Assembly: GCA_903828595.1 (NCBI GenBank)
Contig: CAIKMS010000015.1
Span: 62,001 to 126,000 of the forward strand
DNA length: 64,000 bases
Reading direction: 5' to 3'
From: an uncultured Pseudomonadota bacterium
GTDB lineage: Bacteria; Pseudomonadota; Gammaproteobacteria; Steroidobacterales; Steroidobacteraceae
Position 1 is the stretch's first letter, and each line of letters begins with the position of its first letter. A program made the translations under genes and the position numbers. Positions 1-64,000 of the stretch are shown piece by piece. The notes beneath the pieces are model-generated. The model was not told the origin of the DNA and ran no database searches. It was given only the letters and a program-made list of their open reading frames with translations.

Positions 1-356
1 CTGCGATAAAGCAACGGGAAGTCGACGAGCGCATCGTGCTCGATGACAGCCAGGTGCTCAGCGTTGTTGAAAAAATGGTCAAAACTCGACGCGAGTCGGT
101 CGTGCAATTCGAGGCCGGTAATCGGCCGGAACTGGCTGCCAAAGAAACCGCTGAGATCGCGTTGTTGCAGGCTTATCTGCCAACGCCGTTTAGCGCCGAA
201 GAATTAGACGCGGTCATTAAGGCCGCCATTGAGTCCTCCGGTGCTACCTCCATGAAAGACATGGGCAAGGTCGTCGCCTGCGTAAAAACGGCGGCCGCAG
301 GCCGTGCGGACATGAGCGCGGTCAGCGCTCGCGTTAAAGCCCTGCTGACTCCGTAA
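1..356 (+). CDS. yqeY: GatB/YqeY domain protein, 3' part only
   Basis: C-terminal part of a YqeY-family protein, a small protein related to the tail domain of the GatB amidotransferase subunit; its own role is poorly defined. The frame is open to the left edge from base 3 and begins AIKQREVDERIVLDD, a block that lies inside YqeY proteins, so the true start is upstream of the window. A GTG at 36 is internal. The stop TAA is at 354-356. The order yqeY-dnaG-rpoD is the macromolecular-synthesis block common in Proteobacteria, usually with rpsU upstream. The gap to dnaG is 63 bases, so co-transcription is likely. Confidence 0.9.
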   Translation, partial: AIKQREVDERIVLDDSQVLSVVEKMVKTRRESVVQFEAGNRPELAAKETAEIALLQAYLPTPFSAEELDAVIKAAIESSGATSMKDMGKVVACVKTAAAGRADMSAVSARVKALLTP

Positions 357-419
357 TTTCGATGAATCGCAGCCTTTGAGGCTGCATCATCCAAAGAAAT
401 TTAGCGGTATGCTTTAGTC

Positions 420-2234
420 ATGGCAGGCCGTATCCCGCAAAATTTCATAGACGAAGTCGTTGCGCGCACCGATATTGTGGAGATCATCGGCACGCGCATT
501 GCGCTCAAAAAAGCCGGCCGCGAATGGAAAGCCTGCTGCCCGTTTCATGGCGAAAAGACTCCGTCTTTCACAGTCTCCCAAACCAAGCAGTTCTACCACT
601 GCTTTGGCTGCGGTGCGCACGGCACCGCCTTAGGCTTTTTAATCGAACACGACCGAATGAGCTTTGTGGAGGCGGTGGAAGACCTTGCTAACCGGGCAGG
701 GCTGGAAATTCCGCGCGAGGGCCCCAGCACCCCTTCAGATCGGGATCGCCAGGAAAGCGATCTGTTTGCGCTGATGACTCAGGCCGACCAGCACTTTCGT
801 GAGTGCCTTAGAGACAGCGACCGAGCCAAAGACTATTTAAAAGGCCGTGGGTTAAGCGGCGAGACGGCCGCGCGCTACCACTTAGGCTACGCGCCACCGG
901 GCTGGGATGCCGTCCTCAAAAAGTTTGGCGCTACGGAAGCAGGACGCACCGCCTTAAGTGACTGCGGATTAATCATCGAGCGCTCCGGCGATAGCGATAA
1001 GGCCGTGTCTAACGGCTTTTATGACCGCTTTCGAGACCGGGTCATGTTCCCGATTCGCGATTCGCGGGGTCGAGTCGTCGGCTTTGGTGGACGGGTGATT
1101 GATCAGGGCGAGCCTAAGTATTTGAACTCGCCCGAGACTGCGTTATTTCACAAGGGTCGCGAGCTATACGGACTGTATGAAGCCCGCCAAGAACTGCGCC
1201 AGATCAACCAGTTACTGATCGTAGAAGGCTATATGGACGTGGTGCGCCTGGCCCAGGCCGGCATTCACTACGCCGTGGCAACCTTGGGCACGGCAACTAC
1301 CCCGGAACATCTGAACCGTTTGTTCAGGGTCTGCAGTGACGTTGTTTTTTGCTTTGACGGCGACCGCGCGGGGCGACAAGCGGCTTGGCGAGCCCTGGAA
1401 ACCTCATTGACCCACGCTCGTGATGGCCGCCAACTGAAATTCTTATTTCTGCCAGACGGCCATGACCCTGACACGTTGGTGGCTGAGGAAGGCAAGGCGG
1501 CCTTTGAGCAGCGACTCTCACAGGCCATGCCGCTGTCCGAATACCTGGTAACCCACCTGGCCCAGCAGATCGATCGGGATACCGTCGACGGTCGCGCCAA
1601 ACTCGCCGAACTTGCTCGCCCGTTGGTTCAAAAACTGCCGGCCGGTGTCTATCGCGAACTTTTGATTGATCGACTGGCCAGCGAAGTGCGAATGCCCTCA
1701 CCGCGCTTAGCCGGCTTACTCGGATTAAACGAGACCCAGTCAGGCAACACCACCACCGGTGGCTATACCCGGCCACTAGCCCCCACTCGCAGTTACGGAC
1801 GGGGCAATCTAACCAGCCAGGCCATTGCCCGGGTGCTGCAAAACCCCGGAGCCGCCCGTTACTTAGGCCCGGTGGAGTCGTTGCGCCAAGGCGTTGAGGA
1901 TCGTGGCCTGGAGGTTCTGCTGGAATTGGTTCAGTGCTTACATGGCGAGCCCCACCTGAGTTCTGCACAGCTGGTGGAGCGTTGGCGCGACAGACCGGAG
2001 CACGAGCGGCTTTCCGAGCTCACCAGCATGCCCTTGCCTGAGCTTAAAGAAGAGGCGATCGGCCTTGAACTGGCTGCGATCATCGAAAAAATACGCGCCG
2101 AGCGAGGGCCCGAGCGTCGCTGGAGCGAGTTAATTGCCAAGGCCGAATCCGTGGGGCTAAACGAAGCAGAAAAAGCTGAACTGCTGACCCTGCAACGGCA
2201 AGCCCGCGCCACGGCGACCCAAGCCCGGCATTAA
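420..2234 (+). CDS. dnaG: DNA primase DnaG
   Basis: DNA primase makes RNA primers at the replication fork with DnaB helicase. The 604-residue product is close to the usual length of about 580-600. The N-terminal CHC2 zinc finger is intact (C40-x2-H43, C61-x2-C64). The catalytic core carries the TOPRIM signature E269-GYMD and the D313-G-D315 metal-binding pair. The last 150 residues or so match the helicase-binding domain. The ATG at 420 is followed directly by the typical primase N-terminus (MAGRIPQNFIDEVVART). It lies between yqeY and rpoD, the standard context. Long open frames on the opposite strand inside this gene are shadows. Confidence 0.98.
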   Translation: MAGRIPQNFIDEVVARTDIVEIIGTRIALKKAGREWKACCPFHGEKTPSFTVSQTKQFYHCFGCGAHGTALGFLIEHDRMSFVEAVEDLANRAGLEIPREGPSTPSDRDRQESDLFALMTQADQHFRECLRDSDRAKDYLKGRGLSGETAARYHLGYAPPGWDAVLKKFGATEAGRTALSDCGLIIERSGDSDKAVSNGFYDRFRDRVMFPIRDSRGRVVGFGGRVIDQGEPKYLNSPETALFHKGRELYGLYEARQELRQINQLLIVEGYMDVVRLAQAGIHYAVATLGTATTPEHLNRLFRVCSDVVFCFDGDRAGRQAAWRALETSLTHARDGRQLKFLFLPDGHDPDTLVAEEGKAAFEQRLSQAMPLSEYLVTHLAQQIDRDTVDGRAKLAELARPLVQKLPAGVYRELLIDRLASEVRMPSPRLAGLLGLNETQSGNTTTGGYTRPLAPTRSYGRGNLTSQAIARVLQNPGAARYLGPVESLRQGVEDRGLEVLLELVQCLHGEPHLSSAQLVERWRDRPEHERLSELTSMPLPELKEEAIGLELAAIIEKIRAERGPERRWSELIAKAESVGLNEAEKAELLTLQRQARATATQARH

Positions 2235-2386
2235 CGACCAAAGGCGAGGGCGCGTTAAATCGCCCCTGGCCAGGCCGCTTTGCCGCAAGGGGGTAGGAAA
2301 AAAATTCGTAACAGGAACCTGCGCGAGCAGGGCGTTGTCTGTTAATCTATTCGGCTAATTTCTCTGCGGACTAGGGGGTCTTCCTC

Positions 2387-4258
2387 TTGAGCGAAAATAA
2401 CAAGCGGGCTACCCATGTTGCTGACGAGCGCCAATCGCAGCTCAAGCGACTGATTGCTAAAGGCAAAGAACAGGGTTATCTGACCTACGGCGAGGTCAAC
2501 GACCACCTGCCTAGCGAAATCGTCGATCCGGAGCAGATCGAAGACATCGTCAACATGATCAATGACATGGGAATTCCCGTGTACGAGAAGGCGCCTGACG
2601 CCGAGACGTTGATCCTGTCAGAAGGCCCGGTCGCCACCGACGACGAAGCCGTAGAAGAAGCCGCTGCCGCGCTGGCAACAGTGGATGCTGAATTTGGCCG
2701 CACTACCGACCCTGTCCGCATGTACATGCGTGAAATGGGCACGGTCGAGTTGTTGACCCGCGAGGGCGAGATTCGGATTGCTAAGCGCATCGAGGAAGGT
2801 CTGGATGCTGTACGTCGTGCGCTGGCCAACTTCCCGGCAACCTTTGACCTGCTGCTGAAGGCTTACGAGCCCGTCAAAGCGGGTCAGGGTCGTCTGGTAG
2901 ACATCATTGTTGGCTTTGTGGACCCCAACGCACCGGATGAAATCGCCCAGCCGCAGAATCCTAAGCTCATGGCGCTGGAAAAGGCCGATGACGCTGAGAG
3001 TGAGGACGAGGAAGGCGGCGAAGAAGAGGAAGCGTTAGAGACCGGTCCGGATCCGGAGGAAGCCGCCAAGCGCTTTGCCGACATTGCCAAACTGCACCAG
3101 CAGGTTGTCAAAGCACTTGATGAGAAGGGTAGCAACGACTCCAAAACCCAGAAAACCCGCGAAAAGCTGGCCGCTCAGTTCTTGGAACTGAAGCTTGCGC
3201 CTAAGATGTTTGAAATTCTGATTGGCAACTTGCGTGAATACCTCACGACCATCCGTGGTCTGGAGAAAGAGATCATGCAGATCTGTATTCGTCAGGCTGG
3301 CATGCCACGCAAGGATTTCATCGCGATCTTCCCAAAGAATGAGACGACGCCAGACTGGATCGACAAGCAGATCCGCGCGAAGCGTAAGCACTCGGCGCCG
3401 CTGGCGAAGCTCAAACCCGACATTATTGAGCGCCAGGTTCACATTCTTGCTCTGGAAGAAGCGCTGCATCTGACGATTCATGAGATCAAGGAAATCAACC
3501 GTGAAGTGGCTGTTGGCGAGGCGCAAGCCCGTCGCGCCAAAAAAGAGATGGTTGAGGCCAACCTGCGCCTGGTTATTTCGATTGCCAAGAAGTACACCAA
3601 CCGCGGATTGCAATTCTTGGATCTGATCCAGGAAGGCAATATTGGCTTGATGAAGGCCGTTGATAAGTTTGAGTATCGTCGCGGCTATAAGTTCTCGACC
3701 TACGCCACCTGGTGGATTCGTCAGGCCATCACCCGCTCTATCGCCGATCAGGCCCGCACCATTCGTATTCCGGTGCACATGATAGAAACGATCAATAAGC
3801 TGAACCGTATCTCGCGCCAAATGCTTCAGGAAATGGGCCGTGAACCCACACCTGAAGAGTTAGCGGTGCGCATGGAAATGCCTGAGGACAAGGTCCGCAA
3901 GGTACTCAAAATCGCCAAGGAACCCATCTCGATGGAAACTCCGATTGGCGATGACGAGGACTCGCATTTGGGTGATTTCATCGAAGACACCGCTGTGCAA
4001 TCGCCGCTGGAGTCGGCGACCATGGAATCTCTCAAGGAAACCACGCACTCGGTCTTGGCTCAACTCACGCCGCGTGAAGCCAAAGTCCTGCGGATGCGCT
4101 TTGGCATTGACATGAATACCGACCATACCTTGGAAGAGGTCGGCAAACAGTTTGACGTCACGCGCGAGCGTATACGTCAGATTGAAGCTAAGGCCCTACG
4201 TAAGTTGCGCCATCCTAGTCGTTCGGAGCAGCTACGCAGCTTCCTGATGGAAGACTAG
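2387..4258 (+). CDS. rpoD: RNA polymerase primary sigma factor (sigma-70)
   Basis: Housekeeping sigma factor, 623 residues, full length for the gammaproteobacterial type. Region 1.1 occupies roughly residues 1-80. Region 1.2 begins near 108 ([11 protein letters not shown]). A long acidic non-conserved region, with a Glu/Asp-rich run near 205-225, precedes region 2 at about 391 ([17 protein letters not shown]), which includes the -10 recognition helix ([12 protein letters not shown]). Region 4 ends with the -35-binding helix-turn-helix near 582 ([20 protein letters not shown]). The start is a TTG; an AGGGGG Shine-Dalgarno at 2373-2378, 8 bases upstream, supports it, and the protein then begins [12 protein letters not shown] strong terminator follows. 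Confidence 0.98.
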
Positions 4259-4308
4259 TTAGCGTTATGCAAGCCGACTGAGAGTCGGTATTGGAAAGCC
4301 TGCTATCA

Positions 4309-4338
4309 AGCCCACTGATGCCCGTCAGTGGGCTTTTT
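4309..4338 (+). terminator. Intrinsic terminator of rpoD
   Basis: Perfect 10-bp stem AGCCCACTGA / TCAGTGGGCT (4309-4318 with 4325-4334), 6-base loop, followed by a T-rich tract. It lies 50 bases after the rpoD stop codon. A smaller hairpin (CCGACT/AGTCGG, 4274-4288) precedes it. Confidence 0.88.
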
Positions 4339-4410
4339 GTTTGTTTGGAGAATTCATTCTTTGGCAAATTAGAATGATTAGAGGCCAAAGCTTTAAAAAC
4401 GCGCCATCTT

Positions 4411-5163
4411 TTAGCGAACACCGCGCACCGGTGGACCATCGCCCGCAGAAGGCAGTGGATCCTTACCATCAGACCAGCGATAAACCGCCCGGGAGTGAAT
4501 CTTGTGGTAATTCCAGGCCTCTAAGGTGACTTCTAGCTCAAGGGTTTTTGGCAGTGCGCCTTCATGCACTACCTCCTCAATGGACACATGGCGCGGGTCA
4601 TCACTACGGATCACGAAGCGATCACCCGACCAACCGGCCCTCACCCGTCGCGATCCGTACCGGTCCGTCATGCTCACCGCATCCGCATTTCCAGGCGCGA
4701 ACTCTCGTCGACTGTCACCTTGGACCAGCACCCACAGGTTCGGCTGCTGCTCAATTTGTAGCGTGCCTGAGGGCACCACGATGGAGCGCACGAACTGAGC
4801 ACGATCCGAGGGCCTAAGTCGGGGTCCATTGTCATCGATGATCACGACTTGATCAGCGCTGGACTGCGAGCGCCGACTGCCACGTCGTGAATCATCCGCA
4901 CGGTTGTCCTGGTCAACGGGTACGCCGAAGGCATAGGGGTCCGGTACGTTTGGCGCGCGCGGCTTGATGGGCTTGGGGGCTGCTGCGGCAATCAACTTGT
5001 TCGCGTCATCACTGAGCGTCGGATCTAAGATCCACCGGCCGCTCCAGTCGTGGCTGCGCGCAGACTGGGTCAGAAGCGGGCTGCTAAAACATCCGTTCAG
5101 AGCAGTCGTTATTGCCAGGCTAGCGATCCACAACCCGAATCGGCGAGAGTCTTTTAGCACCAT
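4411..5163 (-). CDS. Predicted lipoprotein of unknown function
   Basis: 250-residue protein with a lipoprotein signal peptide: a hydrophobic stretch from about residue 10 ending in the lipobox LNGC, with lipidated Cys near position 25. The mature part has a Pro/Arg/Ser/Asp-rich linker (about 60-105), then a beta-rich section with Trp, Arg and Asp repeats (QGDSRREFAPG, WSGDRFVIRSDD, LEVTLEAWNYHK). I recognise no named family. It is the last of three minus-strand genes separated by about 50-60 bases (6568 down to 4411), all encoding exported small proteins, so it may share their transcript. Anchoring in the outer membrane, facing the periplasm, is inferred from the lipobox. Confidence 0.75.
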   Translation of the reverse strand: MVLKDSRRFGLWIASLAITTALNGCFSSPLLTQSARSHDWSGRWILDPTLSDDANKLIAAAAPKPIKPRAPNVPDPYAFGVPVDQDNRADDSRRGSRRSQSSADQVVIIDDNGPRLRPSDRAQFVRSIVVPSGTLQIEQQPNLWVLVQGDSRREFAPGNADAVSMTDRYGSRRVRAGWSGDRFVIRSDDPRHVSIEEVVHEGALPKTLELEVTLEAWNYHKIHSRAVYRWSDGKDPLPSAGDGPPVRGVR

Positions 5164-5220
5164 GCTCTACCCGGGTGAATCGCACACGATGAGGCCCAAA
5201 GGCTCACCGCGCGCTTTAGC

Positions 5221-5922
5221 TTATCGAGCGCTGTAACCGCGGCCTTCCAGACACGACATCATGGCCCGAAAATAATCAGAGCGCTTGGTAGCAGCATCGG
5301 ATCCGCTGACACCTCCACCCGCTTGAGTGGGATCATAACCGGTCTGCTCATTGGCCCACTTGTGGCACTCATAACGATCGGTCGCCTGTTGTTCTGCCGA
5401 CTGCCCATTACGCGGATACGCAAACACGTTATCGCTCTCAGGGCCCGGGCCGCCCTCTTGTGCCGCTGCAGCCCCTTCGGGTGGTGGCACGACCTCATAG
5501 CCGGTATCGGGATTGCGATACACGTAGTAGGCGTTGTTGTAGTAGTAGTACGGCGTTCCGCTCACCCAGAGGGTGCTGTAGCCCCACGGCAACCACGGAA
5601 CGAACGCGCCAAACGGAGGCCCGCCAATAATCCAGCGCCCGCCGTAAGGGTGATACCAGTGACCGCCTTGATACCAATAGTGGCCACCACTCGCGTGCAC
5701 CGCGTATCCGGCATTCGACGCATAGCCGGGTTGCGACATCCCTGCCCCTGCCCAAGCATGACCGCCGCCGGGATGGCCACCAATGGGATGATGACCGGAG
5801 CCTTCGTGCGGCTCTGCGTGAGCCGCCACCGAAAAGACCATGGTCGCCGTTATTAAAACCCCAGCCACGCCCATCGGGCGTGCCCATCGCAAGGACCGGC
5901 GGCGAGAATTGAAAGCCTTCAT
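5221..5922 (-). CDS. Exported His/Gly/Tyr-rich protein with DUF6515-like core
   Basis: About 233 residues from the ATG at 5922, chosen because GAGGTAA lies 7 bases upstream and a signal peptide follows at once (MKAFNSRRRSLRW..., cleavage near AHA-EPHEG). The mature protein has a His/Gly-rich section (GHHPIGGHPGGGHAW), then aromatic repeats (YWYQGGHWYHPYGGRW, TPYYYYNNAYYVYRN, YEVVPPPE) like DUF6515 proteins. The C-terminal 60 residues hold a two-part cysteine motif, YECHKWANEQTGYDP and later MMSCLEGRGYSAR, also found in the product of the adjacent gene at 5975-6568. Function is unknown; a periplasmic or cell-surface role is inferred. Confidence 0.72.
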   Translation of the reverse strand: MKAFNSRRRSLRWARPMGVAGVLITATMVFSVAAHAEPHEGSGHHPIGGHPGGGHAWAGAGMSQPGYASNAGYAVHASGGHYWYQGGHWYHPYGGRWIIGGPPFGAFVPWLPWGYSTLWVSGTPYYYYNNAYYVYRNPDTGYEVVPPPEGAAAAQEGGPGPESDNVFAYPRNGQSAEQQATDRYECHKWANEQTGYDPTQAGGGVSGSDAATKRSDYFRAMMSCLEGRGYSAR

Positions 5923-5974
5923 AACAATTACCTCGATAGCACTAAGGCCCAGACTCTTTATGCATCCCACGCTC

Positions 5975-6568
5975 TTAACGTACGGTATAGCCGCGTCCGT
6001 CCAAGCACGCGCTCAGCGCACGCCGGTAATTAATCGCTTGAACTGCCAGGTTACCGTCCCGCAGGTTTTGCGCATTCTGTGCCGCTTGGGCGTTAGCCTG
6101 CGCGGCCGCAGCGTGCGCCCGATCGTTCTGCGCAGACTCTACGGCCCCGCCTAACACGGCACCGGCGACCAAACCCACCAGCGTGCTGGGACCCGGATTC
6201 CAGGGATTAGCCACCGCAGCTCCCACCAAAGCACCGGTTGCCGCACCGGTCACCACGCCGGAACCAGGCGCCGGACCCACGGGCACGGCGCGCATCCCCA
6301 CCGGCGGTGGCGGTGGCGGTGGCCGACTCGGATCGAATCCCGTCTGCTGCGTGGCCCATTGGGCACATTCGTACTTGTCACGATCGAGCTGCTCTGGCGT
6401 CTGACCACGCGCCGGTGCGGCATATACCGTCGTATCGGGCATCACCAAGGGTGATGGTGGGGGTGGCAGTCGATGCTGGGGCACGGTTGTGACGCAGCCG
6501 GAGGCCATTAGCGTCATTGTCGCAACAGCGCCACCACGCAGGATCCAAGACGTAACCGGGCAATTCAT
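5975..6568 (-). CDS. Glycine-zipper lipoprotein sharing a split Cys domain with its neighbour
   Basis: About 197 residues from the ATG at 6568 (GAGG 6 bases upstream); an in-frame ATG at 6580 is an alternative start. The signal peptide ends in a lipobox (LMASGC). After a Pro-rich linker comes YECAQWATQQTGFDP, a poly-Pro run, then two glycine-zipper segments (VVTGAATGALVGAAVANP and STLVGLVAGAVLGGAVE), an Ala/Gln/Asn-rich helix, and a C-terminal ALSACLDGRGYTVR. The first and last blocks match the C-terminal motif of the neighbour at 5221-5922, with the zipper inserted between them. Glycine-zipper lipoproteins usually sit in the outer membrane; the specific role is unknown. Confidence 0.75.
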   Translation of the reverse strand: MNCPVTSWILRGGAVATMTLMASGCVTTVPQHRLPPPPSPLVMPDTTVYAAPARGQTPEQLDRDKYECAQWATQQTGFDPSRPPPPPPPVGMRAVPVGPAPGSGVVTGAATGALVGAAVANPWNPGPSTLVGLVAGAVLGGAVESAQNDRAHAAAAQANAQAAQNAQNLRDGNLAVQAINYRRALSACLDGRGYTVR

Positions 6569-6768
6569 AACAAACCTCATGAAACCTATAACCATCGTAT
6601 ATAACGCGTCGTGACCGCCAGGGTTGACTGTGCCTAAACGGGTCGTCGCACGCCAAAGTCTGGACCTGTTCGCCAGTGTCTGCCTATTACACGGACAGAC
6701 CTGACCCCGTAAAGTTCTGCAAAGCCTAAGTCAGCGCCCTTTTTAAGGCCTTAATCGCCGTTCAACAA

Positions 6769-7110
6769 CTAAATACCCCACGTTACGTCTTTTTGAGCGT
6801 TAAAGGCGCGCTCGAGCAAGTCCATGAATGGGTTAAGTCGCGTCGCCAGCGGCACGCTAGGCGGCGGCGCCCGATCATCGGCCTGCCGGTCGTCAGCCTC
6901 CTGATCGTCAGCCTCACCTACTGCCACCGGAGCTTGTTCGGCCTCAGTCGCTACTGCTGCGCGCAGACGCGTCAGCAGCGTAGGAATATCTGCCCAGACA
7001 ATAACCCCTCGCTCGCCAGGCGCTCTGCCGGCATGGCGCAAAATGGCTTCTCCCACCTCACCGGTGTAAGTCACGGTAGGACCACACGACGCAGTAAACT
7101 GATACAGCAT
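6769..7110 (-). CDS. DUF1840 family protein
   Basis: 113-residue cytoplasmic protein matching the DUF1840 layout: an N-terminal MLYQFTASCGPTVTYTGEVGEAILR block, a central GVIVWADIPTLLTRLRAA, a variable acidic linker (about 65-80, Asp/Glu/Ala-rich) and a closing PFMDLLERAFNAQKDVTWGI. The family is common in beta- and gammaproteobacteria and has no assigned biochemical role that I know of. It stands alone, divergent from the ABC exporter at 7256. The 200 bases to its left (6569-6768) show no gene. Confidence 0.85.
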   Translation of the reverse strand: MLYQFTASCGPTVTYTGEVGEAILRHAGRAPGERGVIVWADIPTLLTRLRAAVATEAEQAPVAVGEADDQEADDRQADDRAPPPSVPLATRLNPFMDLLERAFNAQKDVTWGI

Positions 7111-7255
7111 AAAAGGCCTCGCGGATACTCTGGATAATCGCCATCAACGACCTTAAAAACTGACGCCGATGCGTTTGCCGCAGGCGTAGCTTAATCTGCC
7201 CCATTCTACGCCCAAACAGTTGGGATCCAATGACCCTACGTGGGATCATAGCGCT

Positions 7256-9031
7256 ATGAAATCTCCATCCGATCGACCTAAAGGCCAATCCTTACGCCCT
7301 CTACGAGCGCTGTACCCTTTTCTTAAACCCTATCGCATGACCATGATTGCCGCCCTGGTGGCGCTCCTGGTTGCCGCCGCGGCCATGCTCACCCTGCCGG
7401 TAGCGCTGCGCCAGCTTATTGACCAGGGTTTGACGGCCAGCGACTCCGGCACGATCAATCGTTACTTTCTCGGCTTTCTAGCCGCCGCTGTGATCTTTGG
7501 TGTATTCGCTGCTCTGCGCTTTTATCTAGTCAGCTGGCTAGGCGAGCGAATCGTTGCGGATTTGCGCAGCCGTGTGTACTCACGCGTGATTCGGATGGAC
7601 CCCACCTTTTTCGAGGTCACCCGTACGGGTGAGGTTCTGTCACGACTAACCACCGATACGACCTTGGTGCAGTCGATTGCCGGGGTGAATTTGTCAATCA
7701 CGCTGCGCTCGATACTCAACGGTATAGGCGCCTTGGTGATGCTCGCCCTGACTAGCGCCAAACTGATGGCCATTATCGTGATTGTCATTCCGCTGATCGT
7801 ACTGCCATTGATGACGCTGGCTCGGCAGGTCCGCGGACTCTCACGCGATTCGCAGGATCGCATTGCCGATACCAGCGCCTTGGCTGATGAGACGCTCAAT
7901 GCCATTCAGACGGTGCAGGCTTTCACCATGGAAGACTTGCAGGCCAATCGTTACACGCAAGCCGTGGAGTCGGGCTTTAGCACCGCTATTCGTCGCATCA
8001 AGGTCCGCGCATTGCTGACCGCTATTGGCATGATTTTAGTCTTTGGTGGCATCACCTTTGTCCTGTGGCTGGGCGCGCAGGCCGTGGTGAGCAAGCAGAT
8101 GACCGGTGGTGCGCTCACGCAGTTTTTGGTCTACGCCGTCCTCGTTGGAGGTTCAGCGGCGAATCTGATCGAGATGTGGGGTGAACTGCAACGCGCCGCC
8201 GGCGCCATGGAGCGCTTAGCCGAGTTACTGGTGGCAGAACCCGCGCTAGGGGAACCTGCCAGCCCGACCGTGTTGCCGGCTCGGGTAACCGGTAGCCTTC
8301 AGTTGGAAGCCGTGACTTTTCACTACCCTTCCAGACCGGATACCGCTGCCTTAAAAAACCTGTCGTTGATGATAAGCCCCGGTGAAACCGTGGCATTGGT
8401 CGGGCCCTCAGGGGCCGGCAAAAGCACCTTGTTTCAACTGCTGCTGCGATTTTACGACCCGCAAGCCGGTCACGTCCGGCTCGATAACATCGATCTGACT
8501 CAGCTGGCGCCGCGAACGCTACGTGCACAAGTAGGGTTTGTCCCCCAAGACACGGTGTTGTTCGGCGCAAGCGCGCGCGACAACATTCGTTACGGCCGAC
8601 CCGATGCTAGCGACGCGGCGATTGAATCCGCCGCTAAAGCCGCCGCGGCTGATGAGTTTATTCGTGCCCTACCTGAAGGGTATGACACCTTTTTAGGGGA
8701 GCGAGGAACCCGCCTATCCGGGGGCCAACGGCAACGCATTGCGATTGCACGCGCGATTTTAAAAGATCCGCCAGTCCTGCTACTGGATGAGGCAACCAGC
8801 GCTTTGGATGCTGAGTCCGAACAAGCCGTGCAGATCGCCTTAGAGGGGCTCATGCAGCACCGCACGACACTGATCATCGCCCACCGCCTAGCCACGGTAC
8901 TTAAGGCAGATCGAATCATCGTGATGGATCAGGGTGAGTTTGTCGCCTCCGGCAGCCATACCGAGCTTTTGAGCAGTTGCCCCCTGTACGCGCGCTTAGC
9001 GGCCTTACAGTTCTCCACGGCACACGCTTAA
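7256..9031 (+). CDS. MsbA-related ABC exporter (permease-ATPase fusion)
   Basis: Half-transporter of about 591 residues that would work as a homodimer in the inner membrane. An N-terminal six-helix ABC exporter domain (about 20-300) carries the family's RFYLVSWLGERIVADLR and FFEVTRTGEVLSRLTTDTT stretches, typical of the proteobacterial MsbA-related group (TIGR02204). The nucleotide-binding domain has Walker A GPSGAGKST near 382, signature LSGGQRQRIAIARA near 488, and Walker B PVLLLDEATSALD, with the H-loop in IIAHRLAT. I chose the ATG at 7256 over an in-frame TTG at 7220 because conserved sequence begins only after it. Substrate is unknown; lipid or drug export is the usual guess. Confidence 0.92.
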   Translation: MKSPSDRPKGQSLRPLRALYPFLKPYRMTMIAALVALLVAAAAMLTLPVALRQLIDQGLTASDSGTINRYFLGFLAAAVIFGVFAALRFYLVSWLGERIVADLRSRVYSRVIRMDPTFFEVTRTGEVLSRLTTDTTLVQSIAGVNLSITLRSILNGIGALVMLALTSAKLMAIIVIVIPLIVLPLMTLARQVRGLSRDSQDRIADTSALADETLNAIQTVQAFTMEDLQANRYTQAVESGFSTAIRRIKVRALLTAIGMILVFGGITFVLWLGAQAVVSKQMTGGALTQFLVYAVLVGGSAANLIEMWGELQRAAGAMERLAELLVAEPALGEPASPTVLPARVTGSLQLEAVTFHYPSRPDTAALKNLSLMISPGETVALVGPSGAGKSTLFQLLLRFYDPQAGHVRLDNIDLTQLAPRTLRAQVGFVPQDTVLFGASARDNIRYGRPDASDAAIESAAKAAAADEFIRALPEGYDTFLGERGTRLSGGQRQRIAIARAILKDPPVLLLDEATSALDAESEQAVQIALEGLMQHRTTLIIAHRLATVLKADRIIVMDQGEFVASGSHTELLSSCPLYARLAALQFSTAHA

Positions 9032-9083
9032 AAACCGCTCCGAGAGTTAGGCGTAAAGGCCGCAAGGTCGGTATCCTCGCGCC

Positions 9084-10916
9084 ATGCCAATCGTAACTCT
9101 CAAAGATGCCGAACTTGCTTACGGCCTGACTCCCTTGCTCGATCGCGCCCAACTGGTCATCCGCAGCGGCGAACGCGTGGCGCTGATCGGTCGTAACGGC
9201 ACGGGTAAATCCTCGCTGCTGTCCATTATCGCCGGCAGTCGCGGGCTGGACTCGGGCGAAGTACAACGCCGAGACGGCCTGTCCATCACGCTGGTTGAAC
9301 AGGAACCGGCATTGGGTGAGGCGCCATCCCTGCTCGATAGCGTACGTGCGCGCTGCGGCCTGCGGGCGGATGGTGATCATGGTGATGACCGAACCAGCTG
9401 GCGTATTGAAGCGCGAATTATTGAATACATGGATCGTTTGTCCGTAGATCCTAGCCGTGACCCGCTAGTAGCCTCTGGCGGTGAACGAAAGCGTGCCGCT
9501 TTAGCCGGTGCTTTTGCGCTGGATACGGATTTATTACTGCTAGATGAGCCTACCAATCACCTGGATTTGGACGGCATCACTGCGCTAGAAGAGCTCATTC
9601 AACGCAGTCGCTGCTGCTTACTCATCACCCATGACCGTTGGTTTTTAGACCGTGTTGCTACCCGCGTCATCGAATTAGATCGAGGCTATCTGCGCAGCTA
9701 TCCGGGCAATTTCACCGCCTACTCCAATCGCAAAGAGGAAGAGTTGGCCGCTGAAGCAACAGCCAATCGAAAATTTGATAAGTTCTGGGCGCAAGAAGAA
9801 GCGTGGATTCGGCGCGGTGTGGAAGCACGCCGTACCCGCGATGAAGGCCGCGTTAAGCGGCTAGAGCAACTGCGCGTGGAACGCTCCGCCCGACGTCAGC
9901 GCACCGGGATAATGAATCTGGCTATTGATGCCGCGACTCGCTCAGGCAAGTTAGTTGCCGAACTGGAAAACGTCACCAAGAGCTTTGGTGATCGGGTCAT
10001 CGTCAATGACTTAAGTTTGCGCATCATGCGCGGCGATCGGCTGGGTCTACTGGGCCCTAACGGCGCCGGCAAATCAACGCTTCTTAAGATATTACTGGGC
10101 GGTTTGCAGCCTGATACCGGCAGTGCGCGTTTAGGCACCAACTTAGATATCGCCTACTTTGATCAAATGCGTGCAGGCCTGGATCTGGATAAGAGCGTGG
10201 CGGAAAACGTCGCGCCGGGCTCGGACTGGGTGGAAATTGGCGGCCAGAAACGGCACATCACCAGTTACTTAGGCGACTTTCTGTTCTCACCTAAACGTGC
10301 TGCCACTCCGGTCAATGCTTTATCCGGCGGGGAGCGCAACAGGTTATTGCTGGCTCGCTTGTTTGCCAAACCGGCCAATCTGATCGTTTTAGACGAGCCA
10401 ACCAATGATCTGGATTTAGAGTCCTTGGATCTTTTGGAGTCGGTTCTTCAAGAATGTGCGGCCACCGTGCTTCTGGTCAGCCATGACCGCGCCTTTGTCG
10501 ATGCGGTGGTCACTCAAACTCTAGTGTCAGAGGGTAACGGCCGTTGGGGTGAATATATCGGCGGCTACAGTGATTGGCTTAGTCATCGCGACCGCCAAGC
10601 TACGGCTAATCGCAACGACATCAAAGCCAGCTCCGGCACGACATCCAGCACCAGTGCAGGCACGCCAGCACCGCGCAGCACGCGCCCGAAAATGTCCTAC
10701 AAAGAGACCCGTGAACTGGCTAGCCTACCGGTGGAGATCGAAGCGCTAGAAGCCGAGCAGACGGCCTTAACCGCTCAAATGAGTCAACCCGATTACCACC
10801 GCCGCCCGGCCGAAGATAAGAAAACCGACCGCGCTCGCCTAGATGCGATCCCCGCGCTGATTGAAAGCAAGCTGGCGCGCTGGGAAGAGCTCGAAGCACG
10901 CTCTACAAGCAATTAA
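9084..10916 (+). CDS. uup: ABC-F ATPase Uup
   Basis: Soluble ABC-F protein with two nucleotide-binding domains and no membrane part, 610 residues. The first Walker A is GRNGTGKSS near 36 with Walker B LLLLDEPTNHLDLDG; the second is GPNGAGKST near 324 with LIVLDEPTNDLDLES. Between them is the charged ABC-F linker (WIRRGVEARRTRDEGRVKRL), which contacts the ribosome in this family. The C-terminal 65 residues form the coiled-coil domain typical of Uup (SYKETRELASLPVEIEALEAE). Uup affects transposon excision and ribosome function in other species. It starts 52 bases after the upstream exporter gene and ends in a terminator. Confidence 0.93.
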   Translation: MPIVTLKDAELAYGLTPLLDRAQLVIRSGERVALIGRNGTGKSSLLSIIAGSRGLDSGEVQRRDGLSITLVEQEPALGEAPSLLDSVRARCGLRADGDHGDDRTSWRIEARIIEYMDRLSVDPSRDPLVASGGERKRAALAGAFALDTDLLLLDEPTNHLDLDGITALEELIQRSRCCLLITHDRWFLDRVATRVIELDRGYLRSYPGNFTAYSNRKEEELAAEATANRKFDKFWAQEEAWIRRGVEARRTRDEGRVKRLEQLRVERSARRQRTGIMNLAIDAATRSGKLVAELENVTKSFGDRVIVNDLSLRIMRGDRLGLLGPNGAGKSTLLKILLGGLQPDTGSARLGTNLDIAYFDQMRAGLDLDKSVAENVAPGSDWVEIGGQKRHITSYLGDFLFSPKRAATPVNALSGGERNRLLLARLFAKPANLIVLDEPTNDLDLESLDLLESVLQECAATVLLVSHDRAFVDAVVTQTLVSEGNGRWGEYIGGYSDWLSHRDRQATANRNDIKASSGTTSSTSAGTPAPRSTRPKMSYKETRELASLPVEIEALEAEQTALTAQMSQPDYHRRPAEDKKTDRARLDAIPALIESKLARWEELEARSTSN

Positions 10917-10925
10917 GCAGGCTAA

Positions 10926-10963
10926 GGCCGACCGGCAGGTGCGGTCGGCCAGCTTAAATTTTT
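10926..10963 (+). terminator. Terminator between uup and the convergent S9 peptidase gene
   Basis: Nine-bp perfect stem GGCCGACCG / CGGTCGGCC (10926-10934 with 10942-10950), 7-base loop, then AGCTTAAATTTTT. It lies 10 bases past the uup stop and just beyond the stop of the convergent gene, so it may serve both strands. Confidence 0.8.
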
Positions 10964-10968
10964 GGTTG

Positions 10969-13044
10969 TTAATGATTTAGGTGTTGATCCAACCAACCCA
11001 AAACCTCACGATGCCAGCGCAGCGAATTTTCAGGCTTCAAAACCCAATGGTTTTCGTCCGGGAACACCAATAGCTTCGACTCAATGCCACGACGCTGCAG
11101 GGCCGTGAACGTCGACAGGCCTTGCTCCAGCGGTACACGAAAATCCTGCTCGCCCTGAATCACTAACATGGGCGTCTTCCAGTTAGCGACGAACTTGGAG
11201 GGAGAGAACTTCTCATAGAGTTCCGGTGCAGCAAAAGCCGGGCCTGCGTGCTCCCACTCCTCGAACCACAACTCTTCCGTGCTGTAGTACATGGCACGCG
11301 AATCAAAAATGCCGTCGTGGTTTACCAGGCAGCGGAAGCGATCACTCCAGTTTCCGGCAATCAAATTGATCATGTATCCGCCGTAACTTGCCCCCAGCGC
11401 ACAGACACGATCACCGTCTAACCAATCAAAGCGGCTTTGGGCTGCCGCCAAACCTTTTTTCAGGTCTTCTAAAGGCTTTCCACCCCAGTCGCCACTAATC
11501 GAATCGGTAAACGCCTGCCCGTAGCCGGTGGATCCATGAAAATCAATAAAGACTACGGCATAACCGGCGCCGGAATAAATCTGTGGGTTCCAGCGATAAC
11601 TCCAGCCGTTACCAAACGATCCTTGGGGGCCGCCATGAATCAAAAAAGCCACGGGGTATTTTTGTCCGGGCTTGGCATTCCAGGGCTTCATCACATAGCC
11701 ATAGACAGTCTGGTTAGCAGCCCCTTGAAAGCTAAATTGTTCGGCAGCGCCAAACTGAACGTCCGACAAGGCCTCACGATTCACCTGCGTAAGACGAAGG
11801 GCATTACCCCCCTTTAGATCCACCGAATACAGTTCGGCCGGGGAACTTAAATGGCTCTGCGTGTAGAGAATTTGCTCGGCGCTTACATCAAAGCTCTCTA
11901 CCGTGCCAGCTTGCGTTAATCGCAGTACTGCGCCGTTCCTTGCATCAATCCGAAACAAGGGCTCTTGGCCGGTGTCTGCGGTCTGCACGATCAGTGCACT
12001 GCCGTCTTTGGTCCAGCGATAGCTCGCCACCGAATGATCCCAATCGTTAGCCAGCGCTCGACGCTTACCCGTAGCGACATCCAGCAACACCAAATGAAAT
12101 CGGTCTGCCTCAAATCCGGCTCGATCCATCGCTTTGTAAGCCAGAGTACGGCCGTCGGGAGAAAAACGAGGCTCGGCATCGGACGCCAGGTTATCCGGCG
12201 TTAGATTAACGGGAGCACCGCCCGTGACCGGCGACTGATACAGATCAAAGTTTGTTGACCAGGCTTCTGCTTTGCCAGCAACACGCACCGCATAAACCAG
12301 TGTCTTCCCATCGGGACTAAACGTGTAGTCCGACTCATCACCAAAGGGCTTGCCCGGCACGTCCCCGTCCAAACTGCCGGAAATATTGATTGGTTCACCC
12401 TGAGTGCGACCCTCAGCGTCTAGTTTGAGCGTGAACAAGACCGAACGGCGGCTATCCGACCACGTGTCCCAATGGCGCACAAACAAAGCGTCATACAGGC
12501 GCGCCTGACTCTTAGCATCAGCGAGGTTTTTTAACCTATCGCGCGTACAGACCAACGTCTCACAATCGCGAAACACCGACAAAGAAACCGCCAACCGATC
12601 ACCCTGTGGCGCTAGCTCAAAGCTCTCCACGTCCAACGGCAAATCGGTAATTGGCACAGCCTCGCCGCCGTTAAATGACAGCCGCCAAACCTGGCTTGAT
12701 CCAAACCGACTCGATAAAAAATACAGCGCATCGCCACTGGCTGACCAGCGCGGGTCACGGCTACTTGACACCTCGCGCGTCAGGCGTTGCAGAGTGGGCG
12801 TACGGCCCAGCGTCATCACATAGATTTCCGTGTGACCCCGATTTTTGGCCATGTCGGTATCGCGAACCGTGAAGGCCACACGACGCCCATCCGGTGATAA
12901 AACCGGCCCCGACGCGCGCCGCAGGCGCACCAGGTCATCCGGCGTCAAGCCGCGGGGGTTAGCCTGTGTGGGTGATGACAACACCACAAACAGCAGCAAA
13001 AAACTCAACGCCTTAGCCAACAGGATCCACCACAACCGCGCCAT
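10969..13044 (-). CDS. Exported S9 family (prolyl oligopeptidase) peptidase
   Basis: About 691 residues. A beta-propeller (roughly 50-420, with WD40-like TFSPDGKTLVYAVR and RFSPDGRTLAYKA repeats) is followed by an alpha/beta-hydrolase peptidase domain. The catalytic Ser is in GASYGGYM near 553, the Asp in IQGEQDFRVP near 635 and the His in PDENHWVL near 665, so the triad is complete. The start at 13044 has GGAG 8 bases upstream and a signal peptide (ARLWWILLAKALSFLLLFVV, cleavage near TQA-NP). An in-frame start at 13089 would add 15 residues ahead of the signal. It resembles dipeptidyl or acylaminoacyl peptidases and is probably periplasmic. Confidence 0.92.
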   Translation of the reverse strand: MARLWWILLAKALSFLLLFVVLSSPTQANPRGLTPDDLVRLRRASGPVLSPDGRRVAFTVRDTDMAKNRGHTEIYVMTLGRTPTLQRLTREVSSSRDPRWSASGDALYFLSSRFGSSQVWRLSFNGGEAVPITDLPLDVESFELAPQGDRLAVSLSVFRDCETLVCTRDRLKNLADAKSQARLYDALFVRHWDTWSDSRRSVLFTLKLDAEGRTQGEPINISGSLDGDVPGKPFGDESDYTFSPDGKTLVYAVRVAGKAEAWSTNFDLYQSPVTGGAPVNLTPDNLASDAEPRFSPDGRTLAYKAMDRAGFEADRFHLVLLDVATGKRRALANDWDHSVASYRWTKDGSALIVQTADTGQEPLFRIDARNGAVLRLTQAGTVESFDVSAEQILYTQSHLSSPAELYSVDLKGGNALRLTQVNREALSDVQFGAAEQFSFQGAANQTVYGYVMKPWNAKPGQKYPVAFLIHGGPQGSFGNGWSYRWNPQIYSGAGYAVVFIDFHGSTGYGQAFTDSISGDWGGKPLEDLKKGLAAAQSRFDWLDGDRVCALGASYGGYMINLIAGNWSDRFRCLVNHDGIFDSRAMYYSTEELWFEEWEHAGPAFAAPELYEKFSPSKFVANWKTPMLVIQGEQDFRVPLEQGLSTFTALQRRGIESKLLVFPDENHWVLKPENSLRWHREVLGWLDQHLNH

Positions 13045-14091
13045 AAAAAGACTCCAGATTGTTTCAAGACCTAGAGATTGTCCGGACAACCCTAGCGCCT
13101 AGCAACAAAAAACTAAGGTGAGGGTTTGACGCGCCGAACAAAAAAGCGCCGGCGTGTGCGCGGCGACCTCTGGCAAGTGGATAGGCCAAACCGTTAATCG
13201 GCGCTTACACCACCCGTTTCTAACTGCGTCGGTTGTTGTAGCGGCAGCTTGAAACTAAAACAGTTAGCCCGCGGCTCTGTAGCGCGTCATGCCCGTAGCT
13301 GGCTCAGCGCTTAAAAAAAGCAGGATCCGGTGACCCGGCGGGCAAGGAGTCTAGAAATCTGCGCTATCGGAAAATTCCAGCCAAGTGGTGGGCGCGCTCA
13401 ATCGCGCTACCAAAAGCCAGGGGTACGGAGTCGGCGCGTACCACCGACATCGTGAACGCAGAGGCTACGAACATTAAAGCCGGCATCCAGCGCGCCACGC
13501 GCGACGCACGAACCAGCGGGTAGTCCGCTCGATGGCATAAAAGGTTGGAGTGCATGGCTACCCTCTAAAGAACCTAAGTTTGTCAGCATCTGTGTACCGC
13601 AGCCGCAAAGGGCGCGCTGCCCGCCGACTCCAAACTGCGATTAACCTCGCGCAACCACTGACTGAGCCAAACTTTAAGTAAAACAGCACGGCCAGCCGAT
13701 GCAATGCTGGCGCGCCGGATTTACGCCACTGGCCGCCGCTTAGATTGCATGAACGCAGGAACTGGAATGGCGGATTAAACCAAGGTGCCTGCGGCGAGAT
13801 CACGGATCCCAGCTTGAAGAGGGGTAGGTACTTTGAACCAAGCCACTATTTGACAATATCCCTACTCAAGTGAAAAAACGCGGGCTGCGCGCGAGGGATT
13901 GCGAGCATCCGGCCGAATTATTGATACTTGGCACGCACTACCGTGAAATTTAAGCGCAAACTGCCTTAAAGTTAGCCTATAACCAATGAGATAGCTCGGT
14001 ACTTGGGCATCGTGAACGATTAGCACTTGGCAACGCGCCGTAAATAATTGGACGGATACGTACCTACACAATGTAAGGAACGAGAAAAGAG
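13045..14091. other. Long stretch without a convincing gene
   Basis: About 1.05 kb between the divergent S9 peptidase and PilY1-like genes. Frames in it are short and lack recognisable families. The only one worth naming is the possible small exported peptide at 13364-13555 on the minus strand. A TTGACA at 13850-13855 could be a -35 element, but no good -10 follows at the right distance. No repeat array, tRNA or transposase remnant is visible. Confidence 0.5.
13364..13555 (-). CDS. Possible small exported peptide
   Basis: A 63-codon frame starting MHSNLLCHRADYPLV, with AGAGGG just upstream of the ATG. It contains a hydrophobic segment (WMPALMFVASAFTMSVV) followed by RADS, which looks like a signal peptide and cleavage site, leaving a mature piece of about 21 residues. 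I recognise no family. It could equally be chance or the remnant of a decayed gene. An overlapping frame on the same strand (13407-13589) argues for caution. Confidence 0.22.
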   Translation of the reverse strand: MHSNLLCHRADYPLVRASRVARWMPALMFVASAFTMSVVRADSVPLAFGSAIERAHHLAGIFR

Positions 14092-17000
14092 ATGACGACT
14101 CCTACCAACTGCGTGACTACGACATCCCGAAACCCCTCGCCCACGCTAGCGGCTAACCGCACGACTCACGGCCGAACATGGCACTCGCTGAGTACCCTGC
14201 TGGTGCTGTTCTTCGGCGCCCTGCTGCTCAATAGCCCTGCGCAGGCTCAGTTTGCGGTCGGTGAAACCTTCAACACCCCGACCACAGACTTTTCTTGGAC
14301 CCCCATTGGTGGTGCCTGTCTGACAGCCGGCACATACAGCGTCAGCTCAAGCAGCACGATTCCGGGCTGCAAAGGCATGCCGTACTACAGCGCGACGCCG
14401 TACGCCAATACAGCGGCTGACGCGACCGGAAGCGGCGCCCTACGCTTCACCGCACCGGTGCTCAGCGAGTTTGGTGGCTTAATCTCTAATTTCGCCCTAC
14501 CCAACGATCAGGGCATTCAGATCAAGTTTGTCTCGTATATTTATGGCGGTAGCGGAACCACTTTAGGTTCCGACGGCCTGCTCTTCTTTCTGATCAATGC
14601 CGACGTGTACGATCCAACAAAAGCTGTCTACAACCCGGCTTCCAGCTATTACGTGTCGGGCGTGACCATTCCCAATGACATGGGCGCGTGGGGTGGTAGC
14701 TTAGGCTACGACTGCTCGAATCGAAATAACGACCAAGCGGACCTGCACCCGAACAAGGCGACTCGCGGCTACGATGGAATGATCGGCGCGTACATTGGCC
14801 TTGGCATTGACGAAAAGGGCGACTTCTTAAACGGCGTCGACAACACCAATACGGGCATTAATGGCAACGTGATTGATGTCCCTGTAGGTAACACTATCGG
14901 CTTGCGCGGCTATGGCAGCATCAATTGGTTCGCACTAAATAGCCAGTCTCCTGCCAATTACCCCACCGCCCTGTCCTCTGCCCAACGAGCTCAGGCCGTT
15001 CAGGCAACCTGCAAGAGCGGGACCCTATGGAATTACGCCCCAGTGCTCACCGGCGGATCGGCAGTCAACACCGGTATTTCTGTGCCGAACTACAGTTACT
15101 TTCCCCAGGGCTACAAAACCCTGACCGCCGCCACACCGATCTCCACAATTAATGCCTCTACTCGCGTCAATGCGATTCCAATCGCCTACAACTTGAAGGT
15201 GACCAGCGACGGCCTTTTAAGCCTGTCGTATTCGTACAATGGCGGAGCCTACCAACCCGTACTAACCGGCCAAGACATCACCAAGTCGAACGGACCGTTA
15301 CCCAGCGCGTTTTATCTTGGTTTCGGCGGCACCACCGGCGGTATAGGAACCAACTTTCACGAGATCTCGTGCTTTGCTGCGGCTCCGGCCGCCACCTCTG
15401 CCAGCTCCGCCGGCCTAAACCAGGTCCTGTCGAGTAAGGTTCAAACGACCTCGCAGGTATACTTCGCGTACTACGATCCAACGACCTATGCCGGTTCTCT
15501 GGTCGCCTCTAGCCTAGGCATCAATACGACCACCAATCAGGTAACCATCGCAACCAACGCCAACTGGGATGCTGCCTGTGGTTTAACCGGCACCAATAAC
15601 TGCGGGCCTACCGGCAATACCGTAGTCGCCGTTCAAGGGCCTAACTCCCGAAACATTCTCAGCTGGAACGGCACAACCGGCATCCCGTTCCAATACGCGA
15701 GCCTTAGTGCCACTCAGCAAGCAGCGTTGACAGCTGGTGATACCACGCCGAGTAACAATCGCACGAACTACCTGCGCGGCGATACAAGCAACAACATCAC
15801 CAGCCTTGGTGCTGGCCTATACCGCCGTCGAACCAGCATACTAGGCGATATTATTAATTCGACACCTACTTGGGTAGGTCCACCGGAGGCGCCCTACCCA
15901 AACACCTGGGCAGACAGTCTTTATTCCAGCCCGGTCCCGTTAGAAAACAGTGGCCAAACCTACGGCACCTTCGCAAGTGCGAATGCAAGCCGATTGAACG
16001 TTGTTTACGTCGGTGCCAACGATGGCCTGTTGCATGGCTTCAGGGCAGGCGGCACGGATCCTAGCACCGGTAATTTGGTGAACAGTGTAGCTACGCCAAA
16101 CGACGGCTATGAAGTTATGGCGTATATGCCATCAGCCGTCATTAATAGCATTCACAATACAACCGGAATCGGCGGTGTTGAGTTGGACTACTCCAACGCG
16201 CAGTACTCCCACAACTTCTACGTGGATGCGACCCCGGATACTGAAGATCTCTATTACAGCGGCGCTTGGCACACGTGGCTGGTCGGAGGCTTAGGTGCTG
16301 GGGGTGCGGCGATCTATGCGTTAGACATTACCAGCGCCAGTTTTTCAGAAAGTAATGCGTCCAGTATCGTCAAGGGCGAGTGGGATGCTGCTGCACTAAA
16401 CAAATTGTGCGGAAGCGGTTCGACCTGCGGCAGCAACTTAGGCAACACTTACGGCACGCCACAGATTCGCCGCTTGCACAACGGCAGCTGGGGCATCATT
16501 TTTGGTAATGGCTTCCAGAGCTCTACCGGTGTGGCCGGTATCTACATCATGACACTCAATAGCAGTGGAACGCCGACTAACGTGTACTTCCTACAAGCCC
16601 CCAGCGTCAGCGGCAACGGTTCAGCCAACGGCATTGCGTACGTGTCGCCTGTTGATTTGGACGGTGACCATGTCACTGACTACGTTTACGCAGGCGATCT
16701 GTACGGCAACATCTGGCGTTTTGATCTCACATCCAACCTACCCGCCAACTGGGCGGCGCCGTCGGCCCCGTTGTTCTCAACGCCCAATCAACAGCCGGTG
16801 ACCACCAAACTCTTGGTTGCCTCCATTCCTTCCAGCACGGGCCCTAACCGGGTGATGGTATCCTTTGGCACCGGCCAACAAACCCCGTTCACCGTTGTGA
16901 CGCCAACGTCTTACGTGACGGGCCAGCAGTACCTGTTTGGCATCTGGGACTGGAACATGGTGGCATGGAATAATAAGGGCAGCACGCTGTATGCAAGCCT

Positions 17001-17631
17001 TCCAGGGCCACAACCCAATGTTAATTTCGCACACCTGCAGGCGCAGTCTGTCACCGGTTCTTATGCTCCCAACGCGAACGACGATACCGCCGTTCCTGAT
17101 GCCGCCGGCAACGCGTATCGGACCGTCTCAAACAACACGATTTGTTGGTCGGGAACCACCGTGGGCACTACCTCCTGCGCCAATAGCGCCGCCCAGTTTG
17201 GCTGGTATTTAACGCTGCCAGGCACTTTGACTTACGTTGTTCAGGGAGTCAGCACAACGACGAATGAGCAAATCCTCTACAACCCGAGCTTGGTGAATGG
17301 ACAAATTATCGTGAACACCACCATTCCACCCAACTCCTCACCGCTGAACTGCACGCCAAGCAACACAACAGGCTGGACTTATTCGATCAATATTTCCAAT
17401 GGCGGATCGTCCAGTAAATCTGTGTTTACCGATAGCAACAATAACTTTAACGGCCTGTTTGAGAATGGTGTGCCGGTCTCAGCAGTTGCCTTGAACGGTA
17501 CCGGTTCGGTGTCTATCGTGAATCAGAACACGCTGGTGACTCAGACCTCAGCAGGTCTTCCAGTCACTTACGGCTACAACCCTAACGCCACCGCCGCGGC
17601 CAAGCGCCTGACCTGGATTCAGAAACGTTAG
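14092..17631 (+). CDS. PilY1-type beta-propeller protein with an L-type-lectin-like N-terminal domain
   Basis: Secreted protein of 1179 residues. A long signal peptide ends near residue 52 (hydrophobic LLVLFFGALLL, then AQA-QF). Residues of about 55-430 look like a bacterial L-type lectin: SDGLLFFLINADVYDP, GAWGGSLGYDCSN, GMIGAYIGLGIDEKGDF and a closing ALPSAFYLGFGGTTGG. From about 560 onward the protein is the PilY1/PilC beta-propeller: RRRTSILGDIINSTPTWVG, VVYVGANDGLLHGF, and the calcium-loop block D855-LDGDHVTD-863 followed by YAGDLYGNIWRFDL. PilY1 proteins act at type IV pilus tips in adhesion and mechanosensing; those I know carry a von Willebrand A domain in front, which I do not see here. 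No minor-pilin genes lie beside it. Confidence 0.85.
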   Translation: MTTPTNCVTTTSRNPSPTLAANRTTHGRTWHSLSTLLVLFFGALLLNSPAQAQFAVGETFNTPTTDFSWTPIGGACLTAGTYSVSSSSTIPGCKGMPYYSATPYANTAADATGSGALRFTAPVLSEFGGLISNFALPNDQGIQIKFVSYIYGGSGTTLGSDGLLFFLINADVYDPTKAVYNPASSYYVSGVTIPNDMGAWGGSLGYDCSNRNNDQADLHPNKATRGYDGMIGAYIGLGIDEKGDFLNGVDNTNTGINGNVIDVPVGNTIGLRGYGSINWFALNSQSPANYPTALSSAQRAQAVQATCKSGTLWNYAPVLTGGSAVNTGISVPNYSYFPQGYKTLTAATPISTINASTRVNAIPIAYNLKVTSDGLLSLSYSYNGGAYQPVLTGQDITKSNGPLPSAFYLGFGGTTGGIGTNFHEISCFAAAPAATSASSAGLNQVLSSKVQTTSQVYFAYYDPTTYAGSLVASSLGINTTTNQVTIATNANWDAACGLTGTNNCGPTGNTVVAVQGPNSRNILSWNGTTGIPFQYASLSATQQAALTAGDTTPSNNRTNYLRGDTSNNITSLGAGLYRRRTSILGDIINSTPTWVGPPEAPYPNTWADSLYSSPVPLENSGQTYGTFASANASRLNVVYVGANDGLLHGFRAGGTDPSTGNLVNSVATPNDGYEVMAYMPSAVINSIHNTTGIGGVELDYSNAQYSHNFYVDATPDTEDLYYSGAWHTWLVGGLGAGGAAIYALDITSASFSESNASSIVKGEWDAAALNKLCGSGSTCGSNLGNTYGTPQIRRLHNGSWGIIFGNGFQSSTGVAGIYIMTLNSSGTPTNVYFLQAPSVSGNGSANGIAYVSPVDLDGDHVTDYVYAGDLYGNIWRFDLTSNLPANWAAPSAPLFSTPNQQPVTTKLLVASIPSSTGPNRVMVSFGTGQQTPFTVVTPTSYVTGQQYLFGIWDWNMVAWNNKGSTLYASLPGPQPNVNFAHLQAQSVTGSYAPNANDDTAVPDAAGNAYRTVSNNTICWSGTTVGTTSCANSAAQFGWYLTLPGTLTYVVQGVSTTTNEQILYNPSLVNGQIIVNTTIPPNSSPLNCTPSNTTGWTYSINISNGGSSSKSVFTDSNNNFNGLFENGVPVSAVALNGTGSVSIVNQNTLVTQTSAGLPVTYGYNPNATAAAKRLTWIQKR

Positions 17632-17637
17632 TTTTAA

Positions 17638-17679
17638 GTTACTTCAGCAACACGACCTTAGACGTGTTGCTGAAGTAAC
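17638..17679. terminator. Perfect 17-bp inverted repeat between convergent genes
   Basis: GTTACTTCAGCAACACG (17638-17654), an 8-base loop, then its exact reverse complement (17663-17679). It starts 7 bases after the stop of the PilY1-like gene, and the convergent NRAMP gene ends 33 bases further on. The stem would form on either strand, fitting a bidirectional terminator, but neither side has a real T-tract. Confidence 0.6.
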
Positions 17680-17711
17680 CTGCGTTTAAGCTAGGTAGGT
17701 CGACGATCTGT

Positions 17712-19010
17712 TCACAGCGGCAAAACCATAAACAAAGCGGCTGCGGTCATTACCCCAACAGCGATCCAACCTAAGATCAATACCCATAAGTGAGGGACGT
17801 AATCGCCCATAACGCTTTTGCGACTGGCCAGAAGCAAAATCACTATCATTAAAGGTACGGCAACCACGCCGTTAATTACGGCGCTATAGAACAAGGCCTT
17901 CATTGGGCTAATCGGCGAATACTGCAGGGCAAAGCCCAGCAACCCACTGATCGCAATAACCCCATAAAAGCCACGCGCTTCTAACACGGCCCGCTCCAAG
18001 CCAAAGACCCACCCCATGGCTTCCGCCAACGCGTAAGCACCTGAACCGGCTAACACCGGAACTCCGATTAATCCGACTCCGACGATACCCAGAGTAAATA
18101 GCTCAAAGGCAAACGAACCGGCCAGCGGCCGCAAAGCGCTGGCGGCATGACTGGCTGTGGTGATGTTGGTGATACCAGCCGTATGCAAGGTCACGGCCGT
18201 GGCCAAAATGACGCAGTAGGATGCCGCATTCGAATAAAACATGCCGCTCCAGGTATCCCAGTTGATTCGGTTTAATTCTTTGGGAGCTGACGCCGAATCA
18301 ACCAGTAATGTCCCGTTGCTGTGCAACTGCAGATCTTCAACTTCTTCTGATGCCTGCCAAAAAAACAAATACGGACTGATCGTCGTACCCAGGACCCCGA
18401 CCACAACCATGGCCGTATCCGAGGTCAACGCCATGTGAGGCCACAGGGTACGACGTAAAACGTCTGCCCAAGGTACGGCCACGGTGAATAAGACGCCGGC
18501 ATAAGCCAATAGCGATAACGTCAGCCAACGCAGATAGCCGACATAGCGGTGGTAAGGCACAAACAGCTGCAGCGATAAGGTCAGTATCACAAATCCCGCT
18601 GTCATCCAGTGACGATCAAAGCCACTGACTAGCTCAGCGGCCTCCCCCATCGCGGCGACGTCGGCAGCTATATTCAGGGTGTTGGCTATCAACAAAATGA
18701 GCACCACACCCAGCAACACCGAGCGCGGGAAAACGCGCTTGATATTGGCGCTTAAGCCCATACCGGTGACACGACCAATCTGTGCACAGATGATCTGAAC
18801 CGCCGCCATCAACGGGAAAGCCAGTGGCATGGTCCATAGCGCATCCAAACCCAATTGCGCACCGGCTTGGGAATAGGTGGCGATGCCGCTGGGATCGTCG
18901 TCGGCGACCCCGGTAATCAAGCCTGGACCCAGGCGTGCCAGCGGATGGTTTTTTACGCGTTGCCACAACCGATCCAAAAATCGGTGGGTCGCCAGGGTCG
19001 ATAGTCGCAT
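17712..19010 (-). CDS. Divergent NRAMP-family metal transporter
   Basis: 432-residue, roughly 11-helix inner-membrane protein of the NRAMP (SLC11/MntH-like) superfamily. The first-helix signature appears as GPGLITGVADDDPSGIATYSQ: the Asp of the canonical DPGN motif is kept (D39), but the Asn position is Gly. In helix 6 the canonical A-x-x-M-P-H reads T209-T-I-S212-P-Y, so the Met that favours transition metals is replaced by Ser. This places it in a divergent branch whose substrate may not be manganese or iron. It is alone on its strand and convergent with the PilY1-like gene. No Mn-responsive element is recognised upstream. Confidence 0.87.
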   Translation of the reverse strand: MRLSTLATHRFLDRLWQRVKNHPLARLGPGLITGVADDDPSGIATYSQAGAQLGLDALWTMPLAFPLMAAVQIICAQIGRVTGMGLSANIKRVFPRSVLLGVVLILLIANTLNIAADVAAMGEAAELVSGFDRHWMTAGFVILTLSLQLFVPYHRYVGYLRWLTLSLLAYAGVLFTVAVPWADVLRRTLWPHMALTSDTAMVVVGVLGTTISPYLFFWQASEEVEDLQLHSNGTLLVDSASAPKELNRINWDTWSGMFYSNAASYCVILATAVTLHTAGITNITTASHAASALRPLAGSFAFELFTLGIVGVGLIGVPVLAGSGAYALAEAMGWVFGLERAVLEARGFYGVIAISGLLGFALQYSPISPMKALFYSAVINGVVAVPLMIVILLLASRKSVMGDYVPHLWVLILGWIAVGVMTAAALFMVLPL

Positions 19011-19115
19011 AGCAGTGCCTTAGCGTTTGCGGCCAGATGCAAGGTGCTGGCATCGCCCGCCGCACTACCTGCTCGGAAATCTCACGGGCTTAGGGTCATT
19101 GTGAAAGGTAAGACC

Positions 19116-19265
19116 ATGAAACGGGATCGTGAGAAACCGAAACGGCCAGTAGGGTTAAACCGGCGACTTCGGCCGGTTCGGATAAGCGGATACGGGAAGG
19201 GAGCCTGGCATTACCTGTGCCTGGGGTGGCTATTGAGCCATCACCTGGTCACAACTGTGATCTAA
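19116..19265 (+). CDS. Possible small basic protein
   Basis: A 49-residue frame beginning MKRDREKPKRPVGLNRRL, strongly basic in the first half and more hydrophobic at the end (GAWHYLCLGWLLSHHL). A good Shine-Dalgarno (AAAGGTAAG, ending 4 bases before the ATG) is the main support. No family is recognised. Its stop overlaps the AT-rich PadR promoter region. Confidence 0.25.
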   Translation: MKRDREKPKRPVGLNRRLRPVRISGYGKGAWHYLCLGWLLSHHLVTTVI

Positions 19266-19307
19266 ATACTACTATTAGGTATTGACTAGTATTAGATAGA
19301 TAGTATT
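19265..19307 (+). promoter_or_regulatory. Candidate PadR operator
   Basis: Three copies of one heptamer: AATACTA at 19265-19271 and its reverse complement TAGTATT at 19287-19293 and 19301-19307. They flank and overlap the -35 and -10 elements, the position expected for an autorepressor site. Assignment to the PadR protein is inference. Confidence 0.45.
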
Positions 19308-19309
19308 AT
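19282..19309 (+). promoter_or_regulatory. Sigma-70 promoter of the PadR-sensor operon
   Basis: TTGACT (-35, 19282-19287) and TATTAT (-10, 19304-19309), each 5 of 6 to consensus, with a 16-base spacer. Transcription would start near 19316, only a few bases before the ATG at 19320, and no Shine-Dalgarno is visible, so the message is probably leaderless or nearly so. Confidence 0.6.
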
Positions 19310-19319
19310 TAGATTCACT

Positions 19320-19757
19320 ATGAAGCCAACTGATATAAGTGACCTGCCTCCTGACGATGTCTCGGCCGAGAGCCTGGATGTCGAGAGCCTCGCGCGCAAA
19401 TTCCAAAAGGAACTGAACTCCGGCTTGATCAGCCTCGTGCTGCTGTCGGTTCTAGCCCGCGCCGGAGAGGACCTGTACGGCTACCAGATCGCCAAGCGCC
19501 TGCAAGGCGACGGCAACACCGGCATCCCGATGAAACAGGGCGCGCTGTATCCGGTGCTGCGCACGCTGTCGGCCCACGGACTGCTCGCCAGCCGGGTCGT
19601 GCCCTCCTACGCTGGCCCACCGCGGCGCTACTACAAGATCACGCCGGCCGGTCGCGAGGCGCTACTGCGCTGGAACACGATCTGGAGTTCGACCCGCGAT
19701 TTCGTCGACAACGTGGCTGCCCGCACGGCACCGAACACCACCCCACCCACAGAGTGA
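19320..19757 (+). CDS. PadR family transcriptional regulator
   Basis: 145-residue winged-helix repressor. The PadR signature runs from about residue 35: LLSVLARAGEDLYGYQIAKRL, then MKQGALYPVLRTLSAHGLL, then GPPRRYYKITPAGREALLRW, covering recognition helix and wing. The C-terminal dimerisation part is short, as in PadR subfamily 2. It is paired with a downstream DUF1700/sensor-type membrane protein, a common bacterial arrangement in which the regulator controls the membrane protein. The coding sequence appears richer in GC than flanking genes, while its promoter is strikingly AT-rich. Ligand is unknown. Confidence 0.9.
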   Translation: MKPTDISDLPPDDVSAESLDVESLARKFQKELNSGLISLVLLSVLARAGEDLYGYQIAKRLQGDGNTGIPMKQGALYPVLRTLSAHGLLASRVVPSYAGPPRRYYKITPAGREALLRWNTIWSSTRDFVDNVAARTAPNTTPPTE

Positions 19758-19762
19758 GCCCC

Positions 19763-20674
19763 ATGAGCCCGTCATCTCCCCGCTCGATCGACCAGTACCT
19801 GAGCCAACTGCGGGAGGCCCTACGGGGCGAGGACCCCGCGCTCGTACAGGATGCGCTCTACGACGCTGAGGAATACCTGCGCGCCGAAGTCGCCCAACAC
19901 TCGGGCAAATCCGAGCCCGATGTCCTCGAACTCATCGCCAGCACCTATGGCGCGCCGGATGAAGTCGCTGAAGCGTATCGCACCACTGAAAAAACCGTGC
20001 GCGATGCCACCCGCCCGCTGGCACCGCGAGCCCGCTCGACCCTGCTGGGTCAATTCTTCGGCGTCTATACCGACAGCCGTGCATGGGCCGCACTGTTTTA
20101 TATGCTTATGTCGCTGGTAACCGGCATCTGCTACTTCACAATCACGGTGACCGGCCTGTCGCTGTCCGCGGGGCTTGCGATCCTGATCATCGGCATCCCG
20201 GTGTTCCTGACATTTATTGGGCTCACTCGAGTGCTGTCACTGGTCGAGGGACGCATAGTAGAAGGGCTACTGGGCGTGCGTATGCCGCGCCGCCCGCTGC
20301 GGTCGTCATCAGGCGCGCCCTTCTTCGAACGAATCAAGGAAATGCTCGTTGATAGACGCACCTGGACGACTCTGATCTACCTACTGACCATGTTGCCGCT
20401 GGGTATCCTCTATTTCACCACGGCGCTCGTGGGCCTAAGCGTCGGCCTGGGCGCGCTGCTTGCGCCAGTCTTTACGATGCTCAGTGGCCTTGGCCTGATC
20501 ACCGATGCGAGCGTTCAGATCGACGGCCAGCCCGTGTGGTGGCCGCTGACGCTACTCCTTGCAGCCGGTGGTATCGTCGTGATGACTCTCACGCTGCATC
20601 TGGTGCGCGCCATAGGCCCACTACACGGCCGCTATGCGCGGGCGCTGCTGTTGTCGCGGGACGGGAATGGATAG
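19763..20674 (+). CDS. Membrane protein with DUF1700-like head and two sensor-type repeats
   Basis: About 303 residues from the ATG at 19763; a GTG at 19754 overlapping the PadR stop is an alternative. The N-terminal 80 residues (YLSQLREALRGEDPALVQDAL...YGAPDEVAEAY) match the cytosolic helical head of DUF1700/HAAS-type proteins paired with PadR regulators. Two homologous membrane units follow, each starting with a short amphipathic stretch (DSRAWAALFYMLMSLVTGICYF and DRRTWTTLIYLLTMLPLGILYF), like the putative sensor family (PF13796). Translation is coupled to the PadR gene by a 5-base gap. It may sense envelope or lipid state, but that is inference. Confidence 0.82.
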   Translation: MSPSSPRSIDQYLSQLREALRGEDPALVQDALYDAEEYLRAEVAQHSGKSEPDVLELIASTYGAPDEVAEAYRTTEKTVRDATRPLAPRARSTLLGQFFGVYTDSRAWAALFYMLMSLVTGICYFTITVTGLSLSAGLAILIIGIPVFLTFIGLTRVLSLVEGRIVEGLLGVRMPRRPLRSSSGAPFFERIKEMLVDRRTWTTLIYLLTMLPLGILYFTTALVGLSVGLGALLAPVFTMLSGLGLITDASVQIDGQPVWWPLTLLLAAGGIVVMTLTLHLVRAIGPLHGRYARALLLSRDGNG

Positions 20675-20935
20675 GAATGTCCAATGCCCATTCGGTGCAC
20701 GCCACCAACAACATTGAACGCGCAGTAGCCGCGTATGTTGCGTCCGAGGTAGCGTTACGTGTGCCTGGCTTCGGCTAGTCAGGTAGCCGTTGCCTAAGGT
20801 CTGTGACCCTGAACTAACCGCCAACCTTAAAGTACAGCGCCTTTCACAAAGCACTCACTTTGTTATTCTTTGAAGCCGGAAAGTCGACACCGACGCATGG
20901 CAGACGACCCGCCATGAAGCTGATGGAGGGTGGGT

Positions 20936-21259
20936 TGGTGGGCCTGCTCGGATTCGAACCGAGAACCAAGGGATTCACTCTGCCCCACCGTTTCCGATGG
21001 GAGTGGACTATCTCTTCACCCGCGACCTTCAAGGCCGGTAGGGTGCGGGATGCTCTAGCCTGTTATTAAGGGCACTATAGCCCTCAGGTAGTCTCTGCAC
21101 CTTCCGACGGTGTACCGTCGGCTCGGCTCAGGATTGCCACCAGCTTTATTTCTTAAGCTGAAGGGTTCCCTGAGTTCGTCCCGTCCACTTCGCGGCTTTC
21201 GCCGTGAAGGCACCATTATTCTGATGAGTCCCCTGCTCTAACCGTTGAGCTACAGGCCC
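20936..21259 (-). tRNA. tRNA-Ile(CAU), interrupted by a group I intron
   Basis: Exon 1 is 21259-21224 (36 nt) and exon 2 is 20975-20936 (40 nt). Joined, they give a 76-nt tRNA: acceptor GGGCCTG/CAGGCCC, D-stem GCTC/GAGC, anticodon stem GGGGA/TCCCT with loop CTCATAA, T-arm CTCGG-TTCGAAT-CCGAG, discriminator A and encoded CCA. The CAT anticodon, the loop and the overall sequence resemble the minor tRNA-Ile of E. coli (ileX type), whose C34 is converted to lysidine by TilS to read AUA. The intron sits after anticodon base 36. The gene lies antisense between two plus-strand genes, with rmuC starting 100 bases beyond its 5' end. Apparent protein frames across it are spurious. Confidence 0.93.
20976..21223 (-). 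ncRNA. Group I self-splicing intron (248 nt), IC3-like, in tRNA-Ile(CAU)
   Basis: All core elements read on the minus strand. P1: exon CAT plus intron C pairs with GGTG (21211-21214), giving the U-G pair at the 5' splice site. P2: GAAA-capped hairpin 21188-21209. P3: CGGGA (21179-21183) with TCCCG (21046-21050). P4: CTCAGG (21169-21174) with CCTGAG (21127-21132), inside the Q-type AATCCTGAGCC. P6: 7-bp hairpin 21104-21121. P7: GACTA (21089-21093) in the R element GTGCAGAGACTA with TAGTC (21006-21010) in the S element AAGAGATAGTCC. P8: CACCC/GGGTG. P9: GAAA-capped hairpin 20984-21001. The intron ends in G. It encodes no endonuclease. An extra stem (21059-21088) lies between P7 and P3. The site matches the Azoarcus tRNA-Ile intron. 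Confidence 0.92.
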
Positions 21260-21358
21260 GCACGGTGGCAGTGTACCGCTAGGTCGGGCATGCCGACTAC
21301 CCGCCTAATCAGTTTAAGCTACACCCCCATCCCTAGGACGCGGGCATACGGAGCCTTC

Positions 21359-22906
21359 ATGCCTTTTGAACTGTTGCTTGGAATCGGCGCCTTAGGTTGC
21401 CTGGTAATCGGCGCCGCCTTGGGCTACTGGCTCGGCCATGCCCAACGAGCCGGTCAAGCCGAGCTAGAAACCCTGGCGCAAAACGCCCGCCTGTCGGCCT
21501 TACAAGCAGAGCGCGACGCGCTCCACGAGCGACTTTTGGCCGCGCAAAGCTCCTCGCACTCCCTGGAAATCCAACTGCGGGAAGAAACCGGCAAACGCGC
21601 CGCCGCCGAAGCCACCGGGCTGCAAATTGCAGGGCTGCGTGCGCAGTTACAGAGCCGCGAGACAGACTTAAGCGCACTCAACACAGAACTGCGCGAGCTG
21701 GCTGAAAGCCGACAAAAGCTGGCCTCCGAACTCGAGGCAAGCACACGCGCCATCGCCGAGCAGCGCGAACTGCTTAAGCAGGCTGAATCCAGCCTGACAG
21801 ACACCTTTAAGTCTCTGGCTGCGCAAACCCTGCAGGCTAACAATCAGCAGTTTATTGAATTAGCTAACGTGCAATTTCAGTCGCTGCACAACCAGTCAGC
21901 CAGCGAGCTGGAAAAGCGTGAACTGGCGATCACGCAACTCGTCGAGCCGGTACGTAAATCACTCGACGAGGTGCAAAAGAAGATTGGTGATGTCGAAAAA
22001 GACCGCTTAGGGGCCTACTCGTCGTTAATGGCGGAGGTCAAGGTGCTCACCCATGGGCAGAGCGAACTGCGCCGAGAAACCACCAATCTGGTAGGCGCTT
22101 TGCGCCGTCCTCAAGTGCGCGGTCGATGGGGCGAGCTGCAGCTCAAACGGGTCGTGGAGATGGCGGGCATGCTTGACCATGTCGACTTTCACGAACAATC
22201 CTCAGTCAGTACTGAGGATGGCGACCTGCGACCTGACTTAGTGGTGCACCTGCCCGGCGGGCGAAGCCTGGTTATCGATGCCAAGGCGCCGCTAGATGCT
22301 TATTTAAGCTCTATTGAAGAGCCCGATGAGGCGCTAGCTAAGATCAAGTTAGCTGATCACGCCCGGCAGCTTCGTGATCACATCAACAAACTCTCTCGCA
22401 AAGCCTATTGGGAACAGTTTCCCAATACCCCTGACTTCGTGGTGCTGTTTATCCCCGGCGAGGTATTTTATAGCGCCGCTCTGGAGCAGGACCCTGAGCT
22501 GATTGAAATCGGTGTACGGCAAAAAGTAATTCTGGCGACACCTACCACGCTAATCGCTTTACTGCGCACCGTCTCCTACGGCTGGCGCCAAGAGGCACTA
22601 GCAGATGACGCCAAGCACATTGCCGAGCTGGGTAAAGAGCTCTACGAACGGCTGCAAACTTTAGCCAGCCATTGGAACTCTGTAGGTACTAATCTGCGCA
22701 GAGCAGTAAGTGCCTTTAATGATTCGGTCGGATCGCTAGACAGCCGCGTCATGGCTTCCGCCCGAAAATTTCGGGAGCTCAAAGTAGCCCAGGACGCTAA
22801 AGAGCCGGAAGAACTCAAAACCGTGGATCTGATACCCCGGGAGTTGCAGTCCGATGAAATGCGTCCGGCTGTAGTCGCGTCAATAGCCCACGACCCTCTG
22901 GGCTAG
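21359..22906 (+). CDS. rmuC: DNA recombination protein RmuC
   Basis: 515 residues from the ATG at 21359 (GGAG 5 bases upstream). An N-terminal membrane anchor (FELLLGIGALGCLVIGAALGY) is followed by a long coiled coil (about 25-190, many Leu/Glu/Gln/Arg heptads) and the RmuC domain (about 230-480), recognisable in LRRPQVRGRWGELQLKRVVE and FVVLFIPGEVFYSAALEQDP. RmuC proteins limit DNA inversion at short inverted repeats and have a nuclease-like fold, although the mechanism is not settled. The last 4 bases overlap the convergent pirin gene. Confidence 0.94.
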   Translation: MPFELLLGIGALGCLVIGAALGYWLGHAQRAGQAELETLAQNARLSALQAERDALHERLLAAQSSSHSLEIQLREETGKRAAAEATGLQIAGLRAQLQSRETDLSALNTELRELAESRQKLASELEASTRAIAEQRELLKQAESSLTDTFKSLAAQTLQANNQQFIELANVQFQSLHNQSASELEKRELAITQLVEPVRKSLDEVQKKIGDVEKDRLGAYSSLMAEVKVLTHGQSELRRETTNLVGALRRPQVRGRWGELQLKRVVEMAGMLDHVDFHEQSSVSTEDGDLRPDLVVHLPGGRSLVIDAKAPLDAYLSSIEEPDEALAKIKLADHARQLRDHINKLSRKAYWEQFPNTPDFVVLFIPGEVFYSAALEQDPELIEIGVRQKVILATPTTLIALLRTVSYGWRQEALADDAKHIAELGKELYERLQTLASHWNSVGTNLRRAVSAFNDSVGSLDSRVMASARKFRELKVAQDAKEPEELKTVDLIPRELQSDEMRPAVVASIAHDPLG

Positions 22907-23781
22907 AACTTACCCTGCTGAAAGTCCGCGATGGCCTGATGAATCTGCTCGGACGTGTTCATTACAAAAGGCCCGTATCGAGCAACCGGTTCGCGCACCG
23001 GGATACCGGCAATCACAAGAAAGCGGGCGTCCTTCATGGCGGTCACTTGCACGTAGTCACCCGCCGCGAGCTCCGCTAGTTTTGGCGCGGTCACAGCGTG
23101 ACCCGAACCCGGACCAACGCTGACTTCGCCTTCGTAAACATACAAAAAGGCGCTTTTAGCGATGTGGATCGCGCTTTGAAACTGTGAACCCGCGGTCAGT
23201 CGCACGTCCAGATATACGGGCTGAGTCGTGCGTTCAGGTGCCGGACCGCGCACACCATCAAAGTGCCCTGCAATCACCTTGACCTGCCCGCCTTGCGGCA
23301 GTTCGACGACGGGAACCTTATGTGGCTCGATATCTTGATACTCCACCGGTCGCATCTTCTCGCCCGAGGGCAAATTCAGCCACAGTTGAAAGCCGCGCAT
23401 GCGACCCTGTTCTTGTTCAGGCATCTCCGAGTGGACAATGCCGCGGCCGGCGGTCATCCACTGCACCGCACCGGCGGTAAGCAGCCCCTCGTTGCCGTGA
23501 TTATCGCGATGACGCATACGCCCATCGAGCATGTAGGTAATGGTTTCAAAGCCACGATGCGGGTGGCTGGGGAATCCCGCAATGTAAGCTGCCGGATCAT
23601 CTGAGCCAAACTCATCGAGCATCAAAAACGGATCCAAATACGACAGCGCCTGCGTACCAATAACACGGGTTAGCTTGACACCGGCGCCGTCTGAGGTCGG
23701 CATACCCACGACCGTACGAACGACCGCTCGGCTGGTGCCGGTTACCGCCGAGCCCAGAAGTTCAGAATCTGTTGCTGCCAT
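22903..23781 (-). CDS. Pirin family protein
   Basis: 292-residue bicupin. The metal site of the N-terminal cupin is complete: H73 and H75 in FPSHPHRGFET, H117 and E119 in GRGIVHSEMP, matching the iron ligands of human pirin. Further pirin landmarks are DPFLMLDEF and MRGFQLWLNLP. Bacterial pirins such as YhhW have quercetin 2,3-dioxygenase activity in vitro; the physiological role is unclear. The ATG at 23781 has GGGAG upstream. It converges on rmuC with a 4-base overlap of the stops, so there is no room for a terminator between them. Confidence 0.93.
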   Translation of the reverse strand: MAATDSELLGSAVTGTSRAVVRTVVGMPTSDGAGVKLTRVIGTQALSYLDPFLMLDEFGSDDPAAYIAGFPSHPHRGFETITYMLDGRMRHRDNHGNEGLLTAGAVQWMTAGRGIVHSEMPEQEQGRMRGFQLWLNLPSGEKMRPVEYQDIEPHKVPVVELPQGGQVKVIAGHFDGVRGPAPERTTQPVYLDVRLTAGSQFQSAIHIAKSAFLYVYEGEVSVGPGSGHAVTAPKLAELAAGDYVQVTAMKDARFLVIAGIPVREPVARYGPFVMNTSEQIHQAIADFQQGKF

Positions 23782-23962
23782 GTTGTCACTCCCGCCTCAA
23801 GGTCATCCGTTTACAGCCAAGCTCAGCCCGTGCCCGTGTATGGTCGCGCACCTGAAGCCAAAAATCCAAAGCTTGAGTAAAACTAGCAGCCGCCGCCTGC
23901 ACCGGTGCAAAATAACCGTTTAACGCGACCCATAAGGGTCATGCCGCCCTGGGATCATAAGT

Positions 23963-25741
23963 ATGCGAACCAGTACCCTGCGCGTAGCTGCCGTTTTTAG
24001 AGCCGCGACCCTTTGTTTATGGACTTTGAGTGCCTGTGCCTTGATGAGTCCTGCCGCGTACGCCGCGGGCAGCAAAAAACCGTCGTTCTCACAAAGCGTG
24101 GATGAGTATCTTGAGCAGTTCGCTCGCTTTCATCCCTCGATTGCCGCTGGCAACGGACTGCACCAACACGATGGCCTACTCGAAGACTTCTCCGCGCCCA
24201 AGATACGTGCGGAAGTAGCCTGGCTGAACTATTGGCATCATCGTTTTGATTCGATCAAGCCTAAATCTTTAACGGCAGATGAAAGGGTCGATAGACGGAT
24301 TGTATTAGGCGTTATTGAAGGCTGGCTGCTGGACCTCAACACGATTAAGACCTGGCGACGCAATCCAATGATCTATGTATCTGCCATCTCCGATGGACTG
24401 CATAACCTGATGACCATGGACTCCTCACCCAGTGAGTCGCGCATGCGCGAGGCCATCGCCAAACTGCAGGGCGTATCTGTCCTACTGAACAGCGCGCGCG
24501 TCAATATCGCCTACCCGCCACGTGTGTATGTCGAGCACGCCATTGAGATGACTGATGGGTTACACGACCTTCTAACCCATGATCTAGCGCTGGCTTTTGC
24601 AACCTCGAGCAACACCACGCTGCAAAAACAACTCAGCCAGGCAGCAGCCAAGGCAGACAAAGCCGTTATGGCCTACCGAACGGAACTGACCACTCAAGTT
24701 CTGCCGCACGCGGTTGGGCTGTACATGATGGGCACTAATAACGTACTCGCCCGCTATAAAGCCGAAGAATTAATCGATATGACGGCAGATCAACTACTTA
24801 ACCTAGGCACTCGCGAACTCGCTGTCCAGCAGGCAGCTTTCGCCGAAGCCGCGGCCCGTATTGATGCTAAACGTAACCCGCTTGAGATCTGGCACGAAGT
24901 GCAGAACGCTCACCCCAAGACCGGCGAGCTAGTACCGGCAGCACGGGTACTAGTTGATGAACTGCTGACCTTTATTAAAGATCGACATCTGGTCGATCTG
25001 CCGGCCAACGAAAACATTATTGTGGCCCCTGCGCCGGCCTATGACCTTGGCCTGGCCTCCATGCACTCTTCACCACCCTTAGAACCCAAACCTATTCAAA
25101 GTTATTACTACCTGACAGATGCTGACCCCAGCTGGCCTGCCGCTCGCCAGGATGAATGGCTGAAAGCCTTCAATTACGCGACACTGGCTGACATTACTGC
25201 GCATGAAGTAGCTCCTGGGCATTACGTTCACAGCGTCTTTATGCGCCACACCCCTGGCAAGATTCGCCGAATTTGGGTGGGCCTTAACCCGTTCCCCCAA
25301 CCATCCTCAGGCCAAGACGGTTGGGCCCACTATGCTGAGCAATTAGTCTCTGACGAAGGCTTCAAGGCCGACGACCCACGCTACAAAATGGCGCAAATAG
25401 CCGAAGCGTTAAACCGCATTTGCCGCTTGATAGTCGGCTTGCGACTGCACAGCGGGCAGTGGACGATCACTCAAGCCAGCGATTTTTTCGTAACCCAAGC
25501 CTACCTGCCGAAGGCGCAGGCCCAGCGCGAGGCCGAACGTGGCACCTATGATCCCACCTACGGCGGTTACTTCCTGGGCAAGATGGCGGCGCTTAAGTTA
25601 CGTCACGACTACGAAGCTGCGCACAGCAAAGATTTTAGCCTTGCGGAGTTTCATCAAAAAGTGATGACCAACGGCATCGCCCCGTGGTGGGCTCATCGGC
25701 AACTGCTGCTGCCCGGGGACAAGGGCACGGTCCTACAATAA
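23963..25741 (+). CDS. Exported DUF885 family protein (putative metallopeptidase)
   Basis: 592 residues with a signal peptide (LWTLSACALMSPAAYA, cleavage near AYA-AG). The body is alpha-helical and ends in the DUF885 hallmarks: ADITAHEVAPGHYVHS with H414, E415 and H420 as probable zinc ligands in an HExxPGH arrangement, then GQDGWAHYAEQLVSDEGF about 35 residues later, supplying a third ligand. This resembles M32/M2-like gluzincin folds, so a peptidase role in the periplasm is plausible but not established. It converges on the glycosyltransferase gene at 25770 with a 28-base gap and no clear terminator. Confidence 0.88.
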   Translation: MRTSTLRVAAVFRAATLCLWTLSACALMSPAAYAAGSKKPSFSQSVDEYLEQFARFHPSIAAGNGLHQHDGLLEDFSAPKIRAEVAWLNYWHHRFDSIKPKSLTADERVDRRIVLGVIEGWLLDLNTIKTWRRNPMIYVSAISDGLHNLMTMDSSPSESRMREAIAKLQGVSVLLNSARVNIAYPPRVYVEHAIEMTDGLHDLLTHDLALAFATSSNTTLQKQLSQAAAKADKAVMAYRTELTTQVLPHAVGLYMMGTNNVLARYKAEELIDMTADQLLNLGTRELAVQQAAFAEAAARIDAKRNPLEIWHEVQNAHPKTGELVPAARVLVDELLTFIKDRHLVDLPANENIIVAPAPAYDLGLASMHSSPPLEPKPIQSYYYLTDADPSWPAARQDEWLKAFNYATLADITAHEVAPGHYVHSVFMRHTPGKIRRIWVGLNPFPQPSSGQDGWAHYAEQLVSDEGFKADDPRYKMAQIAEALNRICRLIVGLRLHSGQWTITQASDFFVTQAYLPKAQAQREAERGTYDPTYGGYFLGKMAALKLRHDYEAAHSKDFSLAEFHQKVMTNGIAPWWAHRQLLLPGDKGTVLQ

Positions 25742-25769
25742 CAACTGCCCGCCTGCGAGCGATTGCGCA

Positions 25770-26927
25770 TTAATCCATGTGATTTGCGCGTAACTCATTT
25801 AACGGATAAAAGGTTCCGCGCCAACGGATACCGCCCTGCCAATGGGTCAACACTAAGGCCCTGAGCATTAACCACGCACCCACAAGACCAAACGGGCCGA
25901 GCAGTAAGCCGGCCCAGGGCGCTGTGCCAAACTGTCGCGCGAAAAATAAACCCTCTAAAAAAGCAATCAAACACAGTCCCGCATTCAACCACCAGCCCGT
26001 ACCCTGCAAAAACAGCAGTGCCACCGGTGGCCATACGAGAAACAACAGGTTAGCCGCTACACCGGCCAAAACCAGCCCCGCTTTATAATCCACACCTGCG
26101 TATAAGTTTTTCATCAGGCCGGTCTGTAACTGCCGCCAATTGGAGTACCACTCCACACTCACCGCCCCACCACCGATCAAAAAGTCCTGGGTGTGCCCGG
26201 AAAATTTTAGCGCCTTGCCTAATTTAAGATCGTCATCAGGACGCATTTTCAACCGCTCATGACCACCGATAGCCTTGTATGCGCTAGCGCGAACTAAATT
26301 AAAAGCACCAATACCGATGTGGGCCGTGGACCGAGGATTGCGCAACGCCCAGGGTCGGGTAATCGTCACGAACAACAAACCAAAATACAGCGGAAACTGC
26401 CGCAAGAAAAAACCGGGCATGGTGGCGCGCGGACCGACCACCAGATGATCCAGATGTTGCTCCTCGGCGTAGCCGATCGCGCGGTTTAACACCTCGGGAG
26501 CCAGCAGGACATCGGCATCGGTAAACAAGATCCAATCCCCGTCCGCGGCGGCAGCCGCCAAATGATTCGCATGATTTTTGCCCAACCAGCCGGCCGGCAA
26601 GGTAGTCACCGTGAGTACTTTTAGGTTAGGCCAGTGGATCGCCTGACGCGCCAGAATGGCGGCGGTCGCGTCGGTGGACCGATCATCAACAACGATGACC
26701 TCAAAACTGGGGTACTGCAGACGTCGCCAAGTATCCAGGGCTTCTCCAATTTTGCGGGCCTCATTACGCGCTGGAGCGATCACAGATACTCTCGGCCAAG
26801 AGCCCGACGGGTCGGGCAAATCATCCGTCGGCAGATACCGCAAGTGCCGGCAACCTCCTATCCGCCACAGGGCGAGTGGCAAACAAAACATCAAGGAGCC
26901 TAGGGCCACCATTACCGCCACACTCAT
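25770..26927 (-). CDS. Membrane GT2 glycosyltransferase (HpnB/CrtQ-like)
   Basis: 385 residues: one N-terminal membrane helix, a GT-A domain (about 45-270) and three or four C-terminal helices. Catalytic features are VIVVDDRSTDAT (near 98), the nucleotide-sugar DxD in LFTDADVLL (near 147) and MRPDDDLKLGKAL. The GWLGKNHA segment and the closing RWRGTFYPLNELR are typical of the hopanoid/carotenoid-associated GT2 group. No hopanoid or carotenoid genes are next to it, so the lipid acceptor is unknown. It is divergent from the GH17-GT2 fusion at 27155, and both may be involved in envelope glycans. Confidence 0.87.
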   Translation of the reverse strand: MSVAVMVALGSLMFCLPLALWRIGGCRHLRYLPTDDLPDPSGSWPRVSVIAPARNEARKIGEALDTWRRLQYPSFEVIVVDDRSTDATAAILARQAIHWPNLKVLTVTTLPAGWLGKNHANHLAAAAADGDWILFTDADVLLAPEVLNRAIGYAEEQHLDHLVVGPRATMPGFFLRQFPLYFGLLFVTITRPWALRNPRSTAHIGIGAFNLVRASAYKAIGGHERLKMRPDDDLKLGKALKFSGHTQDFLIGGGAVSVEWYSNWRQLQTGLMKNLYAGVDYKAGLVLAGVAANLLFLVWPPVALLFLQGTGWWLNAGLCLIAFLEGLFFARQFGTAPWAGLLLGPFGLVGAWLMLRALVLTHWQGGIRWRGTFYPLNELRANHMD

Positions 26928-27154
26928 AAGCCTATCCTTGCCAGAGGGTCGCTGCCCAATGGCCTAAAAGTTCGCCCCTGTGGCTGCAGACCCGAGGCCT
27001 CAATGACAATTGCATTAATACTCAAAGTAACGCATTTCGTCGCCCTCGCGTCCCCGGCAGACTCAAGGGTGGGATGTTGCGAGCCGATAGCGTAGCTTGG
27101 CCGTACTAAAACACCCCGGTCGCTCAGTTAAGTCTATTTGAGAAATCCTACTCT

Positions 27155-29782
27155 ATGAAGATTCCTGGCCTGCCTATCGCCCTGTTGTTCGCCATCGCCA
27201 CGATCGCCACCTGGGCCTACTTTAACCAACCAGAAGCGGAGCCGGAGTGGCCCCACGAGGTCCAGGGGTTTGCTTTCTCGCCCTATCAGGCTGATCAAAA
27301 TGCCATGACCCAGGAGTTTCCAACCCGGGAGCAGATCGCCAAAGATCTGGATCTGCTAAAAGGAAAGACCCACGCTATTCGTACCTACGATGTCGACGGG
27401 ACCATGGCGCTGATTCCAGAACTTGCCCAGCAGCGCGACATCAAAGTCACCCTGGGCATCTGGCTAGACTCGCGCCTAGAGCACAACGAAGAAGAAATTA
27501 CCAAGGGCATTGAGTTGGCTCGCCAGTACCCGAACATTGTTCGCGTCATGGTAGGCAATGAATCGATGCTGCGTGGCGACATGCCGCTTGCTGATTTTGT
27601 GAAGTACTTAGATCGAGTGCGAGGCGCGGTTGATCAACCGGTGAGCACGGCAGAGCCCTGGCATGTCTGGCTCAACAACAAAGAACTTGCCGATCACGTC
27701 GACTTCATCACCGTGCACTTACTGCCCTACTGGGAAGGCCTGAAAGTTGATAAAGCGGTGGATTACTCGATTCACATGCTTAAGGCGGTTGAGGCCAAAT
27801 ATCCGGGCAAACGCGTCATTATTGGTGAGGTTGGCTGGCCGTCGAACGGTAGGACCCGCGAAAATGCAGTGGCTTCGGAATCCAATGAAGCGCTTTTTCT
27901 TCGCCGATTCTTGGCGTGGGCTGAGCGTGAAAAGTACGTCTACTACATCATGGAGGCGTTTGATCAGCCGTGGAAGCGGCAGATTGAAAGCGGTGTGGGC
28001 GCCTACTGGGGCGTTTATGACGCCAACCGCCAGCCAAAATTCGAATTCACCAAACCCATCGTACGCACGCCGCAGTGGGTGCTGCTAGCGAGCGTTTCCG
28101 TGATTCTTTCGGTGGTGCTGCTGTCTTGGTTCTATACCCACTCGGGTGGCCTGCGTAACCGCGGACGTAGTTTTCTGGCTCTCATCGTCTATGCAACATC
28201 AGCGTTGACGACTTGGATCATCTACGATTACTCGCAGCAGTACATGACCTTCACCAGCTTAAGCGTTGGTATTTTGTTATTTATCGGCATGCTAGGTGTG
28301 ATCGCAGTCCTGCTGGCCGAAGCCCATGAGTGGGCCGAGGCGCACTGGGTGAAGCGGCATAGACGTCTTTTGATAGGGCCTGCTGATGATGCGCAACCCA
28401 CGTACTTACCCAAAGTGTCTATTCATGTTCCTTGCTATAACGAACCACCGGACATGGTTATCCAGACGCTCGATGCTCTGGCGGCGCTTGACTATGCCGA
28501 CTTTGAAGTCCTTATCATCGATAACAACACTAAAGATGAATCCGTCTGGCGGCCAGTAGAAGAATACTGCGTGCGTTTAGGCTCACGCTTTCGTTTCTTT
28601 CACGTTGACCCACTGGCCGGCTTCAAGGCCGGAGCACTGAATTTTGCCCTTGCCCATACCGATCCTAAAGCTGAGGTCGTTGGTGTTATTGACAGCGACT
28701 ATATGGTTAAGCCCAACTGGCTGCGCGACCTGGTGCCGGCGCTAGCCAACCAAAAGCTGGCCATTGTACAGGCACCCCAGGACTACCGTGATGACGGCCA
28801 GAGCGCCTTCAAGGCGATGTGTCATGCTGAATATCGCGGGTTTTTTCATATAGGCATGATCACCCGCAATGAACGCAACGCGATCATTCAGCACGGCACC
28901 ATGACCTTGGTACGCCGATCCGTGCTGGATCGATTAGGCTGGGCAGAATGGTGCATTACTGAGGATGCCGAGTTAGGTCTGCGCGTCTTTGAGGAAGGCT
29001 TGGAGGCTACCTACATACCGGACAGTTACGGCCAGGGCCTGATGCCAGATACCTTCATCGACTTTAAAAAGCAGCGCTTTCGCTGGGCGTATGGCGCAAT
29101 GCAGATCCTCAGAGCGCATACCGCACAGCTTTTCAGTAAAAAGAACTCGACGTTGACTTCGGGTCAACGCTATCACTTCTTAGCTGGCTGGTTACCTTGG
29201 GTAGCTGATGGATTGAACCTCGGGTTTAATTTTTGTGCGCTTATCTGGACAACTTTGATGGTGGCGTTCCCCACCAAAATTGATGCACCCCTGGCTATCT
29301 TTGCGGTTTTACCGCTGTCTTTGTTCGTGTTTAAGCTCGCCAAGCTGATGCACCTTTATAGCGTGCGCGTGGGTGCTAACTCGCGGCAAACCATTGCGGC
29401 GTGTATCGCCGGTTTGGGGCTGGCTCACACTATTGGCCTTGCGGTGCTCAAAGGTTTATTCACCAATAACGAGCCGTTCTTCCGTACTCCCAAGAATGCC
29501 AACGCGCAGACCATCTTAGGCGCGCTATCGGCGTGTCGTGAAGAAGGCCTGATGGCTATTGCCCTGATGCTTGGTGCCTATGCCGTATCGTGCATTGCGC
29601 TGATGGACAGTCCGGATCTGCGGGCTTGGGTGGTCGTGATGTTGGTGCAGTCCGTTCCGTATCTATCGGCGGTGCTTGTCTCTGTTATGAGCGCGACCCA
29701 AATGCCAGCCTGGGTCATCGGCCGCGGATATCACGAGATCGAGGCCGACGAGGATGGCGTGGATCAGACAGTAACGAGTTAA
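27155..29782 (+). CDS. GH17-GT2 fusion: putative beta-1,3-glucan synthase/glucanosyl enzyme
   Basis: 875-residue membrane protein. After an N-terminal helix, residues of about 35-300 form a GH17 domain facing the periplasm, with the acid E136 in MVGNES and the nucleophile E225 in IGEVGWPS. Several helices (about 305-390) lead to a cytosolic processive GT2 domain: VSIHVPCYNE, IIDNNT, the D513-S-D515 pair, ITEDAELGLR and the QRFRW motif in KKQRFRWAYG. Further helices follow. GH17 enzymes act on beta-1,3-glucans, and NdvB/NdvC systems make cyclic beta-glucans with such parts, so a beta-glucan that is polymerised and then trimmed or branched by one chain is the likely product. Confidence 0.9.
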   Translation: MKIPGLPIALLFAIATIATWAYFNQPEAEPEWPHEVQGFAFSPYQADQNAMTQEFPTREQIAKDLDLLKGKTHAIRTYDVDGTMALIPELAQQRDIKVTLGIWLDSRLEHNEEEITKGIELARQYPNIVRVMVGNESMLRGDMPLADFVKYLDRVRGAVDQPVSTAEPWHVWLNNKELADHVDFITVHLLPYWEGLKVDKAVDYSIHMLKAVEAKYPGKRVIIGEVGWPSNGRTRENAVASESNEALFLRRFLAWAEREKYVYYIMEAFDQPWKRQIESGVGAYWGVYDANRQPKFEFTKPIVRTPQWVLLASVSVILSVVLLSWFYTHSGGLRNRGRSFLALIVYATSALTTWIIYDYSQQYMTFTSLSVGILLFIGMLGVIAVLLAEAHEWAEAHWVKRHRRLLIGPADDAQPTYLPKVSIHVPCYNEPPDMVIQTLDALAALDYADFEVLIIDNNTKDESVWRPVEEYCVRLGSRFRFFHVDPLAGFKAGALNFALAHTDPKAEVVGVIDSDYMVKPNWLRDLVPALANQKLAIVQAPQDYRDDGQSAFKAMCHAEYRGFFHIGMITRNERNAIIQHGTMTLVRRSVLDRLGWAEWCITEDAELGLRVFEEGLEATYIPDSYGQGLMPDTFIDFKKQRFRWAYGAMQILRAHTAQLFSKKNSTLTSGQRYHFLAGWLPWVADGLNLGFNFCALIWTTLMVAFPTKIDAPLAIFAVLPLSLFVFKLAKLMHLYSVRVGANSRQTIAACIAGLGLAHTIGLAVLKGLFTNNEPFFRTPKNANAQTILGALSACREEGLMAIALMLGAYAVSCIALMDSPDLRAWVVVMLVQSVPYLSAVLVSVMSATQMPAWVIGRGYHEIEADEDGVDQTVTS

Positions 29783-29800
29783 AACGCCGCCTAGTACAGG

Positions 29801-29830
29801 ACGAGAATGATGCGAATCATTCTCGTTTGT
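29801..29830 (+). terminator. Palindrome downstream of the GH17-GT2 gene: terminator or Fur-like site
   Basis: Perfect 11-bp arms ACGAGAATGAT / ATCATTCTCGT (29801-29811 with 29816-29826) around GCGA, followed by TTGTTC. Position 19 bases after a stop codon and the GNRA-type loop fit a terminator. The arms also resemble half-sites of a Fur box, although the 4-base centre is not the usual spacing. Confidence 0.55.
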
Positions 29831-30018
29831 TCAGGCGATGATGTTTTATTCCTCATCTTCGGAAAATACACAGATAAACAGTCAGCACAGCCGGCGACAA
29901 CGGCCGCGCAGCGCCTTAAAATGCAGCGACAGTTTTTAAAACGACGTAGTTCCCCTAGGGCGCCTTAACACCGCTCGTAGATTACGTGAGTATTTTTGTA
30001 TCCATCAGGAGTATCACT

Positions 30019-30345
30019 GTGAGCCAATCGCTATACCCCCGCCGAGCCGTACTTAAAGGTGCGCTGACCGGTCTCGCCGCCATTCCCGTTGTAGCCTTGA
30101 TCGGCGAAGCGCAAGCCGCCACTAAAGTCGACCCAACGGGCGCTCAAGCTAAGGCTTTAGGCTATGTTGCTGACTCCAGCAAGATCGATGCAGCTGCAAC
30201 CCCAAGCTACAAAGCAGGCTCTAAGTGCGTCAGCTGCGTGCAGTGGCAGGGCAAGCCTACCGACGCTGAAGCCGGTTGCATGATTTTCGCCGGCAACCTA
30301 GTCGCCGCCAACGGCTGGTGCAAGGTTTACGCCAAAAAGGCTTAA
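30019..30345 (+). CDS. hip: High-potential iron-sulfur protein (HiPIP)
   Basis: Small periplasmic electron carrier with one [4Fe-4S] cluster. From the GTG at 30019 (AGGAG 7 bases upstream) the product is 108 residues. The Tat signal has the twin arginine in YPRRAVLKGAL (R8-R9) and cleavage near AQA-AT; Tat export fits a folded cofactor protein. The four cluster cysteines are C70-x2-C73-x13-C87-x13-C101, the HiPIP spacing. An upstream in-frame start at 29986 would disrupt the signal peptide and has no ribosome site. HiPIP can donate electrons to photosynthetic reaction centres or terminal oxidases; no such genes are in this window. Confidence 0.95.
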   Translation: MSQSLYPRRAVLKGALTGLAAIPVVALIGEAQAATKVDPTGAQAKALGYVADSSKIDAAATPSYKAGSKCVSCVQWQGKPTDAEAGCMIFAGNLVAANGWCKVYAKKA

Positions 30346-30368
30346 GCCTAGTGGTGTGACTTTGAGGG

Positions 30369-30395
30369 CTGGGTGGTGGTGGTGCCACCATCCAG
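30369..30395 (+). terminator. Hairpin after the HiPIP gene
   Basis: An 11-bp stem, CTGGGTGGTGG with CCACCATCCAG (one G-T pair), 5-base loop, 23 bases past the stop codon. The following TCTTAG is only weakly T-rich. Confidence 0.55.
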
Positions 30396-30553
30396 TCTTA
30401 GCTAGAGCGGAAATCACCCTATCCGTCTGGCGAATTTTGAAATAATCCAACAAAATCTTGGTAGATCGGGGTTCAAATAAACCTTGTTCTTTCGGGCTTA
30501 GTGACCCACGGGCCACCGCCATCCCCCCCCTCACCCATCGTCAAAGGGTCACC

Positions 30554-32200
30554 ATGCCACGCCTCTTGTGCTTGTTGCGCTTACTATCCTTAGCCGTGTT
30601 GATCCTCAGCATGAGCCCAACCACTGCGCAGTCGGCTGATGTGCGCGAGGAAATTCGTGAGCAACTCGACAGCAGCGCGGCCACAGCCAAAGTGGCAGCA
30701 CCCCGCGAAGCCCTGCTATCGACAAGCCTGCTGTCAACGCTCTACACGCAGGCCAACTTTGAACCTCAATGGGTGCCTGCACAGGTAAATAACCTGCTGA
30801 ACGCGCTGGAGCAGTTACGTGATGACGGACTCAATCCAGCCGACTATCACTTCAGCGCATTGCGCGAGCTGAATCAAAACAGTAGCAAAAGTTTTTCAGA
30901 CCGCGCGCGCCTGGACCTTCTGGCCAGCGACGGATTAGCTCTGGCCATCACGCATCTGTATGCAGGCAAAGTGGATCCACGCTCGTTGGATCCCAACTGG
31001 AATTTCAACAGCAAGCCAGTAACCGATGCGGCAGTGCTTGAGGCGGTAAAACATGCCCTATCCACTGGCAACATCGCCGGTGAACTAGACGCGGCACGGC
31101 CTGGCAACGCCATGTACGGGCGTGGGCGCGAGTTCTTAAAAAGCTACCGCCAAATCGCCGCCCGTGGCGGCTGGCCACATATCGCTAACGGCCCGGCGTT
31201 AAAGCCTGGCATGACCGACTCCCGGGTGCCCGCACTGCGAGCACGTTTAGCGGCCGAAGGCTTTATTAAAGATGGCACGGACACCTCAACTCTTTATGAC
31301 CCTGCTTTAAAAACAGCCGTTCAGCAGTTTCAGGAGCGGCACCTATTAGAAGCGGACGGAAACATCGGCGCGGGTACTCTAAAAGAGCTCAACCTGTCTG
31401 CCGAGGAGCGCGTCAATCAAATACGCGTGAATTTAGAACGGGCTCGCTGGGTACTGCACGAGATTGGCAATGAGGATCATGTGCTCGTGGATATCGCCGG
31501 CTACGGCGTGCGCTATATGCACGAACAAAAAGCAATCTGGCAGTCCAAAGTCATAGTCGGTCAGCCGTTTCGCAAAACACCATCGTTTCGCGCGGAAATT
31601 CAGTACGTGGTGTTTAATCCGACGTGGACGGTGCCTCCAGGGATTTTGGAAAAAGACATCCTGCCTATGATGAAAAAGGGCGTTAACGTCCTTGATAAAA
31701 AGCATCTTAAGGTCATTGATAATCAGGGCCGACCCGTGGACCCTAAGAGCATCGTCTGGTCGCACTACAGCGCGAGAAATTTTCCCTACATGCTTCGTCA
31801 GGATGCCGGCGACGAAAATGCGCTGGGTCGCGTGAAAATCATGTTCCCGAACCCGTATTTGGTATACCTGCATGACACACCGAGCCGCTCGCTGTTCGAG
31901 AAGGACCGGCGCAATTTCAGCTCAGGATGCATCCGCGTTCAAAAGCCCTTGGAACTGGCCGAGCGTGTCCTGGCTGACCCAGCCGCCTGGAACCCTGCGT
32001 CTATTGACGCGGTAGTAGCTTCGGGGGAGACGCGCACCGTCAACTTAAAGCGCAAGATCCCCGTGCTGCTGATCTATTGGACCGTGGATCAGGATGCCTC
32101 GGGCGCCACGGTATTTAAACCGGACGTCTACAACGAGGATGCGCCGCTGCTCAAAGCGCTGGATGGAACCGTGGTTAGCCGAAAACGTAAGGCCGCGTGA
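30554..32200 (+). CDS. L,D-transpeptidase, YcbB/LdtD type
   Basis: Periplasmic peptidoglycan cross-linking enzyme, 548 residues from the ATG at 30554 (AAAGGG upstream; a signal peptide with hydrophobic LLRLLSLAVLILSM follows). The domain order is as in YcbB: an N-terminal scaffold domain (LLSTLYTQANFEPQWV, LRDDGLNPADYHFSAL), a peptidoglycan-binding domain near 220-275 (LRARLAAEG...VQQFQERH), then the YkuD catalytic domain with H440 in VYLHDTPS and nucleophile C459 in SSGCIRV. It makes 3-3 cross-links between diaminopimelate residues. An NlpC/P60 hydrolase follows on the opposite strand, so peptidoglycan enzymes cluster here. Confidence 0.93.
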   Translation: MPRLLCLLRLLSLAVLILSMSPTTAQSADVREEIREQLDSSAATAKVAAPREALLSTSLLSTLYTQANFEPQWVPAQVNNLLNALEQLRDDGLNPADYHFSALRELNQNSSKSFSDRARLDLLASDGLALAITHLYAGKVDPRSLDPNWNFNSKPVTDAAVLEAVKHALSTGNIAGELDAARPGNAMYGRGREFLKSYRQIAARGGWPHIANGPALKPGMTDSRVPALRARLAAEGFIKDGTDTSTLYDPALKTAVQQFQERHLLEADGNIGAGTLKELNLSAEERVNQIRVNLERARWVLHEIGNEDHVLVDIAGYGVRYMHEQKAIWQSKVIVGQPFRKTPSFRAEIQYVVFNPTWTVPPGILEKDILPMMKKGVNVLDKKHLKVIDNQGRPVDPKSIVWSHYSARNFPYMLRQDAGDENALGRVKIMFPNPYLVYLHDTPSRSLFEKDRRNFSSGCIRVQKPLELAERVLADPAAWNPASIDAVVASGETRTVNLKRKIPVLLIYWTVDQDASGATVFKPDVYNEDAPLLKALDGTVVSRKRKAA

Positions 32201-32523
32201 GTTTTTAGATCCACAAAAGCAAACGGCCGGCTTTCGCCGGCCGTTCACGACCCCATTCTTCGCCCTGATCGCTCGTCTGCCCGTTGCGTCTCGTAGCTGT
32301 CGACTTACTGCCGATCAACCCGGACTCAACGGTGGCGTTGCCGCCTTAGTCCCTGCCCCCAATTCTTTGTGATCGAGTGGCGGTCCTGCCTATTACGAAT
32401 ACAAGTCCCATGCCAACACGCGTAAAATTCAATGAATACAGCTATTTAATGAACAAGAGCTACTGACGCGATCGGACCGGAACATGGGCTTGTAAAAAAA
32501 CCCGACAATCGACGCTCGCCTGC
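32201..32523. other. Convergent intergenic stretch
   Basis: 323 bases between the L,D-transpeptidase and the NlpC/P60 gene. It starts with a GC-rich hairpin (32222-32245) and ends with a run of seven A bases (about 32495-32501), which on the minus strand gives a T-tract shortly after the NlpC/P60 stop, without a strong stem. Nothing else is recognised. Confidence 0.5.
32222..32245 (+). terminator. GC-rich hairpin after the L,D-transpeptidase gene
   Basis: Perfect 10-bp stem AACGGCCGGC / GCCGGCCGTT around a TTTC loop, 22 bases past the stop. There is no T-tract, so it is either a weak terminator or an mRNA 3'-end stabiliser. Confidence 0.55.
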
Positions 32524-33024
32524 TTAGGGCGGGGTCACGCGCGCCGCACCAGCAAAGCCCAGCTCAAAAAAGGGCGAATCCAAATGAGCGATGGACACCG
32601 ATTTGCCGGTACGCGGGGCATGCACGAACTCGCCGCCGCCCAGATAAATCCCGACGTGATCGGCCGGCGTGGCAAAAAACAACAGATCACCAGGTTGCAG
32701 GTTAGCCAAGGACACCGCAGGTAATCGATCTCGCTGCAGGCCGGCTTGCCGTGGCAGGTCCACTGCCAGCGATTTAAAGACGTACCAAACCAAACCACTG
32801 CAATCAAACCCTTGCGGATCCTGACCACCGTAACGATAAGGCACTCCGACCAAGCTACGCGCCTTGGCAGCCGCTCGGCTGCCTAAAGCCGACGGGCTGG
32901 GCTCCGGCATACCAGGCACCGTTATCCTTGCGGACTCTGGCTCTGGCACGGGACGCCGGGGTGGCGCGCTGCTACAGCCCACTAAGAGCCACCCGGCGAG
33001 GAGCAAAATACGGATAAGGCGCAT
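32524..33024 (-). CDS. NlpC/P60 family lipoprotein, peptidoglycan endopeptidase
   Basis: 166 residues. The lipobox LLVGC puts the lipidated Cys at 17. A Pro-rich linker leads to an NlpC/P60 domain with the complete Cys-His-His triad: C75 in FDCSGLVWYVF, H123 in DHVGIYLGGG and H135 in FVHAPRTG. The family (Spr/MepS-like) cleaves D-Glu-diaminopimelate or D-Ala-diaminopimelate bonds in peptidoglycan. It is divergent from hrpB and convergent with the L,D-transpeptidase gene. Confidence 0.93.
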   Translation of the reverse strand: MRLIRILLLAGWLLVGCSSAPPRRPVPEPESARITVPGMPEPSPSALGSRAAAKARSLVGVPYRYGGQDPQGFDCSGLVWYVFKSLAVDLPRQAGLQRDRLPAVSLANLQPGDLLFFATPADHVGIYLGGGEFVHAPRTGKSVSIAHLDSPFFELGFAGAARVTPP

Positions 33025-33105
33025 GCTGAGAGTCTATCTCAAGCCAGCGGCTGGCCGCGGCCACACGCTTTACATCGACAGATAGCCTTTAGTGTCCTAC
33101 CTTGC

Positions 33106-35616
33106 ATGCCGATGTCCACGCCGCGCTTTACTCTGCCCGATCTCCCCGTGTGCGCCGTGCTGCCGGAGCTGCTTTCTCAGTTAAGCACCCACGCCGGTGT
33201 GGTTTTAGAAGCCCCTCCCGGGGCCGGCAAGAGCACGGTGGTGCCGCTCGCGTTGCTACAAAGTGAGCTAACAGGCAATCAGCGCATTCTAATGTTAGAA
33301 CCCCGACGACTGGCGGCGCGAACGGTAGCGCATCGGATGAGCTCAACACTCGGTGAGCCCGTTGGACAAACCGTAGGTTATCGCACCCGACTCGATACAG
33401 CAGTCAGTGCCCGCACGCGTATTGAGGTGATTACAGAAGGCATTTTACTGCGCCTGCTGGAAGCAGACCCCAGCCTGGCTGACGTCGCTTTCGTGGTATT
33501 TGATGAGTTTCATGAACGCAGCTTGCAGGCGGATCTGGGGCTCGCTTTGTGTTTAGACGCCAGAAAGCAGCTCGACGCGAACTTTAAAATACTGGTGATG
33601 TCAGCCACCTTAGACGGGCTGGCCGTTGCTCAATTACTGGGCGGTGCACCTATCGTTCGCGCGCAAGGTCGTCGCTATCCGGTTGAGGTGCGCTATGCCG
33701 CGCAGGCCGTGGATAGGCTGGTGCCAGCTGTCACCGCCACCGTTCGTAAAGCCTTAACGGAGGCGTCAGGTGATGTCTTGGTTTTCTTGCCCGGCACCGG
33801 TGAAATCCGCCAAACCGAAGCGGCCCTGCATTCGTCGCAGTTACCGTCCAACATCCACGTACTGAGCCTATACGGTGAGCTGGCCAGCGACGCTCAAGAT
33901 GCGGTTTTGCGCCCAGCGCCGGCCGGCAGCCGTAAAATCATTCTAGCCACGTCCATTGCTGAGACCTCTTTGACCATCGAGGGGGTGCGCATCGTGGTGG
34001 ATTCAGGACTCGCACGTCGCAACCTCTTTGATCCGGTCACCGGAATGAATGCCCTGGTCACCGTTCGTGCCTCGCTGTCCAGCGCCGAACAACGCCGCGG
34101 GCGTGCAGGACGAACAGCATCTGGTGTTTGCTATCGACTCTGGACGCAAAGCGCTGAGAGCAGTTTAGCCACCTACACCCCGGCTGAAATTCTGGAGGCC
34201 GATCTGGCACCTCTAGCTCTCGCGCTGGCCGTGTGGGGCACGCCGGCGCGTCAGTTAACCTGGTTAGATGCACCACCCGCACCGCATTTAAATCAAGCGC
34301 AGACGCTGCTTAAAGAACTCAATGCCTTAGATGACCAATACCGGCTGACGGAGACCGGCCGCCAAATGGCCAGCATGGGAATGCATCCGCGTCTAGCGCG
34401 CTTAAACGTGGCTGGCCGTGCTCTGGGTTGCGAGCGACTCAGTGCCGAACTGGCCGCCCTGCTCATGGAGCGCGATATTGTGCGTACACGTCCGCAAGAA
34501 CGTGATGCGGATCTGCGCAAGCGAATCTTGTTATTGCGCGGTGACGGCGTAGCGCACCTGGAGGCTGATCGCGCAGCGCTGGCACGTGCGCGTCAACTGG
34601 TTAAGCACAGCGGTGCAAGTGGGCTAACCGAACGTGATCACGTCGACTATGCAGGGGCCTTGTTAGCCGTAGCCTATCCGGATCGGATTGCAATGCGCCG
34701 TGGTGACACGGCACGTTACCTGCTGGCCAACGGTCGCGGCGCGAGCTTTAAGGACGTCGATGCGCTGAGCCGTTGCCCCTTACTGGTTATCGCCGAGCTC
34801 GACGGTGCCGATCGTGATGCACGTATTTTTTTAGCCGCACCGGTGTCGCTCGCGGCGTTAGCCGAGTCCGTGGGTCACCGCCTGCAGTGGGTAGATCAGG
34901 TGAGTTGGGATGACCGAGAACAAGCTGTCATGGCAAGGCGTGAGCGCCGCTTGGGCGCTTTGGTGCTGGAAGACAGGCCATGGCCGGAAGCACCCGAGGA
35001 AGCTCTCACGCAAGCCATGCTAGAGGGAATGAAGGCCATGGGCCTAAACGCCTTACCCTGGAGCCGAGATAGCAACGCACTCAAGCTGCGTGCGCAATTC
35101 ATCGCGGCGCTACCCGGTGAGGAAGGGCTGTGGCCTGATCTGAGCGATGAGGGCTTGTTAGCCAGTCTGAGCGATTGGCTACTCCCATGGCTTAGTGGCT
35201 GTACGCGTCGCAGCCACTTAAGTCGCCTGAACATGAGTCACATCGTAGAGGCCTTACTCGGCTATGAGCGAAAACAAAAACTCGATGCGTGGGCGCCCAC
35301 GCATTTAACCGTACCATCCGGTTCCAGACTGCCTATCGACTATGAAGGTGACAGCCCGGCGCTATCGGTGCGATTACAGGAGCTTTTTGGCCTAAAAAGC
35401 ACACCCCGACTGGCGGGTGGGCGTGTGCCACTGACTTTGCGTCTGACCTCGCCGGCCGGCCGACCCGTACAAGTCACCCGGGATTTAGACAGTTTCTGGG
35501 CGCGCGGCTACGCCGAAGTGCGTAAGGAGCTCAAAGGTCGTTATCCCAAGCACTACTGGCCTGAAGATCCGCTCACCGCCGAACCCACGGCGCGAGCGCG
35601 GCCTCGCCCAACCTAA
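33106..35616 (+). CDS. hrpB: ATP-dependent helicase HrpB
   Basis: 836-residue DEAH-type helicase, full length for HrpB. Walker A is APPGAGKST (39-44 core), motif II is DEFHERSLQADLGLAL, motif III SAT in LVMSATLDG, and motif VI QRRGRAGR is intact. Downstream are the HA2-type helical domain and the HrpB-specific C-terminus (YPKHYWPEDPLTAEPTARARP). HrpB is widespread in Proteobacteria, and its RNA substrate is not well established. Two ATGs (33106 and 33112) are close together and I cannot separate them. It converges on the DedA gene with a 13-base gap. Confidence 0.95.
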   Translation: MPMSTPRFTLPDLPVCAVLPELLSQLSTHAGVVLEAPPGAGKSTVVPLALLQSELTGNQRILMLEPRRLAARTVAHRMSSTLGEPVGQTVGYRTRLDTAVSARTRIEVITEGILLRLLEADPSLADVAFVVFDEFHERSLQADLGLALCLDARKQLDANFKILVMSATLDGLAVAQLLGGAPIVRAQGRRYPVEVRYAAQAVDRLVPAVTATVRKALTEASGDVLVFLPGTGEIRQTEAALHSSQLPSNIHVLSLYGELASDAQDAVLRPAPAGSRKIILATSIAETSLTIEGVRIVVDSGLARRNLFDPVTGMNALVTVRASLSSAEQRRGRAGRTASGVCYRLWTQSAESSLATYTPAEILEADLAPLALALAVWGTPARQLTWLDAPPAPHLNQAQTLLKELNALDDQYRLTETGRQMASMGMHPRLARLNVAGRALGCERLSAELAALLMERDIVRTRPQERDADLRKRILLLRGDGVAHLEADRAALARARQLVKHSGASGLTERDHVDYAGALLAVAYPDRIAMRRGDTARYLLANGRGASFKDVDALSRCPLLVIAELDGADRDARIFLAAPVSLAALAESVGHRLQWVDQVSWDDREQAVMARRERRLGALVLEDRPWPEAPEEALTQAMLEGMKAMGLNALPWSRDSNALKLRAQFIAALPGEEGLWPDLSDEGLLASLSDWLLPWLSGCTRRSHLSRLNMSHIVEALLGYERKQKLDAWAPTHLTVPSGSRLPIDYEGDSPALSVRLQELFGLKSTPRLAGGRVPLTLRLTSPAGRPVQVTRDLDSFWARGYAEVRKELKGRYPKHYWPEDPLTAEPTARARPRPT

Positions 35617-35629
35617 CCAAGAACCCCGG

Positions 35630-36259
35630 CTAAGCCCGGTGCGGTGCTTTCATGTGACGACGTACGAAAAACACGTAGAGCAAACCCAAAGCCACCGCCG
35701 ACCCGACCAACCACAGGGTCAACTCGTGCAAGCTACCATTGCGCAGCGCTGTGTCCTGGCCCGCCTTAATGCCGATATAGGCAAGCACGGCACACCACAA
35801 GCCAGAGCCCAGCAGCGTCATCAGACTGTAAAGCCCAAAATCCAGCCTCACTAAACCGGCGGGTATACCGATCAAGTGGCGAATCACCGGCAGAAAGCGC
35901 GCTACGAAGACGCCGATCGAACCGTAACGTGAGGCGAAATGCTCGGCGGCCGTAATTTTCTCGGCTGATAACAACACATACCCGGCATAACGATTTAAAA
36001 CCGGGCGCCCCAAACCACGAGCGGCCCAGTACATCAGTGCCGCCCCAACCCAGGAACCTATCGTGCCGGCGATGACCACGCCGACGACGGACATCTTTCC
36101 GTTGATTGCTGCGAGGTGCGCCGCCGGTGGGATGACGAGCTCCGAGGGCAAGGGGAATACGGTGCTCTCTAAGGCCATCATTAATGCCACCAGGCCATAC
36201 CCACCCTGCTCTAGCGCGCCTAGATACCAACTGACCAACGAGGCTACCCACTCCTTCAC
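35630..36259 (-). CDS. DedA family membrane protein
   Basis: 209 residues, about five membrane segments, DedA/VTT (SNARE-associated) domain. Landmarks are ALESTVFPLPSELVIPPAAHLAA, the GSWVGAALMYWAARGLGRP segment and the conserved RFLPVIRHLIGIPAGL with the essential arginines. Some DedA proteins recycle undecaprenyl phosphate or act as lipid flippases or scramblases, and the family is linked to membrane potential and polymyxin resistance. It is divergent from the 5'-nucleotidase gene at 36359. Confidence 0.92.
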   Translation of the reverse strand: MKEWVASLVSWYLGALEQGGYGLVALMMALESTVFPLPSELVIPPAAHLAAINGKMSVVGVVIAGTIGSWVGAALMYWAARGLGRPVLNRYAGYVLLSAEKITAAEHFASRYGSIGVFVARFLPVIRHLIGIPAGLVRLDFGLYSLMTLLGSGLWCAVLAYIGIKAGQDTALRNGSLHELTLWLVGSAVALGLLYVFFVRRHMKAPHRA

Positions 36260-36358
36260 AGCACCACCCTTTTATTTACCTTGCCAACCACATACCAATC
36301 AACGAAACATACCTGATAATAGAGATCCGTACCGCTTTGGCGTTTTAGGTGAGTTCGC

Positions 36359-38176
36359 ATGAAAACCCAATTGCCATTGACCCTGCGCCGGTTTGGGCGA
36401 CTCAGTCTACTCGCCCTGTGTGCCAGCCTGCCCCTATCAACGCCGGGCTATTCCGAAAGCGTCATGGATCGCATGGGCACTGAGGGCACCGTCAGTTGGC
36501 GAAACGCGAACCCGACCGGACCTGTCGTTGCGGTACAAATCATCGGGCTTAACGACCTGCACGGGCATTTAACGTCATCTGTCGAGCTAGAGGATGTCTT
36601 TGACAGCAAAAAAGCCGGTGGGGCGGCTGCATTGGCCGGAATCATTCAGGCGCAGCGATTGAGCAACCCCGCGCGCACCCTGGTGCTGCTCGCCGGCGAC
36701 TCCTTTGGTGGCAGTCCGCCGCTATCGGGTTTACTGCACGACGAACCCACCCTGACGTTTCTCAATACCCTTACCGACCGGGACTGCCCGCGGACTCAGC
36801 GACCCGCCGCGGGTGAAAAGGTGCCGGGTAACCCGCTGCTGATTACGCGTTGTCGCGTCGCTGCCGTAGTGGGAAATCATGAATTCGATAGAGGCAGTGC
36901 TGAGCTGGAACGCCAAATCTACGGCGGGGCAGCTACCGATGGGCCTGGACTAGGCCGCCCCTGGGAGGGATCACATCTGACTTGGTTAGCCAGCAACGTG
37001 GTCAAAGCCAATGACCTACCGTTCTTACCGGGCACGGCGGTCATAGAGATGGTTGGCGTCCGCGTGGGAGTGATTGGAGTTGTCACCAGTGAAACGCCGG
37101 TGCTGCAAACTCGCGGTAAAGTCGATGATCTGCGATTTTTACCCGAAGTGGAGACAATCAACGCCTCTTTAGCGCGACTGAAGACGGAGCAGGTTGATGC
37201 TACTGTTCTGCTTATCCATGAAGGATTAACGGCCCCGCTGGGTCCACAAACCCTACCCGTTACGGCCGATGAGGTCTCCGGACGCTTAGCGCAAATCCTC
37301 AGCGATATCGATCCGGGCATTGATCTGGTTGTCTCAGGCCATTCGCACAGCTTCACCAATTTGCTCTTTCGCGGTAAAGGCCCACGCCCCATGCTGGTCA
37401 CTCAGGCGCGGGTGGATGGCACGTCCTATGCCACGATTCAGTTACTGATTGATCGGACCAAACACCAGGTGGTCGAAAAAAGCGCTGTGGTTGAAACCGT
37501 CTGGACAGCAGGCTATCCCGGCATGCGGCCCGATGAAAAAGTGCAAAAACTGATTGCCGCCACTGCCAAAACAACGGCGCCGATGATCGACCGGGTGGTA
37601 GGTAGCGCTGAGACGGCAATCACCCGAGCATCCTCGACAGCCGGCGAATCCGCATTAGGCAACCTCGTAGCGGATGCCCAGCGTGCGGCCGCTCATACGG
37701 ATATCGCCTTTATGAACGCGGGTGGCCTGCGTGCGGATCTGGCCGCCGGCCCCATCACCTGGGGCTCGCTGTATGCCGTACAGCCCTTTGGTAACCATGT
37801 CATGAAGTGCACGCTGTCGGGCAGTCAGATCATGCGCCTGCTGGAAAGCCAGTGGTCAGGTACACATGCGCAGCGCCCTACGATCCTTAAAATCTCCGGC
37901 ATGAGTTATCTCTATAACGGAAAACGTCCGGCCGAACACCGCGTCGTTGCTGCCTACGATAGTCGCGGCGCTGAACTGCAGCCCGAGCACCGCTACAGCG
38001 TAGCCGCCAGCGATTACCTGCTAGGCGGTGGCGATGCTTATCCGGTTTTCAGCGAAGTGACTGATGCGGTCGACGTGATGCCGGATATTGACGCTTTAAC
38101 TCATTACGTAACCGAAGCGACCCATCCGCTGAATGTAAAAATTGAAAACCGAATGACGATGCTGTCCAATCCATGA
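36359..38176 (+). CDS. Exported 5'-nucleotidase / metallophosphatase (UshA-like)
   Basis: 605 residues with a signal peptide (LSLLALCASLPLSTPGYS). The N-terminal metallophosphatase domain has the dinuclear metal motifs NDLHGH (N65, D66, H68), LLAGDSFGG, VVGNHEFDRG (near 172) and SGHSHSF. The C-terminal domain (about 395-600) is the 5'-nucleotidase substrate domain, with MNAGGLRAD and YAVQPFGN. Such enzymes release phosphate from periplasmic nucleotides. AGGTGAG lies upstream of the ATG. The stop overlaps the start of the next gene (ATGA), so the two are translationally coupled, an unusual partner for a polysaccharide synthase. Confidence 0.93.
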   Translation: MKTQLPLTLRRFGRLSLLALCASLPLSTPGYSESVMDRMGTEGTVSWRNANPTGPVVAVQIIGLNDLHGHLTSSVELEDVFDSKKAGGAAALAGIIQAQRLSNPARTLVLLAGDSFGGSPPLSGLLHDEPTLTFLNTLTDRDCPRTQRPAAGEKVPGNPLLITRCRVAAVVGNHEFDRGSAELERQIYGGAATDGPGLGRPWEGSHLTWLASNVVKANDLPFLPGTAVIEMVGVRVGVIGVVTSETPVLQTRGKVDDLRFLPEVETINASLARLKTEQVDATVLLIHEGLTAPLGPQTLPVTADEVSGRLAQILSDIDPGIDLVVSGHSHSFTNLLFRGKGPRPMLVTQARVDGTSYATIQLLIDRTKHQVVEKSAVVETVWTAGYPGMRPDEKVQKLIAATAKTTAPMIDRVVGSAETAITRASSTAGESALGNLVADAQRAAAHTDIAFMNAGGLRADLAAGPITWGSLYAVQPFGNHVMKCTLSGSQIMRLLESQWSGTHAQRPTILKISGMSYLYNGKRPAEHRVVAAYDSRGAELQPEHRYSVAASDYLLGGGDAYPVFSEVTDAVDVMPDIDALTHYVTEATHPLNVKIENRMTMLSNP

Positions 38177-41100
38177 AACCGATTTTTTATGATCCTACCG
38201 AGCAACGATGGCGGCGCTCGCGCCAGATCTTAATCGCCATTGGCGCCATCGTAGGTATCCTGCTCGGCGCTCTAGTGGTTGGCATTGTCGTCAACCCCGT
38301 TTTGCCCAAACTAGGCTTAGGGCTCCATAGCAATCCCAATTTGCCACAAGCCCACCATCTACGGCCCGGTGGCACAGCACGCGACACACAGACGGGTGAA
38401 ACCAAAGCGCTGAGCGCAGGGTCGGCGCGACCCGCTTTAGACTCGCGCGATTACCTGGCCCAAACCATTGATCCGGACGCAACAACCGTGCCTGTGAGCA
38501 CCTACGAACGTCTAGCCTTTTACGTTAACTGGGACGACAACAGCTTTGTTTCACTCAAGCGAAACATAAACTCAATAGATACGCTCGTGCCCGAGTGGTT
38601 GCATCTGATTGATGGCGCCGGCCACATCAAAGTTGATGATGCGGTCAAGGAGCAGACAGCAGCGGCTTTTGTGCGAGCCACGCATCCCAGCACGCGCATC
38701 ATTCCACTGGTCAACAATATCGACGGCGGCAACTGGCGATCGGATTGGCTTCGCTCAACGCTCAGTACGGCAGCAACCCGCAGCCACCTGATTTCAGACC
38801 TGCACTCCTACGTGCGACTAAGAAACTACCAAGGAATCAGTGTTGATTTTGAATCAGTGCCTGCTGAGACCCAAGGAAACTTGGTGCTTTTTATGCAGGA
38901 ACTCTATGCCGTTTTTCATGCCGATGGACTCATTGTGTCCCAGTCAGTTCCTGTGGATGACCGTGCGTTTCGATTCAAGGATCTCGCCGCTGCGAATGAC
39001 TATCTAATTTTGATGGCCTATGACGAGAACGCTGCCGATAACGAGCCGGGCCCTATTGCATCGCAGGCTTGGTTCACAAACACCCTGCGATCACGTTTCG
39101 CTGAAGTGCCAGCTAACAAGCTGGTTGTAGGCCTAGGTAGCTACGGCTATGACTGGACCAAAGGCCAGAAGGGTGCGGAGGAGCTTTCCTTTCAGGATAG
39201 CCTGCAGCGTGCCCGGGAATCCTTTGCCAATATTGAATTCGCAACCGATTCCGCCAATCCATTCTTCGACTACGATGATGAACAGGCTCGCCACCATGAA
39301 GTCTGGTTTTTAGATGCGGTCACCGCCTTCAACGAAGTGATTGCAGCACGACGAAGCCCACCTCGAGGCTTCGCTCTTTGGCGACTCGGATCTGAAGATC
39401 CTGCAATCTGGCAGGTCTTGGAGTCTGCGAGCCAGCTAAATGATTCCACGATCCCAAAACTAGCGACCCTCAACAGCGGTTACGACATCGTTTATGAAGG
39501 AACCGGGGAAATCTTGCGTGTTACCGGCACGCCAACTCCGGGCTTGCGTAAAATAAGCTACGACCCAACGCTTAAATTAATTACTGATGAGGTAGTAGAA
39601 ACCTATCCGCGTAATTACGAGATTACGCGCTGGGGCGCTACGAATAAAAAACAACTCGTCCTTACCTTTGACGACGGCCCCGATGCGGCTTATACCCCAC
39701 AAATTCTGGATATTTTAAAGGACAAAAAGGTACCCGCATCCTTCTTCGTTATTGGAGCTCAGGCAGAAAAATACCCTGAGCTGCTGCAACGTATTGTTGC
39801 TGAAGGCCATGAGATTGGTAACCACACCTATACACATCCAGATATAAGCCTGATTGGTGATGAACATCTGACGCTCGAACTTAATGCCGTGCAGCGACTT
39901 TTTGAAAGTCGCCTCGGCAGACGATCACTTCTATTTCGTCCTCCCTATGCTGAGGACGTAGAACCTGAAACACCCGATCAAGTTCGCCCGCTACTACTTA
40001 CCAGCGGACTGGGCTACTACACCGTTGGATTGCTGATTGATCCGAATGACTGGGCTTCACCGGGCGTTGAGACAATCATCAATCGTACCATCGAGCAGGC
40101 TGATGAAAACGAGGGCCACGTGGTACTGCTGCATGATAGCGGTGGCAACAGACAGCAAACCGTGGATGCGTTGCCGCGACTGATAGATGCGCTGCGCAAT
40201 GAGGGCTATGAGTTTGTATCCCTCTCAGAACTGGTAGGACTGCCGAAAAATGCCGTCAATCCGGTGCTGCCGCCGGATGAGTATATGACGGCTCGCGTAC
40301 AAAGCGCGGGGTTTGCGCTGATTACCTGGGTCGAACGCCTGCTTTGGGTACTGTTTGCTTTGGGCTTAGTGCTGGGAGTCGCGCGCGTACTGGCTTTATC
40401 CTTGTTGGCTCTAGGACAGTGGCAAAAGAAAGCCCCCAAACCAGACCTGCAGCTGTCGGTTGCCGTTGTTATTCCCGCCTTTAACGAACGTGCCGTCATC
40501 GTCGCCACAGTGCGCTCTGTGCTTAATTCAGATCGTAAGGACTTTTCTATTATTGTTGTTGATGACGGATCAACCGACGGCACCGCTGAGCTTATTCGTC
40601 AGTCCTTTAGCGATGAGCCGAGGGTTCAGGTAATCGAACAGGTTAATGCCGGAAAGCCAGAGGCTTTAAATCGTGGCATTGCTGCTACTAGCGCAGACAT
40701 CGTGGTGGCACTGGATGCTGACACCGTGTTTAAAAGCGACACGATCCGTCACCTGGTGAATGGCTTTACCGATGAAAAAATTGCGGCAGTTGCCGGTTGC
40801 GCGCGGGTCGGCAACATCATTAATTTAATCACCCGTTGGCAAGCCTTAGAGTACATCACGAGCCAGAATCTCGATCGCCGAGCCTTTGCCTATTTAAACT
40901 GCATCGCGGTCGTGCCTGGAGCAGTAGGCGCCTGGCGTCGGCAGGAGATTCTTAATGTCGGTGGCTTCGGTAATGACACGCTAGCTGAGGATGCAGACTT
41001 GACCTTGCGTTTGTTACGCGAAGGCAAGCGCATCGCTTATGAAGATCGCGCAGAAGCCTTAACCGAAGCTCCTGAGCGTATTCGAGACTTCGTTAAACAG

Positions 41101-41580
41101 CGATTCCGTTGGATGTTTGGAACCCTGCAGGCGGCATGGAAGCATCGTGGTGCTCTGTTTCGGCCGAAAACCGGTGCACTAGGTTCGGTCGCGCTGCCTA
41201 ACGTGCTTTTTTTCCAAATCTTATTTCCACTGATTTCACCTATCATGGACCTGCTCTTGGTGTGGACCGGGATACATGCATTGGTTGGGTACTGGCAGCA
41301 CCCGCTGGCGGATTGGGATCCGGGGTTCATGCGCGCGCTTTGGTTCTATGCACTATTCACCCTTTTAGACTGCGGCACAGCAACTCTGGGCTTTGCTCTA
41401 GATCGTAAAGCCCAATGGTCGTTACTGCCTTGGCTGTTGCCGCAACGCTTCTTCTATCGGCAGTTAATTTACTATGTAGCAATTAAGGCGCTGGTTACCG
41501 CCATTCAGGGGCCTAAAGTTGGCTGGGGAAAACTCGAACGCAGCGCGAGTGTCTCAGATAGCCAGGTCTCAAAAGAATAG
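38173..41580 (+). CDS. GH18-NodB deacetylase-GT2 fusion: one-chain polysaccharide synthase
   Basis: 1135 residues. A membrane helix (about 17-40) precedes an extracytoplasmic GH18-like domain (about 115-425) with the active-site strand YQGISVDFESV; the catalytic Glu and adjacent Asp are kept but the two upstream Asp positions of DxxDxDxE are Gln and Ser. A NodB (CE4) deacetylase follows: TFDDGPD near 500, NHTYTH, RPPY and LLHDSGG. After more helices comes a cytosolic GT2 domain: VVIPAFNE (763), VVDDGSTDG, LDADT, LAEDADL and QRFRW (near 976), ending in further helices. It joins functions split between PgaB and PgaC in poly-N-acetylglucosamine synthesis. Confidence 0.9.
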   Translation: MKPIFYDPTEQRWRRSRQILIAIGAIVGILLGALVVGIVVNPVLPKLGLGLHSNPNLPQAHHLRPGGTARDTQTGETKALSAGSARPALDSRDYLAQTIDPDATTVPVSTYERLAFYVNWDDNSFVSLKRNINSIDTLVPEWLHLIDGAGHIKVDDAVKEQTAAAFVRATHPSTRIIPLVNNIDGGNWRSDWLRSTLSTAATRSHLISDLHSYVRLRNYQGISVDFESVPAETQGNLVLFMQELYAVFHADGLIVSQSVPVDDRAFRFKDLAAANDYLILMAYDENAADNEPGPIASQAWFTNTLRSRFAEVPANKLVVGLGSYGYDWTKGQKGAEELSFQDSLQRARESFANIEFATDSANPFFDYDDEQARHHEVWFLDAVTAFNEVIAARRSPPRGFALWRLGSEDPAIWQVLESASQLNDSTIPKLATLNSGYDIVYEGTGEILRVTGTPTPGLRKISYDPTLKLITDEVVETYPRNYEITRWGATNKKQLVLTFDDGPDAAYTPQILDILKDKKVPASFFVIGAQAEKYPELLQRIVAEGHEIGNHTYTHPDISLIGDEHLTLELNAVQRLFESRLGRRSLLFRPPYAEDVEPETPDQVRPLLLTSGLGYYTVGLLIDPNDWASPGVETIINRTIEQADENEGHVVLLHDSGGNRQQTVDALPRLIDALRNEGYEFVSLSELVGLPKNAVNPVLPPDEYMTARVQSAGFALITWVERLLWVLFALGLVLGVARVLALSLLALGQWQKKAPKPDLQLSVAVVIPAFNERAVIVATVRSVLNSDRKDFSIIVVDDGSTDGTAELIRQSFSDEPRVQVIEQVNAGKPEALNRGIAATSADIVVALDADTVFKSDTIRHLVNGFTDEKIAAVAGCARVGNIINLITRWQALEYITSQNLDRRAFAYLNCIAVVPGAVGAWRRQEILNVGGFGNDTLAEDADLTLRLLREGKRIAYEDRAEALTEAPERIRDFVKQRFRWMFGTLQAAWKHRGALFRPKTGALGSVALPNVLFFQILFPLISPIMDLLLVWTGIHALVGYWQHPLADWDPGFMRALWFYALFTLLDCGTATLGFALDRKAQWSLLPWLLPQRFFYRQLIYYVAIKALVTAIQGPKVGWGKLERSASVSDSQVSKE

Positions 41581-41640
41581 TCACTGCCAAGAGCAGTTCA
41601 TCAGGGATTTTCTTCAGTCCTGAAGCCATGCGAGCGACTA

Positions 41641-42282
41641 ATGTCCATGAATGATCTTTTTGCGAACGATTCCGGCTTGGAGATTCTGGGCGAGGGGATT
41701 ACCTTATGGCGCTCGGCCATTGATGTTGCTCGCTATGTTAGTGACATCGAAGATTTAGCCCGGCGGGCGCCATTTCGAAACATGCAAGTTCCCCGCGGGC
41801 GAACCATGTCGGTCGCCATTACCAACTGCGGCAAGCTAGGCTGGATCAGTGATACCCGCGGCTATCGTTACAGCGCGATTGATCCCACGCGATCAGCGCC
41901 GTGGCCCGCCATGCCGGAGCATTGGCTACGCGATGCCGCGCAGGCCGCCCAGCGTGGCGGCTTTGCCGGCTTTAGCCCGGATGCCTGTCTGGTTAATTGC
42001 TACGAAGTCGGCGCCCGTATGGGTGCGCATCAGGATCGTGATGAGCTGGATTTTTCTCAACCTGTCGTTTCGATATCCCTAGGCCTGAGTGCGGCATTTG
42101 CGTTCCATGGCGAGACGCGTTCCGGTACACGGCGGCGCATTGAACTGCATAGTGGGGACGTCTTGATATGGGGTGGCCCGGCGCGACTGCATTTTCACTC
42201 CGTTGCCCCGGTAAAAGCCGGACTACACCCGCTTTGTGGCGCGCGCCGTTTTAACCTGACATTTCGACGCGCCGGTGCCTAA
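41641..42282 (+). CDS. alkB: DNA oxidative demethylase AlkB
   Basis: 213-residue 2-oxoglutarate/Fe(II) dioxygenase that repairs 1-methyladenine and 3-methylcytosine. Ligands fall where expected: H130 and D132 in GAHQDRDE, H186 in RLHFHSVAP, and the 2-oxoglutarate arginines R203 and R209 in RRFNLTFRR, each one residue off the E. coli AlkB numbering. The substrate-lid residues WISDTRGYRYS are also present. It stands alone, 60 bases after the polysaccharide synthase gene. No Ada-type box is recognised upstream. Confidence 0.96.
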   Translation: MSMNDLFANDSGLEILGEGITLWRSAIDVARYVSDIEDLARRAPFRNMQVPRGRTMSVAITNCGKLGWISDTRGYRYSAIDPTRSAPWPAMPEHWLRDAAQAAQRGGFAGFSPDACLVNCYEVGARMGAHQDRDELDFSQPVVSISLGLSAAFAFHGETRSGTRRRIELHSGDVLIWGGPARLHFHSVAPVKAGLHPLCGARRFNLTFRRAGA

Positions 42283-42414
42283 ATTGAAGCAACATACAGC
42301 CTCTTGGAGCGGTGGTCTGTTACACGTAAAGTACAGGACACCAATGCGTGTCCTGCGTGGTGGCGGGGTTACCTGCTAGGCTTATCCAATCTGTCACGAC
42401 TGACGGGAACCCAC

Positions 42415-42759
42415 ATGACGGCAAACTCTGCTCTTAAATCACTCTTTAGCTTGATCTTGATTACGATGTTAAGCGTGACCACCTGGGCGAGCTTTCGGCA
42501 GCCAGTCTGGAACTGGGGCGGCCTTTCAGGGGTGAATGCCGCCTGGACATGGGCAACACTTGCCGATGCATTTGGCGGATTCCTTACTTTTTATGCTTGG
42601 GTTTTTTATCGCGAGCGTGCCGTGATCAGCCGCGCTCTTTGGCTTATTGGCATACTGTTACTTGGCAACATTGCGATGTCTAGCTACGTATTAATTGCCC
42701 TTTATCAGCTACCCAAGGGCAGTACGATGGAAAACTTACTCTTGCGGAAAACCCCATGA
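42415..42759 (+). CDS. DUF1475-like small membrane protein
   Basis: 114 residues from the ATG at 42415; an in-frame start at 42304 would add 37 residues without a family match. Three membrane segments are visible (SLFSLILITMLSV, TLADAFGGFLTFYAWVFYRE, LWLIGILLLGNIAMSSYVL). The FGGFLTFYAWVFYRER and GNIAMSSYVLIAL blocks resemble DUF1475 proteins. Its stop overlaps the start of the DUF1295 gene (ATGA), and a cyclopropane-synthase-like gene follows, so it belongs to a lipid-modification operon. The biochemical role is unknown. Confidence 0.75.
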   Translation: MTANSALKSLFSLILITMLSVTTWASFRQPVWNWGGLSGVNAAWTWATLADAFGGFLTFYAWVFYRERAVISRALWLIGILLLGNIAMSSYVLIALYQLPKGSTMENLLLRKTP

Positions 42760-43541
42760 ACTCGCTGCACCTTTTTTTATTAGGCACCGGCCTGTGCGTA
42801 CTGAGCATGACTCTTTTGTGGCTACTGGGACGTCGAAGCCATAACTATTCGTTCGTTGATTTAGGCTGGTCCGCGCATTTTGCTCTGCTCGCCGTGCTCT
42901 ATGCTTTGTTGACCACGGGCTGGCCTGAGCGTCGCATTTTGATTGCGGCGATGTACGGCATTTGGAGCCTGCGCTTGGCTTTGCATTTAGCACATCGGAT
43001 TATCGGTGAACCTGAAGAGGGTCGTTACGTGCAGCTGCGGGAAGAGTGGGCTGCAAAAGGTAATGTTGATCTACGTTTCTACGGCTTTTTCCAGTTACAA
43101 GCTGGGCTAAACGTCTTTCTGGCGCTTCCTTTGCTGATCAGCTGTCAAAACCCAGCGGTGGGCTGGCATTGGCTGGAGCTGCTTGGTGCGGTCCTATGGG
43201 TAATAGCCATTTTAGGAGAATCCATCGCTGATGGGCAGTTGCGCCGATTCAAAGCCAATGCCGCCAATAAGGGTCAGGTGTGTAACACCGGGCTGTGGCG
43301 CTATTCGCGACATCCTAACTATTTCTTTGAGTGGACCATCTGGGTCGCCTATGCGGTTTTTGGCTTAGCCTCACCCGGCGGATACTGGAGCGTGTTGATG
43401 CCCGCGTTGATGCTACATTTTCTTTTGAACGTCACCGGCATCAAAGCCACCGAAGAACAGGCGCTTAAGAGCCGCGGTGACGCATATCGAGAATACCAGC
43501 GTACAACCAGCGCCTTCATACCCTGGTTTGTGAAAAAATAG
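42756..43541 (+). CDS. DUF1295 membrane protein (steroid-reductase/ICMT-like fold)
   Basis: 261 residues, six or seven membrane helices. DUF1295 features include NYSFVDLGWSAHF, RYVQLREEW and the C-terminal nucleotide- or cofactor-binding block GLWRYSRHPNYFFEW, shared with steroid 5-alpha-reductases and isoprenylcysteine methyltransferases. The family may reduce a double bond in a lipid, but this is not shown for bacteria in general. It overlaps the DUF1475 gene by 4 bases and precedes the cyclopropane-synthase-like gene by about 45, so the three are likely co-transcribed. Confidence 0.87.
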   Translation: MNSLHLFLLGTGLCVLSMTLLWLLGRRSHNYSFVDLGWSAHFALLAVLYALLTTGWPERRILIAAMYGIWSLRLALHLAHRIIGEPEEGRYVQLREEWAAKGNVDLRFYGFFQLQAGLNVFLALPLLISCQNPAVGWHWLELLGAVLWVIAILGESIADGQLRRFKANAANKGQVCNTGLWRYSRHPNYFFEWTIWVAYAVFGLASPGGYWSVLMPALMLHFLLNVTGIKATEEQALKSRGDAYREYQRTTSAFIPWFVKK

Positions 43542-43585
43542 ACCGCTATAAACCGCGCTCACTGCGCCCACTGTTGGACTCGAAT

Positions 43586-44689
43586 ATGACCGCAAGCCAA
43601 ACACCTGTCATTGCTGTAGCTGAGGAAACGCGTTTTCCGTACACGCTGCTTGAACGCGATCAATTGCCGGATTGGATCATTCGAATAGCTATTCGCCGCC
43701 TGCTAAAACAGCGTCTGCAGTCTGAGGCTGATGACAGCATCGAAAATCAGCAAGCCCGACTTAGCTCCTTTGTGGAGCAACTTAGACAGAGTCCGGTCGC
43801 TATTCATACCGAGGAAGCCAACACGCAGCACTATGAGCTTCCGCCAGCCTTCTTCGGTTTGGTTTTGGGTAAGAATCGTAAATATTCATGCTGCTATTAC
43901 GATCTAGATAAAGGCACCACGGCCACGCAGGGTGGGAACACGCTGGATACAGCAGAGGCTGCGATGCTGGATCTAACCTGCCAGCGCGCCGGGTTGCAGG
44001 ACGGCGATAAAATTCTCGAGCTGGGTTGTGGCTGGGGCAGTTTGAGCCTATGGATGGCTCAAAAATACCCCAACTCCCAGATCACAGCAGTCTCCAACTC
44101 CCGCCCCCAGCGCGAGTACATCGAAGGGGTAGCGGCAAGCCGAGGCTTAAAAAACCTGCAGATCATCACCGCTGACGCTAATTATCTGAGCTTCCCTGAG
44201 GGGACCCAGTTCGATCGTGCGGTCTCAGTTGAAATGTTTGAGCACATGCGTAACTACGAGACCTTGTTAGGGCGTGTCGCCAGCTGGCTTAAGCCTAAGG
44301 GCACCTTGTTTGTCCATATTTTCACTCATCGGGAATATGCCTATCCGTTTGAAGTTCGTGATGCCTCAGACTGGATGGCTCGCTATTTCTTTACCGGTGG
44401 TGTGATGCCCAGCGATCACCTCTTGTACTACTTTCAACGGGATCTGAAGATCACCGAACATTGGCGAGTCGATGGCCGTCATTACCAGCGCACGGCCGAA
44501 GACTGGCTTAAGAACATGGACCGTCACAAAACAGAAATCCTGCCGATTTTGGCGCAGACCTACGGGGAAGCTCAAAAACAACGTTGGTGGGTCTACTGGC
44601 GCGTTTTTTTCATGTCATGCGCCGAGCTTTGGGGGTTTCAGGGTGGTCGCGAGTGGTTGGTTTCGCACTACCGGTTCGTTAAGCCCTAA
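43586..44689 (+). CDS. Cyclopropane-fatty-acyl-phospholipid synthase family methyltransferase
   Basis: 367 residues from the ATG at 43586; a TTG at 43574 would add four. It is a SAM-dependent methyltransferase: motif I LELGCGWGSLSLWMA, then ITAVSNSRPQREYIE, and motif RAVSVEMFEHMRNYE with the catalytic-site Glu and His region. QHYELPPAFFGLVLG in the N-terminal part and FFTGGVMPSDHLL are typical of the CFA family. It would methylate double bonds of membrane phospholipid acyl chains. The DUF1295 and DUF1475 neighbours suggest that the modified lipid is processed further. Confidence 0.9.
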   Translation: MTASQTPVIAVAEETRFPYTLLERDQLPDWIIRIAIRRLLKQRLQSEADDSIENQQARLSSFVEQLRQSPVAIHTEEANTQHYELPPAFFGLVLGKNRKYSCCYYDLDKGTTATQGGNTLDTAEAAMLDLTCQRAGLQDGDKILELGCGWGSLSLWMAQKYPNSQITAVSNSRPQREYIEGVAASRGLKNLQIITADANYLSFPEGTQFDRAVSVEMFEHMRNYETLLGRVASWLKPKGTLFVHIFTHREYAYPFEVRDASDWMARYFFTGGVMPSDHLLYYFQRDLKITEHWRVDGRHYQRTAEDWLKNMDRHKTEILPILAQTYGEAQKQRWWVYWRVFFMSCAELWGFQGGREWLVSHYRFVKP

Positions 44690-44789
44690 CGCCCGGGGCG
44701 GCCCCCGAACTAAAGCACTGGGTCACTCGCCCCGGCAGGCCCCCGAGTCAGGCCCCAGGCGCTTTAAGCGGAAAAATGGGAGCCTGACT

Positions 44790-44918
44790 ATGGCAAACTA
44801 TGCCAGCGGCATCCCGTGGCCGCGTCAAGACAAGCGCCTTAAGGATATCGGACCATGCTACGGACACTGCCGGCACGGGTCGCCGACAGTCGGCGCCTGT
44901 TCACACGCTGGGACTTAA
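44790..44918 (+). CDS. Possible leader peptide overlapping the ABC permease start
   Basis: A 42-codon frame starting MANYASGIPWPRQDKR, with GGGAG 7 bases before its ATG. It overlaps the first 64 bases of the permease gene in another frame. The tail is Cys/His-rich (CYGHCRHGSP). It could be a leader peptide coupling translation, or chance. Confidence 0.2.
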   Translation: MANYASGIPWPRQDKRLKDIGPCYGHCRHGSPTVGACSHAGT

Positions 44919-46591
44919 TTGCGATTTTAGTGGTATTGGGCCTGCTGGCGTTCATCAGCGACGCCGGTCGCGGCATTCTTGAACCATTAGATAAGCTGGA
45001 GACAACGACTATGTCGTTGTCGGCGAGCAATTTGCCTTGGTATGCCGCGCGCACCACGTTGCGCATGTTGGCGGCCATGGGGTTGTCCTTACTTTTTACC
45101 TTTACCTATGCAACGTGGGCCGCCAAAAGCCCTCGTGCCGGCCGCCTTTTAGTGCCGTTACTTGACGTCGCGCAATCCGTCCCTGTCCTCGGATTTCTGA
45201 CCGCCACGGTCGTGTTTTTCATGTCGCTAGCTCCAGGGCGTGTCTTGGGCGCTGAATTCGCCGCCATCTTCGCTATTTTCACAAGCCAAGCGTGGAATAT
45301 GGCGTTCAGTTTTTACCAAAGCCTACGTACCGTACCAGCTGAATTAACCGAAGCGGCGCGATCGTTTCGACTCTCCCCCTGGTCACGGTTTTGGCGTTTA
45401 GAAGTCCCCTTTGCGATGCCGGGACTAGTCTGGAACATGATGATGTCGATGTCCGGCGGTTGGTTCTTTGTGACAACTTGCGAAGCCATCAGCGTCGGGC
45501 ATACCAAAATCATGCTCCCGGGTATGGGTGCCTACATTGCTCTAGCAATCGAGCAAAAAGACCTACGCGCGGTGGGCTATGCGATTCTGACGATGTTGAT
45601 TGTCATCTCCATCTACGATCAGTTGTTATTCCGTCCTTTGGTCGCTTGGTCGGATCGATTCCGATTTGATTCCGAACCCGGCATCAAAGCGCCGAGCTCG
45701 TGGGCGTTGAAGATGCTGCGCAGTTCACAGCTGCTAAGTGGCGTCTTTAAGGCACTGCACACCCTGTGGCGATCTATACTACGACCCTTGCGCTATCTAC
45801 AGCCTTTGACCACACCAAAATTCCGAGAACCCACGCCCGCCGAAGAGCGCCGCGCCGATATCCTAAGCTATGTGTCCATTCTGATAGTGACGCTTCTGGC
45901 GACTTACAAAGCCAGCACGTTCTTAACCAGCGGCCTGTCGGTAGCGGAAACGCTTGAAGCATTTCGCTTGGGCTTAATTACCATGCTACGCGTGTTTGTG
46001 CTCATCGCTCTGGCTAGCGTTATTTGGGTACCGGTCGGTGTGTGGGTGGGATTACGACCGCGCGCGGCTGGAATTGTGCAGCCCATCGCTCAGTTTCTGG
46101 CGGCTTTTCCGGCAAATTTGCTGTTTCCCATTGCGGTCTATGCCATCGTTCGCTGGAAACTCAACCCCGATATCTGGCTATCACCTTTGATGATTCTAGG
46201 TACCCAGTGGTACATCTTGTTTAACGTGATCGCAGGAGCTTCTTCCATGCCCGCTGAGCTACGCTATGCCGCGCGCAATCTAGGGCTGGGCGGCTGGCTG
46301 TGGTGGAAACGATTTGCCTTACCCGCTGTGTTTCCTTTTTACGTAACTGGAGCGCTTACCGCGTCAGGCGGCTCTTGGAATGCCGCAATCGTCGCTGAGG
46401 TAGCCAATTGGGGTGACACTCAAGTCCGAGCCGCCGGTATCGGAGCGTATATTGCTGATGCTACGGATGCCGGAAACTGGCATCGCGTGGTTCTGGGCAT
46501 TTTGGTCATGAGTCTTTTTGTCGTCATCGTTAACCGTATCTTCTGGCGTCCGCTGTACCTTTATGCGGAACGCAAGTACCGACTGTCGTGA
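44855..46591 (+). CDS. ABC transporter permease with two fused permease units (NitT/TauT type)
   Basis: 578 residues with two copies of the BPD_transp_1 permease domain. Each carries an EAA-type loop for contact with the ATPase (LTEAARSFRLSPWSRFWRLEVP and LRYAARNLGLGGWLWWKRFALP). About twelve membrane helices are visible. Fused permeases of this kind occur in nitrate/sulfonate/taurine-like transporters. The ATPase gene follows after 7 bases. No substrate-binding protein is encoded nearby. AAGGA precedes the ATG. Confidence 0.9.
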   Translation: MLRTLPARVADSRRLFTRWDLIAILVVLGLLAFISDAGRGILEPLDKLETTTMSLSASNLPWYAARTTLRMLAAMGLSLLFTFTYATWAAKSPRAGRLLVPLLDVAQSVPVLGFLTATVVFFMSLAPGRVLGAEFAAIFAIFTSQAWNMAFSFYQSLRTVPAELTEAARSFRLSPWSRFWRLEVPFAMPGLVWNMMMSMSGGWFFVTTCEAISVGHTKIMLPGMGAYIALAIEQKDLRAVGYAILTMLIVISIYDQLLFRPLVAWSDRFRFDSEPGIKAPSSWALKMLRSSQLLSGVFKALHTLWRSILRPLRYLQPLTTPKFREPTPAEERRADILSYVSILIVTLLATYKASTFLTSGLSVAETLEAFRLGLITMLRVFVLIALASVIWVPVGVWVGLRPRAAGIVQPIAQFLAAFPANLLFPIAVYAIVRWKLNPDIWLSPLMILGTQWYILFNVIAGASSMPAELRYAARNLGLGGWLWWKRFALPAVFPFYVTGALTASGGSWNAAIVAEVANWGDTQVRAAGIGAYIADATDAGNWHRVVLGILVMSLFVVIVNRIFWRPLYLYAERKYRLS

Positions 46592-46598
46592 GGCCCTG

Positions 46599-47921
46599 AT
46601 GAACGCTGTTAACTCCCTGCTTGAGGTCCGTGACGTTATCAAAGCCTTCCCTAAAGGTGATGGCGGCAGTCTCTTGGTGCTTGATCAAGTCAATTTAAGT
46701 GTTCGCGAGGGCGAGATTGTCGGCCTTCTGGGTCGATCGGGTTCGGGCAAATCCAGCCTCCTGAGATTGATTGCCGGCCTGTCCAAGCCCACCTCGGGCG
46801 AAGTGAACTACCTGGGTCAGGCCGTCGATGGGCCTGCCGCCGGTGTGGCCATGGTGTTTCAGAGTTTCGCCCTGTTTCCCTGGTTGACCGTTTACGAGAA
46901 CGTAGCCTTAGGCCTTGAGGCCTTGCGTTTACCGGAAGACGAAATCCGCCGCCGCTCACTGGCTGCCATCGACTTAATCGGTTTGGACGGCTTTGAATCC
47001 GCCTATCCACGCGAGTTGTCCGGTGGCATGCGTCAACGAGTAGGTTTCGCGCGGGCGTTGGTGGTGAACCCTAACATTCTGCTAATGGACGAGGCCTTTT
47101 CGGCTTTGGACGTACTCACCGCGGAAACTTTGCGTACGGATTTCTTGGATCTTTGGGGCGCCAAACAAATGCCCATCAAGGGCGTGATCTTGGTCACTCA
47201 TAACATCGAAGAAGCCGTCCAGATGTGCGACCGCATCTTGGTTTTTTCCACCAACCCCGGTCGAATCGTGACAGAGATTTCGGTCTCTCTACCGCAACCG
47301 CGCAATCGCTTAGACACCAACTTTCGCGATCTCGTGGAGAAAATATATGTAGAGATGACCTCCAAACGTATGCAGACGACTAATGAGAAAGCGGCACGCG
47401 GACAAAAAGACAAACCCGCGGTGGCAAACCTGGACGTCATTCTCGCCTACTACGTTTCGACTAATTTGATCTCCGGTCTGATTGAGGCCGTCGCTGAAGC
47501 GCCGTATCACGGACGAGCGGATCTGCCCGTCATCGCCTCCGACTTGATGATGGAGATTGATGACCTGTTTCCTGTAGTTGAAGCCCTGCAGTTACTTCGC
47601 TTCGCCGATCTGGAGGGTGGTGACTTGAACCTCACGGTAGACGGAATGGCATTTGCTAACGCTGAAGTGGATGAGCGCAAGCGTATCTTCGCCAAACATT
47701 TGCTTAGCTTCGTGCCCCTAGCCTCGCACGTGCGGCGCGTGCTCGACGAACGCGCCTCCCATATGGCACCGCGCAGCCGATTCCTAAACGAACTCGAAGA
47801 CTATATGACGCCCGAAGCGGCAGAGCAGACCCTACGTAACATCGTGAGCTGGGGCCGCTACGGTGAGGTGTTTGCTTATGATGACCAGCACATGAACTTC
47901 AGTTTGGAAAACCCAACCTAG
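46599..47921 (+). CDS. NitT/TauT-type ABC ATPase with AAA-associated C-terminal domain
   Basis: 440 residues from the ATG at 46599 (GAGG upstream). The ATPase domain has Walker A GRSGSGKSS (45-53), Q-loop FQSFALFPWLT, signature LSGGMRQRVGFARAL and Walker B NILLMDEAFSALD. The extra 150 residues (about 285-435, starting VANLDVILAYYVS and including LPVIASDLMMEIDDLFP) match the AAA-associated domain attached to nitrate/bicarbonate-type ATPases, probably regulatory. It pairs with the fused permease just upstream. Substrate cannot be told from sequence alone. Confidence 0.92.
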   Translation: MNAVNSLLEVRDVIKAFPKGDGGSLLVLDQVNLSVREGEIVGLLGRSGSGKSSLLRLIAGLSKPTSGEVNYLGQAVDGPAAGVAMVFQSFALFPWLTVYENVALGLEALRLPEDEIRRRSLAAIDLIGLDGFESAYPRELSGGMRQRVGFARALVVNPNILLMDEAFSALDVLTAETLRTDFLDLWGAKQMPIKGVILVTHNIEEAVQMCDRILVFSTNPGRIVTEISVSLPQPRNRLDTNFRDLVEKIYVEMTSKRMQTTNEKAARGQKDKPAVANLDVILAYYVSTNLISGLIEAVAEAPYHGRADLPVIASDLMMEIDDLFPVVEALQLLRFADLEGGDLNLTVDGMAFANAEVDERKRIFAKHLLSFVPLASHVRRVLDERASHMAPRSRFLNELEDYMTPEAAEQTLRNIVSWGRYGEVFAYDDQHMNFSLENPT

Positions 47922-47979
47922 GGCGCGAGCTCGAGAAACTTCGACGTGCCTTCTGCGTGAAGGTTTATAACTGCCTGCG

Positions 47980-49242
47980 TCAGCACCCTGCATCATCTCT
48001 TTTCATATCCGCAAACCGATCCATGTTTCGCAGAGCCGGAAAACCCATAGCCCAGACGGCCACCACCACCAGTGTGGCGATGCCACCCAACGCCACCGAA
48101 GGCACCAAACCAAGCCAAGCCGCGGTTACACCCGACTCAAACTCGCCCAACTCGTTGCTTGCACCGATGAACATCGAACTCACGGCACCTACTCGGCCAC
48201 GCATGTGATCGGGAGTCTCGATTTGCACCATCATTTGGCGCACAAACACACTCACCATATCAGCAGCGCCCAATACAGCTAACAAAAACAGTGACCACCA
48301 GAAATTCACTGATACGCTAAACAACACCGTCGCGACAGCAAACACCAAGACTCCTAAAAACATAGCGTGGCCAACCCGACGCTCAATAGGCCGCGCTGTC
48401 AGACCCATCGCCACCAAAGATGCGCCAATGCCGGGACTGGCCCTCAACCAGCCTAGACCCGCCGGGCCTACGTGCAGCACATCCATCGCATAAGCAGGCA
48501 ATAGCGCCGTAGCGCCACCAAAAAGCACGGCGAACAAGTCCAGTGATATCGCACCAAAAATAACAGGCCGACTGCGCACAAAACTCAACCCATCCATCAT
48601 GCCTTTCATGCCGGTTGAATCGTGTGACACGCTCTGAGAGGGTGACTTCACCCACTGCATGCAAAAGACCGCCACCACCATCAAAGCAGCGACCGTAAGA
48701 TAGGCAATCGCCGGACCGCCAAACGCATAAAGAAGTCCGCCGAGCGCAGGCCCTGCAATGACCGATAATTGCCAAGACGATGAGCTGATACCTACTGCCG
48801 TGCTAAACAGCTCAGGTGGCACTAAGTTGGGCATCAAGGCGGAGGCGGCCGGTGAACTAAAAGCGCGCGCGACACCAAACAGCACCATCACCGCAAAGAC
48901 GGGCAGTGGACTGGCAAGTCCTGCTACCGTAAACCACCACAGTGCCGCACCGCAGATCAACTCTAAAGCAAAACAACCCATTAGAAGGGCACGCCGATCA
49001 TATCGATCGGCTGCTTGGCCGGCCGGTAGTACCAGCAACAGAAACGGCAAGAACTGCGATAAGCCAATCACGCCTAAGTCCATCGGTTGATGGGTAAGCG
49101 CGTAGACCTGTGCGCCAACAGCAACCGTCTGGATCTGCGTAGCTAGCGACGAGAGAATTTTCGCTACTTGAAAGAAAGTAAACGATTGATAGCTTATGGC
49201 TGCGGAAAAACCGGTTTTCGGCCTGCTACCTTGATTCATCAT
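47980..49242 (-). CDS. MFS transporter (EntS/MFS_3-like)
   Basis: 420 residues with about twelve membrane helices. The MFS motif between helices 2 and 3 is present (PAGQAADRYDRRALLMG). ARAFSSPAASALMPNLVPPELF and HMRGRVGAVSSMFIGASNELGEF match the MFS_3 group that includes the enterobactin exporter EntS. A small-molecule efflux role is likely, and no siderophore genes are nearby. It is the last gene of a minus-strand run that starts with an RND pump; a 56-base gap separates it from the MOSC gene. Confidence 0.88.
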   Translation of the reverse strand: MMNQGSRPKTGFSAAISYQSFTFFQVAKILSSLATQIQTVAVGAQVYALTHQPMDLGVIGLSQFLPFLLLVLPAGQAADRYDRRALLMGCFALELICGAALWWFTVAGLASPLPVFAVMVLFGVARAFSSPAASALMPNLVPPELFSTAVGISSSSWQLSVIAGPALGGLLYAFGGPAIAYLTVAALMVVAVFCMQWVKSPSQSVSHDSTGMKGMMDGLSFVRSRPVIFGAISLDLFAVLFGGATALLPAYAMDVLHVGPAGLGWLRASPGIGASLVAMGLTARPIERRVGHAMFLGVLVFAVATVLFSVSVNFWWSLFLLAVLGAADMVSVFVRQMMVQIETPDHMRGRVGAVSSMFIGASNELGEFESGVTAAWLGLVPSVALGGIATLVVVAVWAMGFPALRNMDRFADMKRDDAGC

Positions 49243-49298
49243 AAAACAGGGACGTGCCCGACCGCACCGCGTTGGTTCAACCTGGCGTTATGCATGCG

Positions 49299-49811
49299 CT
49301 ACTCACGCTCCTCGTTGCCCAACTTACCCGGCCGAATCAACTGCACGGAATCGCCGATCCGCATCACGCCGGGCTGCAGGACACGCGCCGTCAAGCCACC
49401 ATGCCCCCGCATCGCGTTATACCCACCAGGGCCTAGGTACTCTTCCATGCGCGAGCAAGGATGGCACCGACCGGTACCCTCAAAAACGACCGGACCAATT
49501 TGAAAATGCGCCCCAATCAGTGACAGCAAATTAATGCCACGTACGGCAACGTTGCGCCGAAGCAGCGCCGGATCAATCGCTGACAGGCCCATAACGGATG
49601 CCACCACATCCAGATGCTCCGCCTGAATAAAAGTCACCTGGCGGGTACTGGCTGCATTACCTGAGAACCGATCACCCGTCAGACCCGTACCGATGCGAAC
49701 ATCAACTTCTTCTACCGTAACCAACGGCTCTCGTCGGGCTGCACGAACTCCCATCCAAGTTACCTGACCCCGCTGTGGCAGGCTCGCCAACAAAGTATCT
49801 AAAGAAGTCAT
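49299..49811 (-). CDS. MOSC domain protein
   Basis: 170 residues covering a single MOSC (molybdenum cofactor sulfurase C-terminal) domain. Signature parts are GLTGDRFSG, QVTFIQAEHLDVV, LLRRNVAVRGINL and the cysteine-containing GTGRCHPCSRMEE, which is where YiiM/YcbX-like proteins bind molybdenum cofactor. These enzymes reduce N-hydroxylated compounds or handle the cofactor. No partner reductase is adjacent. It is 10 bases from the DUF3429 gene, so co-transcription is likely. Confidence 0.92.
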   Translation of the reverse strand: MTSLDTLLASLPQRGQVTWMGVRAARREPLVTVEEVDVRIGTGLTGDRFSGNAASTRQVTFIQAEHLDVVASVMGLSAIDPALLRRNVAVRGINLLSLIGAHFQIGPVVFEGTGRCHPCSRMEEYLGPGGYNAMRGHGGLTARVLQPGVMRIGDSVQLIRPGKLGNEERE

Positions 49812-49821
49812 GAGTGCGCCT

Positions 49822-50307
49822 TCATGGACTTGCTAACGGCCCCATAAGGGCCAGAACTAACGATCCGAGCACAATTAAAGTTAATCGCATGCGTAGGGCC
49901 AGATAACTCTCCGGCAGCCACTGAGCGGCCACACGTCGCTCATACAACCAGAATGCGGCAAAGGATATGATCTGCAGACCCAACCCGTACGAGATGGAAA
50001 GAATCAAAGACAGGGCAGCAGAGCTAGCCGGAAGAATGCCAACCGCTAGAGCTCCTGCAGAGTCGTTACCCTCGCCCTTACGGGCCAAAATCCATCCCCA
50101 GTGCACCGCGCCTAAAAACGACAGAATGGCGGCCCCGTAGGCCAGCAGCCCTTTGGCTAACAGGGTTTGCAGCGCCAAATCATGGATAAAAAACAAGCCG
50201 ATGACCAGCGCCACAAAAGGCAGTAGCCCGGCATAACCTAATGCCAGCATGCCGCCAGGGAGCTCTTGGCTTGTACCGACTTGGCTCGCATAGTCCTGCA
50301 TAGTCAC
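49822..50307 (-). CDS. DUF3429 membrane protein
   Basis: 161 residues, four or five membrane helices. LLAYGAAILSFLGAVHWGWIL is the most conserved DUF3429 segment, followed by a Tyr/Trp-rich helix (FAAFWLYERRVAAQWLPE). Function is unknown. The GTG at 50307 has GGAG at good spacing; an ATG at 50301 is also possible. It sits 18 bases after the RND pump gene and 10 before the MOSC gene. Confidence 0.88.
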   Translation of the reverse strand: MTMQDYASQVGTSQELPGGMLALGYAGLLPFVALVIGLFFIHDLALQTLLAKGLLAYGAAILSFLGAVHWGWILARKGEGNDSAGALAVGILPASSAALSLILSISYGLGLQIISFAAFWLYERRVAAQWLPESYLALRMRLTLIVLGSLVLALMGPLASP

Positions 50308-50325
50308 CTGATGAGCTCCTATGCC

Positions 50326-53300
50326 TTAGCCGGAGTGTGAGTCCTGACCATCAGCGGCCTGTCGCTCTGGCGACAGGATGCGCGAGGCCCAAGGTCCAAC
50401 CCAAGACTCAAACTGATCCATGATAGAGAACACAGCGGGAACCACGACCAGTGTCAGCGCGGTTGAGGTAATGATTCCACCGATCACCGCCACAGCCATG
50501 GGCCGTCGGAACGAACTGTCGCCGCCCAAACCGATGGCTGTTGGCAACATGCCGGCAATCATCGCGATACTGGTCATGACAATCGGTTGCGCACGCTTAT
50601 GTCCCGCCTCCATCAACGCCTCTACGCGTGGCAGACCCTTTTTCATTTCCTCGATAGCAAAGTCAACGAGCAGAATTGAGTTTTTTCCTACAATTCCCAT
50701 CAGCATCAAAATCCCGATGATAACGGGCAGTGACAATGGGTTGTGCGTAACAAGCAAAGCAATTGCGACACCGGCTAGAGAGAGAGGCAACGCTGAGAGA
50801 ATGGTAATTGGCTGGAAAACCTTAGCGAACAACAAGACAAGCACCGCAAAAACCATCAAAACACCGGCACCGATGGCGAGCAGGAAATTATTGAACAACT
50901 CATCCTGGAACTCGGCGTTTCCAGCCCAAACCAGTCGAACGCCCAGTGGCAGATTCTTAGCCACCTGCAGGGCCTTTATAGCCGTCGTCGCATCGCCCAG
51001 CGCTGCACCATTTGCGAGGTCAGCATTGATCATCATGCGCCGACTCTGGTTATACCGTCGTACCGCCGCCGGACCTTGACCAAAGCTCACATCAGCCACC
51101 GCTTTCAACGGCACCGTATGGCCCGTAGAGGTTGGCACCGGCATATTCTCAAGCACCTCAAGGTTCTGACGTGCTGACTCCACTAGGCTAACGCGTATAG
51201 GAACCTGTCGATCAGAAAGGGAGAACTTCGCTCCAAACTGCGGCAGGTCACCAAGTGTGGCAATGCGAATCGTTTGACTAATCGCGTCTACCGAAACACC
51301 CAGCTGCGCTGCAATGTCAAAGCGGGGGCGCACTACGATTTCAGGTCTTGCCATATCCCCTTTAATCACCGCACTGCGCAGCATCGGCAACTTACGCATC
51401 TGAGTGACCAACTCATGGGCTTTTTCCTCGGTCAGTGCCGGGTCGTCACCCACAACGTAAAGATCCAGATCGCCACCACCGCCACCACCGCCGCCACCAA
51501 AACTAATGCGCGCGTCAGGAATGGTTTTTAACTCAGGCTCAACCGACTCTTCCCATTGCTTTTGGCTCATCGAACGATCAGCGATGGGCACTAGCGATAC
51601 ACGCAGTGATGCATTGCGAACCTGTCCGTCATCATCAGCACCTATGGTTTCGACGACTGCCGTCACCTCCGGGTGACGACGGATCATGGCTGCCGCTTGG
51701 GCGCTAATACGAGCGGTGTCTTCCAATCGCACACCGGGCGGCAATTCAATCTGCACGCGCGAATAAGACGAATCTGACGGAGGCTGAAAAGTCGTTGAAA
51801 TAGATGTCAGAAACAGGGCCAACGATGCAAAGAAAAATACGACTCCACCGATGACGGTTTTCCACCGATTCCTAATCGACACTGCCAGTATCCGCTGATA
51901 CCAGCGCATAACAGCGCCATCGTGAGCGACATGCATTCGATCAGGGCGCAGGGTGTATGCGGCAATCAGCGGAGTGATAAGGCGCGCTACTAGAAGTGAG
52001 AAAAATACCGCTGAGGCCACCGTCAGACCAAACTCACGAAAAAACTGCCCGGTGATGCCACCCATAAAACTCACGGGCAGAAACACGGCGATAATGGTGG
52101 CTGAGGTGGCTACCACCGCCAGGCCAATTTCGTCAGCCGCATCTAAGGCAGCCTGAAAGCCACTCTTGCCCATGCGCATGTGCCGCACAATGTTCTCAAT
52201 TTCCACAATCGCATCGTCAACCAACACACCGGCGACCAACGAAAGCGCCAGCAGACTCACGCCATTAAGGGTAAAGCCCATAGCGTACATAAAGCCGAAA
52301 GTTGGAATTGCCGAAAGCGGAATAGCCAGCGCGGAAATAGCGGTGGCACGCCACTCGCGCAAAAAGAAATAGACCACGACAACCGCCAAGATCGAGCCTT
52401 CAAGCAATGCAGCCATTGAAGAATGGTATGACTGTTTGGTCTCATCAACGGTAGTGAAGATCTGTGAGATCGTGACCTGCGGGTTTTCTTTTCGGATCAA
52501 ATTGATTTTTTTCTCAACCGCAGCCAGCGTGGAGACGTCCGAAAATCCCTTGGCTTTGTATACGCCAAAAGTCGTTGCGGGTCGTCCATTGAGTCGAGCC
52601 AGGCTGCGCACTTCAGAGACACCGTCGCGAACGTCAGCAATATCTGACAATCGAACAAACCGACCACCCGAAATCTGGATCTGGGTAGCCGCCAGAGCTT
52701 GAGTGGTTTTTGCTGCGCCCAACACACGAATAGACTGCTCGCCACCCGCAATTTGAGCTCGACCACCGGGTGCATCCACATTGAGGGATCGTAGAGCGTC
52801 ATTAACCTGAACCGCGGTTACGCCCAATGCTTCCATACGGGCAGGATCCAGATCCACACGCACGGCGCGATCGACACCCCCTGACCTATCTACTTTGGCG
52901 ACGCCGCCAGCGCCCAGCAAAGTTTTTGATAGCGTGTTATCCACAAACCAGGACAAGCCCTCCAGCGTCATGCTGGATGAACTCACGGCATAGCGCACGA
53001 TCGCATCGCCGTCAGAATCCTCACGCTGAACCTGCGGCTCTTGAATACTCTGCGGTAATTCCGAGCGAATTCGCGAAACCGCGTCACGCACATCACTGAC
53101 AGCGCGATCAATCGGTGTACCAATCTGAAACTCGATACCGGTCCAGGCTTGGCCCTCAACAGCACGCGAGGTGATGTTGCGCACGCCGACTACGCCGGCC
53201 ACTGCTCCTTCGACTTTTTGTAGGATCTGTTTTTCGATTTCAACCGGCGCCGCGCCTGGCTGGGAGATCGTCACCCATATAAATGGAAAAGAGATGTCGG

Positions 53301-53415
53301 GGTTTAGATTAATCGGCAAGCGCACAAAAGAAACAACGCCCACAAAAGTCAGCACCATGAACAAGACCAGAGGGGTGATGGGATTACGGATCGCCCATGC
53401 CGACATATTTTTCAT
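50326..53415 (-). CDS. RND efflux pump inner-membrane transporter
   Basis: 1029 residues of the AcrB/HAE-1 class. The ATG at 53415 has AAGGA upstream; a frame extending to 53511 lacks family sequence. Landmarks are ITPLVLFMVLTFVGVV (helix 1), the periplasmic porter domains, and the proton-relay helix LLALSLVAGVLVDDAIVEIEN with paired Asp. The usual tandem repeat of 6+6 helices is present, with a second-half GIVGKNSILLVDFAIEEMKK. Near the middle is a run of nine glycines (ISFGGG...GDLDLY) in a porter loop. It works with the adaptor at 53426; no outer-membrane channel gene is adjacent. Confidence 0.93.
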   Translation of the reverse strand: MKNMSAWAIRNPITPLVLFMVLTFVGVVSFVRLPINLNPDISFPFIWVTISQPGAAPVEIEKQILQKVEGAVAGVVGVRNITSRAVEGQAWTGIEFQIGTPIDRAVSDVRDAVSRIRSELPQSIQEPQVQREDSDGDAIVRYAVSSSSMTLEGLSWFVDNTLSKTLLGAGGVAKVDRSGGVDRAVRVDLDPARMEALGVTAVQVNDALRSLNVDAPGGRAQIAGGEQSIRVLGAAKTTQALAATQIQISGGRFVRLSDIADVRDGVSEVRSLARLNGRPATTFGVYKAKGFSDVSTLAAVEKKINLIRKENPQVTISQIFTTVDETKQSYHSSMAALLEGSILAVVVVYFFLREWRATAISALAIPLSAIPTFGFMYAMGFTLNGVSLLALSLVAGVLVDDAIVEIENIVRHMRMGKSGFQAALDAADEIGLAVVATSATIIAVFLPVSFMGGITGQFFREFGLTVASAVFFSLLVARLITPLIAAYTLRPDRMHVAHDGAVMRWYQRILAVSIRNRWKTVIGGVVFFFASLALFLTSISTTFQPPSDSSYSRVQIELPPGVRLEDTARISAQAAAMIRRHPEVTAVVETIGADDDGQVRNASLRVSLVPIADRSMSQKQWEESVEPELKTIPDARISFGGGGGGGGGDLDLYVVGDDPALTEEKAHELVTQMRKLPMLRSAVIKGDMARPEIVVRPRFDIAAQLGVSVDAISQTIRIATLGDLPQFGAKFSLSDRQVPIRVSLVESARQNLEVLENMPVPTSTGHTVPLKAVADVSFGQGPAAVRRYNQSRRMMINADLANGAALGDATTAIKALQVAKNLPLGVRLVWAGNAEFQDELFNNFLLAIGAGVLMVFAVLVLLFAKVFQPITILSALPLSLAGVAIALLVTHNPLSLPVIIGILMLMGIVGKNSILLVDFAIEEMKKGLPRVEALMEAGHKRAQPIVMTSIAMIAGMLPTAIGLGGDSSFRRPMAVAVIGGIITSTALTLVVVPAVFSIMDQFESWVGPWASRILSPERQAADGQDSHSG

Positions 53416-53425
53416 GGCGTTATCC

Positions 53426-54574
53426 TTAATGTGCTGCGACGGCCGGCGCCGCCGGCGTAGCGGCAGCTTCTGGGGCTCGACGCACGGACTCACCTTCGCG
53501 CAAGAAAGCACCTGCTATCGCGATGACGTGCTCTTCGCCCGTCAATCCGCCCGACACAATCACACCGGTAGCACCGGTGCCTTGAACGGTGATCGGCTGA
53601 CGAACTACTTTGTCGTTAGCGTCAACCAGAAGCACATAGGTTCCAGACCCATCCGCCAACACGGCCGTCTGCGGGATCACAATACGCGCATCGTGATCCA
53701 CGGATAATGACGCGCGCGCGAAGGCCCCGGGTCGCAACTCAGGATCTGGCGTTAACGCCACGCGGACCGAGCCTAGTCGGGTCTGAGGATCAATCACCGC
53801 ACCGATCTGCCATATGGTGCCCTCAAAAGCCCGGCTTACACCCGTTATATGCACGGAGACCGCCTGCCCGATTTTCAAACTGGGCATATCTTGCTCAGCA
53901 ACCAGGCCTCGCAACTCCACCTCACCATTCTTAGCTAACCGGAATAGCGGCTCGCCACCGGCCATCACGCTCTGTCCGATTTCCGCTCGGCGGGTCAGTA
54001 CCACGCCATCGGCGGGCGCCTTAACCTCAAGACGAGCCTGACGTCCTTGTGCTTCTGCTAGCTGGGCTTCGGCCACTTTGACCTTGGCCGCGGCGGTCGC
54101 AGCAACCGAGTGGCGGCGCTCAACTTCCTCTTTGGATAAAGCACCGGCCGGCGCAACTGCTTCGGCGCGATGAAAGTCTGCTTGGGCTAATTCTGCGTTA
54201 GCTTTTGCTTCCTCCAAGGATGCTCTCAGACTGGCCACCTGTGCCTGAACCACGGCCGGGTCCAAACGCGCTAAAATTTGGCCCGAATGCACCCGATCGC
54301 CGGCCTCGGCGGTGACGCTGGCAATACGCCCACCCTCACCTTCAACGCCAATGGGTAAATCGTAGCGCGCACTTATGGTCCCGGTGAAACTCAGCGGGTT
54401 ATCCACGGCAACGGGATGGGGCACGATCAGACTGACCATAGGCAATGTCTGCGCCGGCTCAGCAGCAGGCTTTGCTCCGCCGCACGCCGCCAGACTGGAG
54501 ATTAGGACCAGTGCCACGGCACCGGCCACCAAACCAGACGCAGAAGGTCGATAGATCTTAAAACTAGAGGTCAC
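53426..54574 (-). CDS. RND periplasmic adaptor (membrane fusion protein)
   Basis: About 382 residues from the GTG at 54574, chosen for the GGAG 8 bases upstream; an upstream GTG at 54616 adds 14 residues. Lipoprotein signal with lipobox LAAC. Structure follows AcrA/MexA: biotinyl-lipoyl halves (ASVTAEAGDRVHSGQILARL and ARLEVKAPADGVVLTRRAEIG), a helical hairpin between them (SLRASLEEAKANAELAQAD), then beta-barrel and membrane-proximal domains. It links the inner-membrane pump to an outer-membrane channel encoded elsewhere. The gap to the pump gene is 10 bases. Confidence 0.92.
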   Translation of the reverse strand: MTSSFKIYRPSASGLVAGAVALVLISSLAACGGAKPAAEPAQTLPMVSLIVPHPVAVDNPLSFTGTISARYDLPIGVEGEGGRIASVTAEAGDRVHSGQILARLDPAVVQAQVASLRASLEEAKANAELAQADFHRAEAVAPAGALSKEEVERRHSVAATAAAKVKVAEAQLAEAQGRQARLEVKAPADGVVLTRRAEIGQSVMAGGEPLFRLAKNGEVELRGLVAEQDMPSLKIGQAVSVHITGVSRAFEGTIWQIGAVIDPQTRLGSVRVALTPDPELRPGAFARASLSVDHDARIVIPQTAVLADGSGTYVLLVDANDKVVRQPITVQGTGATGVIVSGGLTGEEHVIAIAGAFLREGESVRRAPEAAATPAAPAVAAH

Positions 54575-54695
54575 TGAAACTACTCCAAGTGAAGCCAAAT
54601 TGAGCCGCGGGGCCACAAATGGCTGATAAGGGTAGTTTAACCCGTGCAGTCGGATTAATGCCTAAGGCAAATGCCTAATAGTTCCCGGAATGTAG

Positions 54696-55592
54696 TCAAA
54701 TCCAGTCTTTAAGGAACTGCGCGATCAGGGCCGCACACTGAGTTGCTCGCTCCTGATGCAGCTGGTGACCAGCGTCGGCAATCGTTGCAACCTGAAGATT
54801 AGGAAAAATACTTTGCAGCACCTCAGGCTCGGCATCAGAGCCTAGTGACTGCCGAAACTCCGAGTTCTGAGCCAGCATCATGAGAACCGGCGCCGTACAG
54901 GCTCGCCAACAGGCCTGCGCCTCCTCACGCCGATACAACACCGGATTTAAGCCCCGATGGGCAGGGTCTGCAGCAAAAACCACGCCCCCATCCGGGCTCG
55001 GGCGGGTCAGCTTTAGGGCCATATAAGTCGCTTGCTCGGCACTTAAAAACGGCTGGCGACGCTGCAATCCCGCGGCGAACTCCGCCAGGTCGGCATATCG
55101 CCTGAAGGCCTGAGTGCTGTGCATTTCCGCGAGCCACCGTCGCAAACGCACCGGTGCCTCATCCGGCGACGTGCGCGGCAGTCCAAATCCCTCGAGACTG
55201 ACTACCGCACGAACCCGCTCTGGGCGCACGCCGGCGTATAAGGTGGCAATGTTGCCGCCCATGCTGTGACCCACCAGCACGGCCGGCCGGTTCGGTGAGA
55301 TTCCATCTAGCAGCACGTCTAAGTCAGCTAAATAATCAGGAAACCAATATCCCTGCGGTGCCCAATCGCTATCCCCAAAACCTCGCCAATCCGGCGCAGC
55401 TACCGCCATAGGCTCGGAAAAAGCGTCAACGAGAAACTGAAAAGTCGCGCTGTTATCTAAAAAACCATGCAAAAAAACCCATGGGGTAGCCGCAGGTTCA
55501 CCCCATCGGGTTATGTTTACATTGAGCCCTCGAATCTGACGCCTCTCGTATCGAGGTAGATAACGCGGCTGATACACAGAATGACTGCTCAT
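54696..55592 (-). CDS. Alpha/beta-hydrolase
   Basis: 298 residues with the standard hydrolase motifs: oxyanion strand WVFLHGFLDNS, nucleophile elbow VGHSMGGNIA with catalytic Ser, and a late His in IADAGHQLHQE. The cap region includes FRRYADLAEFAAGLQRR. No signal peptide, so cytosolic. The substrate cannot be predicted; many such proteins are esterases or epoxide/haloalkane hydrolase relatives. It starts 11 bases after the ilvA stop on the same strand. Confidence 0.88.
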   Translation of the reverse strand: MSSHSVYQPRYLPRYERRQIRGLNVNITRWGEPAATPWVFLHGFLDNSATFQFLVDAFSEPMAVAAPDWRGFGDSDWAPQGYWFPDYLADLDVLLDGISPNRPAVLVGHSMGGNIATLYAGVRPERVRAVVSLEGFGLPRTSPDEAPVRLRRWLAEMHSTQAFRRYADLAEFAAGLQRRQPFLSAEQATYMALKLTRPSPDGGVVFAADPAHRGLNPVLYRREEAQACWRACTAPVLMMLAQNSEFRQSLGSDAEPEVLQSIFPNLQVATIADAGHQLHQERATQCAALIAQFLKDWI

Positions 55593-55603
55593 TGAAGGCA
55601 GGC

Positions 55604-57124
55604 TCAGTCGGTACCGAGAAACAGCCGCACAGCATCGTTATGCGTCTCTTCAACATAGCGGTAATCGAGCTCCTGAAGATGGCGATCAAACTCAGCCTCG
55701 GTCTTTGGAGGTACCTGTATTCCGGCGAGCACTCGGCCGTAGTCTGAGCCGTGATTACGGTAATGAAATAACGTGATGTTCCAAGTGGTTCCAATGCCCT
55801 TTAAAAACTTTAACAAGGCACCAGGACGCTCAGGAAACTCAAAGCGAAAGATCCGCTCATGCTGGAGGTCCTTCACAGGACCCCCAACCATGTAGCGTAA
55901 GTGCAGTTTCGCCAACTCGTTTCGACTCAGATCAACCACGTTAAAACCAGCAGACTTTATGCTTTGCGCTAAACCATCTTGCTCTTTGGTGTTGGGTGCA
56001 ACAGCCATGCCCACAAAGATATGAGCGCTTGAAGGATCGGCGTAACGATAGTTAAACTCGGTCACTGAGCGGCGACCCAAAAGCTCACAAAACTGCAGAA
56101 AACTTCCGGGTTTCTCAGGTATCTCTACGGCAAATAAGGCTTCACGCGCTGCGCCTAAATCAGCCCGCTCGGCGACATAGCGCAACCGATCAAAATTCAT
56201 ATTGGCGCCGCAGTTAATCGCAACAAAGCTCTGGTTCACAGCACCCGTTCGTTTCACGTAAGCCTTGATGCCCGCCACCGCCAAGGCTCCTGAGGGCTCG
56301 ACGATCGCTCTGGTATCCTCAAAAACATCCTGAATGGCGGCACAAATTTCGTCAGTCGTTACCAGAACAATCTCATCAACATACTGCTGGGCTAGGCGAA
56401 AGTTCTCTTCGCCTACCGTCTTAACAGCAACGCCATCCGCAAATACGCCCACACGATCCAAGGTGACTCGCTTACCCGCCGCCAGTGAAGCATGCATGCT
56501 GGCGGAATCTTCAGGCTCAACGCCGATGATTTTTATCTGCGGATACAACGCCTTAACATAGGCTGCGATACCACCGATCAAACCACCACCACCAATGGGA
56601 ACGAAAATTGCGTCAATGGAATCACCGCGCTGACGCAAAATCTCCATGGCGATGGTTCCTTGCCCAGCGATGACTAACGGGTCATCAAACGGATGAATAA
56701 ATGTCATCCCGCGCTCACTTTCTAAAGCGCGCGCACGGGCGTAGGCTGCATCGTAGTCATCACCGAATAACTCAACCTCAGCGCCCAGATCTAAGACTGC
56801 CCTGACTTTGATCTGCGGTGTCGTCTGCGGCATCACCACCAGCGCACTGATGCCTCGCTTATGCGCGGACAGGGCGACCCCCTGAGCGTGATTGCCAGCC
56901 GACGCGCATACCACCCCGGCAGCCGCTGCCTGGGGAGATAGATGTACGATTTTGTTGTAGGCGCCACGAAGCTTGAACGAGAACACGGGCTGCAGGTCTT
57001 CCCGCTTGAAAAGAACGTGATTACCCAGCCTTGCCGACAATCGCGTCGCAGGCTCTAGCGGGGATTCAATGGCAACGTCATAAACGCGCGCCTTCAATAT
57101 TAGTTCTAGGTAATTGTTTTTCAC
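55604..57124 (-). CDS. ilvA: Biosynthetic threonine ammonia-lyase
   Basis: Converts threonine to 2-oxobutanoate, the first step of isoleucine synthesis. About 506 residues. The PLP lysine is K51 in PVFSFKLRGAYNK, the phosphate-binding glycine loop is GGGGLIGGIAAY, and SAGNHAQGVALSA is present. The C-terminal third has two ACT-like regulatory domains (EIPEKPGSFLQFCELL and EFPERPGALLKFLKGI), typical of the isoleucine-inhibited enzyme. The start is uncertain: the frame opens with GTG at 57172 and has another GTG at 57124. I prefer the latter because it gives the usual N-terminus (MKNNYLELILKARVYDVA). Confidence 0.93.
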   Translation of the reverse strand: MKNNYLELILKARVYDVAIESPLEPATRLSARLGNHVLFKREDLQPVFSFKLRGAYNKIVHLSPQAAAAGVVCASAGNHAQGVALSAHKRGISALVVMPQTTPQIKVRAVLDLGAEVELFGDDYDAAYARARALESERGMTFIHPFDDPLVIAGQGTIAMEILRQRGDSIDAIFVPIGGGGLIGGIAAYVKALYPQIKIIGVEPEDSASMHASLAAGKRVTLDRVGVFADGVAVKTVGEENFRLAQQYVDEIVLVTTDEICAAIQDVFEDTRAIVEPSGALAVAGIKAYVKRTGAVNQSFVAINCGANMNFDRLRYVAERADLGAAREALFAVEIPEKPGSFLQFCELLGRRSVTEFNYRYADPSSAHIFVGMAVAPNTKEQDGLAQSIKSAGFNVVDLSRNELAKLHLRYMVGGPVKDLQHERIFRFEFPERPGALLKFLKGIGTTWNITLFHYRNHGSDYGRVLAGIQVPPKTEAEFDRHLQELDYRYVEETHNDAVRLFLGTD

Positions 57125-57250
57125 CCCCGCAGTCTGCCGGGAGCCACCTTGAAATCGCAAGCCGTATCGCACTTTTTAAGACAGCCTGAGATGGCCACAG
57201 ACCTTGGAGGCTGCCTATACTCCTAACCTTTCTTAGTGGCGGGTATTCAC

Positions 57251-58384
57251 ATGACGCAGCACGCAACGGGCGAAAGTTTTGATCTGGCTGTCGTTGGCGC
57301 GGGCATCTTAGGCTTAGCCACCGCACTGGCGGCCGCCCGACGCGGTTTTCGGGTTGTTGTGATCGATAAAGACGCTCAGGCCAATGGGGCTTCGGTGCGA
57401 AACTTTGGCTTTGTGACGGTGACTGGCCAGGAGCGTGGCGCCATGTGGAGCCGAGCCGTTAAATCACGCGCCATCTGGAAAGAGGTAGCCGCAGCGGCTG
57501 GTATTGAGGTGATTCATACCGGCCTTTGGATGATGGTCAGGCATCCGGAGTCTCTGGGGGTGCTGGAAGAATTCCTGACAACCGAGATGGCTGAAGGCTG
57601 TCGGCTGTTGAGCCCGGCGCAGGCTCGTGCCACCTGTCCCGAGCTTAGGGCTCCGCACCTGTCCGCCGTACTCGAAAGTACCGTGGAGCTTCGCGTTGAG
57701 TCCCGACTAGCCATCCCGCGCTTGGCGGCATGGCTAGAGCAGGCCCACCGGGTGCGCTTTTTGCGAAATACGACCGTGCAGGGCATTGAGCTACCGACAG
57801 TGCAGACCTCCCGTGGCAACCTGCGAGCCGAGCGGGTTGCCGTTTGCCCGGGTGATGATTTTTCGGGCCTGTACGCACGCCGATTAGCCCATTTTCCGGT
57901 CACTCGGTGCAAGCTACAAATGCTGCGATTGGCCAATCCGGGCTTTAAGATTCCAGCCGCTTTAATGTCAGATCTAGGACTAGGCCGCTATCAGGGCTAT
58001 GCCGCGTTACCCGCGGCGACGGCGTTAAAAAAACGCCTGGCGAACGAACAGGCGGGGCATCTTAAGCACGGGATTCACCTGATCGTCGTGCAAAGCGCGG
58101 ACGGCAGTCTGGTGGTGGGGGATAGCCATCATTACGCTACAACACCCGATCCCTTCTCGCACGACGACGTCGACGCGCTCATTTTAGACGAGTTCAGAAA
58201 GGCCCTAGGCATTGATCCGCCACCAACCATCGAGCGATGGACCGGAACCTACGCCTCAGCACCGGATCCCGTCCTTATTGACAACCCTGAGCCGGGTGTC
58301 GCGCTGGGCATAGTCACGTGCGGCGCCGGTGCCTCCACGGGCTTTGCGATCGGTGAGGAACTGGTCAGTCAGCTATTCGACTAG
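57251..58384 (+). CDS. FAD-dependent oxidoreductase, TIGR03364-like (aminophosphonate associated)
   Basis: About 377 residues of the DAO (D-amino-acid oxidase-like) superfamily. The FAD-binding GxGxxG is LAVVGAGILGLATA near residue 14, followed by VVVIDKDAQANGASVRNFGFV, typical of the TIGR03364 clade. The C-terminus TCGAGASTGFAIGEELV completes the FAD fold. Members are found with phosphonate genes and are thought to oxidise 2-aminoethylphosphonate or a derivative. The start at 57251 has GGCGGG upstream; a GTG at 57236 is possible. It is divergent from ilvA. A PhnZ-type gene at the right edge supports the phosphonate link. Confidence 0.82.
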   Translation: MTQHATGESFDLAVVGAGILGLATALAAARRGFRVVVIDKDAQANGASVRNFGFVTVTGQERGAMWSRAVKSRAIWKEVAAAAGIEVIHTGLWMMVRHPESLGVLEEFLTTEMAEGCRLLSPAQARATCPELRAPHLSAVLESTVELRVESRLAIPRLAAWLEQAHRVRFLRNTTVQGIELPTVQTSRGNLRAERVAVCPGDDFSGLYARRLAHFPVTRCKLQMLRLANPGFKIPAALMSDLGLGRYQGYAALPAATALKKRLANEQAGHLKHGIHLIVVQSADGSLVVGDSHHYATTPDPFSHDDVDALILDEFRKALGIDPPPTIERWTGTYASAPDPVLIDNPEPGVALGIVTCGAGASTGFAIGEELVSQLFD

Positions 58385-58426
58385 CCTAGCGCCGCCGCCG
58401 ATCCACGCCACCGTGATCAATCATGA

Positions 58427-60439
58427 TCAATCGCGATAACGGCTGATAGCATCGCCCAGCGCACTTTTAAGAGGATCCAACCAAGGCTCAAAATGAGTCC
58501 ACTGGTCCAGGCCACCTCTAAAGATAGGCTGACGCACCTGCTCGGAGCTCGCCGTGCGTACACTGCGCTTGGTCTTGTAAAACTCCACGCACCCGGGCTC
58601 AAACGGCAGCCCACAAAAATCCAGAATTCGGCGCACGCTGGATTCAAGGTCATCCACCACATCCTCATGCAAGACGCGCAACACGCGTCCGGGCAACACT
58701 GCGTTCCAATGTCGCATTAACTCAAGGTAAGTCCGATAGTAGCGAGCGATGTTCTCAATACCGTAAGTAAACTCCTGACCGGACGCGAACAGCTGCTTAA
58801 AATTACTAAAACAGCACGCCATCGGCTCACGTCTGGCATCAATTATTTTGGCATTGGGAAGCATCAAGTGAATCAAACCAATGTGGCGAAAATTATTGGG
58901 CATCTTATCGATGAAAAAAGGCTTTCCGGATCGGTAGCTTTTTGTCTCGCGCAAATACCGACGACCCAATTCCGCGAAATCAGATTCGGACATGCTCTCT
59001 AAAATGCCTGGGTATCGTGGATTATCAAGATCATAGTCGCGGCCAAGCATTTCCAGAACAAGCCGCGGTATCTCAGCTAATTCCTGAGTGCCTTCAACCT
59101 GTGAATGCGATGCAAGAATCTGTTCGAGCAAGGTGGAGCCCGCACGTGGCAGTCCGACAATAAAAATAGGATCGGCTTCTGGCGCTCCATACGCTCGCCG
59201 ACTGTCAAAAAAAGACTCGGTGCAAACCGATTTCTGTAACGACGTATTCAGCTCAATGGACGCTGGCTTGTAACGCACTTCTGTGAGTTTTAATTCGCTG
59301 CCACGTGAGTAATAAACAAAAGATTCCTCATAAAGACCGCGATCTTCGCACGCCTTACCTAAGGCAAAGCACAAGTGATAACGGTCGATCAGCGTAGTTT
59401 TACTCGACGCCTCCTCCAGACGCATGCGCTGCATCTCTTCATCAGTAAATTGATAGGTTTTTAAATTAGCCAAACTCCAATACGCATCACCAAAATTGGG
59501 CCTTGCCGCCGCAGCCGCACGATAAGAGGCTATGGCATCTTGTGTTTGCCCTTGCGTTTTCAAGGCGTGCGCAAGCCATAAATTGACGTCCGCCGCCTGT
59601 GGCGTTGTCTCTAAGAAGCGTCGATAAAGAACAATGGCTTGCTCGTATTCGCCCAGACCTACTAGAGCATTGGCATACAGAGTCCAATAGTCACTGTTAT
59701 TAGGGTCAAGTTTCAGCAGTTGATCCAGATGAATGCGGGCTTGCGCGAACTTATGCCTTTCTAGCAACACTCTCGCGTAGTCATGACGGGCTGCTCGGTA
59801 GTCGGGGGCTAATTCAAGCACCGCTTCTAGAAGATACTCCGCATCGTCATGGACTTGCCGAGCCATGCCTATCCGAGCCAATAGGCGCATGGCTTCGACA
59901 TGATTACCGTGCTTCAACAAGTAAGCGCGAATCAGGTTCTCGGCCAGGGTCCAGTCGCCATCACAAAAAAACCCGGTGGCGGTCATCACGTCAGGCGGTA
60001 GTTTCTTCAGCGTCGCGACATGCTCAGCTGCCATCACAGCATTCTCAAGCTGCCCGGTTAATCGATACAGCCCTTCCAGCATGCCCCAACTTGCTGGCAG
60101 CGCAGGGTTTATGTTCACACCCCACAAAAATGCTTCGATAGCCTTAGGCGCGTCGCGTAACGCTACATAACAGTGGCCACGCTCTTGATACAAACGGCTA
60201 AAACCGGGGTGATGCTCCTGCAACTGCGCCAAAGTTTGCAGAGCCTCAGCAATCTGATTGAGATTTCGTTGGCTAAGCGCCAGCAAATAAAGCACATCGC
60301 GATTTTCCGGCGCGTGGGCCACCAAGGCCGATGCCGATTCTGCGGCGAGCAAAAAATCACGGTTACGAACCCAAGTTCGAATTTGAAGAACCTGGGCCTC
60401 AATGGCCGAGATTTCAGAGGTGGAAGCCGCGCTGGTCAT
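58427..60439 (-). CDS. TPR-repeat sulfotransferase
   Basis: 670 residues. The first 350 or so are tetratricopeptide repeats (for example YQERGHCYVALRDAPKAIEA, YWTLYANALVGLGEYEQAI). The C-terminal half is a PAPS-dependent sulfotransferase: the 5'-phosphosulfate loop is PIFIVGLPRAGSTLLEQIL, with later MPNNFRHIGLIHLMLPNAKI and REPMACCFSNF carrying the 3'-phosphate-binding residues. No signal peptide. Genes of this type often lie beside TonB receptors in Sphingomonas-, Caulobacter- and Steroidobacter-like bacteria. Here the receptor gene is upstream on the same strand, with a strong terminator between them. Confidence 0.9.
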   Translation of the reverse strand: MTSAASTSEISAIEAQVLQIRTWVRNRDFLLAAESASALVAHAPENRDVLYLLALSQRNLNQIAEALQTLAQLQEHHPGFSRLYQERGHCYVALRDAPKAIEAFLWGVNINPALPASWGMLEGLYRLTGQLENAVMAAEHVATLKKLPPDVMTATGFFCDGDWTLAENLIRAYLLKHGNHVEAMRLLARIGMARQVHDDAEYLLEAVLELAPDYRAARHDYARVLLERHKFAQARIHLDQLLKLDPNNSDYWTLYANALVGLGEYEQAIVLYRRFLETTPQAADVNLWLAHALKTQGQTQDAIASYRAAAAARPNFGDAYWSLANLKTYQFTDEEMQRMRLEEASSKTTLIDRYHLCFALGKACEDRGLYEESFVYYSRGSELKLTEVRYKPASIELNTSLQKSVCTESFFDSRRAYGAPEADPIFIVGLPRAGSTLLEQILASHSQVEGTQELAEIPRLVLEMLGRDYDLDNPRYPGILESMSESDFAELGRRYLRETKSYRSGKPFFIDKMPNNFRHIGLIHLMLPNAKIIDARREPMACCFSNFKQLFASGQEFTYGIENIARYYRTYLELMRHWNAVLPGRVLRVLHEDVVDDLESSVRRILDFCGLPFEPGCVEFYKTKRSVRTASSEQVRQPIFRGGLDQWTHFEPWLDPLKSALGDAISRYRD

Positions 60440-60452
60440 GGTTTACAGGTCC

Positions 60453-60483
60453 AAAAAAAGAGGCGGACATCGCTGTCCGCCTC
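60453..60483 (-). terminator. Intrinsic terminator of the TonB receptor gene
   Basis: On the minus strand: a 10-bp stem GAGGCGGACA / TGTCCGCCTC with a GCGA loop, then seven T. It lies 50 bases past the receptor stop and directly ahead of the sulfotransferase start. Confidence 0.88.
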
Positions 60484-60534
60484 CGATTCTACCGCAGTGA
60501 GCCCGAAGGTCACTGGCGTTAGGGTCACCCGTTC

Positions 60535-63162
60535 TTAGAACTTGTAACCCAGCTTCACACCCAGTACGCGCGGACGCAATGGAACTTGCGACTCGATGAA
60601 CTGTGCCGACGAGGTGAATTGGCTGGCGTTGGAGTTCGACAGATTGCTGCCGATTACCTGCACCGTCCAACGATCCTTCGCAACACCGAGCGCCGCATCA
60701 TAAGTCGTGTAAGACGGCATCTCGTAGCGCAGCAAAGTGGTCGTCGGAATCAACACACCCTCACCGCTAGATGCGGTGGCTGGCTGGTTGAAGGAACTGC
60801 CCATGTAGCTCGCACCGACCATGGCGTAGTACTTGTACTCGTTCACCATCCAATCATAACGGGCACGCAAGTTGAACTGCAGGTTAGGCGAGTTAGCCGG
60901 CGTGCCGCCCTCAGCACCAAACGGATTGTTGAAAGGCTTACCCTTCACTTCCGTGATGCACTGACCGTAGGTTGGGCTAGCTGGAATGTTGCTAACCAAG
61001 CAAGGTGAGTTCGTCTGCTTAGAACTGTTATAAGAACCTGAACCCTGCACCGTTAAGGCGTCCGTCACACGACTGGCAAACTGCAACTCAACGCCGTTGA
61101 TCGTGTAATTAGGACCGTTGGTACCAAAGGTCGTATTACCCAGAGCGACCGGGTTGAAGAACAGAACCTGAACATCGTTCCAGTTCATGTGATAGGCCGA
61201 CAGGTTCAGCATCAACCGACGGTCAAACAATTCGGTCTTTAAACCGATTTCATTGTTGATCAGCTGATCGGGGCCATAACCGTGTGGCTTCTCAAACTGT
61301 GGTTGGCCGTTAGCATCTTTTGCTACACCGGCAACCGTACGGTTGAATGCACCCGGACGGAAACCCTGTGAGAACGTGTAGTACGCCATGGTATTGGCGT
61401 CGATGTGCCAGGTCAGGTTCGCCTTGCTGCGGAACCCGCTATAGGTCGACCGCAGTCCTTCGGCATCAATGTTATGAGCAGCGTTCGCGTAGCAGGGCGT
61501 TGCCAGGTTCACGCAGCGACCACCGGTGGTGTACACCGAGCCCGTCTCGAACTCACTGTAGTGATACCAGCGGGTGCCAGCCGTGAAGGTCAACGTCTTT
61601 GGCAGCAAATCGTAGTCGACCGAACCGAACAGTGCAGTCTGCTTATAGCCGCGCTGCGCGTCCTCACCGAACGCGGTCAAATCGCTACGTACCGAAGGAT
61701 CGGTAGCCGTTGAGCCCGGAGCTGGTGCGACATTAGCAACGCAAGGTACCGTTGCAGAATTCGGCAAGGTCGTTGGATTACAAGCCGGGATGGTCTTGTA
61801 GTTGAAGTTCATGTTGTCTTCAATCTTAAAGTCTTCCCAGTACGCACCAGCGATACCGCGCACGGTCCAGGTATCAGGCGTGCTGAGGCGGAACTCATGG
61901 CTCTGATGCGTGTTGTGGACCGTATCCTCCCACGAGGTTATCGGCGAATAGCAGCGTGGCGTAGTGCCAGCACCCAACGCACCGAGGGCCGCGGGGCCAC
62001 CGGTGCACGAGTAGTAGTAGCCGTAGGCCGTACGACTATAGTTGGTGTAATCCTGCTGCTGAGCAATGTCACGGGACATAAATGCACCGGTGTACACAGC
62101 ATGCAAGTCGCCAAACTTACCGTTAACCGTCCAGGCCGTGTTTGAGTACTTATCCTTGTCATAGGCCGGGGAGAACGCCGTGATCTGGTAAGGACCTAAC
62201 AGTTGCGGTGTTGAAGCCGTAGCCGCCGTACCGGGGGTGTAATCCGAGCCGCGAGGGAACTGAGCGAAGTAACCGTCTGCTTCCATGTTCTGGTAGCTCT
62301 GGGTGACCAGCGCGTTCCAGTCATCGTTAATCTGATACAGAGCCGATACGCGAATACCGCTGTACGAGAGTGGATTCTGAGCACGACCTGCGATGGTGAA
62401 GTTATTGCCGTTCTGATTGATATCCGGAACGCCGTTGAAATAAACGCTGGCGCCAGTATCCGAGTTACGACGAGTGAACGTGCTTGGAACATTGGTGATG
62501 TATCCACCGCGACGATCATCATAAATTGTGGCACGAACAGCCAGCTTGTCCTGAATCAAAGGCAAGTTCAGGGTCATGTTGGCATTGGTATTCGGATCGC
62601 CACCGGCAGTGACGCCATAACCGGCATCCACGTTGCCTTCAGTGACGTTCAACTTTGGCTTGTTAGTGATGTAGCGAATAGCACCTGCTTCGGCACCACC
62701 GCCGAACAAAGTGCCCTGAGGACCTTCTAGAACCTCAACGCGCTCCATGTCGACCATGTAAACGTCAGCGTTGCGGGCAGGGAACTGCATCGCCTGATCG
62801 TCGAGGTAAAGAGCGACGTTGGGGAACGGAGCAATCGTCGAGCTCGACTGGTTACCGGCAAAACCAGCGCTCAATCCGCGCATGTAAATGTTGCCTTGAC
62901 CTGGACCGTTGGTCGGCATGGTCACGTTTGGCAAGTACTTAACGAAATCGTCGAGGTTAGCCAGTCCCAACTGTTTGAGCTGGTCACCGGAAAAAGCCTG
63001 AATGGTAATCGGCACGTTCTGAATGGACTCCGAGCGACGCTGAGCCGTCACGACGATTTCGTCGAGACCGGTGGAGGGGTCGGTATCCGCCGCAAAAGTC
63101 ACTCCGCTTTGTGCTGCCAGCGCAGCCAAAACAGCCCAAGTCAGCTTTACATTGGTTTTCAA
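60535..63162 (-). CDS. TonB-dependent outer-membrane receptor
   Basis: 875 residues. The start is a TTG at 63162 with GAGGGC 8 bases upstream; the signal peptide follows (LTWAVLAALAAQSGVTFAA). A TonB-box-like DEIVVTAQRRSESIQNVPI comes directly after the signal. The plug domain (about 45-160) includes FSGDQLKQLGLANLDDFVKY and VEVLEGPQGTLFGGGAEAGAI. The rest is a 22-strand barrel ending RPRVLGVKLGYKF with the terminal Phe. This group in Steroidobacter- and Sphingomonas-like bacteria imports diverse organic compounds, and the substrate is unknown. Neighbours are a TPR-sulfotransferase and two aminophosphonate-type enzymes. Confidence 0.93.
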   Translation of the reverse strand: MKTNVKLTWAVLAALAAQSGVTFAADTDPSTGLDEIVVTAQRRSESIQNVPITIQAFSGDQLKQLGLANLDDFVKYLPNVTMPTNGPGQGNIYMRGLSAGFAGNQSSSTIAPFPNVALYLDDQAMQFPARNADVYMVDMERVEVLEGPQGTLFGGGAEAGAIRYITNKPKLNVTEGNVDAGYGVTAGGDPNTNANMTLNLPLIQDKLAVRATIYDDRRGGYITNVPSTFTRRNSDTGASVYFNGVPDINQNGNNFTIAGRAQNPLSYSGIRVSALYQINDDWNALVTQSYQNMEADGYFAQFPRGSDYTPGTAATASTPQLLGPYQITAFSPAYDKDKYSNTAWTVNGKFGDLHAVYTGAFMSRDIAQQQDYTNYSRTAYGYYYSCTGGPAALGALGAGTTPRCYSPITSWEDTVHNTHQSHEFRLSTPDTWTVRGIAGAYWEDFKIEDNMNFNYKTIPACNPTTLPNSATVPCVANVAPAPGSTATDPSVRSDLTAFGEDAQRGYKQTALFGSVDYDLLPKTLTFTAGTRWYHYSEFETGSVYTTGGRCVNLATPCYANAAHNIDAEGLRSTYSGFRSKANLTWHIDANTMAYYTFSQGFRPGAFNRTVAGVAKDANGQPQFEKPHGYGPDQLINNEIGLKTELFDRRLMLNLSAYHMNWNDVQVLFFNPVALGNTTFGTNGPNYTINGVELQFASRVTDALTVQGSGSYNSSKQTNSPCLVSNIPASPTYGQCITEVKGKPFNNPFGAEGGTPANSPNLQFNLRARYDWMVNEYKYYAMVGASYMGSSFNQPATASSGEGVLIPTTTLLRYEMPSYTTYDAALGVAKDRWTVQVIGSNLSNSNASQFTSSAQFIESQVPLRPRVLGVKLGYKF

Positions 63163-63640
63163 AATAAACGCCCTCTCAGAGGTTATGTAACAAACAAAAC
63201 TAAAGTTTCAAAAGGAGTTACGCATGATGCTGCATAGAAAAGCGTCGCCCAACGGTCGCTGATCCTTGGTCGCCTTGAGGCGGCGTCCGTCGGCGCAGGC
63301 ATTTGCACCCTCAGCTACGCCCCGACCGAAGGTCACAAACAACAATGACGCATTGCAAAAAACGTACTAATCATCTTAACTTCCCAAAAGTTACGTATTG
63401 ATGACAGCCACCTGTGTCCGCTCAACATTTCGCTATTTTTGCTACGCTAAACACAATTAAAACGGCACCTTGAAGCCCGGAACAGGTTTTAGGTGGTGAT
63501 TTTTGTAGTAAAAAAACAACGCAGCTAGTTCAAGCCGTACCACGGCACCTGCCCATCCGCGATCGATGAACACAAGAGCAGTCACCGGGGTGTTAAGATG
63601 CGAAGCCGGTTTAAAACACCACCTGCATCCAGAGCCAACC
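63163..63640. other. Divergent intergenic region between the TonB receptor and phnZ-like gene
   Basis: 478 bases that must carry both promoters. A 12-codon frame with a perfect Shine-Dalgarno lies at 63224-63262 on the plus strand. The section 63340-63500 is AT-rich (for example GCTATTTTTGCTACGC and a run of seven A near 63510) and is the likely promoter area. I cannot assign specific -35/-10 pairs or an operator. Confidence 0.45.
63224..63262 (+). CDS. Possible 12-residue leader peptide
   Basis: ATG at 63224 with AAAGGAG exactly 6 bases upstream, encoding MMLHRKASPNGR and a TGA stop. The ribosome site is better than those of many genes here. It points toward the phnZ-like gene 380 bases away. 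It may be a chance frame. Confidence 0.2.
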   Translation: MMLHRKASPNGR

Positions 63641-64000
63641 ATGCCCCACGTCGAGACGATTCTTGGGATATTTGATCGCGGCGGCGAGAGTGCCTATTTC
63701 GGCGAGGCCGTCTCGGTGGTTGAACACGGCCTGCAGGCCGCTTTATTCGCCCGCCAAGAAGGCGCAGAGGAGCCGTTGATTCTGGCGGCGCTACTGCATG
63801 ACGTGGGTCACCTGGTCGTTCCGGCGCCAGACTCACTGTCTGCCTGGCGCCATGATGCCCAGCACGAAATCAGTGGCAGCCAGTGGCTTTCCCAGTGGCT
63901 AAGACCGGCGGTGACCGAACCCATCCGCATGCACGTAGCGGCCAAACGTTACCTGTGCGCCACGGCGGCGAGCTATTTTGAGCGTTTAAGCGCGGCCTCT
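63641..64000 (+). CDS. phnZ: PhnZ-type HD-domain phosphonate dioxygenase, 5' part
   Basis: 120 residues visible; the frame runs off the right edge. PhnZ is a mixed-valent di-iron oxygenase that cleaves 2-amino-1-hydroxyethylphosphonate to glycine and phosphate, after PhnY hydroxylates 2-aminoethylphosphonate. Landmarks sit at PhnZ spacing: Y19 and E22 (the active-site Tyr/Glu pair), H29 in VVEHGLQAA, H53-D54 in ALLHDVGHL, H75 in DAQHEISG, and H98 in EPIRMHVAAKRYLCA. The last block, with its Lys, is highly characteristic of this family (TIGR03276). The sixth ligand, a later Asp, lies beyond the window. The ATG at 63641 has only a weak AGAG upstream. Confidence 0.88.
   Translation, partial: MPHVETILGIFDRGGESAYFGEAVSVVEHGLQAALFARQEGAEEPLILAALLHDVGHLVVPAPDSLSAWRHDAQHEISGSQWLSQWLRPAVTEPIRMHVAAKRYLCATAASYFERLSAAS

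Follow-up and report, generated by a model that had tools for sequence, protein, structure and literature searches.

Does an intron that interrupts the same tRNA, at the same site, as a well-known ribozyme belong to the lineage of that ribozyme? The question is raised by a locus in the 64,000-nt stretch of DNA analyzed here (the window), in which the initial annotation had proposed a group I intron within a tRNA-Ile(CAU) gene and, by pointing to the Azoarcus ribozyme, had implied kinship with it. The Azoarcus ribozyme lies after the anticodon CAU of the same tRNA. The place in tRNA-Ile(CAU) is already known from beta-proteobacteria, and it is the lineage that is new. On the evidence set out below, it is quite probable that a phage-related group I intron of the P7.1 type splits this tRNA-Ile(CAU) and excises itself before TilS acts, and that a distinct IC3 lineage shares the site elsewhere.

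A group I intron after U36 of tRNA-Ile(CAU)

The gene is read from the minus strand (21259-20936), where halves of 36 and 40 nt join into a 76-nt tRNA-Ile(CAU) with an encoded CCA, and the spliced 76 nt fold as a single tRNA with the anticodon CAT, as had been proposed. The exon and intron coordinates (Table 1) agree with the initial annotation in placing a 248-nt insert after base 36 (U36), and its assignment to group I passed an Infernal-type check against Rfam, in which RF00028 matched the window at 21236-20984 over the full model with 64.5 bits (gathering score 50; E 4.7e-14). Nowhere else in the 3.09-Mb draft genome does RF00028 match at E <= 0.001. The remark that standard tRNA searches would miss or misread the gene also holds, because ARAGORN run without introns found no tRNA across the window and, with introns allowed, misplaced the junction by two bases and called the gene Gln(CTG).

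Table 1. Features of the interrupted tRNA-Ile(CAU) gene in the window, and the corresponding phage locus (helix percentages are cells paired in the alignment of 34 homologues)
Feature	Position	Strand	Basis
5' exon, tRNA-Ile(CAU) nt 1-36, anticodon CAT at 21226-21224	21224..21259	-	joined fold
Group I intron, 248 nt, P7.1 (phage-like) type, terminal G = 20976	20976..21223	-	RF00028, profiles, tree
Internal guide GUG, pairs with anticodon CAU = P1, U36-G wobble at 5' splice site	21211..21213	-	34/34 invariant
P2 hairpin, GAAA loop	21188..21209	-	8/8 counted pairs change on both sides, 90.4%
P3: 5' strand 21183-21179, 3' strand 21050-21046	21046..21183	-	100%, invariant
P4, P5, P6, P6a	21100..21174	-	P4, P6 and two P5 pairs 100%; P6a 99.6%
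P7 (guanosine-binding helix): 5' strand 21093-21089, 3' strand 21010-21006	21006..21093	-	100%, invariant
P7.1 hairpin, between P7 5' strand and P3 3' strand	21059..21088	-	9 pairs, 100%
P8	21017..21045	-	98.8%
P9.0: 21004-21003 with 20978-20977	20977..21004	-	pairs in 34/34
P9, GAAA loop	20984..21001	-	94.9%, 6/7 pairs change on both sides
3' exon, nt 37-76, CCA encoded	20936..20975	-	joined fold
Klebsiella jumbo-phage split tRNA-Ile(CAU), in tRNA cluster	L392 2502-2812; also L393, L394

Structure and covariation

To examine the structure, 34 window-type tRNA-Ile genes (15 from relatives and 19 from a scan of named genomes) were aligned. As RNAalifold did not recover the P3/P7 pseudoknot on this alignment, the fold was written by hand (P1 to P9, the P3/P7 pseudoknot, P7.1, P9.0 and the tRNA stems) and its pairs were then counted. 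Across the 34 homologues, 94.1% of 3055 cells were paired, and 35 of the 90 pairs changed on both sides; the covariation score was 0.274, compared with a shuffled mean of 0.104 (sd 0.005). When the partners were slid by one to three columns, pairing fell to 35-47%. The claim that the core helices P1 to P9 are all present was borne out by this count. The acceptor, D and anticodon stems were paired in 100% of cells, and the pairs of P1, P3, P7 and P9.0 formed in every homologue. The P1 pairs C34-G, A35-U and U36-G and the intron pair C1-G10 were invariant in 34/34; one more P1 pair (the fifth), which the window sequence had suggested, failed across the 34-gene set and was dropped. In helix 8 (P5 with P5a), only 48.7% of cells were paired, and the drawing of P5a fits badly, since that region varies in length.

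One P9.0 pair is A-U in 16, G-U in 11 and G-C in seven of the 34 homologues and the other is C-G in all of them; P9.0 thus stays paired throughout despite the variation, and the 3' splice site is fixed by it. In P7.1, three of the nine pairs change on both sides; this hairpin is common to cyanophage psbA and Vibrio-phage terminase introns, and none was seen in the short (IC3-like) tRNA introns.

Affinity with phage introns

In a 2014 review, P7.1 is one of the elements that separate group I classes, and the Azoarcus tRNA-Ile intron is presented with its structures under the label IC3 (PMC3984707); in a second paper, a cyanophage intron is placed in subgroup IA2 by its having both P7.1 and P7.2 (PMC3428280). 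The window intron scored 116.0 bits with a profile of phage introns and 46.8 bits with one of IC3 tRNA introns, and all 34 window-type introns favored the phage profile, by 32.6 to 84.3 bits. The phage profile consisted of 98 sequences, namely 94 of at least 120 stretches that a scan of viral contigs for the P7.1 motif gave and four named phage regions, with one viral tRNA-Ile intron (L230) among them. This set had been fetched by the P7.1 motif and then by the tRNA-Ile profile, which favors likeness, and therefore P7.1 was excised and the profiles were re-scored, with 14 of the 98 phage sequences left out for want of the excision motif. The window intron then scored 84.3 bits as phage type and 51.9 bits as IC3, and 34/34 still favored the phage profile (median difference 39 bits, least 6.5). 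A blastn search of the window gene against named phages returned 11 records, which belong to cyanophages (psbA introns), to a Vibrio phage (an intron of its terminase gene) and to crAss-like phages, with 93.3% identity over 45 nt for S-PM2. The excision and these hits of the window itself answer the sampling bias in part; some source records may be shared between the sets, since the contigs of L171 and L051, and likewise those of L188 and L377, have the same length. The T4 introns td and nrdB, considered as close relatives, were rejected on partial matches of 12.4 bits or less.

IC3 introns are not known to have a P7.1 between P7 and P3. In the window intron the hairpin is present and covaries, and the best profile is the phage type; both the hairpin and the core shared with phage introns indicate a phage-like P7.1 (IA-like) intron. 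By contrast, the Azoarcus sequence, which was absent from the IC3 profile, scored 113.6 bits as IC3 and 9.5 bits as phage type. The initial annotation was right that the sequence differs from that of Azoarcus, and the kinship that it implied is not supported by the profiles with and without P7.1 or by the tree built after excision. The two are alike in the guide GUG, which the small Azoarcus ribozyme, itself without a reading frame, also has, and in the features weighed in the next paragraph. The ends of the introns also differ, the window intron running from C to GTG and six bacterial short-type tRNA-Ile introns beginning with A and ending in CAG, CCG or CGG. These six carry the IC3 label by our own assignment, from their likeness to the Azoarcus sequence.

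An alternative reading is that the window holds an Azoarcus-type (IC3) tRNA-Ile intron merely lengthened, for example by a gained hairpin. The identity of tRNA and site, a similar core and a match to the Azoarcus ribozyme at 132 of 187 aligned positions (70.6%) would suit such an origin, whereas the persistent preference of all 34 introns for the phage profile in the absence of P7.1 argues against it. Moreover, the six short-type introns are themselves 79.7-85.1% identical to the Azoarcus sequence; with the IC3 profile, of which they form a part, their scores are 102-121 bits. Lengthening of an IC3 intron is thus unlikely, and the trees considered below bear on it from both sides.

Distribution in bacteria

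RF00028 matches were found in 24 of 59 related genomes (the window's own included), 27 in total. Sixteen of these, in 16 of the 59 genomes, interrupt tRNA-Ile(CAU) after U36, 15 being of the window type and one (L066) of the short type. The other 11 were read as five in tRNA-Leu(UAA), two of which tie with Phe in ARAGORN, one in tRNA-Lys(CUU) and, from the flanks as judged by eye, five in 23S rRNA. An exact empty site was present in 24/59 relatives and both patterns together in 0/59; neither pattern was found at the given stringency in 19/59, including a member of the window's genus (G002). Within genus g31, the intron is present in G055 and the empty site in G041. A wider sample of the class covered 369 genomes, and at least 24 of them, the window's own among these, had an interrupted tRNA-Ile(CAU), a lower bound since the pattern demands a base other than A after CAT and misses introns that begin with A. 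The patterns for the class sample and for viral contigs share this demand, and the six bacterial short-type tRNA-Ile introns begin with A; the absence of short-type introns from the 369-genome sample therefore carries no meaning. In all 24 class-sample introns, the window's included, the phage profile outscored the IC3 profile. Such an interruption is not rare, either in these relatives or across the class.

The scan of named genomes, with a motif fitting both kinds of P7 region, yielded at least 119 stretches, of which the first 80 (81 matches) entered the profiles and trees. Among these first 80 stretches listed, the ACCTG kind, which opens P7.1, was in tRNA-Ile(CAU) in 19/19 cases, and the other kind was in tRNA-Leu(UAA) (34), tRNA-Ile(CAU) (5), tRNA-Thr (4) and tRNA-Arg(CCU) (3); 11 of the 81 matches had no tRNA nearby and five were uncertain. 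Under simpler rules, 8/39 matches in the other 39 stretches listed were of the ACCTG kind; both tRNA-Ile(CAU) marks accompanied seven of these, and in the eighth (L194) the 5' half fell at a contig end. Twenty-four of the 27 ACCTG records listed bear the names of gamma-proteobacteria or their clades, among which we count K189A and Woeseiaceae, and three are named just Proteobacteria. Four of the five short-type tRNA-Ile records listed bear names that we take to be beta-proteobacterial. A whole-gene blastn search of plasmids gave no match. The neighborhood tells little, as rmuC adjoins the gene in only 3 of 35 loci.

Several other group I insertions were seen along the way. In relative G010, two matches (L045 and L067) lie approximately 46 nt apart, apparently in 23S rRNA; L053 is a 651-nt match with a coding stretch, and L056 and L057 are similar 23S insertions. 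Group I introns also occur in other tRNA genes, read as tRNA-Lys(CUU), tRNA-Leu(UAA), tRNA-Thr(GGU, UGU) and tRNA-Arg(CCU), at L044 (G050), L060-L064, L090, L091, L101, L142, L143, L147 and L159. In L165 (Candidatus Omnitrophota), the intron motif lies just downstream of the 5' half of an apparent initiator tRNA-Met.

The same site in viral and phage tRNA genes

In the best viral match, L230, an intron of this kind interrupts a tRNA-Ile(CAU) after U36; ribonucleotide reductase genes of phage type lie on the same contig. A looser viral pattern gave 37 stretches, with both tRNA halves in 27 and no 3' half found in ten. The 27 inserts divide into 11 of the P7.1 type (nine distinct), 11 of the IC3 type (eight distinct) and five that are weakly IC3. 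When 12 loci were scored, RF00028 passed its threshold at 10 (Klebsiella phage records contributed two) and stayed below it at L332 and L339. Two P7.1-type introns, L330 (777 nt) and L332 (751 nt), contain an HNH_3 frame of 205 and 203 codons, respectively, which starts close to the 5' splice site and apparently extends into the intron core; L335 and L336 have the same start of a 751-nt intron as L332. Of 20 neighboring proteins, 13 matched PHROG families, tail fibre, terminase, RNA polymerase beta subunit and RNA ligase among them, and the four from L350 and L358 gave no PHROG match.

Similarly, two isolated Klebsiella jumbo phages, Muenster and KP13-7, have a tRNA-Ile(CAU) split by an intron of the phage-like kind amid annotated tRNAs, itself unannotated in both records; in Muenster, 231 nt separate two halves of 40 nt each. 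A like split tRNA-Ile is present in one further Klebsiella phage record (OU509535). In five viral contigs (L341, L345, L356, L361 and L363), the tRNA-Ile(CAU) inserts are 440-663 nt long, end in GTGGTA(A/C)G and score 25.8-59.0 bits as IC3; they are possibly a third kind at the same site. On the phage-like contig of L230, a permuted tmRNA match was also noted at 10966-11236 (RF04321, 62.3 bits).

One or two occupations of the site

The full tree was midpoint-rooted; it included 42 rows from phages, 40 of which had been sampled randomly, and 12 Leu introns out of 34, and the program warned of an unsettled bootstrap. In this tree the 34 bacterial P7.1 introns form one clade (100/99). The tree built after P7.1 excision excluded 10 of 118 rows, including L329, L338 and L360; in it the 75 P7.1-type rows that were retained fall on one side (98/99), a parting that speaks against a lengthened IC3 intron; warnings of long branches meeting apply to both trees. 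A single clade of both bacterial tRNA-Ile types was rejected on the excised tree (p-AU 0.0015). A single clade of all tRNA-Ile introns, bacterial and viral and of both types, survived the same test (p-AU 0.199), which leaves room for the lengthening. So do two viral tRNA-Ile introns that stand between the types: L329 (244 nt) and L338 (238 nt) prefer the phage profile (91.5 vs 50.3 and 89.7 vs 47.1 bits) yet branch within the IC3 part of the midpoint-rooted tree, with no P7.1 motif to excise. The lineages are therefore not cleanly apart, and these two introns are possible intermediates.

As the bacterial P7.1 clade stands apart from the viral introns, any transfer would be old or would have passed through unsampled phages. 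On the IC3 side, the viral L339 groups with Gulbenkiania (100/84), and some viral and bacterial tRNA-Ile introns are interleaved, which, from the sequences, would fit exchange between phage and host. Taken together, we infer that one anticodon-loop site was occupied twice separately, with phage tRNA genes as possible vehicles. A more far-reaching and tentative version, which we rate as a possibility below even chances, is that the U36/A37 position may be a hot spot reached by at least two lineages independently, that phage tRNA-Ile(CAU) genes, some with an HNH homing endonuclease frame in the intron, may have moved both between phages and bacteria, and that the gamma-proteobacterial family, the window intron included, may derive from one of these phage introns.

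Copy number, decoding and the proposed splicing

Whether the cell depends on splicing turns on the number of tRNA-Ile(CAU) genes. The draft (34 contigs, 94.1% complete) has 39 RF00005 matches; among these, as read with ARAGORN, there was no second tRNA-Ile(CAU), and the sole other tRNA with a CAT anticodon is elongator Met by sequence. A pattern for the uninterrupted gene, with a fixed D-loop length and up to two mismatches, likewise found none in the draft. The search for an uninterrupted copy that the initial annotation called for, by family and by pattern, thus came back empty, although a second copy could be missing, since the draft is incomplete and some expected tRNAs are absent from it. 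The 39 matches lack initiator Met, Cys, Trp, Ile(GAU), Ala(UGC), Thr(GGU) and Gly(UCC); these are probably gaps of the draft, and other interrupted tRNA genes may possibly lie behind some of them.

The spliced product has the marks of tRNA-Ile2. It is a 76-nt cloverleaf with CAT, and the pairs C4-G69 and C5-G68, which we take to be tRNA-Ile2 determinants, are invariant in 34/34 homologues. The genome contains a tilS match (139.7 bits; curated cut-off 93.6). In addition, AUA is in use, with 69 of 17481 codons in 32 long open reading frames of the window, chosen by length so that a few may be false, and at least one in 30 of the 32.

From these features a course of splicing can be proposed. In the transcript, the guide GUG would pair with the anticodon CAU to form P1, which would set the U36-G pair at the 5' splice site, and a guanosine held in P7 would attack 3' of U36. 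The freed U36 would then attack after the terminal G of the intron, positioned by P9.0, and ligation of the halves would give a normal tRNA. TilS would convert C34 to lysidine only after splicing, whereupon AUA would be read as isoleucine.

Two other readings of the locus were weighed. The intron could be a dead, unspliced relic in a cell served by another tRNA-Ile(CAU), for which the incomplete draft with its several absent tRNAs leaves some room. This is highly improbable, as the draft yielded no other copy, neither the tRNA nor the catalytic helices show damage and both are conserved across 34 homologues, and the exact empty-site pattern occurs in 0/16 genomes with the interrupted gene. The intron could instead be a domesticated switch whose slow or regulated splicing meters AUA decoding, a very unlikely role, to which an essential and apparently single-copy tRNA and a guide that reads the anticodon would lend themselves; the patchy presence, even within the single genus of G055 and G041, suits a neutral element instead. 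A self-splicing intron of phage affinity, removed before TilS acts, remains our preferred reading. By descent, it would be related both to introns in the protein genes of phages and to the same-site introns of phage tRNA-Ile(CAU) genes; the distinct lineage would be that of the Azoarcus-like IC3 introns, which occupy this site in beta-proteobacteria and in further tRNA-Ile(CAU) genes of viruses.

Relation to known introns and implications

Group I introns of bacterial tRNA genes are placed in cyanobacteria and in alpha- and beta-proteobacteria in one review (PMC4033280), and putative introns in tRNA-Arg and tRNA-Leu are described for Beggiatoa and Thiomargarita in another paper (PMC4853749). 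The latter are also split tRNA genes of gamma-proteobacteria, in tRNAs other than the one described here and of a type that the paper does not assign. In the tRNAscan-SE 2.0 paper (PMC8450103), group I introns are given as the reason why fMet or Ile2 calls are lacking in 36 bacterial genomes, and Acidovorax and Burkholderia are named for introns in tRNA-Ile2; these are likewise interrupted tRNA-Ile(CAU) genes, but in beta-proteobacterial hosts. Among phages, the psbA introns of cyanophages S-PM2 and S-SRM01 and the introns of the Vibrio phage 11895-B1 terminase gene and of the crAss-like cr6_1 have a like core with P7.1; unlike the window intron in its tRNA, they interrupt protein-coding genes or adjoin a gene for an endonuclease. 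The tRNA-Ile(CAU) introns of the viral contigs and Klebsiella phages share both the site after the anticodon and, in their P7.1-type members, the core. They differ in lying in phage tRNA clusters, and those that entered the tree, which the Klebsiella introns did not, fall outside the bacterial clade.

The 2014 review cited above states that phage introns had until then been found in protein genes despite the many tRNA genes of phages (PMC3984707). Introns in the tRNA genes of Lak megaphages were reported as unseen before and called enigmatic (PMC6784885); the available portion of that report names tRNA-Tyr and tRNA-Thr and contains no assignment to group I, as against the tRNA-Ile(CAU) described here. 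Within the portions available of the open-licence literature, a scope outside which most subscription papers fall, there was no P7.1-type intron in tRNA-Ile(CAU) and no group I intron in a phage tRNA-Ile.

The strongest new point is that, in bacteria and viruses alike, two kinds of intron share one anticodon-loop site. The origin of group I introns in the anticodon loops of bacterial tRNAs is an old question, and the occurrence of both kinds at one tRNA site in bacteria and viruses, two of the viral introns having endonuclease frames, provides a concrete and testable route for introns between phage and host. In addition, judging from the frequency in the class sample and the failure of ARAGORN, the tRNA that reads AUA may be missing from automatic annotation in several percent of gamma-proteobacterial genomes.
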